Part shown: in pieces, positions 1 through 36,395 of the stretch
Position numbering within the stretch: position 1 is the stretch's first letter
Layout: every line of letters begins with the position of its first letter
Assembly: GCA_018824305.1 (NCBI GenBank)
Contig: JAHJGM010000046.1
Coordinates: forward strand, 1-36,395
Direction of reading: 5' to 3'
Source of the DNA: a bacterium
GTDB taxonomy: Bacteria; Campylobacterota; Campylobacteria; Campylobacterales; Sulfurimonadaceae
Length of the DNA: 36,395 bases
Position numbers and translations under genes: made by a program
Notes under the pieces: model-generated
Databases searched by the model: none
What the model saw: only the letters and a program-made list of their open reading frames with translations
Told to the model about the DNA's origin: nothing

Positions 1-653
1 GTGTAGGTGTAGACATCAACTCGGCTTCGACCTCTCTTCTCTCTTTTGTCGCGGGCATCGGCGAAAAGATCGCTCAGAACATCATCGCGCACAAAAAAGA
101 AAACGGCAACTTTAAAAGCAAAGAGGAACTCTTACATGTAAAGGGTCTGGGCAAAAAAGCGTATGAGCAGGCAGCTGGTTTCATCCGCATCAAAGACACG
201 TCAAATCCTCTGCAAAACAGCGGCATACATCCCGAGAGTTTTGAGACAGCGAAGAAGTTACTTTCAATGGATCTGGACACCATAGACGTACAGATACTGA
301 GCAAAGAGTTACATGTAGGGGTAGAGACACTTAAAGACATAGTATTTGAACTCAAAAAGCCGGGCTTTGACCCAAGAGCGGAACTCCCAGCCATCCCTTT
401 TAAAGAGGGATTAAACGACATCAGCATGTTACATGTAGGGAGTTTCATCTCTGGAATTGTCAGAAACATCACGGATTTCGGAGCATTTGTAGATGTAGGA
501 CTAAAGAACGATGCACTGATTCATATCTCAAAGATGAGCCAAAAAAGGATCTCTCATCCGCTAGAGGTCTTAGCGCTCAACGAGTATCTGCCAAAGCTCG
601 AAGTCATAGAGATAGATAAGGAAAAAAACAGATTGAGTTTGAGTCTGATATAA
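1..653 (+). CDS. tex: Tex-like S1 RNA-binding transcription accessory protein, 3' part
   Basis: This is the C-terminal part of a Tex/YhgF-type nucleic-acid-binding protein. The reading frame is already open at base 3 and the start lies outside the window. The visible residues begin with the GVDINSAS stretch and the helix-hairpin-helix region (SFVAGIGEKIAQNI, then VKGLGKKAYEQAAGF, about 20-190). They end with an S1 domain (about 430-650) carrying the typical GSFISGIVRNITDFGAFVDV opening and the LIHISKMS loop. Tex proteins bind RNA/DNA and affect transcription and ribosome-related processes; the exact role differs between species and cannot be read here. Three TTACATGTA repeats lie within this short segment, all in the Leu-His-Val frame. 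The stop TAA at 651-653 is only 9 bp from the convergent stop of the next gene, and I see no clear terminator between them. Confidence 0.93.
   Translation, partial: VGVDINSASTSLLSFVAGIGEKIAQNIIAHKKENGNFKSKEELLHVKGLGKKAYEQAAGFIRIKDTSNPLQNSGIHPESFETAKKLLSMDLDTIDVQILSKELHVGVETLKDIVFELKKPGFDPRAELPAIPFKEGLNDISMLHVGSFISGIVRNITDFGAFVDVGLKNDALIHISKMSQKRISHPLEVLALNEYLPKLEVIEIDKEKNRLSLSLI
132..438. repeat. Three copies of the TTACATGTA repeat inside tex
   Basis: Copies lie at 132-141 (TTACATGTAA), 309-318 and 429-438 (both TTACATGTAG). Each is read as Leu-His-Val in the tex frame. They belong to the window-wide set described in the findings; three copies within about 300 bp is the densest cluster seen here. 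Confidence 0.6.
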
Positions 654-662
654 AAAAAGTAT

Positions 663-878
663 TTATCTTTTAGCCGGACGGCCGCCACTTTTGATACATG
701 CTTCCAGACTGGGATAAGATGTAAAGTTTTTAGTTTTATCATAGTATGTTCCACCGACAGGGTGACAGATCCCGCTTTTGCTTTTTTTGACAGGAGGGTT
801 GTCGTCTGCCAGTAAAACAGTGTTCAAAGAGATTGCTAATGACATCAATACTAGCAGTTGATTCAAAAATTTAAACAT
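663..878 (-). CDS. Small secreted protein with a conserved-looking Cys-pair module (unknown function)
   Basis: This 71-residue protein begins with a hydrophobic signal peptide (about residues 1-24, ending near LLADDN). A charged spacer (PPVKKSKS) follows, then a compact C-terminal module, SGICHPVGGTYYDKTKNF followed by TSYPSLEACIKSGGR. The two cysteines of the mature part could form one disulfide. I recall similar short modules of the GG-x-YYD-x-TKNFT type in proteobacterial secreted proteins, alone or attached to nucleases, but I cannot assign a function. The gene converges on tex with a 9-bp gap and is followed upstream by tRNA-Leu. The ribosome binding site is weak (AGAGTAG just before ATG). 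It is accepted as real because signal peptide, spacer and module form a coherent protein. Confidence 0.72.
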   Translation of the reverse strand: MFKFLNQLLVLMSLAISLNTVLLADDNPPVKKSKSGICHPVGGTYYDKTKNFTSYPSLEACIKSGGRPAKR

Positions 879-1012
879 ATCTACTCTTTTTTTGTACGAT
901 TTTCAAAATCTTAGTGTTTACGATGATACTTTTTTTTGGATTAACTTAGACTAAAATATTTTTATTTGCTTTGATTGTTTGTAAAATTTATGGAAGTGTA
1001 GATGAGTTGTTG

Positions 1013-1095
1013 TGGTACCACCGGCCGGAATCGAACCGGCACTCTCGCGAACCGGATTTTGAATCCGGCGTGTCTACCAATTTCACCACGGTGGC
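1013..1095 (-). tRNA. tRNA-Leu (anticodon CAA)
   Basis: Read on the minus strand, the sequence folds as a class II tRNA. The acceptor 5' arm GCCACCG (1095 downwards) pairs with CGGTGGT, with a G-U pair at 1-72. The D arm contains GGTAGACAC and the anticodon stem is CCGGA/TCCGG around the loop TTCAAAA, giving anticodon CAA, which decodes UUG. A short variable arm and the T arm GCCGGTTCGATTCCGGC follow. CCA is encoded at 1013-1015. The length is 83 nt. A TATTAT box on the minus strand at 1108-1113 could be its -10 element. Confidence 0.95.
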
Positions 1096-1186
1096 AACAA
1101 GAGTGGAATAATATATTTATTTAGCTTAAAATAGTGTAAATTAACAAAATAGTATTGATTTGACGATATTATAGGCAAATAATTTA

Positions 1187-1203
1187 TGGAACTTTTTTTG
1201 CTT
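1187..1203 (+). promoter_or_regulatory. Sigma54 (RpoN)-type promoter of flgL
   Basis: TGGAAC at 1187-1192 and TTGCTT at 1198-1203 have exactly the GG-N10-GC spacing (GG 1188-1189, GC 1200-1201) required for the -24/-12 elements. They match the epsilonproteobacterial form TTGGAAC...TTGCTT. The expected transcription start near 1213 leaves a leader of about 23 nt before flgL. In Campylobacter and Helicobacter the hook-associated genes are RpoN/FlgR-dependent, which fits. Confidence 0.75.
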
Positions 1204-1235
1204 TTACATGGCATGAAGACTCTCGGAGGTGCTAT

Positions 1236-3680
1236 ATGCGCATAACGCAAAGTATGTATGCTAATACTCAAAATGCAGACAGAAACAAGGTTGATAACAA
1301 GCTTTTTGACGTAAATAAGCAGATATCATCCGGTTCAAAAATCAAATATGCATACGAGTCACCTACTACTTTTGCAAATACTTTGAGACTAGACGATGAG
1401 ATAAATACCTTTGATCAGGTAACTACCAGCGTTGAGAGCGGTTTGAAATTTTCTCAGCAAACGGACTCTACCATCGGTGAATTTACCAAGACTCTTGACC
1501 AATTTAAAACAAAACTCATCCAATCGGCTTCGGATGCAAACTCTCCTGCGAGTATGGCTGCACTTGCGGGTGAGATGCGCGGGATAGAAAAACAGCTAAG
1601 AAATCTGGCGAATACTTCCATTAACGGTCAATATCTGTTTTCTGGTTCTCTTGTGGATCAAAAACCGATAGATAACAAGGGTAACTACCTTGGAAACGAT
1701 GAGTCTATGACATCGTTTTTGGGTTCGAATGTGCGTCAGCCTTACAATGTTACGGGTCAAGACCTGTTCTTAGGACAGGAGAGTACGCAAAAAAGAAAGA
1801 TCACGACCAATGTACAGCATCTCAATCAATCAGAACTCTTTCCTGATGTCATGATAGACCCTATCCGTCAAAGAAGCAGCGGTACACAAAAGTTTATAAC
1901 GGTAGACGATACCATCAGAGACCTTATGGGCGATACCGATAACATCGCCAATACGACAGATACCCAAAACCATTTTTATATCAGCGGAACGAGCCATAAC
2001 GGTTCTAGCTTCAAAACGACTATAGATATGAGAGATGACGAGTCCGTCGGCGATCTTCTTAACAATATCGGAAAAGCCTACGGCAATACGTCCACAAACA
2101 AGGTCGTAAAAGTATCGCTGAACGATTACGGACAGATCGAGATAGAAGATGCACTTGCTGGAAGTTCCAAACTTGATTTTCATATACTTTCGAACATAGA
2201 TGTAAACGGTCCGGCGACAAATCTCAACTACCTGAACACAAACGGTACAAAAGTCGTAGAGTTTACAAAAAGCGAAATATCCAATTATCAGACGACGATA
2301 GGACAGCAAAGAGACCAGTTTAATCCCGATAGTTTTATGTTAAATATGGACCTAAGGACAAAATCCGGAGAATTGGCTACATATATCACTCCGTTAAAAG
2401 AGATATTCAGGTCCGATATTGATTCCATAACTCTAGGCGGAACAAAAACCGATGGAGCGCCTATGGAAAGTAATACTGCAGATACGCCTCCCGTACCGAT
2501 TCCTACTCTCTTTAACATTACTGATACTACAACGGTGGAAGATCTCGTTAATGCCATCAAATCATCATATCAGGTCGCAGGGGATGATCTAAACGTCAAT
2601 CTCTCAAACGGACGTATAAATTTTTCTACGAAATCAGGTCAAGACAAGATAAACATCAATCTTTCATCTAATGATGCGAGCAGTAATCCTATAGAAGCGC
2701 TTACGCCAAATGCGAGTATTTGTTACGATGATTGTAAGTTTAAAAAAGCAGGCAATCGTCTTTTGTCAAATGTAGTGCAGATAGTCAAAGCTGACAACGC
2801 TTTTGCCACAGCCAGTACGAAACTTTCTGAAGTATCGGGTGCTTCACCTTTTGTAGATAGTGCCACAGGTGTCACACAACAGTTGAAACTCGATGGTATA
2901 GATATCAATGGAAACCATTTCACCGCTCAGATCGATATAGCACAAGGCGGGTCTACTTTCTCAGTTGACGGCGGGGTGACGAACTATAATATATATGATA
3001 TAGAAGTTCCGAGAAAAGCCGTCAATGGTAACAATATGACATACAAACAGCTCTCCGACGTCATAAATATGGTGGTGAGCGGAGTCCTTCCTGCTTCGAC
3101 CAATAATCCCGATGATTATGATACTGCCATCGCCAGTGCAGATAATAAATCATCCGTGAAGTTGGATGCAAAAGGTCAGATCAATTTTGAACAAAACGAT
3201 ACGAAGATCACAAAAGCGGACATATCGCTCTATGACGTCAATAGTGCAAATCTTGCGGCAAACAGTTCATCACTCAGATTTAATGCCAATAGTTCTATCA
3301 CAATCAGCGATCCGAAAACAGACTTTTTTGCAGCCATAGACGAGGTCATAAAATCTGTCGAACAGAATAAATCCGCAGCGAATGACAAAACGGGCGATCT
3401 TAGAAACGTAGGGATCCAAAATGCCATACAGGTCGTAGATGATCTCAACGATCACGTTGCCAGAGAACAATCAAAGTCAGGGGTTCAGTCCCAATCTCTT
3501 CAGGCAGCTTCAGACCGTACGAAAATGCTTGTAGCAAGTGCGAAAGGGATGCGTTCGGATGTGATCGATACCGACATAGCTGATGCTACGATGAAGTTAA
3601 ATCAGTTGCAGCTGAACAATCAGGCTATCTATTCGACAATAGGAAAAGTGTCAAAACTTTCTCTGGTCAATTATCTATAG
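1236..3680 (+). CDS. flgL: Flagellar hook-associated protein 3 (hook-filament junction)
   Basis: FlgL forms the ring of subunits between the hook and the flagellin filament and is exported by the flagellar type III apparatus. The N-terminal D0/D1 helices (residues 1-150) contain MRITQSMYANTQ, the NKQISSGSKI turn and the NGQYLFSGS motif. The C-terminal D1/D0 helices (about 700-814) end in MKLNQLQLNNQAIYSTIGKV, typical of the flagellin/HAP3 superfamily. The middle, about 550 residues, is a variable surface region. At 814 residues it is far longer than the enteric protein (about 300) but like Campylobacter FlgL (about 750). The start is ATG at 1236 with GGAGGT at 1225-1230. The gene stands alone between a sigma54-type promoter and a terminator. 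Cys496 and Cys500 (CYDDC) in the variable region are unusual for a flagellar axial protein. Confidence 0.93.
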   Translation: MRITQSMYANTQNADRNKVDNKLFDVNKQISSGSKIKYAYESPTTFANTLRLDDEINTFDQVTTSVESGLKFSQQTDSTIGEFTKTLDQFKTKLIQSASDANSPASMAALAGEMRGIEKQLRNLANTSINGQYLFSGSLVDQKPIDNKGNYLGNDESMTSFLGSNVRQPYNVTGQDLFLGQESTQKRKITTNVQHLNQSELFPDVMIDPIRQRSSGTQKFITVDDTIRDLMGDTDNIANTTDTQNHFYISGTSHNGSSFKTTIDMRDDESVGDLLNNIGKAYGNTSTNKVVKVSLNDYGQIEIEDALAGSSKLDFHILSNIDVNGPATNLNYLNTNGTKVVEFTKSEISNYQTTIGQQRDQFNPDSFMLNMDLRTKSGELATYITPLKEIFRSDIDSITLGGTKTDGAPMESNTADTPPVPIPTLFNITDTTTVEDLVNAIKSSYQVAGDDLNVNLSNGRINFSTKSGQDKININLSSNDASSNPIEALTPNASICYDDCKFKKAGNRLLSNVVQIVKADNAFATASTKLSEVSGASPFVDSATGVTQQLKLDGIDINGNHFTAQIDIAQGGSTFSVDGGVTNYNIYDIEVPRKAVNGNNMTYKQLSDVINMVVSGVLPASTNNPDDYDTAIASADNKSSVKLDAKGQINFEQNDTKITKADISLYDVNSANLAANSSSLRFNANSSITISDPKTDFFAAIDEVIKSVEQNKSAANDKTGDLRNVGIQNAIQVVDDLNDHVAREQSKSGVQSQSLQAASDRTKMLVASAKGMRSDVIDTDIADATMKLNQLQLNNQAIYSTIGKVSKLSLVNYL

Positions 3681-3691
3681 CAAACTGTCAT

Positions 3692-3718
3692 AAAAGTAGC
3701 TTTGAGGCTGCTTTTTTT
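3692..3718 (+). terminator. Rho-independent terminator after flgL
   Basis: AAAAGTAGC (3692-3700), loop TTTGAG, then GCTGC and a run of T (3712-3718). The stem has one T-G wobble and extends through A-T pairs into the T tract. It isolates flgL from ftsK. Confidence 0.75.
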
Positions 3719-3726
3719 GATATACT
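3718..3726 (+). promoter_or_regulatory. Likely extended -10 promoter of ftsK
   Basis: TGATATACT (TG-N-TATACT, box at 3721-3726) lies directly behind the flgL terminator and 30 bp before the ftsK start. The upstream T-rich stretch is typical of epsilonproteobacterial housekeeping promoters, which lack a strong -35. Confidence 0.45.
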
Positions 3727-3755
3727 CCATTTTATTTTAACTATAGGATTTTTCA

Positions 3756-6038
3756 TTGCGAAATGCATTATTTATTATATTTTTTGGTATTTTGATCTAC
3801 TTGGGAGTTTCCACTGCCGTGGCTGATAGCTCCGTTATTGGCAAGTTCGGTGCCAGTTTTGCCATCTTTAACCATACATATTTCGGTTATCTCTCTTTTG
3901 CGTATCCTTTTTTCCTGCTCTATCCGTTATATGTCCAATACAGATATCCGACATTCGATTCAAGACGATTAGAGCTCGTCTTGGCATCCATACTTCTCTT
4001 CTTCTCATTCATGATTCTACAGGGGATTTTGGTAAATAATGAGCTAAGAGGCAAGTTCGGCGCTGATTTTGTAGAGTTTTTATCTCCGTTTATCGGTTTG
4101 TTCGGTGTTTGGGTGTTTTGGTTTATATCGACTTCTGTTGCAGTGACGATCTTTTTTGAAAAGAGTTTTCAAGAGTTTATCTCTCCTTTTGTCAACAGAT
4201 TCGCATCATTGCAAAACAGTATGGATGCAAGAAAAGAGAAAAAAGAGCTTGAAAAAGAGGCACGCAAAAAAGCTGAGATCAAGTATGATGAAAAGCCCGA
4301 AGTAAAGCAAAACAGTTACATGTATGAAGAGATGCAGGATGATTATGTCGATGAACTGGACCAACCCGCTTATCTTAGAGCAAAAAATGACATCGACGAT
4401 GCTCCTTTTGAGATAAAACTAATAAAAAAAGATGAAGTAGCAGAGAATGATTATGAAAAAGAGAGCTATATAGAAGATGAGATCGAGATCATCGATGAAA
4501 TGCCGCACGATGATACGAACATAGTCTCGCTTGCAAAAAAAGTCAAAGACCAAAAGAGTGCTGCGGTAGTCGTTGAAGAGTTGGAAGAGAATGCAAAGCT
4601 TCTGGAGAGCATTGAAAAAGGGAGTGTTGAAAAACCAAAGAATTTTAAACTTCCATCGGTGAATTTCCTTCAAAAACCACCCGCCAAAGCAAATACTGTC
4701 GATGAAGCGGAGCTGGATGACAAGATAAAAGACTTGATAGAAAAACTTGCACATTTTAACATCGACGGCGATGTCATACGCACATACGCAGGTCCTGTCG
4801 TCTCTACTTTTGAGTTTAAACCTGCAGCAAACGTCAAAGTCTCTAAGATTTTGGGATTACAAGATGACCTTGCAATGGCTCTTCGTGCACAGACGATCCG
4901 TATCCAAGCGCCGATCCCGGGAAAAGACGTAGTAGGGATAGAGATACCGAATAAAACTGTAGAAACCATATATTTAAGAGATCTGATAGAGAGCGATCTG
5001 TTTCAACAGTCCAAATCTCCGTTAACGATCATACTCGGGAAAGATATAGTAGGCAAACCCTTTATAACCGATCTTAAAAAACTGCCGCATCTTCTCATCG
5101 CAGGAACGACGGGAAGCGGTAAAAGTGTCGGTATCAACTCGATGATACTTAGTCTTTTATACAAAAACTCGCCCGATCAGCTTCGTCTATTGATGATAGA
5201 CCCTAAGATGCTTGAATTTTCTATCTATAATGATATTCCTCATCTGTTGACGCCTGTCATCACAAAAGCCAAACAGGCAGTAGTGGCACTCAACAATATG
5301 GTCTGCGAGATGGAGCGACGTTACGAGATGATGAGTGACACCCGTACTAAAAATATAGAAAACTTCAATGAGAAGATGAAAAAAGAGGGCGGTAAAGAGC
5401 TTCCATACATTGTCGTTATCATAGACGAACTTGCAGACTTGATGATGACAAGCGGAAAAGATGTAGAACACTCCATAGCAAGGCTTGCACAGATGGCAAG
5501 GGCTGCGGGAATACATTTGGTCGTAGCGACACAGCGTCCGTCTGTGGATGTCGTAACGGGACTCATCAAAGCCAACCTTCCATCTCGCATCAGTTATAGA
5601 GTAGGTCAGAAGATAGACAGTAAGATCATTTTAGACCAACAGGGTGCAGAGTCACTTTTAGGACGCGGAGATATGCTCTTTACACCTCCGGGTTCAACTG
5701 GGCTTGTACGTCTTCATGCTCCTTGGAGTACGGAAGAAGAGATCGAGACTATTGTCGATTTTATCAAGTCTCAGCGTGAGCCGGATTATGATAAAAGCTT
5801 CTTATTAGAAGACAGCGAACTTTCTAAAGGCGGCGGTTCCAATGAAGTGTATGAAGAGCTTGATCCATTATATGAAGAAGCGAAGAATATCATCTTGAGC
5901 GAACAGAAGACATCTATCTCTTATCTTCAAAGAAGGTTGCAGATTGGTTACAATAGATCTGCCAATGTTATTGAACAATTGGAACAAAACGGGGTATTAT
6001 CTAAGCCAAACTCAAAAGGCATCAGAGATATCATATAA
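3756..6038 (+). CDS. ftsK: FtsK/SpoIIIE-type DNA translocase
   Basis: A septal, membrane-anchored ATPase that pumps chromosomal DNA during division and helps resolve dimers at dif through XerC/D-type recombinase (XerH in this phylum). There are four N-terminal membrane segments (about residues 2-23, 36-60, 71-92 and 105-130). A charged, acidic linker (about 150-310) follows, then the motor domain with Walker A GTTGSGKSVG (about 449-458) and Walker B VVIIDELADLMM (about 550-561). The C-terminal winged-helix gamma domain (about 695-760) recognises KOPS-like sequences. At 760 residues it is a short-linker FtsK, usual for Campylobacterota. The start is TTG at 3756, with AGGAT 7 bp upstream; it begins at the first membrane helix and no better ATG exists. 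The gene appears monocistronic. Confidence 0.95.
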   Translation: MRNALFIIFFGILIYLGVSTAVADSSVIGKFGASFAIFNHTYFGYLSFAYPFFLLYPLYVQYRYPTFDSRRLELVLASILLFFSFMILQGILVNNELRGKFGADFVEFLSPFIGLFGVWVFWFISTSVAVTIFFEKSFQEFISPFVNRFASLQNSMDARKEKKELEKEARKKAEIKYDEKPEVKQNSYMYEEMQDDYVDELDQPAYLRAKNDIDDAPFEIKLIKKDEVAENDYEKESYIEDEIEIIDEMPHDDTNIVSLAKKVKDQKSAAVVVEELEENAKLLESIEKGSVEKPKNFKLPSVNFLQKPPAKANTVDEAELDDKIKDLIEKLAHFNIDGDVIRTYAGPVVSTFEFKPAANVKVSKILGLQDDLAMALRAQTIRIQAPIPGKDVVGIEIPNKTVETIYLRDLIESDLFQQSKSPLTIILGKDIVGKPFITDLKKLPHLLIAGTTGSGKSVGINSMILSLLYKNSPDQLRLLMIDPKMLEFSIYNDIPHLLTPVITKAKQAVVALNNMVCEMERRYEMMSDTRTKNIENFNEKMKKEGGKELPYIVVIIDELADLMMTSGKDVEHSIARLAQMARAAGIHLVVATQRPSVDVVTGLIKANLPSRISYRVGQKIDSKIILDQQGAESLLGRGDMLFTPPGSTGLVRLHAPWSTEEEIETIVDFIKSQREPDYDKSFLLEDSELSKGGGSNEVYEELDPLYEEAKNIILSEQKTSISYLQRRLQIGYNRSANVIEQLEQNGVLSKPNSKGIRDII
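4316..4325. repeat. TTACATGTA repeat copy (ftsK)
   Basis: TTACATGTAT within the linker-coding part of ftsK. This is the only coding copy not in the Leu-His-Val frame; here it is read as Ser-Tyr-Met-Tyr. Confidence 0.5.
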
Positions 6039-6040
6039 AA

Positions 6041-6103
6041 AGTGTTACTAAAATAAACAGTTTTTTGCAAATATAACGATTAAGTGTTTATATTTGTAAC
6101 ACT
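6041..6103. promoter_or_regulatory. Inverted repeats upstream of acnB, candidate operator
   Basis: AGTGTT occurs at 6083-6088 and its inverse AACACT at 6098-6103, a 21-bp dyad ending about 27 bp before the -10 box. A further copy, AGTGTTAC at 6041-6048, is the exact 8-bp complement of GTAACACT at 6096-6103. Two half-sites pointing one way and one the other suggest a regulator site controlling acnB, or a loop. The regulator is unknown. Confidence 0.35.
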
Positions 6104-6129
6104 GTTAATTTCAGAGTTACTTTTTCAGT

Positions 6130-6135
6130 TATAAT
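6130..6135 (+). promoter_or_regulatory. -10 box of the acnB promoter
   Basis: TATAAT at 6130-6135 is preceded by a T-rich tract and lies 32-37 bp before the acnB start codon. There is no recognisable -35, which is usual for housekeeping sigma in this phylum. Confidence 0.55.
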
Positions 6136-6167
6136 CTTCTAAATAAAAATTATATGCAGGAGTCATG

Positions 6168-8720
6168 ATGACTTTTATCGAAGATTATAAAGCTCACGTT
6201 GTTGAGCGTGCAGAGTTGGGTGTTCCTCCACTTCCACTTTCAGCTGAACAAACAGCACAGTTAATAGAGATGATTAAAAAAGGTGAGGGCGACACTAGTT
6301 TCAATGTCGACCTTCTGACAAATCGTGTTTCTCCTGGTGTTGATGATGCAGCTTACGTCAAAGCAGCGTTTTTAAATGATGTTACACAAGAAAACGTCAA
6401 AGTTGGTTCGATCACTCCTGAACAAGCGGTGACAATGCTGGGTATGATGCTTGGCGGATACAATGTAAAACCTATGGTAGACGCATTGAAATCTAGCAAT
6501 GCTAACGTTGTTAAAGCTGCAGTAGAGTCACTAAAACACACATTGCTCGTATACGATATGTTCAACGATGTATTGGAATTACACAAAGCGGGTAATGCTG
6601 CAGCGACAGAAGTTATGACTTCATGGGCAAATGCTGAGTGGTTTACTTCTAAACCTGCTTTAGCTGAAGAGATCACTGTAACGGTATATAAAGTTCCTGG
6701 TGAGACAAATACGGATGACCTTTCTCCGGCAAGTGAAGCGTTTACTCGTTCAGATATCCCTTTACACGCAAACTCTATGCTTACGGCTAAGATGCAAAAC
6801 CCGATCGAGACTATCGCAAAATTAAAAGAAGCAGGACATCCTGTTGCTTATGTCGGTGATGTCGTAGGTACCGGTTCGTCTAGAAAATCAGGTGTAAACT
6901 CTGTTCAATGGCACATGGGTGAAGATATGCCGGGGATTCCTAACAAACGTACAGGCGGTGTTGTTCTTGGAAGTATTATCGCTCCTATTTTCTTTGCTAC
7001 ATGTGAAGATTCAGGTGCACTTCCGTTAGAGCTTGATGTTACACAAATGGAAACGGGTGACGTTGTTACTATCTATCCATACAAAGGTGAAGCGCACAAA
7101 GATGGTAAATGTATCGCTACATTTAAACTAAATCCAAACACTATTACTGATGAAGTTCGTGCTGGTGGACGTATTCCGTTGATCATTGGTCGCGGTTTGA
7201 CTACAAAAGCTCGTACAGCTCTTGGAATGCCTACGGATGAGATATTCTTACGTCCTGAGCAACCTGCAGATAACGGCAAAGGTTTCACACTAGCGCAAAA
7301 AATGGTCGGTAAAGCTTGTGGTATGGCCGGTGTCAAACCGGGTATGTACGTTGAGCCTGTTACTTCGACTGTCGGTAGCCAAGATACGACTGGTCCAATG
7401 ACTCGTGATGAGATCAAAGAACTTGCATCACTTGGTTTTTCTGCTGACCTTGTAATGCAGTCATTTTGTCATACAGCGGCTTATCCAAAACCATCAGACG
7501 TTAAAATGCACCATACACTGCCTGATTTTATTTCAAATCGTGGCGGTATCGCACTTCGTCCGGGTGATGGAGTTATCCACTCATGGTTAAACAGAATGGT
7601 GCTTCCGGATACTGTAGGTACCGGTGCAGACAGCCATACTCGTTTTCCAATCGGGATCTCTTTCCCTGGCGGTTCAGGAATCGTTGCATTCGCGGGTGTT
7701 ACCGGAAGTATGCCTTTAACTATGCCTGAGTCTGTACTTGTTCGTTTTAGCGGAGAGTTACAACCGGGTATCACTTTACGTGACCTTGTTAATGCTATTC
7801 CTCACCAAGCGATCAAAGAGGGTTTACTTACTGTTGAGAAAAAAGGTAAGAAAAACATTTTCGCAGGACGTATTTTGGAGATAGAGGGTCTTCCTACTCT
7901 AAAATGTGAGCAAGCATTCGAGCTTTCCGATGCATCTGCTGAGCGTTCTGCAGCTGCATGTACGGTTAAACTGGACAAAGAGCCTGTAATCGAATACATC
8001 AAGTCTAATATCGTTCTTTTAGAGCAGATGATAGAAGCTGGTTATGAAGACAAACGTACGATCGCTAGAAGAATCGAGAAAATGAAAGAGTGGTTGGCTA
8101 ACCCGACACTTATGGAAGCAGATAAAGATGCCGAGTATGCAGCCATCATCAACATAGATCTTAACGAGATCAAAGAGCCGATCTTGGCTTGTCCTAACGA
8201 TCCGGATGACGTAGCGACATTGACTGAGATCTTGGCTGATCCTAAACGTCCACATATCATCAACGAAGTATTTGTCGGTTCATGTATGACAAATATCGGT
8301 CACTACCGTGCTCTTGGTGAAGTTTTAAGAGGCGAGGGTGCTGTTCCGACTCGTCTATGGGTTTGTCCTCCGACAAGAATGGATGAGAAACAACTGACAG
8401 AAGAGGGTTACTACGCTGTTTACGGTACTGCAGGTGCTAGAACAGAGATCCCTGGATGTTCACTATGTATGGGTAACCAAGCTCGTGTGGGTGATGGTGC
8501 GGTAGTTTTCTCTACTTCGACTCGTAACTTTGATAACCGTTTAGGAAAAGATGCTCAAGTGTATCTTGGTTCTGCTGAGCTTGCTGCTGTTTGTGCGATG
8601 CTTGGATATTTACCGACGAAAGAGGAGTACTTAAACATAGTACCTCAAAAAATCGGCGGTAAAGAAGCAAATATCTACAAATATCTCAACTTCAACCTTA
8701 TAAAAGACTACAAACTGTAA
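6168..8720 (+). CDS. acnB: Bifunctional aconitate hydratase 2 / 2-methylisocitrate dehydratase (aconitase B)
   Basis: It interconverts citrate and isocitrate via cis-aconitate using a labile [4Fe-4S] cluster in the cytoplasm. The protein follows E. coli AcnB along its whole length (850 versus 865 residues). The N-terminal HEAT-like domain ([18 protein letters not shown]) comes first. The swivel domain ([26 protein letters not shown]) precedes the catalytic domains, which is the AcnB order. Cluster ligands are Cys707 (VGSCMTN), Cys765 and Cys768 ([12 protein letters not shown]). The start is taken as the second of two adjacent ATGs (6168) because AGGAG at 6158-6162 is 5 bp from it and only 2 bp from the first (6165). 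In an organism running the reductive TCA cycle it would work from citrate/isocitrate in either direction. It is monocistronic, between its own promoter and a hairpin terminator. Confidence 0.97.
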
Positions 8721-8728
8721 TCACTTCT

Positions 8729-8765
8729 TTTACATGTAAGCAAAAGCTTACATGTAAGCCTTTTT
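8729..8765. terminator. Bidirectional terminator made of two TTACATGTAA repeats
   Basis: TTACATGTAAGC (8730-8741), loop AAAA, then GCTTACATGTAA (8746-8757) give a perfect 12-bp stem. It is followed by TTTTT at 8761-8765 on the plus strand and preceded by a C/T-rich tract that gives A/G-rich DNA on the other strand. It sits between convergent acnB and lolA and overlaps the lolA stop by two bases. Each arm contains a full copy (8730-8739, 8748-8757) of the repeat found elsewhere in the window. Confidence 0.75.
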
Positions 8766-9279
8766 ATTGATATATCAAATCAAAATCCAACGGTATATTC
8801 GCTTTAAAATTACTATCATCTATCTCTTTGTTTTCCATCTGATTGCTAAAAGTTATCGTGACTCTGTTTTCCAACTCATCTAAATAGGTAATAGAGAGTA
8901 TCTGCGTCCCTTTTACATTGATATGAAGCTTCATATTTTCATAATGTGCCACATAATGTTCATTGTCGATTTTTTTTGCATTTTTCAGCATCTCGAAAAA
9001 CGCGATCGTGCTTCCGACTTTTTTAAGGATGACCTGTTCTATCTCAGGCTCTATTATGACCAAGTCCTCATTATTGATATATATCTCTTTTTTAACAGGT
9101 TCTACGTAGTTCCACATAGCCATATTCGGGCGTTTAGCCTTGATGTCACCGCTATACTTGATGGTCGTGTTTTTATCGTCCACGACCGTTTGTACGAAGT
9201 GCGCCGAGAAAGTGTTTAAGTTGTCCGCAAAACCAAAAAGATTTGCACATAAAAGAGATAAAGCGATAGTCTTTTTCAT
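8764..9279 (-). CDS. lolA: Outer-membrane lipoprotein carrier protein LolA
   Basis: A periplasmic chaperone that takes lipoproteins released by the Lol ABC transporter and carries them to the outer membrane. The 171 residues begin with a signal peptide (about 1-18, ending ANLFGFA). The LolA fold follows: TFSAHFVQTVVDDKNT, then YSGDIKAKRPNMAMWNYVEP (the usual G-x-x-x-x-KRP-x-x-x-RW-like segment), and YINNEDLVIIEPE. The size is slightly below the usual 180-200. The start ATG at 9279 has TTGGAG 4-5 bp upstream. It is transcribed divergently from secA, from a minus-strand -10 box at 9301-9306. No LolB is seen nearby; Campylobacterota commonly lack a recognisable one. Confidence 0.88.
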   Translation of the reverse strand: MKKTIALSLLCANLFGFADNLNTFSAHFVQTVVDDKNTTIKYSGDIKAKRPNMAMWNYVEPVKKEIYINNEDLVIIEPEIEQVILKKVGSTIAFFEMLKNAKKIDNEHYVAHYENMKLHINVKGTQILSITYLDELENRVTITFSNQMENKEIDDSNFKANIPLDFDLIYQ

Positions 9280-9300
9280 ATTTCTCCAATTTTTTTACGT

Positions 9301-9306
9301 ATTATA
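9301..9306 (-). promoter_or_regulatory. -10 box of the lolA promoter
   Basis: On the minus strand this reads TGGTTATAAT, an extended -10 (box TATAAT = 9306 to 9301), placing the transcription start about 15 nt before the lolA ATG. Confidence 0.5.
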
Positions 9307-9447
9307 ACCAATGGCATGTTTAAGAAGGTAATCTTATCCATCTCTTTGTATATTTGTTTTTTTATCCTAATATATCACGACATATTTTCCAAATGAGCAT
9401 ATTAAGAGATGCCTTTGTGGCTATTTAGCGAAAATATATCTTTAGTG

Positions 9448-9456
9448 TGATAAAAT
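9448..9456 (+). promoter_or_regulatory. Extended -10 promoter of secA
   Basis: TGATAAAAT (TG-N-TAAAAT; box 9451-9456) lies 27 bp before the secA start, giving a short leader with AAGG as ribosome binding site. Confidence 0.5.
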
Positions 9457-9482
9457 AAAAAAATTTCAAAACAAGGTTTCAA

Positions 9483-12056
9483 ATGCTACAAGCATTCATG
9501 GGTAAGATACTTGGTACTAAAAATGACAGAGAGCTAAAAAAATATAAAAAGCGTGTCGACAATATAAACAGTTTAGAACAATATTATAAAAATATGAGTG
9601 ATGATGAGTTAAAAAGCTCTTTTGCTGAATTAAAAAAATCTGTTTTAGAAAATAAAAAAAGTTTAGATGATGTTTTAGAAAACTCTTTTGCAATCACGAG
9701 AGAAGCTGCGCTCAGAACTTTAAATATGAGACATTATGATGTTCAGCTTCTGGGTGGGATGGTACTTCACGAAGGTAGAATAGCAGAGATGAAGACAGGT
9801 GAGGGTAAAACGCTTGTAGCGACTCTGCCTATCATTTTAAACGCTATGACAGGTAAAGGCGTTCACCTTGTAACGGTCAATGACTATCTTGCAAAGCGTG
9901 ACGCTACCGAGATGGCTCCGCTTTATGAATTTTTAGGATACAGTGTAGGTGTCGTTCTTGAAAGCATCAACGACCCGCAAGAAAAACGCAAACAGTACCA
10001 TGCAGACATCACATACGGAACAAACAACGAATTTGGATTTGATTATCTTCGTGACAATATGAGCTATACAAAAGAGCATATGGTTCAGCGCGGTCACCAT
10101 TTCGTTATCGTCGATGAAGTTGACTCTATCTTGATCGACGAAGCAAGAACTCCACTTATTATTTCCGGTCCTGTAAACAGGACTTTAGACGCATACAAGC
10201 AGGCAAACGCCGTCGCACTTAAGATGACAAGAGAAGAACACTTTACTGTCGATGAAAAAGACAGGGTCATACTTATCACAGAAGATGGTATCACTAAGGC
10301 CGAAGAGCTTTTTGGCGTAGAGAATCTTTACGGTGTCGATAACTCAACTCTCTCTCATCACCTTGATCAAGCACTAAAAGCAAACTATCTTTTTGAAGCC
10401 GATGTTGATTACGTGGTAAATGACGGAGAAATAGTCATAGTCGATGAGTTTACAGGACGTTTGAGCGAAGGAAGAAGATTCTCTGAGGGGCTTCATCAAG
10501 CGCTAGAAGCAAAAGAGGGCGTCGAGATCAAAGAGGAGACCCAGACTTTAGCTGACATCACATTTCAAAACTACTTTAGAATGTATGACAAGCTTTCTGG
10601 TATGACAGGTACGGCACAGACAGAGGCAACAGAGTTTGCACAGATATATAATCTAGATGTTGTGTCGATCCCTACGAACATACCGGTTACTCGTCAAGAT
10701 CTTAACGATCTGATCTATAAGACTGAGCTTGAGAAATTTAGTGCGGTCATAGAAAAGATCAAAGAATTGTCAAAAAGCGGACAACCTGCACTTATCGGTA
10801 CTGCATCAATTGAAAAATCCGAAAAGCTTCATGAACTGTTAAAAAAAGAGAAGATAGCGCATACGGTGTTAAATGCTAAAAATCACGCGCAAGAGGGTGA
10901 GATCATTAAATTTGCAGGAGCAAAAGGTGCCATTACCATCGCTACAAACATGGCAGGACGCGGTGTTGATATCAAAGTAAACGAAGAGGTGAAAAATCTT
11001 GGAGGACTTTATATTATCGGTACTGAGAGACATGAAAACCGTCGTATAGACAATCAGCTTCGCGGACGTTCAGGTCGTCAAGGCGATCCTGGGGCGACAC
11101 AGTTCTATCTTTCACTAGAAGACAATCTGCTTAGAATTTTCGGTTCTGATAAGATCAAATCTATTATGGAAAGACTCGGTGTTGAAGACGGCGAATATAT
11201 AGAATCAAAAATGGTCACGCGTGCAGTCGAAAAAGCTCAGAAAAAAGTGGAACAGCTTCACTATGAAGGGCGTAAACAGATCGTCGAGTATGATGATGTG
11301 GCAAACGAGCAAAGAAAGATCATCTATAAATTTAGAAATGAACTTTTAAATCCTGAATATGACATAGCAAAAAAAATAGATATGATTAGAGAAGAGTATC
11401 TGTCTAGTCTACTTTTAGGGTGCGGAATCTTTAACGGAGGTTCAGCTGAGGATTTCAATCTCGAAAAACTGTTTTTACTTATAAAAGAGGAAATAAACCT
11501 GGATTTGAAATCAGACGGTTATGCTTCACTTGATTATGATGAACTATATAGTAAATTATATAGTGATATGAAAAAATCATACGATGACAAAATGAGTGTC
11601 CTTGATGATGAGTTAAGAGGCGAGGTTGAGAGAGAGTTTTATTTAAAAACTCTCGATACTGCATGGAGAGAACATCTTTATACAATGGATAATATGAAAA
11701 CAGGTATCCGTTTACGTGCATACAACCAAAAAGACCCTTTAGTCGAGTACAAAAAAGAGAGTTTCAATCTCTTTAGCGAATTGGTTGAAAATATCAAATA
11801 TAACACTATAAAAACACTTCATATTATTCAATTTCAATTGAAATCTGCTGAAGATGAAGCTGCTGAATTTGCTCGTCGTCAAGAAATCGAAAGAAAACAA
11901 GAAGAGATGCAGATGACTCTTAATTTACATGATGATGACGATCTAAACGGAGACAGAAAAACTGCAAGAAATGATCCTTGTCCTTGTGGAAGCGGTAAAA
12001 AATATAAGCAATGCTGTGGCAAAAGCGGTCCAAAAAAAGGTGTATTTGCTTCTTGA
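9483..12056 (+). CDS. secA: Preprotein translocase ATPase SecA
   Basis: The motor of the Sec pathway: it binds presecretory proteins and pushes them through SecYEG using ATP. Walker A MKTGEGKT is at residues 103-110 and the DEVD Walker B at about 211-214 ([18 protein letters not shown]). The preprotein cross-linking region follows, then helicase domain 2 with [12 protein letters not shown] and [12 protein letters not shown]. The C-terminal zinc-binding tail has the SecB/ribosome-contact pattern C-x-C-x8-CC (Cys833, 835, 844, 845). At 857 residues it is of normal size for this phylum. The start is ATG at 9483; Met6 is a less likely alternative. Its stop overlaps the TTG start of the following permease gene, so the two are probably translationally coupled. 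Confidence 0.97.
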
Positions 12057-13255
12057 ATAAAAATATAGTTCCCTATCTTGTCAAACGTTTTTTGCGTTTT
12101 GACAAAGAACAGCCTTTTATCTTTCTCTCGGCGCTTCTGGCATTTTTAGGTATTACTCTTGGTGTTATGGTTCTTATTATCGCTATGGCGCTTATGAACG
12201 GGTTTGACAAAGAGTTTAAAAACAAACTGACAGTCATGAACTATCCGCTTACGATCATCCCAAAATTTTATGGTTCGACAAATGAAGACCTTTTAACGAC
12301 ACTCGTAAATGATTTTCCAAAATTAAGTTTCAGCCCCTATGTCATCTCTTCTGTTATCACAAGAAATGGTTCAAAACTTGAGGGCGGATATATATTCGGT
12401 GTCGATTTTGAAGCGGAATCTAAAGTCAACAGCATTATAAATAAAGCTATGAGCACTTATAACTACCCTAAATACAGTGTCATCATAGGTAAATCGTTAA
12501 AGGATGAGTTTCAGATACAAAAAGATGACAAACTGATGTATATCTTTACTCAGGTAGAACCGGGTGGACTCTCCATTACTCCGAAAATAAAAAGATTTAC
12601 CGTAAAAGGTCTTTTTGATTCAGGTCTGACAGCGTATGATAAAGCATACAGCTATACAGACTTAAACTCTCTGCAAAAGATATTGGGTCTTCCTTCTAAC
12701 CAGTATGACGGGATACATATATTTTCACAAAATCCTCATGAAGATATAATCAAGATCAGAAATAAACTGCCTGACACCGTTGTAATCAAAGGTTGGTGGC
12801 AAGACAATGTTAATTTCTTTGCCGCGTTAGAGATGGAAAAAACATCACTGTTTATCGTGTTGATGCTGCTTATATTGATCGCATCGATCAACATCATATC
12901 TTCACTCCTGATGACGGTTATGAATAGACGTGCGGAGATCGCGTTACTGCTTTCTTTGGGTGCATCACAGATACAGATTAAAAAAGTATTTTTATATTTG
13001 GGCATTGTCATAGGAATAGGCGGGATAATCGCAGGTATTATTTTAGGTTTAAGCGGTATATGGATATTTAGCAGCTTTGACATCATTCACTTGCCAAAAG
13101 ACGTATATCCGACTACTACACTGCCTTTAGATTTGAGTCTGTTTGACTTTTCTCTTATCGTATTGGGTGCATTTTTTATTGTTTTATTATCCTCTTATTA
13201 TCCTGCAAAAAAAGCAAGCGAAGTGGATATATTGACAGTACTAAGAAACGAATAG
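12053..13255 (+). CDS. LolC/LolE-family (FtsX-like) lipoprotein-releasing permease
   Basis: Inner-membrane subunit of the ABC system that extracts lipoproteins and hands them to LolA. It has 400 residues and the four-helix LolC/E layout: TM1 about 20-48 ([20 protein letters not shown]), a large periplasmic domain (about 50-265), TM2 about 270-298, TM3 about 315-345 and TM4 near 365-388. It ends in the family tail [19 protein letters not shown]. The start is taken as TTG at 12053, not the longer open frame from 12011 that would run through the secA tail; TTG overlaps the secA stop (TTGA) and AAGGTG lies 10 bp upstream. Only one such permease is present and no LolD ATPase lies next to it, so it may be a LolF-like homodimer with LolD encoded elsewhere. 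Confidence 0.85.
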
Positions 13256-13259
13256 TTTT

Positions 13260-16200
13260 TTAAATACTGCCCGGAGAGAGTAATTCGATAGGCAGTAATA
13301 ACGTTCTTTTGATAATATTTAAAGGCGCGATGACGATATCTTTTGCGATCGAAGTAGTTACCTTTGGATCATAAATATTTCCTGTGACCTTAAGGGACGT
13401 CGATATACTGTCCTTATCAAAGAGTATATAGCCGACTATAGGTATTTTAGAGACTTTGGAAGCCAGATCTGTTTTGAGATTCAGGTCTAGATTGATATCC
13501 TCTGATCTAAAGTCAAGCGTCCCCTTACCATAAATTTTGATCTCTTTTGAATTGAGTGAAATATCCGTAAAGTCAAATAGAGCGTTTTTTGCTGTAAAAC
13601 CTGCATACATACTCTCTACTTTTAGACCATCTTTTGAATAATCCGGTAGGCTAAATGTGATCAAAGAGGGCACGGTATTGATAAAAGCAAAGACATTGTT
13701 TAAAACTTTATAATCGATTAACACTGTTTTTTTGATCTCTATGATTCCGGCAAAGTTGTCAAGTGCTCCGTTTAATGTAAAGGAGAGCTCTCCATTTTTA
13801 AATTTTGACGTTGTAAACAGCGCATCCATGAACTCATCATCAAAATTCAGTCCGTGAAGATAAAAGATCCCATATTTATTTAAGTTGAATCCGGCATTGC
13901 CATCTTTAAATTTTAGTTGGGCAGTTGTTTCCGAATTCAGATATTGCACTTTAAGGGTATCTGCCAAGATCTTTCTTTTTTCTTGAAAATAAAGATAACT
14001 GTTATCTGCAGCAAGCGTTATAGGCATAGTGTCTTGGTTTTGTTTCTTCATCGTATGGTCGTTGTTAAAACGTATGATCTCAGGTACGTTAAATCCTAAC
14101 TCGGTAGATTTTATCTCTACATCTTTGTTGATCTTCAGATTGAGATTATTGTTTACGTTTATATCTATAACATCAGGTTTATATTTTCCGTTGAAATAAT
14201 AGTCTTCGACCGGTATATTGTCTTTTACAAGCAGTTTATAAGGGTATTTGATCTTACCGTTGAATGAAAAATCATCACTTGTATCACCGGAAAAGATATT
14301 CATATTCCCTTGTGTTATATTGTAATCGGTAAAATATGGCATCTTTTTATAGATCTTGCCGATATCATCACATTTTAAAGCCCATCTGTCATCTTCACCA
14401 AGATCAAACTCCAAACTGTACTTATCCATAAATATTTTTGTATCTCGTGAGTTCTTATCGATTTTGAGATTATATGTACCGTTTTTGTTGAAAAAATATT
14501 TTAGATATTTGTTTTTGACATCAGGTTTGCTGAGCGATAAGTAGCCTATGCTTTTATTTATATCGTACGCCATGTAGAAGTTTGAATTGAACATATTTTC
14601 TACCGCTACGGAGCTGTCGATAAATTTGAGATAATCGTCATCTAAAATAATTCTAGACGGGCTTAAAGTGAGTGAGGTTTTCTTTAATTTCCAGATACTT
14701 TGTGTCAATAAGTCAGCTGTTAAACCTTTATCATACTTGATAGATATAGGCAACATGGTCTGGTCGAGTTTGAAGTTTTTATATTCCAATTTCAAAATAT
14801 CAAGTTTTAGATTCGCAATGATATTTTTCAAATCTATATCACCGGAAAGATAAGCATACACTTTGTCTTGTATGGATATCTGTGTGGCAAATATATTGGC
14901 ATAGAGAGCTTTGAAATCAAATCTCATATCAAAATTATCTACCTTGATCTTATCTTTTTCATATTGCCATGTAGAGGGTGATACAGCTATCGTATCACCG
15001 CTTGGTGCAGCTTTATAGATCAGACTCAACTTGTCTTGTTCGTTAGCCAAAGAGAGTCTGTTTGAGGCAAATGCTGCTTTGTTTATATCTATATGAAGAT
15101 TTCCTAAATGCTTTACAGGATTTAAATATCCGACCACATCAGATTCTATTTTATCCTGATAAGAGAGTTTTAATTTTTTTATATCGACGTATGCTCCGTT
15201 AAGGGTTAATAGTCCGTCTTTTGCATGAAGATTGAGTCCATTATATAAAAAGTCGCCATCCTCGACTTTAAAAGTTCCGTTTACATCTACATTAAAGGTC
15301 GCCAGTTTTACTGCAATATCTAAATTTGTATCGGTTTTTGAGGCAGTCTGTACAAAGGGAATATCGATGTTATAAGTCTTTAAAAGATATAAAAGATCAT
15401 CATCAAGCACCAGCATATCTCTCAGATAAACCGTTAAGATATTTCTGTTTCGATTGAGGTCTATGTCAAGATAGCTGCTTTTAAGTTCATGCTTGTAAAA
15501 AGTCCCATTTTTCGGATAAATATCTAAAATACCGTTTTGAAACACTACATTGGTCGATGAAGTTATGATCGGTGCCAGTCTTTTGTCAAATGTATAATTG
15601 ACATCATATAAGTCGACATCCGCATAGATGTTTTTGATTATACTTCTAGGGTTTGAAAATTCAATATATCCATATAATTTTTTGACATCTGCATCACTCA
15701 TCTGAATCGCATCATAGATCCAAGGATTTACATATTCAGGTATCGGGAGTAGTTTGAGTATCTTTTGCAGGTTTTGAATCTTGTTATCTGAATAGAGGGC
15801 ATAAAAAATATCATCTTTATTTGAATAAACATAAAGATGAAGTTTTGCGTCATCATAGATGTCTGCATCTATTTTGCCAGAAAGTGTTTCATTGATATTA
15901 TCAAGTATCACTTTACCCACAAGCATTACGCTTTTTGAACTATTTTCAAACTCTTCAATATCGATGACGGTATGTTTATTGTCTGCATCGATATTACAAT
16001 TGAACTTGATCTTATCAGATTTGATAGTTAAATAACTTTTCTCTCCGATTTTATACTTAAAAGTGGCACTTAAATCATTGACCGATATATTTTTTATGTC
16101 GACTCTCTGGACGAGATCAGAAAATTCATTTGAATTTTTTAAAATATATATTAGGCTTTTGAAACGTTTTTTATAGTTGAGAGTTTCATCTGGTTTGTTA

Positions 16201-16421
16201 TTTGTTGTGACTTCAATATTGTCAGCGGTGATGACAAGCTTTTCATCCCATTTTATGTATAATTTCTTTATATTAAGGTTTGAAAAGTCCAAAGTTTCGA
16301 TTTCAATTCCATTATAAATCAATACAACAGTCAAAAGAAGAGAAGAAAAAATGAAAACAAATATACTAACTATAATAAAATGGAGTTTTGAAATCGCGCT
16401 GCTTATGCTTATTTCGTTCAT
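13260..16421 (-). CDS. Large AsmA-like / YhdP-type (DUF3971) membrane-anchored protein
   Basis: 1053 residues with one N-terminal membrane helix (about 13-35) and a very long periplasmic, beta-rich part without cysteine clusters. The C-terminal AsmA-like domain (about 880-1053) has GLKVESMYAGFTAKNALFDF, then a repeat-like GKGTLDF module, and finishes with the family hallmark VSKIPIVGYILF and VTGNIYDPKV. Proteins of this family (YhdP, TamB, AsmA) form hydrophobic grooves bridging the periplasm and help move phospholipids to the outer membrane. That role here is an inference. The start ATG at 16421 has TAGGT 6-7 bp upstream on the minus strand, and there is no alternative start that keeps the membrane helix. 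Its first 71 bp are antisense to the first 71 bp of mltG. It converges on the lolC/E gene with a 4-bp gap. Confidence 0.82.
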   Translation of the reverse strand: MNEISISSAISKLHFIIVSIFVFIFSSLLLTVVLIYNGIEIETLDFSNLNIKKLYIKWDEKLVITADNIEVTTNNKPDETLNYKKRFKSLIYILKNSNEFSDLVQRVDIKNISVNDLSATFKYKIGEKSYLTIKSDKIKFNCNIDADNKHTVIDIEEFENSSKSVMLVGKVILDNINETLSGKIDADIYDDAKLHLYVYSNKDDIFYALYSDNKIQNLQKILKLLPIPEYVNPWIYDAIQMSDADVKKLYGYIEFSNPRSIIKNIYADVDLYDVNYTFDKRLAPIITSSTNVVFQNGILDIYPKNGTFYKHELKSSYLDIDLNRNRNILTVYLRDMLVLDDDLLYLLKTYNIDIPFVQTASKTDTNLDIAVKLATFNVDVNGTFKVEDGDFLYNGLNLHAKDGLLTLNGAYVDIKKLKLSYQDKIESDVVGYLNPVKHLGNLHIDINKAAFASNRLSLANEQDKLSLIYKAAPSGDTIAVSPSTWQYEKDKIKVDNFDMRFDFKALYANIFATQISIQDKVYAYLSGDIDLKNIIANLKLDILKLEYKNFKLDQTMLPISIKYDKGLTADLLTQSIWKLKKTSLTLSPSRIILDDDYLKFIDSSVAVENMFNSNFYMAYDINKSIGYLSLSKPDVKNKYLKYFFNKNGTYNLKIDKNSRDTKIFMDKYSLEFDLGEDDRWALKCDDIGKIYKKMPYFTDYNITQGNMNIFSGDTSDDFSFNGKIKYPYKLLVKDNIPVEDYYFNGKYKPDVIDINVNNNLNLKINKDVEIKSTELGFNVPEIIRFNNDHTMKKQNQDTMPITLAADNSYLYFQEKRKILADTLKVQYLNSETTAQLKFKDGNAGFNLNKYGIFYLHGLNFDDEFMDALFTTSKFKNGELSFTLNGALDNFAGIIEIKKTVLIDYKVLNNVFAFINTVPSLITFSLPDYSKDGLKVESMYAGFTAKNALFDFTDISLNSKEIKIYGKGTLDFRSEDINLDLNLKTDLASKVSKIPIVGYILFDKDSISTSLKVTGNIYDPKVTTSIAKDIVIAPLNIIKRTLLLPIELLSPGSI
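16258..16263 (+). promoter_or_regulatory. Candidate -10 box for mltG inside the AsmA-like gene
   Basis: TATAAT in a T-rich context at 16258-16263, about 88 bp before the mltG start. Because mltG begins within the AsmA-like gene, any promoter of its own has to lie inside that coding sequence. This is the best match I see. Confidence 0.3.
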
Positions 16422-17295
16422 TTATTACCTAAATATGATCATTGTCACGCCTACGGTAGTTTATATACCAAGCGGTTCTATTAACAAGATTATAACACAG
16501 CTATCGCTACAAAACCATTACGTCACTAAGTTGGATGCAATAATATTGAGATTTCTTGGCTCACCTCAAAAAGGTTGGATATATATAGGTTCAAACAGCG
16601 TAACACATGCTGATTATCTTTATAGTCTCACAACCGCTAAAGCTGCGATGGAAGATGTCACACTCATACCGGGAGAGACGACGTATATATTTTTGAATCA
16701 GTTGTCTGAAACGCTGGGTTTAGATAGAGCGCTTCTTCAAAAGTATTATAACAAATATAGCAGGTATAAAGAGGGAGAGTTCGTACCAAATACATATAAA
16801 CTTCCTATAGGGATGAGTGAAGAGAATCTTATCAGAACACTTTTAATAGAGTCGGACAAACAGATGCAAATGCTTTCTATGAAAATATTCGGAAAGTATG
16901 ACAGAAATAAATGGTTTCGATATGTAACAGTTGCATCTGTTATTCAAAAAGAAGCAGCTTCTACGAATGAGATGCCTATTGTAAGTTCGGTTATTTATAA
17001 CCGCATAAAAAAAGGGATGAGACTTCAAATGGACGGGACGCTCAACTATGGAGAATACTCTCATACAAAGATTACCCATGAGCGTATCATGACGGACAAA
17101 AGCTCATACAACACATATATATATGGAGGGATTCCAAATACTCCTGTGTGTAATGTCAGTTTTGATGCGATAAAAGCCGCAATTTTTCCTGCACAAACAT
17201 CATATTTATATTTTGTTAAGGGCAAAAATAATCGACATGTCTTTAGTTGTAACTATTCTACACACATAAAAAACATCAATAATGCTACAAAATGA
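16351..17295 (+). CDS. mltG: Endolytic murein transglycosylase MltG
   Basis: An inner-membrane lytic transglycosylase that cuts nascent glycan strands and so sets their length. The 314 residues have one N-terminal membrane helix (about 11-33), a LysM-like region (about 35-90) and the YceG catalytic domain. The catalytic glutamate is Glu201 in ASVIQKEAAS, followed by the family signature VIYNRIKKGMRLQMDGTLNY and later YGGIPNTPVCN. The start ATG at 16351 follows a purine-rich but poor ribosome binding site (AAGAGAAGAAAAA). Later ATGs (16406, 16435) would destroy the membrane anchor, so the early start is preferred. The first 71 bp therefore overlap, head to head, the start of the AsmA-like gene on the other strand. 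It is slightly shorter than E. coli MltG (340). Confidence 0.9.
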   Translation: MKTNILTIIKWSFEIALLMLISFIYYLNMIIVTPTVVYIPSGSINKIITQLSLQNHYVTKLDAIILRFLGSPQKGWIYIGSNSVTHADYLYSLTTAKAAMEDVTLIPGETTYIFLNQLSETLGLDRALLQKYYNKYSRYKEGEFVPNTYKLPIGMSEENLIRTLLIESDKQMQMLSMKIFGKYDRNKWFRYVTVASVIQKEAASTNEMPIVSSVIYNRIKKGMRLQMDGTLNYGEYSHTKITHERIMTDKSSYNTYIYGGIPNTPVCNVSFDAIKAAIFPAQTSYLYFVKGKNNRHVFSCNYSTHIKNINNATK

Positions 17296-17379
17296 AACAT
17301 AAAAAAAAGTTTGATTAATCTTTTGTTCTCCTTATAGTAGACTTATTGTTGTTAGTGATATTATAAGACTTATGAAATA

Positions 17380-17448
17380 TATGACCTTTTTATACTTAAA
17401 TGGTTTGTGCTAGCACAAGTTGCTTAAGTATATTGTCTAAAGGTCATA
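17380..17448 (+). promoter_or_regulatory. Nested inverted-repeat leader upstream of mdh
   Basis: Three concentric inverted repeats. The outer arms TATGACCTTT (17380-17389) and AAAGGTCATA (17439-17448) pair over 10 bp. The middle arms TATACTTAA (17391-17399) and TTAAGTATA (17424-17432) pair over 9 bp. A perfect 14-bp palindrome TTGTGCTAGCACAA sits in the centre (17405-17418). The element ends 24 bp before the mdh start and the mdh ribosome binding site is outside it. If the TATTAT at 17359-17364 is the -10, transcription would begin near 17371 and the hairpin would form the very 5' end of the mRNA. It could be an operator array, a stabilising 5' stem-loop or a regulatory leader. Confidence 0.55.
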
Positions 17449-17472
17449 GTAAAACTATTGTAGGAGTCCAAA

Positions 17473-18429
17473 ATGAATCAAGGAAAAAGAGTTGGTATTG
17501 TCGGTGCTGGAAATGTTGGTGCCACAGTAGCTTATTCACTTGCAATGCTAGGATCTTGTCATGAGATTATTTTAAGAGACAATAAAATCGATGTGGCAAA
17601 AGGTAAAGCTCTGGATATGAGCCAAGCAGCTTCTGCTGTCAGAAGCCACACTGTCGTTAAAGTTGCAGACGATATGTCTGAATTGACTGATTGTGATGTT
17701 GTTGTCGTGACTGCAGGAAGTCCTCGTCTACCCGGTATGAGTCGTGATGATCTTTTGATGATCAATGCAAATATAACAAAAGAGGTTATAAAAGGTATCG
17801 CTCAGTACTCTCCAAATGCGATCATTATCATGGTTTCTAATCCGCTTGATGCTATGACTTACGTCGCTTTAAAAGAGAGTGGTTTTGACAGAAGCAGAGT
17901 CATTGGAATGGCTGGGATCTTAGACAGTTCAAGAATGGCTTCATTCATTCAAGAGAAACTAGGATACGGCGGCGGACAGATCCGTGCTTCGGTTATGGGT
18001 GGTCACGGTGATGATATGGTTCCGCTACCTCGTTACTCGACTGTTGCTGGAGTTCCTCTTACTGATGTACTTTCTGACGCTGAGATCGATGAGATCGTTC
18101 AACGTACTCGCCACGGCGGAGCTGAGATAGTAGGATATTTAAAAACAGGTTCTGCTTATTATGCTCCTGCTAAATCAACAGCCATTATGGTTGAAGCGAT
18201 CTTAAAAGACACAAAACAGATCCATCCTTGTGCTGTTTGTCTAGATGGTGAATACGGTTACAGTGATGTTGTTTCAGGTGTTCCTGTAATGCTGGGTGCA
18301 AACGGTGCTGAAAAGATCATTGAAGTGACATTAAATGAAAAAGAGCAGGGGATGTTCGCAAAATCATGTGCTTCCGTTCAAACATTGATCGATACATTAA
18401 ATCAAAATAATTTTTTTAAAGGAGAGTAG
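17473..18429 (+). CDS. mdh: NAD-dependent malate dehydrogenase (LDH-like type)
   Basis: It interconverts malate and oxaloacetate in the cytoplasm. The Rossmann signature [18 protein letters not shown] occupies residues 7-24 and the acidic Asp in the LRDNK loop favours NAD. The substrate loop is [12 protein letters not shown] with its two arginines. Asp151 (GILDSSR) and His178 (GGHGDD) form the catalytic pair. The 318 residues and these motifs match the tetrameric LDH-like MDH of Chlorobium-type organisms rather than the E. coli type. The start is ATG at 17473 behind TAGGAGTCC. It is the first gene of the carbon operon; fumC starts 5 bp after its stop. In the reductive TCA direction it reduces oxaloacetate. 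Confidence 0.94.
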
Positions 18430-18434
18430 TTTTT

Positions 18435-19826
18435 ATGGCAACACGTATTGAAAAAGATACAATGGGGGAGATAAGCGTTCCCTTAGATGCTTATTGGGGC
18501 GCTCAGACTCAGCGTTCTGTAGAAAATTTTAGAATTGGCGAAGAGAAGATGCCTTATGAGATCACTCGTGCGTTTTCGTATCTTAAAAAAGCTGTAGCTC
18601 TCGTAAATAAAGATCTAGGCAAACTTGATGCTAAAAAAGCAGATGCGATAGCACAAGCTGCCGATGATATGTTGGCAGGAAAACTTGACGGAAGTTATCC
18701 GTTAGTCGTATGGCAGACAGGTTCAGGCACACAATCGAACATGAATAACAATGAAGTTCTTGCAAATCGTGCTACTGAAATACTTGGCGGAGATTTTAGA
18801 AAAGAGAAATTGGTTCATCCAAATGATGACGTAAACAAGTCTCAAAGTTCAAACGATACTTATCCGACAGCTTTACATGTAGCGTCTGTTATCTCTGTTG
18901 AAGAACTTTTACTTCCCGCAGTAGCGAAATTAAAAGCGACACTTCAAGCAAAAAGTGAAGCATTCAGCGGTATTGTTAAGATCGGACGTACTCACCTTCA
19001 AGATGCAACACCTTTGACTCTTGGTCAAGAGATAAGCGGTTGGGTAGAGATGCTAAGCAAGTGTGAAAGAATGATAGAGATTTCTTTAGAAGCAGTTCGT
19101 GAATTAGCGCTTGGCGGTACGGCTGTCGGAACAGGTCTAAATGCTCATCCTGAATTAGGAGAGCGTGTTGCTAAAAAACTTTCAGAGTTGACAGGACACG
19201 ATTTTATAACTGCACCGAACAAGTTTCATGCACTTACATCTCATGATGCACTTGTATTTGCTCACGGTGCTCTTAAGGCATTAGCAGCAGATATGATGAA
19301 GATCGCAAATGATGTGAGATGGTTGGCATCAGGTCCTCGTTGTGGACTTGGAGAGATCTCTATCCCTGAAAATGAACCTGGCTCATCTATCATGCCTGGA
19401 AAAGTAAATCCGACTCAAAGCGAAGCCGTGACTATGGTCGCTTGCCAAGTTATGGGTAACGATGCGACTATCGGTTTTGCGGCTAGCCAAGGAAACTTCG
19501 AGCTAAACGTATTTAAACCTGTTATCGCATACAACTTTTTACAATCATCAAGACTACTTGCTGATTCTATTGTCTCATTCAATGACAATGCAGCTATCGG
19601 AATCGAAGCAAATGTTTCTAAAATAGATCATTATCTACATGATTCATTGATGCTTGTTACTGCATTAAATCCTTATATAGGTTATGAAAATGCCGCAAAA
19701 ATAGCTAAGACTGCTCATAAAAACGGTACAACGTTAAAAGAGGAAGCGATCAGTCTTGGATTGCTTACATCTGAAGAGTTCGATAAATATGTCGTACCAG
19801 AAGATATGATAAGTCCAAAAGAATAA
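18435..19826 (+). CDS. fumC: Class II fumarate hydratase (fumarase C)
   Basis: Oxygen-stable, iron-independent fumarase that interconverts fumarate and malate. The 463 residues contain all three conserved superfamily regions: [18 protein letters not shown] (about 100-117), [10 protein letters not shown] with His187, and the flexible loop [15 protein letters not shown] with Ser317/Ser318. Length equals the E. coli FumC class (about 467). GGAGAG overlaps the mdh stop and serves as ribosome binding site for ATG at 18435. The use of class II rather than a class I iron-sulfur fumarase is worth noting because several related bacteria carry the FumA/B two-subunit form; that comparison is from memory. 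The TTACATGTA copy at 18873 reads Leu-His-Val here. Confidence 0.94.
18873..18882. repeat. TTACATGTA repeat copy (fumC)
   Basis: TTACATGTAG, read in frame as Leu-His-Val (ALHVAS). Confidence 0.5.
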
Positions 19827-19849
19827 TTTAATTTAAAAAGGAGAACTAA

Positions 19850-21022
19850 ATGAATATACATGAATATCAAGCAAAACAGATTTTTGCTAAATATGGTGTG
19901 CCAACACCAAGAGGAATCGTTGCAAATACAGCTGATCAGGCTGTTAGAAATGCAGCTGAACTCGGCGGAAAAATCTGGGTTGTAAAAGCTCAAATCCATG
20001 CAGGTGGACGCGGTCTTGGCGGTGGTGTTAAGCTTGCAAGATCACTTGATGAAGTTGGAGAATTTGCAAGCCAAATACTTGGCATGACACTTGTAACGCA
20101 CCAAACAGGTCCAGAGGGTAAACTTGTTCAAAAAGTTTATATAGAAGAGGGCGCAGATATTAAAGATGAATTATATTTAGGTGTAGTTCTTGATCGTGCA
20201 AAAGAGATGCCTGTAATTATGGCTTCAACACAGGGTGGAATGGAGATTGAAAACGTAGCTCATGACAATCCGGAAAAAATTATCAAAGTCGCGGTTGATC
20301 CAGCTATTGGTTTTCAAGGTTTTCACGGACGCGAGTTAGTATTTGGTCTTGGTATCACTGATCCGGCTGAGCAGAAAAAATTTATCAGCTTCGCATCAAA
20401 GCTTTATAAGCTATATATGGAAAATGATGCAGAGATGATCGAGATCAATCCGCTTATCAAAACAGGTGCTGGTGATTTCTTAGCACTTGATGGTAAAATG
20501 GGATTTGATGATTCAGCTCTCGGACGCCATCCAGACATCGAAGATATGCGTGATATTTCTGAAGAAGATGCAGATGAGCGAGAAGCAAGCCGTTATGGTC
20601 TTTCTTATATCTCTCTTGACGGTGAAATCGGATGTATGGTAAACGGTGCAGGTCTTGCAATGGGTACTATGGATACGATCAACTATATGGGTGGAACTCC
20701 TGCAAACTTCTTGGACGTTGGCGGTAAAGCAAATGCTGAGACTGTTGCAAAAGGTTTTGAGATCATTCTTAAAAATCCAAAAGTAAAAGCAATATTTGTA
20801 AATATCTTCGGTGGAATTGTAAGATGTGACCGTATTGCAAACGGAATACTCGAAGCGACTAAAATGGTTAACGTACATGTACCGGTTATCGTTCGTCTTG
20901 ATGGTACAAATGCACCTGAAGCGGCTGAAATATTGAAAAATGCAAATATTCCAAATGTAATTGCGGCAACGGATTTAGCAGACGGTGCGGCAAAAGCAGT
21001 AGCTGCAGCAAAAGGAGAATAA
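19850..21022 (+). CDS. sucC: Succinate-CoA ligase (ADP-forming) subunit beta
   Basis: With SucD it interconverts succinate + CoA + ATP and succinyl-CoA + ADP + Pi. In the reductive cycle it consumes ATP to make succinyl-CoA for the OOR complex encoded downstream. The 390 residues have the N-terminal ATP-grasp domain ([20 protein letters not shown], the glycine loop [11 protein letters not shown] near 45, metal ligands in EINPL) and the C-terminal ligase domain (about 240-390: [21 protein letters not shown]). The length is typical (388). AAGGAG precedes ATG at 19850; the gap to fumC is 23 bp and to sucD 5 bp. Confidence 0.96.
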
Positions 21023-21027
21023 TTTAT

Positions 21028-21894
21028 ATGAGTATATTAGTTAATAAAGACACAAAAGTCATCGTTCAAGGTTTCACAGGGAAAGAGGGTTCTTTTCACG
21101 CTGAGCAGTGTTTAGCATATGGCACAAAGATTGTCGGCGGTGTGACTCCAAACAAGGGCGGTCAAGAGCATTTAGGGAAACCTGTTTTCAATACTGTAAG
21201 TGAAGCTGTAAAAGCTACAGGCGCTACAGTTTCTATGATCTTCGTTCCGCCTGCTTTTGTTGCTGATGCTGTTATGGAAGCTGCTGATGCTGGAATTGAG
21301 CTCGCTGTTGTTATTACAGAGGGTGCTCCAGTTCGTGATATGCAAGCGGCTAAGGCATATGCTACAAAACACAATATGAAAACAATAGGACCAAACTGTC
21401 CTGGTATCATCACAGCAGAAGAGTGTAAAATCGGTATTATGCCTGGTATGATCTTCAAAAAAGGTCATGTAGGTCTTATATCAAAATCTGGAACTCTAAC
21501 GTACGAAGGTGCGAACCAAGTATGTAGAGAAGGTTTTGGTATCTCTACAGCGGTTGGTATCGGTGGAGATCCGATTATAGGTCTTTCATACAAACAACTT
21601 CTACCGATGTTTGAAGCTGACCCTGAAACTCATGCGATCGTAATGATCGGTGAGATCGGTGGGGACTTAGAGATCCAAGCTGCTAAGTTCATCAAAGAAC
21701 ACATCACAAAACCTGTTGTTGCATTTATTGCTGGTCAAACAGCACCTAAAGGTAAACGTATGGGTCACGCAGGTGCTATCGTCAGTGGTGGCGCAGGTAC
21801 GGCAAAAGAGAAGATGGATGCTCTTGAGGCAGCAGGCGTTAAAGTCGTTGTTTCACCGGCAGAGATCGGTAAAGCTATAGCGGAAGTTTTATGA
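21028..21894 (+). CDS. sucD: Succinate-CoA ligase (ADP-forming) subunit alpha
   Basis: CoA-binding and phosphohistidine subunit of the ligase. The 288 residues show the CoA-binding Rossmann fold at the start ([17 protein letters not shown]), the GPNCPGIIT motif (about 123-131) and the active-site histidine His247 in [11 protein letters not shown]. Length is normal (289 in E. coli). GGAGAATAATTT precedes ATG at 21028. Its stop codon overlaps the start of the metal-binding-domain gene (ATGA at 21891-21894). Confidence 0.96.
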
Positions 21895-22205
21895 AAAAAA
21901 TAACCATGCTCCAAACTTTTGAGGTCAGCAATATTCGATGTGAAGGGTGTGCAAACACCATACGAAAAGCTCTTGTCAAAGAGAACTTTGGAAACATCGA
22001 TATCGACCTCTCGTGCGAGCCTCGTAAAGTATCTCTTTATATAAATGGCGAGGCGTCATTAGCACATTTTAGAGCAGTTCTAAGAAACTTGGGTTATCCT
22101 CTTTGTGATGAGGATATGAGTTATGCTAATACGGCTACCCTAAAAGCAAAGAGCTTTGTTTCTTGTGCCATTGGTAAATTTAGTATTAATAATGATACGA
22201 AATAG
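21891..22205 (+). CDS. Heavy-metal-associated (HMA)-domain protein within the carbon operon, function unknown
   Basis: 104 residues. The first 70 or so form an HMA-like beta-alpha-beta fold with the metal-binding motif R-C-x-x-C (Cys17 and Cys20 in [10 protein letters not shown]), followed by [20 protein letters not shown] and LGYPL. Instead of the usual end after that, about 30 further residues follow (CDEDMSYAN...SCAIGKFSI) with two more cysteines and no membrane segment. HMA domains bind Cu(I), Zn and similar ions in chaperones and P-type ATPases. No ATPase or copper gene is near. The ATGA overlap with sucD and the position 28 bp before oorD indicate co-expression with sucCD and the iron-sulfur OOR complex. 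A role in cluster or metal supply for OOR is only a suggestion. Confidence 0.82.
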
Positions 22206-22233
22206 TATGTATCTTAATAACATAGGAGAATAG

Positions 22234-22557
22234 ATGTCAACTTTTAAGACTGAAAATCCAGGTAATCAGCCTGTTTGGGTAAATACACATAACTGTAAAG
22301 CATGTGATATTTGTGTTTCTGTATGTCCGGCCGGCGTGCTTGGTATGCGTTATGACCACACATCGACTTTAGGTGCAATGATCTCTATCGATCATCCTGA
22401 AGCATGTATCGGTTGTCAAGAGTGTGAACTTTCTTGTCCAGACTTTGCAATATATGTTGCAGAAAAAAAAGAGTACAAGTTTGCAAAACTTAGTGATGAA
22501 TCAAAAGAAAGACAAGTCGCAGTTGTTGCTAATAACTACATGTCTTTAGAAGCATAA
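22234..22557 (+). CDS. oorD: 2-oxoglutarate:ferredoxin oxidoreductase, delta (ferredoxin-like) subunit
   Basis: A small 2x[4Fe-4S] ferredoxin-type subunit passing electrons between the OOR catalytic core and ferredoxin. In 107 residues there are two C-x2-C-x2-C-x3-C clusters, CKACDICVSVCP (about 20-31) and CIGCQECELSCP (about 56-67). The AGVLGM stretch is typical of KorD/OorD. AGGAGAATAG gives the ribosome binding site for ATG at 22234. The order D-A-B-C is that of Helicobacter and Campylobacter oor operons. Confidence 0.93.
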   Translation: MSTFKTENPGNQPVWVNTHNCKACDICVSVCPAGVLGMRYDHTSTLGAMISIDHPEACIGCQECELSCPDFAIYVAEKKEYKFAKLSDESKERQVAVVANNYMSLEA

Positions 22558-22570
22558 GGAAGGAATGAGA

Positions 22571-23722
22571 ATGAGAGAAGTAATTTCTACAGGAAATGAA
22601 CTAGCTGCAAAAGCAGCAGTTGAAGCTGGTGCACGTTTTTTCGCCGGTTATCCGATTACACCATCATCGGAGGTTATGCATGAATCATCTGACCTACTTC
22701 CAGAAGTAGGCGGAGCATGTATTCAAATGGAAGACGAGATCGCCGGTATCTCTGCTGCATTAGGTGCATCTATGACAGGTGTTAAATCTTTTACTGCAAC
22801 ATCAGGTCCTGGTATTTCATTAAAATCTGAGCAAATCGGTCTTGGTTTTATCGCAGAAATCCCATTAGTAATCATCAACGTTATGCGTGGTGGTCCATCT
22901 ACTGGTCTTCCGACTCGTGTTTCACAAGCGGATATCGGTCAAGCACAATACCCGACTCACGGTGATTTTGCTTCAATTACTTTATGTGCAGGAAGTTTAA
23001 CAGAGTGTTATACTGAAACGGTTCGCGGATTTAACCTTGCTGAAAAGTATATGACTCCTGTTTTTGTACTTTTGGATGAGACAATTGGTCACATGCATGG
23101 TAAAGCGGAACTTCCTGATTTAGCGGACATCGAAGCTAGCATCGTTAATCGTGCTACATTTGACGGTCCAGCTTCAGAATATAAACCGTACAAAGCTCCG
23201 ATGAACGAACCGGCAGTATTGAATCCGATGTTTAAAGGTTACCGTTACCACGTAACTGGTCTTCACCACGGTGATGAAGGTTTCCCGACTGAAGATGCAT
23301 TCCAATGTGAATACAACATCGAAAGACTAGTAGGTAAAATCAATACGGTAGCTGCGCAAAATGACGGTCTTGATGATCTTCCTGATTATGAAGAGTATAT
23401 GTTAGATGATGCAGAAGTATGTCTAATCGCTTACGGATCAATTGGTCTTGGAGCATATGAGGCAGTTCAAAAACTTCGTGCAGAAGGCATCAAAGCTGGT
23501 ATGTTCAGACCGATCATGCTATGGCCGAGCCCGGCGAAGAAAATAGCTGAAATCGGTGCAAAATTTAAAGATAAAATCTTCGTTACAGAGCTTAATATGG
23601 GTCAATACTCAAAAGAGATCGAACGTATCATTAAGCGTAATGATTTCACTACACTACTTAAAGCAAACGGGCGTCCTATCGCACCTGCTGAGATGGTAGC
23701 AAAAGTTAAGGAGATGATGTAA
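22571..23722 (+). CDS. oorA: 2-oxoglutarate:ferredoxin oxidoreductase, alpha subunit
   Basis: Subunit carrying the pyrimidine-binding part of the thiamine-diphosphate site. The complex carboxylates succinyl-CoA to 2-oxoglutarate with reduced ferredoxin, or runs in reverse. Domain I is GYPITPSSEVMHE (about 27-39) followed by MEDEIAGISAALGASMTGVK and the TSGPGISLKSEQIGLG loop. The C-terminal part is the transketolase-C-like domain with VCLIAYGSIGLGAYEAV. The start is set at the second ATG (22571): GGAAGG at 22558-22563 is 7 bp from it but touches the first ATG (22565). The product has 383 residues. The stop TAA shares its last A with the oorB ATG, so A and B are coupled. Confidence 0.93.
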   Translation: MREVISTGNELAAKAAVEAGARFFAGYPITPSSEVMHESSDLLPEVGGACIQMEDEIAGISAALGASMTGVKSFTATSGPGISLKSEQIGLGFIAEIPLVIINVMRGGPSTGLPTRVSQADIGQAQYPTHGDFASITLCAGSLTECYTETVRGFNLAEKYMTPVFVLLDETIGHMHGKAELPDLADIEASIVNRATFDGPASEYKPYKAPMNEPAVLNPMFKGYRYHVTGLHHGDEGFPTEDAFQCEYNIERLVGKINTVAAQNDGLDDLPDYEEYMLDDAEVCLIAYGSIGLGAYEAVQKLRAEGIKAGMFRPIMLWPSPAKKIAEIGAKFKDKIFVTELNMGQYSKEIERIIKRNDFTTLLKANGRPIAPAEMVAKVKEMM

Positions 23723-24576
23723 TGGCTTTTAATTATGATAAATATTTACGTGTAAACAAAATGCCTACACTATGGTGTTGGGGTTGTGGCGATGGTGTTA
23801 TCCTTAAAGCGACTATTCGTGCTATTGAAAAAATGGGCTGGGATATGGATCAAGTTTGTGTTGTTTCAGGTATTGGTTGTTCAGGACGTTTTAGTTCATA
23901 TATCAACTGTAACACTATTCATACAACACACGGTCGTACAGTTGCATACGCTACAGGTGTAAAACTTGCTAACCCGCATGTAAACGTGATCGTGGTTGCA
24001 GGTGACGGTGACGGTCTTGCGATCGGTGGTAACCATACGATCCACGGATGTCGTCGTAATATAGATCTTAACTTTATTTTGATCAACAACTTTATTTACG
24101 GATTGACAAACTCTCAAACTTCACCTACTACTCCAAGAGGTATGTGGACTGTAAGTCAAAAGAACGGAAACATTGACCCAACTTTCGATGCTTGTAAATT
24201 AGCTATCGGAGCAGGTGCATCTTTTGTTGCTCGTGAAAGTATGCTTGATCCTAAAAAACTAGAGAAAATTCTTGTTAAAGGCTTCTCACACAAAGGTTTC
24301 AGTTTCTTTGACATCATGTCAAACTGTCATATTAACCTTGGCCGTAAAAACAAAATGGCTAATGCTATGGAAAATCTTGCGTGGATCGATAGTATTACCA
24401 CACCACTTAAGAAATGGGAAGCACTTTCTGAGGAAGAACAAATGAATGTTTTCCCTACAGGTGTATTAAGAGAAGTTGAGCAAGAAGAGTATTGTGATAT
24501 GTATGCACAGATTCAATCTGCAGCTCAAGGTAAACGTAAAGCAATCACTCAAAATGATTTTGCTAAGAAAATATAA
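23722..24576 (+). CDS. oorB: 2-oxoglutarate:ferredoxin oxidoreductase, beta (TPP-binding) subunit
   Basis: Binds thiamine diphosphate and one [4Fe-4S] cluster. The TPP motif GDG...NN is present (AGDGDGLAIGGNHTIHG ... LINN, about 93-122). All four cluster cysteines seen in well-studied 2-oxoacid:ferredoxin oxidoreductase beta subunits are visible: Cys19 and Cys22 (CWGCGDG), Cys53 (GIGCSGR) and Cys202 (MSNCHIN). It has 284 residues, the usual length. It starts inside the oorA stop codon and ends 10 bp before oorC. Confidence 0.94.
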   Translation: MAFNYDKYLRVNKMPTLWCWGCGDGVILKATIRAIEKMGWDMDQVCVVSGIGCSGRFSSYINCNTIHTTHGRTVAYATGVKLANPHVNVIVVAGDGDGLAIGGNHTIHGCRRNIDLNFILINNFIYGLTNSQTSPTTPRGMWTVSQKNGNIDPTFDACKLAIGAGASFVARESMLDPKKLEKILVKGFSHKGFSFFDIMSNCHINLGRKNKMANAMENLAWIDSITTPLKKWEALSEEEQMNVFPTGVLREVEQEEYCDMYAQIQSAAQGKRKAITQNDFAKKI

Positions 24577-24586
24577 GGAGTCATAA

Positions 24587-25141
24587 ATGAGAAATACTTT
24601 ACGCTTTACTGGTGTAGGCGGGCAGGGTGTTTTACTTGCCGGTGAGATCATGGCTGCTTGTAAAATCAAAGACGGTGGTTTCGGTCTAAAGACTGCTACA
24701 TATACTTCTCAAGTCCGTGGTGGAGCAACAGTTGTTGATATCACTTTAGATGACAATGAGATCCGTTATCCGTATGCAAACGAGGGCGAGATAGATTTCA
24801 TGCTTTCTGTTGCAAATGTAAGTTACAATCAATTCAAAAGTGGTGTTAAACCAGGTGGGATTATCGTTGTTGATCCAAATCTTGTTCACCCGACTGAAGA
24901 AGATCGTAAAAAATGGATAATCCATGAGATACCAATTATTACTATTGCAAAAGAAGAGGTTGGTAATGTTATTACTCAATCAGTTGTTGCACTAGCAATT
25001 ACTAATACAATGACAAAAGTACTTCCGAAGCAATCTTTAATAGATACAATGCTTTCAAAAGTACCTGAAAAAGTTCATGCAGCAAACAAAAAAGCTTATG
25101 AGCTTGGTGAAAAATACGCATTACAAGCTATGGGTAAATAA
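24587..25141 (+). CDS. oorC: 2-oxoglutarate:ferredoxin oxidoreductase, gamma subunit
   Basis: CoA-binding gamma domain of the complex. 184 residues, opening with the family signature LRFTGVGGQGVLLAGEIMA (residues 4-22) and continuing with TATYTSQVRGGATVVDI. It closes the operon: the stop at 25139-25141 is followed within 25 bp by a strong terminator. AAGGAG lies 7 bp before ATG at 24587. Confidence 0.94.
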   Translation: MRNTLRFTGVGGQGVLLAGEIMAACKIKDGGFGLKTATYTSQVRGGATVVDITLDDNEIRYPYANEGEIDFMLSVANVSYNQFKSGVKPGGIIVVDPNLVHPTEEDRKKWIIHEIPIITIAKEEVGNVITQSVVALAITNTMTKVLPKQSLIDTMLSKVPEKVHAANKKAYELGEKYALQAMGK

Positions 25142-25163
25142 TAATATAGTTATTTAAATAGCT

Positions 25164-25192
25164 GCAGTCCCTTGTCGGGGCTGCTTTTTTTT
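25164..25192 (+). terminator. Rho-independent terminator of the mdh-oorC operon
   Basis: GCAGTCCC (25164-25171), loop TTGTC, GGGGCTGC (25177-25184): an 8-bp GC-rich stem with one wobble, followed by eight T (25185-25192). Confidence 0.9.
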
Positions 25193-25221
25193 GATACATC
25201 TTTTAATATTATATAGTATGA

Positions 25222-25845
25222 CTATACTTTCACACTTTCCCAGAAAAAATCCACATGCTTTTCAAACTGCGTAGAGAGATTTGTCGTAGATTCATTATCT
25301 ATTCTTAACAGCGTTACATGTAGGCGTAGATAGAATAGGGGCGATAAAAACTCATTAGCCATCAGTAACGGGTCTGATGATCTTACCAAGCCCTCTTGCA
25401 TCATCGTGAAGAATACAACCGATAAAGCTTTCATGTTTTTATTGTGAAACTCGTTTATAAATCCATCTCTTAACTGTTTATTTTGAAATAGTTCTATCAT
25501 CAGTATTCTAAACAGGCTCTCTTTTGCTTTATCGAATGTGATAAGTTTAAACTCCATTGCGAACTTGTGTAGATACGATTTTGGATTACTTAACTGAGCA
25601 GGGCTTAAAACAGGGCTGTCCTCTTTATTAAACGGTGTACTGAATATCTCCGAGGCGACAGAGAGAAATATATCCTCTTTGTTCTTAAAATGATTATATA
25701 AAGCACTCTCACGTATGCCAACTTCCGCTGCTATCTTTCTAACCGATGCATTCTTATATCCAAGCTCTGAAAAAAGCTTCATCGAAGCGTCAAGTATCTT
25801 TTTCTTTGTAGAACCAGTTATTACAATATCCCTATTTTGCGACAT
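25222..25845 (-). CDS. TetR/AcrR-family transcriptional regulator
   Basis: 207 residues with a classical N-terminal TetR helix-turn-helix (about 10-58): KKILDASMKLFSELGYKNAS, VRKIAAEVGIRESALYNHFK and NKEDIF. The C-terminal ligand domain is all-helical and not assignable. The start ATG at 25845 has AAGG about 9 bp upstream. The gene converges on the oor operon. Four near-identical operator-like sites lie directly upstream, between it and rnpB, so autoregulation is likely. No efflux pump, fatty-acid or oxidoreductase gene sits next to it, so its target is not given by context. A TTACATGTA copy (25314) is read as Leu-His-Val (RLHVTL). Confidence 0.88.
   Translation of the reverse strand: MSQNRDIVITGSTKKKILDASMKLFSELGYKNASVRKIAAEVGIRESALYNHFKNKEDIFLSVASEIFSTPFNKEDSPVLSPAQLSNPKSYLHKFAMEFKLITFDKAKESLFRILMIELFQNKQLRDGFINEFHNKNMKALSVVFFTMMQEGLVRSSDPLLMANEFLSPLFYLRLHVTLLRIDNESTTNLSTQFEKHVDFFWESVKV
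25314..25323. repeat. TTACATGTA repeat copy (tetR-like gene)
   Basis: TTACATGTAG on plus. On the gene strand it reads CTA-CAT-GTA, Leu-His-Val. Confidence 0.5.
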
Positions 25846-25869
25846 TTTAAGGCCTTTTTGTCTATAATT

Positions 25870-25981
25870 ATTAACGGTTGTTCATATGATATAAAAAGAA
25901 AGTGAACATGTGTTAATGTAGATATAATTATATATGAACAACTGTTAATTTAATCTTAGAAAGACAAGAACAGTCGTTCAT
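25870..25981. promoter_or_regulatory. Array of four evenly spaced operator-like sites
   Basis: Four 15-bp copies: O1 25870-25884 (minus strand) TGAACAACCGTTAAT; O2 25903-25917 TGAACATGTGTTAAT; O3 25935-25949 TGAACAACTGTTAAT; O4 25967-25981 AGAACAGTCGTTCAT. Each is an imperfect dyad of GAAC-N4-GTT(A/C). Centres are 33, 32 and 32 bp apart, about three helical turns, so all sites face the same side of the DNA. The array fills the gap between the TetR-type gene and rnpB, and that regulator is the natural candidate ligand. Confidence 0.7.
25923..25932. promoter_or_regulatory. Overlapping divergent -10 boxes between operators O2 and O3
   Basis: The palindrome TATAATTATA contains TATAAT on plus (25923-25928) and on minus (25932-25927), so one short element could serve both tetR and a transcript towards rnpB. 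Sites O2 and O3 flank it closely on both sides, an arrangement suited to repression of both directions. Confidence 0.4.
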
Positions 25982-26030
25982 TTTTTATAAAAATATTAAA
26001 CTTATATCTTTATTTAGTTATTATTACGCA

Positions 26031-26351
26031 GGTACAACAAGTTGATGCTTGAACACCGTTCAAGAGGAAAGTCTGGGCTACCGTAAGACAGGGTTCCATT
26101 TAACGAATGGCCATAGTAATATGAGGGAAAGTGCAACAGAAAATAGACCGCCGTTTGAAAAAGCGGTGAGGGTGAAAAGGTGGTGTAAGAGACCACCAGT
26201 GTCTATAGTAATATAGATAGCTTGTAAACCCAACCCGGTAGCAAGAAACAGATGGTTAGCGTCTTACATTGCTACTGTTTCGCTAGAGTTGATCTGTAAA
26301 GATCAAAGTAGATTAATATCACTATAACAAAACCCGGCTTACCGTTGTACC
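26031..26351 (+). ncRNA. rnpB: RNase P RNA (catalytic subunit, bacterial type A-like)
   Basis: The ends GGTACAAC (26031-26038) and GTTGTACC (26344-26351) pair as the P1 helix. The universally conserved segments are present in order: GAGGAAAGTCTGGGCT after a short hairpin, CAACAGAAAATAGACCGCC, GGGTGAAAAGGTGGTGTAAGAGACCACCAG, and the 3' block ACAAAACCCGGCTTACCG. It matures the 5' ends of tRNAs together with RnpA. In the first conserved region GTCC reads GTCT. A short hairpin TAGCCT...GGGCTA follows at 26361-26379 but lacks a T tract, so the terminator is uncertain. The mature ends may differ by a few bases. From here to the next gene (26528) I see nothing further that I can name. Confidence 0.93.
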
Positions 26352-26527
26352 TACTTTATCTAGCCTTTTTACAGGGCTAAACCACTTAGACTCATATCAT
26401 CTAATATTAATATTTGAAAATCATTTGACATCGTAATCCAATGGAAAGAGTACGGTTTTTCGTATATCTTTTTTTCAAGAGAATTTACATTATGTTAACC
26501 AAAATATATAATGAAAGCCAAGACCTT

Positions 26528-27328
26528 TTACAATAACGGCTTTATCATATACTCATATACTGAGAACACTATCTCTATGGCAATGAGCCAGATGATGATC
26601 CATTCCAAAAACTCGCTTGATTTTTGGTTTATCATATCTGTTGCGAACTCTACTGATTCTTTGAGATATGATATCTTGTACTCTATGACATCAAATCTTG
26701 ATTTGAGTTCCAGTTGTAATGAAAGTTGATTATAGAGTGACTCCAACTCTAAATCATCCCAAAGAATATCTGGCTTGTCTAAGAGATAGAGCTGATTGAG
26801 TATATGAAATCGCTCTTTTGCGATGGAGCTTGCAAATCCCATTAATTTGCTTCGATCTTTTACTTTGAGCTTTTCTATCTTTTCATAAAGCTTTTTACTC
26901 TCCTCCATCTTTCTTTCTAAAGATTGCTCTTTTATCTCCAGCCCTACACTCTGCGACAATGCCAAAGAGATAATCGACGCGATCGATTTGTTAAACTTGT
27001 CATATTTGATCGTATGTTCGTCAATTTGAGGTTTTGTGTATTGTTCGTTGATTATCATCGGATAATCTTGATTAATGAGTGCTGTTTTGTAGTGATGAGC
27101 TTCTTTTATCTCCAGACGTGACAAGAACGACTCTATCTCTTCTAAAGAGAAGTTACAAAATGTGATGACGCCAAAAGAAGATACGAATATAAGCTTGTCA
27201 TTTGTGATCTCTCCGACAAGAGAATTTTCTATTTTACTAAGTATCATTCCCGGAAACTCTGTTTCCAAATCTTTTTTTGATATGACTTTCGGTATTTCAA
27301 CGCATACAAATAATATATTTTTACTCAT
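26528..27328 (-). CDS. RMD1/YagE-family (DUF155) membrane protein
   Basis: 266 residues with the DUF155 layout. The N-terminal half (about 1-100) ends in the EIESFLSRLEI region and the conserved middle reads SIASIISLALSQSVGLEIKEQ. The helical segment contains LLDKPDILWDDLELESLYNQL. The C-terminal signature is RFDVIEYKISYLKES ... SSEFLEWIIIWLIAIEIVFS, whose last 20 or so residues form one membrane helix. Relatives include mitochondrial RMND1/Rmd1, linked to translation. The bacterial role is not known to me. The start is taken at 27328 rather than 27340, because GGAG lies 6 bp before the second ATG and directly behind the first. It ends the minus-strand run next to rnpB. Confidence 0.85.
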   Translation of the reverse strand: MSKNILFVCVEIPKVISKKDLETEFPGMILSKIENSLVGEITNDKLIFVSSFGVITFCNFSLEEIESFLSRLEIKEAHHYKTALINQDYPMIINEQYTKPQIDEHTIKYDKFNKSIASIISLALSQSVGLEIKEQSLERKMEESKKLYEKIEKLKVKDRSKLMGFASSIAKERFHILNQLYLLDKPDILWDDLELESLYNQLSLQLELKSRFDVIEYKISYLKESVEFATDMINQKSSEFLEWIIIWLIAIEIVFSVYEYMIKPLL

Positions 27329-27355
27329 CACACACTCCATATTTGCATTATTGTA

Positions 27356-28015
27356 TCACAATCTGTAGTATTGTTCTCTTATCTTTCTTTCCAGTTCTTT
27401 TGAGTCGTTAAGATATTTTTTTACCAGATCATGAAAGCGTTTTGAGTGATTCATATGCTTTATATGAGCGAGCTCATGCACGATGACATAGTCTATAAGC
27501 TCACAAGAGAGTTTTAAAAGATTCGTGTTAAATGTAAGCTCTTTTTTACTGTCACAGCTGCCCCATCTTCTCTTCATCTTTCTATATTTGATGTTTGTCG
27601 GATGCAAATTCATCAAACTGCTAAAGTGCTCTACCCTTTTTGGTATATGATCCGATGCCATCTCTTTATAATATTTATCATAGCAGCTGAGTATATTTTC
27701 TTGTGTGGGTATTCTTATATTTTGCAGTCTGGCTCGTAATCCCGATGCTATTTCATGATCTATGCTGTATTTATCGCCAAATATCAAGACTTCATCTTCG
27801 AGATTTACATCTATTTTTTCATATTTTCTTATATGATTGATCTTTTTGATTATCCAGTCATATTTGCCGTCTATAAGATCATGGATATATTTTTCTGAGT
27901 TTATGGGAGTCTTAACGACTACCTGAGTCGTCGGAAGGATGTTGATATAACTGTTTTTTAGTCTTGGATTGTATCTATATTCTACATCAAGACCAAAAAT
28001 TTTGAGACTACTCAT
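27356..28015 (-). CDS. YgjP-like (M48-related, SprT-like) zinc metallopeptidase domain protein
   Basis: 219 residues. The catalytic zinc motif is HELAH (180-184) in [20 protein letters not shown], with a likely third ligand at His190. It is preceded by the typical [18 protein letters not shown] and [12 protein letters not shown] segments. The N-terminal half ([17 protein letters not shown]...) fits YgjP/DUF45 proteins, which are often found beside restriction-modification or queuosine genes. Substrates are unknown. Its start overlaps the 3' end of queC by 8 bp, so the two are likely translated together. Confidence 0.88.
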
Positions 28016-28685
28016 AATCGATCGGATCTTTTATACCTGCTTGCTCAAAACCGTTTAGACGAAGTCTGCAGCTGTCGCATACTCCACAGGCTCTGTCTTC
28101 GTTTTTATAACAGCTCCATGTTAGCTCCAACGGAACATGAAGTTTTAATGCTTCTTTGACGATCTCTGATTTTTTTAGATGGACAAGCGGCATATGTATT
28201 GTCACGTTTGTCTCATCTTTCGTACCCAGATTGATGCTTTTTTGCATACTTTGTATGTACTCTTCCCTGCAATCAGGGTATCCGCTGCTATCCTCTTCGA
28301 CAACACCGATAGTTATCGCCTGGGCGCCCTCTTTTTCAGCAATCGCTGCGGCCATACTCAAAAATATGCCGTTTCTAAAGGGTACGTATGTCACAGGTAC
28401 ACCGGCTTCGATCCCACCTGTGGGTACTTCTATGTTTTTATCAGTCAGTGCCGATGCACCAAGCTCTTTGAAAAAGCCGATATCTAGGTTGTATCTGTTT
28501 TCTACATGTAAGGCTTCGCAGATATTGTTAAAACACTCAAGCTCTTTAGCCTGTGTCCTTTGGTCGTAGTTAAAATGTACCGCTATGATCTCAAAGCCCT
28601 GCTCTTTCATCATATAAGCGCTGAGAGTCGAGTCCATGCCGCCGCTCATGATGCAGACGGCTTTTTTATTTTTCATATTTTTCAT
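28008..28685 (-). CDS. queC: 7-cyano-7-deazaguanine (preQ0) synthase
   Basis: Converts 7-carboxy-7-deazaguanine to preQ0 with ATP and ammonia, a step in queuosine tRNA modification. The PP-loop motif SGGMDS is at residues 14-19. The C-terminal zinc site is formed by Cys192, Cys200, Cys203 and Cys206 (CGVCDSC). The central [16 protein letters not shown] is diagnostic for QueC. With 225 residues it is of normal length. The ribosome binding site is poor and Met4 is an alternative start. queD and queE are not in the window. A TTACATGTA copy lies at 28502, read as Leu-His-Val (ALHVEN). Confidence 0.94.
28502..28511. repeat. TTACATGTA repeat copy (queC)
   Basis: CTACATGTAA on plus. On the gene strand it reads TTA-CAT-GTA-G, Leu-His-Val. 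Another Leu-His-Val in the same protein (KLHVPL) uses different codons (CTT-CAT-GTT). Confidence 0.5.
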
Positions 28686-28702
28686 AATGTGATTTTAGCA
28701 TA

Positions 28703-30367
28703 TTATTGTTTTATGCTATTTTCTTTTTCTATTTCAAAATGAAGATTTACTGCTTTGGAAGCTTCTAAAAGCGATTTCATAGAGATGTTGATGTTTCTAT
28801 TGATATTTAAAAGTGAAAGCATCGATTTTTCATTTACATTGTCTTTGCTTACCAGCTGAGTCGTTTTCTTTGTGATAAGGCGGCTTTCTGCATCACCGGT
28901 ATTGAACTTTTCAAGAGATTTTTCTTGTGTCCAGTGTTCGTTCATATAATTCACAAAAACAAGGACCATGTACGACAGGTTCATCCTGATTTCATTATAC
29001 ATATTTTGTAAAGAGAGGTTTTCATTGTCAAAGAGTTCGTCAATATTGTTCTTTACGTCTTTTAACGTTTTGGCCGCATATCCTATCTCTCTTGTAGATG
29101 TAAGAAGGATATCGATATTTTGACTCTGCAACGGTGTAAGATTTTGCTGATTTAAAAGGTTTATAAACTCAACTATCCTTATCTCTTTGTCTTTGATACT
29201 TTCATAGACTTTTTTATAGTCGAAATCTATAAATCTTTGGTTGTTGGAAACGGCATTTTTGGCATCGGTATTGGCATTTAAAATATCATCCGGTCTGATA
29301 TGGGCAAGCAGAAGCGAAAATTTCAGTGTTTTAAGGAAAAGATAGTTGATCTCATTACGTAGTGCTATCAGCGCGGTATCGGGGAATTTTGGATCGACAA
29401 GGTGTATGAACTTCGTAGGCATTTTTTCAGTCGTCTTAAACATCAACTGCAAATACTTTGTCATCATCGGGATAAAATAGACTAAAAGAAGGATACCAAA
29501 TAAGTTGAAAATCGTATGAAAAAGGGCTAATGCAGTCGTCTTGTCTGCGAGAAAAAACTTCATCAGAAAAATACTCAAATAGGGCAGCAACAAGAAAGCA
29601 AAAAAGGCAGTAATAAAGTTGAACAGCAAGTGAGCGACTGCAACACGTTTTTTATCCGGGATTCCTCCTATTGCACCTAAAAGAGCCGTGACTGTGGTAC
29701 CAATATTGGCTCCGATAACCATCGCTGCAGATTGTTCAAAAGTCAAGATATTTGCATATAACGCACTAAGAATGATCGCCGTCGTCGCTGAACTAGACTG
29801 GATGAGAGCCGTTATTACAAACCCTAGGCCCACAAAGGCGATCAGCGGATATTGCGTATATAACGACAGGTCAAAATTCTGTCCAAGCGAGTTTATGGAG
29901 TTTTTCATGATCTCAAGACCAAAAAAGAGCAGTCCAAAACCGATCAATATTTTTGCTGCTGCTTCTATTTTTTTCTGAGATGAATTCAAGATCAGCATAA
30001 ATCCACCTAAGCCTATCATCGGCAGTGCAAACAGCTCAATTTTCACTTTAAACCCGAGAGTAGCAACGATCCATGCAGTTACCGTCGTTCCAAGGTTTGA
30101 ACCGAAGATTATACCGATTGCGGATTCAAGAGAGACAAGAGAGGTACTTACAAACGAGAGCGTCATCAAAGTAACGACAGAGGAGCTTTGTAACACTGCA
30201 GTTGCCAAGGCACCCGTCAAAAGTGATTTTGTCCTAGTGGAAGTCGAATTTTTTATCCATTTTTTAAACCGTATTCCGGCAAGTTCTTTTAACGCCGCTT
30301 CCATATAAAACATTCCAAAGAGAAACATTCCCAGTCCTGAAAACACCTCAATCATCATAGTTATCAT
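28703..30367 (-). CDS. Na/Pi-cotransporter-family (NptA/PNaS) protein with PhoU-like C-terminus
   Basis: 554 residues. The two inverted sodium/phosphate repeats carry QSSS at 60-63 and 190-193, each followed by a GSNLGTTVTA (about 89-98) or GANIGTTVTA (about 219-228) motif. About eight membrane segments occupy residues 5-310. The C-terminal 220 residues are soluble, helical and PhoU-like, as in many bacterial family members. Sodium-coupled phosphate uptake or export is the family function; direction cannot be read. The start ATG at 30367 has AGGA 7 bp upstream. It lies 15 bp downstream of the GMC oxidoreductase gene and 17 bp before queC, so probably within one transcript. Confidence 0.9.
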   Translation of the reverse strand: MITMMIEVFSGLGMFLFGMFYMEAALKELAGIRFKKWIKNSTSTRTKSLLTGALATAVLQSSSVVTLMTLSFVSTSLVSLESAIGIIFGSNLGTTVTAWIVATLGFKVKIELFALPMIGLGGFMLILNSSQKKIEAAAKILIGFGLLFFGLEIMKNSINSLGQNFDLSLYTQYPLIAFVGLGFVITALIQSSSATTAIILSALYANILTFEQSAAMVIGANIGTTVTALLGAIGGIPDKKRVAVAHLLFNFITAFFAFLLLPYLSIFLMKFFLADKTTALALFHTIFNLFGILLLVYFIPMMTKYLQLMFKTTEKMPTKFIHLVDPKFPDTALIALRNEINYLFLKTLKFSLLLAHIRPDDILNANTDAKNAVSNNQRFIDFDYKKVYESIKDKEIRIVEFINLLNQQNLTPLQSQNIDILLTSTREIGYAAKTLKDVKNNIDELFDNENLSLQNMYNEIRMNLSYMVLVFVNYMNEHWTQEKSLEKFNTGDAESRLITKKTTQLVSKDNVNEKSMLSLLNINRNINISMKSLLEASKAVNLHFEIEKENSIKQ

Positions 30368-30382
30368 TCATATTTCCTAATA

Positions 30383-32059
30383 TCAAATTTCTTTATTATT
30401 AAATCTTCTTAGTATCTCATCGGCTACTCTAAATGAGTTTGCATAGATCGTCCAAGTATATGGGACACTCCCGCCCGTAGGCATAAACGATGCATCTGTG
30501 ACATACAGATTATCCAGTGCATGTGCCTTACAGTTTTTATCCAAAACGGAAGTTTGTACATCATTTCCAAATCGACACCCTCCTGCAACCAGGTTTGGTG
30601 GAGGAGCACTTGAAATATTCGAACTTATCTCGACTGCACCCATTTTTTTTAAAACAGTTACTGCTTTTTTGGCCAAATAAGTGCCTACCTCTATATCGCG
30701 ATGGTGAGAATTCAGGCGTATTTTACCTACAGCAACACCCCATTTATCCTTAACCTTATCATCTACATCGACAAAACAATCATCTGTTGGTAACCAGTCA
30801 TTAAAGACCTCAAACGTAAATTTTCTAGATCTCGTAAAAGCATATTTCAGTTTTTGTTGCAGTTTTGCTCCCCAGATAAGATTTGAATCTTTATCATATA
30901 CTTCTCCTAATGCCCTGCTCGTTGGGTTTGCATGTTCAAATAAAAAGTCTATGGTACCCCCTTTTACTCTTTGCCCATTCTCTTCATACTCATACCAATC
31001 CTGCAAAGAACGGTTTACAAAAGCGCCGCGCAGAAGTAACACATTCTGCTTATCTTTTGAAAGGTCTTCAAATCTGAGTCTGCCCTCACCGCTTCCGCCT
31101 GCTGAAAAAATAAGGTTTTTTCCGACTTGCCCATGATTATTTAAAAGACCGTTTGGAAAATAACTGTTTTTGGAGTTGAGCAACAGCCTTGAACTCTCTA
31201 TCGCCTGTGCTGCCAGCACAAATATTTTTGCCTTTACATGTAAGCTTTCATTGTTCTCATTATAATAATGTATTTTTGTAGCCTTTGTATCGTCACTCTC
31301 TATCTTATATACGAACGAATCACTTAAAATCGTACAATTTCCTGTTTGAAGTGCTTTGTTTAAGAGTGCTGAACGCGCATTGCCCTTTGCTCCGGTGGCA
31401 CATCCGTAGCTTCCGCAAAAATTGGAATAAGAGCACCCTTTTCTCCCAAGGGCATCATCCGGCAATACTGCACGGGCCGTAGGTATTGAATGATATCCAA
31501 GCTCCTTACATGCAGCGTCAAACCAAGATGAGATAGGATGCTCCCATGTAGGCTTAAACGGATAGTCAGCCGATGAACGCGGCTCTAAAAACGGATGCTT
31601 TACTATTCTGCCCGAAACACCGACGATTTTTTCGACTTTGTCATAATATGGTTCTAAATCCTCGTAATCGATCACCCAGTCCACTATATTCGCGCCATCT
31701 ATTTGTCCATAGGTAGAAGCAAGTTTAAAATCATTTGGTTTCATACGGTGAAAATATCCGCTCATCAGGTTTGATGAACCTCCGACCATCGAACCGTTCC
31801 AAAAATTCCAACTGCTTTTTTCTCCTTTTACGCTTTGCCAGCTTCCATCGCTGTTTTGTGTTTCTATGACATGCTGCTGTTCGTGCAAAGGAGGCGTATA
31901 GATATCACGCCTGCTGACTGCAAGCTCATCTTTAAAAAAATCTTTTTCGGTGTAATATCTGCCCTTTTCCAGAACCAGCACTTTCTTCCCGGCACGTGAA
32001 AGCTCATACGCGATCGGCGCACAACCTGCCCCGCTGCCTATTATACAGATATCATACAT
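30383..32059 (-). CDS. GMC-family FAD-dependent oxidoreductase (gluconate-dehydrogenase-like large subunit)
   Basis: 558 residues. The FAD-binding motif is at the N-terminus (IIGSGAGCAPIAYELSRAG, Gly8-x-Gly10-x-x), followed by the NGSMVGGSSNLMSGY loop and a cysteine-containing segment SYSNFCGSYGCATGAKG. The C-terminal GMC substrate domain ends DNLYVTDASFMPTGG and PYTWTIYANSFRVADEI. The partner gene encodes a gluconate 2-dehydrogenase subunit 3-like protein, so a membrane or periplasmic sugar/alcohol dehydrogenase is likely; the substrate is unknown. By eye neither of the usual C-terminal catalytic His/Asn positions is kept (AGGCRFG where HxxGTCRM is expected; VPYTWTI where NPTLTI is expected). 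No cytochrome c subunit is present. It overlaps the subunit 3 gene by 8 bp. Confidence 0.88.
   Translation of the reverse strand: MYDICIIGSGAGCAPIAYELSRAGKKVLVLEKGRYYTEKDFFKDELAVSRRDIYTPPLHEQQHVIETQNSDGSWQSVKGEKSSWNFWNGSMVGGSSNLMSGYFHRMKPNDFKLASTYGQIDGANIVDWVIDYEDLEPYYDKVEKIVGVSGRIVKHPFLEPRSSADYPFKPTWEHPISSWFDAACKELGYHSIPTARAVLPDDALGRKGCSYSNFCGSYGCATGAKGNARSALLNKALQTGNCTILSDSFVYKIESDDTKATKIHYYNENNESLHVKAKIFVLAAQAIESSRLLLNSKNSYFPNGLLNNHGQVGKNLIFSAGGSGEGRLRFEDLSKDKQNVLLLRGAFVNRSLQDWYEYEENGQRVKGGTIDFLFEHANPTSRALGEVYDKDSNLIWGAKLQQKLKYAFTRSRKFTFEVFNDWLPTDDCFVDVDDKVKDKWGVAVGKIRLNSHHRDIEVGTYLAKKAVTVLKKMGAVEISSNISSAPPPNLVAGGCRFGNDVQTSVLDKNCKAHALDNLYVTDASFMPTGGSVPYTWTIYANSFRVADEILRRFNNKEI
31234..31243. 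repeat. TTACATGTA repeat copy (GMC oxidoreductase)
   Basis: TTACATGTAA, perfect 10-bp palindrome, read on the gene strand as Leu-His-Val (SLHVKA). Confidence 0.5.
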
Positions 32060-32570
32060 AAATATTGACCTTCATCGGACGTGGAAAACCCGGTTCATAT
32101 TCAAGCCATTTCCAGCCTATTTTATCTCTATTTGCTCCATAAACAGGATCGCTGAACATCGCTTCGAACGTATAGTTCATAAGATACCACAGCCAGCTGT
32201 CTCCCCACTGTTTTTGAGATATCTTTCTTAGCAATGCTTCTCTTTGATCCGGCAAAAGTTCTATATAGTTTTTTATATAGTGATCCTGCGCACTTTGATT
32301 GATCCACCTAGCCCCGTCTAAAATATTTTTTTTTCTTTCATTCGAGACTCTTTTATCCTCCATAACAGCTTTTAAAAACCCAATTACATTTAACGAATGC
32401 GGAGCCGGCATACCTGCACTTGGAGTAAAAAGATCATCTATGACTTGTGCTATTGTCTGATACGGCTCTTTTAATATGCTTACATATAAAGCATACGACC
32501 CTATCTCTTTAGCAAATATCGTTGAACCGAACAAAATCACGGAATATTGAATAAATTTTCGTCTTCTCAT
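32052..32570 (-). CDS. Gluconate 2-dehydrogenase subunit 3-family protein
   Basis: 172 residues. The N-terminus MRRRKFIQYSVILFGSTIFA resembles a twin-arginine or membrane-anchoring signal. The remainder is helical with the family pattern: TIAQVIDDLFTPSAGMPAPH near 40-60, then LPDQREALLRKISQ and WLWYLMNYTFEAMFSDPVYG. Such subunits accompany GMC-type large subunits and help export or anchor them through the Tat system. The start ATG at 32570 has no clear ribosome binding site; a -10-like TATGAT (minus strand, 32587-32582) lies only 11 bp upstream, so the leader would be very short. It is the first gene of the minus-strand run that goes down to 26528. Confidence 0.83.
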   Translation of the reverse strand: MRRRKFIQYSVILFGSTIFAKEIGSYALYVSILKEPYQTIAQVIDDLFTPSAGMPAPHSLNVIGFLKAVMEDKRVSNERKKNILDGARWINQSAQDHYIKNYIELLPDQREALLRKISQKQWGDSWLWYLMNYTFEAMFSDPVYGANRDKIGWKWLEYEPGFPRPMKVNIYV

Positions 32571-32601
32571 ACTACAATAGTATCATATAAGATTTTATTT
32601 T

Positions 32602-32628
32602 TAATATTTATTTCCGATCGGTCGATAT
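32602..32628 (+). promoter_or_regulatory. Sigma28 (FliA)-type promoter candidate
   Basis: TAATATTT (32602-32609), 11 bp, then GTCGATAT (32621-32628). This compares with the epsilonproteobacterial FliA pattern TAAAGTTT-N11-GCCGATAA: 6 of 8 and 6 of 8 matches with exact spacing. It leads to the small motility-type gene 35 bp downstream. Confidence 0.5.
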
Positions 32629-32662
32629 AACTTTGTGTAAAAATATTGTCAAAGGGTAAATC

Positions 32663-32863
32663 ATGGACGCTATCGCAAGTTCAGGTGCTCCTGTTTCAAC
32701 ACAGATGTATGTGATGAAAAAAAGCGAAGAGATCGATTCTAAAGCTGTTTCAAGTCTTTTAAATACTGCTTCTGTTCAAAAAAGCAGTATGCAAGATGCG
32801 AAACTTCAAGAATCAACAGCTCAAAAAACAGGTCTAGGTCAAAGCTTGGATCTTTTAGCATAA
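32663..32863 (+). CDS. Small YjfB-like putative motility protein
   Basis: 66 residues, no signal peptide, no membrane helix, low in aromatic residues. The layout MDAIASSGAPVSTQMYVMKKSEEIDSKAVSS with an alternating Ser/Ala/Gln-rich tail ending LGQSLDLLA resembles the small YjfB-like putative motility protein family, which is short and often FliA-controlled. AAGGG lies before ATG at 32663. A sigma28-like promoter is upstream and a hairpin follows the stop. The family call rests on pattern memory and the promoter; the protein is too short for a firm assignment. Confidence 0.62.
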   Translation: MDAIASSGAPVSTQMYVMKKSEEIDSKAVSSLLNTASVQKSSMQDAKLQESTAQKTGLGQSLDLLA

Positions 32864-32891
32864 GTTATAGATAGTTTTTGCTATCTGTAAC
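32864..32891 (+). terminator. Hairpin after the YjfB-like gene
   Basis: GTTATAGATAG (32864-32874), loop TTTTTG, CTATCTGTAAC (32881-32891): an 11-bp stem with one wobble starting directly after the stop codon. No T tract follows, so it may be a 3' mRNA-protecting stem or a weak terminator rather than a classical one. Confidence 0.4.
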
Positions 32892-32913
32892 ACCATTTAC
32901 TGCTCTTCTAAGA

Positions 32914-32919
32914 TATAAT
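32914..32919 (+). promoter_or_regulatory. -10 box abutting ybeY (possible leaderless mRNA)
   Basis: TATAAT lies 6 bp before the ybeY ATG. If used, transcription would start at or within a base or two of the start codon. No Shine-Dalgarno sequence is visible in front of this ATG. Confidence 0.4.
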
Positions 32920-32925
32920 TTCACT

Positions 32926-33345
32926 ATGATTGATTTTGACAACAGAACCTCGCTTCATTTTGATTTAACTACAATTGAATCCATAACCAAAAGCTTTACC
33001 GATAAAGATATTGAACTGATCCTTACAGGCAATGAAGAGATTCGGATAATAAATAAAGAGTTTAGAAATATAGACTCCCCTACTGATGTGTTAAGTTTTC
33101 CATACGAAGAGATGCCCTTTTCTCCACTAGGCAGTATTGTTATCTCCTGTGAGTATGTAGAAAATGCTTCAAAAAAGTTCAATCACACGCAAAATGAAGA
33201 GTTTACACTTCTTTTTATACACGGACTGCTTCATATCCTCGGCTATGATCATGAGACCGATAATGGTGAGATGCGTCATAAAGAGAGCGAAATCATCAAA
33301 AAGTACAACCTGCCAAACAGCTTAATAGTTAGAACAGAAGGATAA
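32926..33345 (+). CDS. ybeY: Endoribonuclease YbeY (rRNA maturation/quality control)
   Basis: A metal-dependent RNase acting in 16S rRNA 3' maturation and ribosome quality control. The 139 residues include the diagnostic H-x3-H-x5-H zinc motif (HGLLHILGYDH) and the preceding INKEFRNIDSPTDVLSFPYE. The longer open frame from 32878 is rejected: family members begin close to the MIDFDN segment and the longer start would run through the hairpin and promoter-like sequence. The stop is 2 bp before the antiporter start, so the two genes form an operon. Confidence 0.9.
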   Translation: MIDFDNRTSLHFDLTTIESITKSFTDKDIELILTGNEEIRIINKEFRNIDSPTDVLSFPYEEMPFSPLGSIVISCEYVENASKKFNHTQNEEFTLLFIHGLLHILGYDHETDNGEMRHKESEIIKKYNLPNSLIVRTEG

Positions 33346-33347
33346 AA

Positions 33348-34283
33348 ATGGATTTTATTGTATTTATAATCTCTATGGGAGCTCTTATTTACGGAGCGGA
33401 TTTCATTATAAAAGAGTCTGAAAGAATAGCTCTTCATTTCAATATCTCGCACTTTGTTATAGGTGCAACCTTAGTGGCCTTTGGAACATCGCTACCGGAA
33501 ATGGCAGCTTCTATGATGGCTTCTTATGCCGGAAAAAGCGATATGGCAGTAGCAAACGTCATAGGTAGCGTAACTTTCAACATTACACTTATATTGGGTT
33601 TGGTGTTTTTTATAGCAACAAATATGAATCCAAAAAGAGATCTTTTTTCGATTGACAGTGCCTGGGTCGTTGTACCTGTCATAGTCTTTTTATTGATGAT
33701 TATTGATGGTGAGATCGGAAGATTTGACGGATTTTTATTTTTGCTTATGATGGTCTCATATTTAACATTTTTATTTAAAAGTGCAAAAAGTGATTTGGAC
33801 GGCAATATTGATGAAGATTTAGTAAAAGAAAAATTTAATTGGATCAAATCTATTGCCCTGCTTACTATCGGATTTGTATTTGTTATCGGCGGTGCGGACT
33901 TTGTCATAGAAAGTGGATCAAACATGGCCAGGACATTTGGTGTCAGCGAATGGATCATAGGACTGTTCTTAATATCTTTTGGTACAAGCCTCCCTGAACT
34001 TGTCGTTTCTCTTGCAGCGATTAAAAAAGGCAATGCGGATCTAAGCATCGGAAATATCATAGGTTCAAATGTCGCGAATTTTTCTATGGTCCTAGGTGGT
34101 GCCTCATTATTACGTCCATTGACAGTAAATTTACAACATAACTTTTTTGATATTATGATTTTAACTGCCGCTTCTTTTACACTTTTGTTTATCATAGCGA
34201 ACAAGCTTTACAACAAAGCCGGAGCAATATTCTTACTTATTATTTTAGCTCTTTTCATAGAAAACTCTTTAAAAGCATTATAG
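33348..34283 (+). CDS. CaCA-family calcium/sodium (YrbG-like) antiporter
   Basis: 311 residues, about ten membrane helices in two inverted halves. The alpha repeats are clear: GATLVAFGTSLPEMAASMMA with VANVIGSVTFN (about 43-80), and ISFGTSLPELVVSLAAIKKG with IGNIIGSNVANFS (about 206-245). A hydrophilic loop (about 140-165) joins the halves. The family exchanges Na+ (or K+) for Ca2+; the ions here are not deducible. GAAGGAT within the ybeY end serves as ribosome binding site for ATG at 33348. It ends next to a symmetrical hairpin shared with the convergent mrdA. Confidence 0.92.
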   Translation: MDFIVFIISMGALIYGADFIIKESERIALHFNISHFVIGATLVAFGTSLPEMAASMMASYAGKSDMAVANVIGSVTFNITLILGLVFFIATNMNPKRDLFSIDSAWVVVPVIVFLLMIIDGEIGRFDGFLFLLMMVSYLTFLFKSAKSDLDGNIDEDLVKEKFNWIKSIALLTIGFVFVIGGADFVIESGSNMARTFGVSEWIIGLFLISFGTSLPELVVSLAAIKKGNADLSIGNIIGSNVANFSMVLGGASLLRPLTVNLQHNFFDIMILTAASFTLLFIIANKLYNKAGAIFLLIILALFIENSLKAL

Positions 34284-34309
34284 TTTTAAAGAGTCTTTTC
34301 TCTTTAAAA
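34284..34309. terminator. Symmetrical hairpin between convergent antiporter and mrdA genes
   Basis: TTTTAAAGAG (34284-34293), loop TCTTTT, CTCTTTAAAA (34300-34309): a perfect 10-bp stem with A/T ends on both sides, placed 4 bp before the mrdA stop and directly after the antiporter stop. It is plausible as a bidirectional terminator, although no long T tract follows. Confidence 0.5.
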
Positions 34310-34313
34310 GGTA

Positions 34314-36098
34314 CTATCTCTTTATATACCCGTCTTCTAAAAGCTTGTCATATATCTTAGAAACGATATCTCCTGCCGCATGTCCGCCATGCCCTCCATG
34401 CTCGACTAAAACGGTGACTATATATTGAGGATTTTTATAGGGTCCATATGTTGTAAGCCACGCATGAGAACGAGTATAGTACTTCATCTCATGCTCTTGA
34501 AGCCTCTTTTTAGTCTCTTGCGAGATCCCTACAACCTGTGCAGTACCTGTTTTCCCTGCGATTCTAACTCTTGTATGTAAAAATGGTGTAGCTGTCCCAT
34601 GGTCGGCATTACAAACATCATACATTCCCTGTCTAATGATACCTATCTTTTTCTTCTCGATTTCATTAAGTACATCTCTATACTGGGGTTCTACAACTTC
34701 ATTCCCTACTTGTTTTGCTATATGAGGAGTTACAAGTTGTCCTGTTGCTATTAAAGCCGTGAGTTGAGCGATCTGCATAGGCGTCACTAAAAAATCACCC
34801 TGCCCGATCGCAGTATTTAATGTTTCACCGATATACCAAGCCTGATTATATTTTTTTCTTTTCCAATCACGGCTAGGAACTGTACCGATGAATTCGTTGG
34901 GAAGATCTATACCGGTCTTATCACCTAAACCGTAGCGAAGCATCCCGTCGCTCATCGTCTCGATACCGGTGTTTACGCTTGCCTTATAAAAATAGTCATC
35001 ACAGCTTTCCCGTATGGCTTTTCTTATATCTGTCCTTCCATGTCCCTCTTTTTTCCAGCATCTAAAATTACGGTTGGAGACAGTATAGCTTCCTTGGCAG
35101 TCCACTCCCCATCTTTCATTGAGAGTCGTCGTTATAAAGATCAAGCCGAGACCTATTTTTACAACAGAACCCGGAGGGTAAAGACCGTTAATCAGTTTAT
35201 TTGTAAAAGGAGCGTCGATATCTTCTATCAACTCTTTCCATCGCTCCGTCGTGATACCTGAAACAAATGTATTTAAATCATACTCGGGGAAACTTCCTGC
35301 GGCCAAAACAGAGCCGTTTACATCCATAACGATAACAGCACCCGACTCATCTTGAAACATATCGGATATATATTTTTGGAGATTCATATCTATTGAAAGG
35401 ATCAGTTTGCGGTTTTCAACCGGATTCTTATGATAAAGTTCTTGAATCTCTTCATTTTTGGCACTGACCTTTATCTTGCGTTCCCCTGCTTCTCCCTCTA
35501 AAAATGTGTTATAAAATCTTTCTATACCGTTTTTTCCTACAAATCCGATTATAGACAACAACGGATCGCGATCTATATCGTTTTGATTGGCATTTGATAC
35601 ATATCCGATAATATGTGAAGCAGTATCATTATAAGGATAAAAACGCTTTGGTGCCGAGATAATATGGATGTTTTCTCTTAAATTTAAAATTGAATAGACG
35701 GGCATAATGTCTTTATATGATATAAAACTGGCTACTTCAATATAATTTTGATTGTAATATGAATCATTTTTCATATACTCTTTTTTCATTTTCTCTTTAT
35801 CTAATAAAGGTATGTTTTTTACCAAAGCATCCAATTCGTCATCAAGAAGATACATATTTTTTTCGCTGCTTAGATGCGGAGCAATCTCTATCTTAAATCC
35901 TAGCTTGTTAATAGCGATAGGATTATTGTTTCTATCTAAGATCTCCCCTCGTACGGGAGAGATCAATTCCGTTTTAATTGTATTTTTATCTGAGAGGTCT
36001 TCATAATAATCATTATGCTGAATTGCCAGATAAAAGACTCTTACAATTAATGATACCCATGCAACAGCAAAAAAGAAGAGTATTATCTTAAGCTTCAA
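34314..36098 (-). CDS. mrdA: Penicillin-binding protein 2 (elongation transpeptidase)
   Basis: Cross-links peptidoglycan in the rod elongation complex with RodA and MreBCD. The 594 residues have an N-terminal membrane anchor (about 4-24) and the PBP dimerisation domain starting SPVRGEILDRNNNPIA (about 47-62). The transpeptidase domain has Ser311-x-x-Lys314 (YPPGSVVK), the second motif Ser365-Cys-Asp, and Lys516-Thr-Gly (GKTGTAQV). The C-terminus carries a His/Gly-rich HGGHGGHA loop. The start TTG at 36098 has AAGGGG upstream and overlaps the 3' end of the preceding membrane-protein gene by 11 bp. rodA is not in the window. Confidence 0.94.
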   Translation of the reverse strand: MKLKIILFFFAVAWVSLIVRVFYLAIQHNDYYEDLSDKNTIKTELISPVRGEILDRNNNPIAINKLGFKIEIAPHLSSEKNMYLLDDELDALVKNIPLLDKEKMKKEYMKNDSYYNQNYIEVASFISYKDIMPVYSILNLRENIHIISAPKRFYPYNDTASHIIGYVSNANQNDIDRDPLLSIIGFVGKNGIERFYNTFLEGEAGERKIKVSAKNEEIQELYHKNPVENRKLILSIDMNLQKYISDMFQDESGAVIVMDVNGSVLAAGSFPEYDLNTFVSGITTERWKELIEDIDAPFTNKLINGLYPPGSVVKIGLGLIFITTTLNERWGVDCQGSYTVSNRNFRCWKKEGHGRTDIRKAIRESCDDYFYKASVNTGIETMSDGMLRYGLGDKTGIDLPNEFIGTVPSRDWKRKKYNQAWYIGETLNTAIGQGDFLVTPMQIAQLTALIATGQLVTPHIAKQVGNEVVEPQYRDVLNEIEKKKIGIIRQGMYDVCNADHGTATPFLHTRVRIAGKTGTAQVVGISQETKKRLQEHEMKYYTRSHAWLTTYGPYKNPQYIVTVLVEHGGHGGHAAGDIVSKIYDKLLEDGYIKR

Positions 36099-36395
36099 AC
36101 CAATCCCCTTTAGAGTTCCAATCTTGAAATATCAATATGATGACAAACTCAACGATGATATAATAGATGACATATAGATTCAGATCAGGCGGATTGAGTA
36201 AAAACATCTGAGCCAACACCAATGCAAAGAGGTAATACCCTATATATGCAATTAAAACCAGTAAAAATTTAATACAGTTGATACATTGTATATATTTATT
36301 CAGTTTTAAAACCAAAAATCTATATATAAAAGTAAAATATACTATCGAACTAAACAAAATATAGTCTTTTTGCGCTTCAAAGAAGACTAAAGCAA
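36088..36395 (-). CDS. MreD-like integral membrane protein, N-terminus beyond the window
   Basis: The frame is open to the window edge: upstream of the TTG at 36357 it continues without a stop as ALVFFEAQKDYIL. The true start is therefore probably outside and the visible 102 codons are a C-terminal part. Three hydrophobic helices are visible and the protein ends with a short charged tail (DWNSKGDWFEA). Size, hydrophobic pattern and position directly before mrdA, with an 11-bp overlap, suggest an MreD-type rod-shape protein. Sequence similarity to MreD is too weak by eye to be sure. Confidence 0.55.
   Translation of the reverse strand, partial: ALVFFEAQKDYILFSSIVYFTFIYRFLVLKLNKYIQCINCIKFLLVLIAYIGYYLFALVLAQMFLLNPPDLNLYVIYYIIVEFVIILIFQDWNSKGDWFEA

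Follow-up and report, generated by a model that had tools for sequence, protein, structure and literature searches.

Why should rnpB, a housekeeping RNA gene, seem to bear a repressor array? The question is raised by a stretch of 36,395 nucleotides from a member of the Sulfurimonadaceae (contig JAHJGM010000046.1 of assembly GCA_018824305.1; the whole stretch is called the window here), in which several operator copies separate rnpB from the gene of a TetR-family regulator. A preliminary description of this DNA had offered two answers: either the RNase P RNA is regulated here, or an efflux or metabolic target was lost or lies elsewhere.

The regulator and its operator array

The regulator gene tetR (25222..25845, minus strand) encodes a protein of 207 amino acids that, according to Pfam, a structural model and a phylogenetic tree, is an orthologue of a dif-linked TetR of the Campylobacterales. 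It scores 57.6 bits with Pfam TetR_N (cut-off 24) and weakly with TetR_C_7, and its AlphaFold2 model (pLDDT 81.9) aligns over the whole chain with TetR-family structures such as EthR and FadR (VIA-align, Z ~17). The predicted N-terminal HTH and all-helical C-terminal domain place it in the TetR/AcrR family. A closer assignment was not obtained from the curated FadR, MtrR and RefZ families, for which all scores were far below the cut-offs. Membership of RefZ was rejected (NCBIfam RefZ, 45.1 bits against a cut-off of 180), the likeness being at the level of the HTH, and the structure search returned generic TetR neighbours (EthR, FadR and others), with neither SlmA nor RefZ among the matches listed.

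The four near-identical operators of the preliminary description are real, and can be refined to copies of a 16-bp palindrome with the consensus ATKAACANNTGTTMAT, which start at 25870, 25902, 25934 and 25966 and thus have a period of exactly 32 bp; the whole cluster, between tetR and rnpB, covers 112 bp. On the minus strand they read ATGAACAACCGTTAAT (operator 1, tetR-proximal, 25870..25885), ATTAACACATGTTCAC (operator 2, 25902..25917), ATTAACAGTTGTTCAT (operator 3, 25934..25949) and ATGAACGACTGTTCTT (operator 4, dif- and rnpB-proximal, 25966..25981). The even palindrome supersedes an odd one of 15 bp, TGAACN5GTTCA, which was in the wrong register and gave no conserved matches. The constant spacing of about three helical turns described earlier stands, whereas its range of 32-33 bp was an artefact of the 15-mer reading. 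Two further details were borne out: the shared divergent -10 flanked by two sites corresponds to a TATAAT on each strand between operators 2 and 3 (25923-25928, plus; 25927-25932, minus), and the last site, placed roughly 50 bp before the RNase P RNA, ends 47 bp before the start of rnpB. The TATAAT on the minus strand is the putative -10 element of tetR and is nearly abutted by operator 3.

Orthologues of this TetR (43-93% identity) occur in about half of the 121 family genomes; those in 80 named contigs stem mostly from Sulfurimonas and its relatives, Hydrogenimonas and unnamed MAGs. Orthology was settled by the tree, which is clade-structured and fits vertical descent. Absence of the sites beside orthologous tetR genes, which the preliminary description had named as an outcome that would speak against it, is not what is seen: the array was found at 80 of the 81 tetR loci inspected (the 80 named contigs and the window). 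In the window's genome the tandem pattern AACANNYGTT-N21-23-AACANNYGTT occurs at the array only, with zero control hits, and together with the presence of the array at nearly all tetR loci this argues that the sites are not due to chance. The lone orthologue without an array, in Sulfurimonas sp. OB5 (L131, identical to G076:C69), lies 67 kb from dif.

Most arrays contain four sites (67 loci); ten contain three, two contain five, and one contains two sites and is cut by a contig end. Among 230 operator intervals, 222 measure 31-34 bp (32 bp in 170 cases, 31 bp in 39, 33 bp in 12 and 34 bp in one), and the intervals outside this range (22 bp and 43 bp, three cases each; 63 bp, two cases) are also near whole helical turns. 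This spacing is good evidence that TetR would bind on one face of the DNA, and it supports the earlier proposal of a cooperative same-face array of TetR dimers. At 48 of 75 loci with standard geometry, TATAAT starts one base past the second operator from tetR, indicating that the operators flank and overlap the tetR promoter; in the window, TATAAT follows the third operator, one period farther from tetR.

Many TetR regulators are autorepressors, and because the array covers the promoter of tetR, with 16-bp palindromes around a conserved TATAAT, autorepression is very likely here as well. In its fold and in the operator within its own promoter the regulator resembles the autoregulated TetR repressors QacR, EthR and FadR. 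These, however, control a neighbouring transporter, enzyme or pathway, whereas the neighbours of tetR vary among lineages and include no conserved adjacent efflux or metabolic operon. The lost efflux target suggested earlier is therefore unnecessary.

A genome search for other targets, also suggested in the preliminary description, led almost exclusively into genes. It was carried out by pattern and on fetched stretches, with weak or degenerate operators lying below the reach of the pattern. In the window's genome and in a closed relative (G016), 55 of 56 single strict sites are inside ORFs of >=120 amino acids; exact single-site matches in the window's genome are intragenic, and the pattern scan revealed neither a second array nor a convincing intergenic single site in either genome. 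Across genomes, the tandem pattern occurs at tetR only, apart from rare chance-like matches. As far as the pattern reaches, the array thus appears to be the only strong address of TetR. Two side observations concern similar sequences. Three imperfect palindromes lie between a NifX-like and a DUF134-like gene at 1865-1957 of one locus (L052, G000:C39) and may either belong to another regulator or represent weak targets of this TetR. Genus g8 (L036, L038) has extra operator copies ~140 bp upstream of the array; they lie close to where a divergent lipoprotein gene begins, and this gene is a possible lineage-specific regulated target.

The array, dif and the chromosome terminus

What the earlier reading of the locus had missed is the replication terminus. 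A dif site of the XerCD type, TTTCAAGAGAATTTACATTATGTTAACC (26473..26500, plus strand), is 491 bp away from the array and follows rnpB after 115 bp. It differs by one mismatch from the published dif of Sulfurimonas denitrificans (PMC2731167) and is the sole match in the genome at <=3 mismatches, with none expected by chance in the window. In the window, cumulative GC skew reaches its maximum at 26311. Between 25141 and 26528 the gene strand bias flips from mostly forward on the left to mostly reverse on the right, a switch to be expected where replication ends.

The same coincidence is found in relatives. In G016, the GC-skew peak of a 400-kb stretch (1130155) and the array (1129516) are ~0.5 kb apart. 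Carnoy and Roten placed the dif of S. denitrificans, TTTCAATAGAATTTACATTATGTTAACC, at 1122264 of 2201561 bp (PMC2731167), and in G094 the match to this sequence is at 1122255-1122278 and the array at about 1121284-1121388, 0.9 kb from the published coordinate. The array is located at 0.460-0.498 of the circle from dnaA in every one of the 21 closed chromosomes, which represent three families, some chromosome lengths being rounded to 0.1 Mb for this calculation; four genomes (G098, G088, G216 and G123) are exceptions by raw coordinate only and conform after dnaA is located.

A scan of the fetched stretches around 101 arrays, some of which are the same place entered twice, revealed dif or difH at 68. 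All 52 dif and all 16 difH sites are located beyond the array as seen from tetR, and each type has a single orientation. The gap between array and dif ranges from 41 to 3510 bp (median 469, n=52), and the gap to difH is 44-49 bp in 14 of 16 cases and 74 and 86 bp in the other two. About a dozen of the 33 arrays without a match have less than 0.9 kb of upstream sequence. At four loci (L099, L207, L072 and L078) a half-degenerate dif with one half intact occupies the usual place of dif upstream of the array, and at least two of the genomes concerned (G064, G010) have a full dif ~10 kb away; elements integrated at dif are the likely cause. Where one contig carries both the tetR array and dif (54 family genomes), the two are a median of 863 bp apart, and in 39 of these genomes they lie within 2 kb of each other.

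At the level of sequence, dif is therefore the constant partner of the array, over both Xer systems (XerCD/dif and XerH/difH) and over changing neighbours (rnpB, xerH, a lipoprotein gene, murA). The group containing these bacteria is reported to show very low synteny (PMC3847290). Because dif stays constant in such a group whatever the Xer system or neighbour, and because no regulon is apparent, we prefer a reading in which the conserved, autoregulated TetR and its operators form a nucleoprotein landmark at the terminus of the chromosome, next to dif, and we assign it a probability of about 0.5. The sequences show dimer-sized palindromes at ~3 helical turns over the tetR promoter and an array between tetR and dif in fixed orientation; from this we infer binding, cooperativity, autorepression and a role at the terminus, which the TetR protein may mark or organise. 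Cooperative binding of TetR dimers along one face of the DNA would occupy the array and shut down tetR, such that the level of the protein would depend on how far its own array is filled. The bound complex could then serve as a terminus landmark for late steps, for which the positioning of the terminus, FtsK/Xer dimer resolution and a coupling to the site of division are candidates. Speaking against a landmark, dif is 5-80 kb away in ten of the 54 genomes, the gap of 41-3510 bp in the XerCD group argues against a fixed complex with Xer, and TetR is absent from many dif-bearing relatives, which also shows that it is dispensable.

The strongest rival to this landmark is plain autoregulation with conserved placement, in which an autorepressor has been kept near dif by shared descent, its array would provide steep self-repression, and its real targets would be a small gene nearby or weaker sites in other places. 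Autorepression is common among TetR regulators, the operators overlap the tetR promoter across lineages, and the clade-structured tree is consistent with vertical descent. We nevertheless place this explanation on the unlikely side, since neighbours change between families and dif stays, the array keeps one side and orientation with respect to dif (68/68), and the two genomes scanned contain no other strong intergenic sites.

The short gaps to difH, and those of 41-43 bp to dif in one XerCD genus, could also point to an accessory sequence for Xer recombination that would give dif synapsis directionality, as the ArgR/PepA-bound arms of ColE1 cer do. The accessory arms of cer, of ~180 bp (PMC5357621), and those of psi are likewise bound by regulator-type proteins beside a Xer site, binding being predicted in the present case. 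They differ in that they belong to the plasmid site and engage ArgR, PepA or ArcA instead of a TetR protein, and in that the distance varies here in the XerCD group. Across most of the Sulfurimonadaceae, 313-3510 bp separate the array from dif, and rnpB frequently occupies this gap; moreover, recombination at chromosomal dif is generally controlled by FtsK (PMC5357621). An accessory role is therefore improbable.

rnpB and other neighbours of the array

In the window lineage rnpB (26029..26357, plus strand; RNase P RNA class A, Rfam RF00010, 238.7 bits) lies between the array and dif. Its putative -10 element TATTAT (26019..26024, plus strand) has a -10-like counterpart at the same place in relatives, in which rnpB was located by profile, a simple regular expression having missed most copies. 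The rnpB and tetR genes are divergent in Sulfurimonas and in the genus of the window. A comparison of the tetR-rnpB gap among relatives, which the preliminary description had recommended, is informative in two ways. The array persists where rnpB adjoins it, at a gap of 41-48 bp or, in about a dozen loci, of 32-38 bp, that is about one helical turn less, and the tree demands at least six switches between these classes; they look like helical phasing and would leave room for a local effect on rnpB. Yet the array is also kept without rnpB. In genera with rnpB away from tetR, no operator was found in the rnpB promoter, and tetR retains its 3-4 sites.

The divergent gene in other families varies. 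The tetR gene and its array are divergent from xerH in families f4 and f18, near murA in f10 and near mutS in f3, and genera g8 and g11 have a divergent lipoprotein gene. In all three f18 loci (L226-L228), difH is located between the array and xerH, and in two of them (L226, L228) tetR lies between xerH and an RNase Z-like gene.

These bare rnpB promoters and the arrays beside other genes indicate that rnpB is not the conserved partner. Hence, rnpB as conserved target was rejected, and the idea that RNase P RNA is regulated here is not supported as a conserved function, as the operators stay with tetR. In a genome without this TetR (G005), rnpB also adjoins dif, at a distance of 20 bp, which suggests that rnpB and the array are both residents of the terminus. 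If the array is a terminus landmark, rnpB would be a mere resident between it and dif in the window lineage and its relatives, and the terminus location would explain why a housekeeping RNA gene seemed to bear a repressor array.

A narrower version, in which TetR at operator 4 (centre ~52 or 42 bp upstream) would stimulate or hinder rnpB transcription in Sulfurimonas and relatives, draws on the helical gap classes with their repeated switches and on the fact that, besides tetR, no gene but rnpB is at the array in the window's genome. We consider it quite doubtful: the core promoter of rnpB is left uncovered by operator 4, the array stands at a similar distance (41-49 bp) from dif or difH in lineages that lack an intervening rnpB, and the distribution of the operators follows tetR. 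Least probable is a relic of an IMEX-like element that once integrated at dif and brought the regulator and its operators: dif attracts such elements (PMC5357621) and the half-intact dif remnants lie near four arrays, but no integrase or cargo is found beside tetR, and the conservation of intact operators across several families, together with the clade-structured tree, already favours vertical descent with purifying selection on the operators.

Comparison with known terminus and landmark systems

Among known systems, RefZ of Bacillus subtilis is a close parallel to the proposed terminus landmark: a TetR-family protein with few motifs (RBM) at conserved chromosomal positions that serve as a landmark (PMC6657595). 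The RBM motifs keep their places relative to oriC and have a function in sporulation, whereas here a single array in the tetR promoter is found beside dif, at a conserved position (0.46-0.50 of the circle, 21/21) that is at ter and not near oriC. SlmA, the nucleoid occlusion factor of Escherichia coli, is also a TetR-family DNA-binding protein that makes use of chromosome position, but its dozens of sites (SBS) avoid the terminus (PMC6657595); nucleoid occlusion of this type was rejected because the pattern scan found a single array, located at ter. Terminus-specific DNA binding, predicted here, is a property of MatP of the enterobacterial Ter macrodomain. MatP belongs to another protein family, and its matS sites are spread over ~800 kb round the terminus (PMC7188993) as compared to one cluster of 112 bp; a system of dispersed Ter motifs was therefore rejected too, since the pattern scan found one cluster only and the protein is a TetR. 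ZapT of Caulobacter comes from a transcription-factor family as well and prefers ter DNA (PMC7188993), but it is a MerR-type protein for which some ten ChIP peaks, the majority within genes, yield no clear motif. If the terminus reading is true, a TetR protein with an array in its own promoter would follow a logic similar to that of plasmid centromeres which also act as autoregulatory operators.

According to the literature, MatP and ZapB are restricted to enteric bacteria (PMC7188993), and the link of the terminus to dimer resolution and division outside enterobacteria is a largely open question on which the array may bear. We tentatively propose, with somewhat less than even confidence, that the Campylobacterota possess a terminus-marking system of one autoregulated TetR and a single phased array locked beside dif, whichever Xer recombinase is used, as a functional counterpart of MatP/matS or RefZ/RBM. 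Among the papers searched, none connects a TetR protein with dif or rnpB in this group. One strong genomic array fixed beside dif occurs in cultivable Sulfurimonas, and the proposal is thus directly testable. The TetR array can also serve as a marker for finding dif in this group. Two dif-like sites per assembly are present in G034, G046, G052, G047, G001 and G104, and such pairs suggest Xer-exploiting mobile elements or plasmids with dif.
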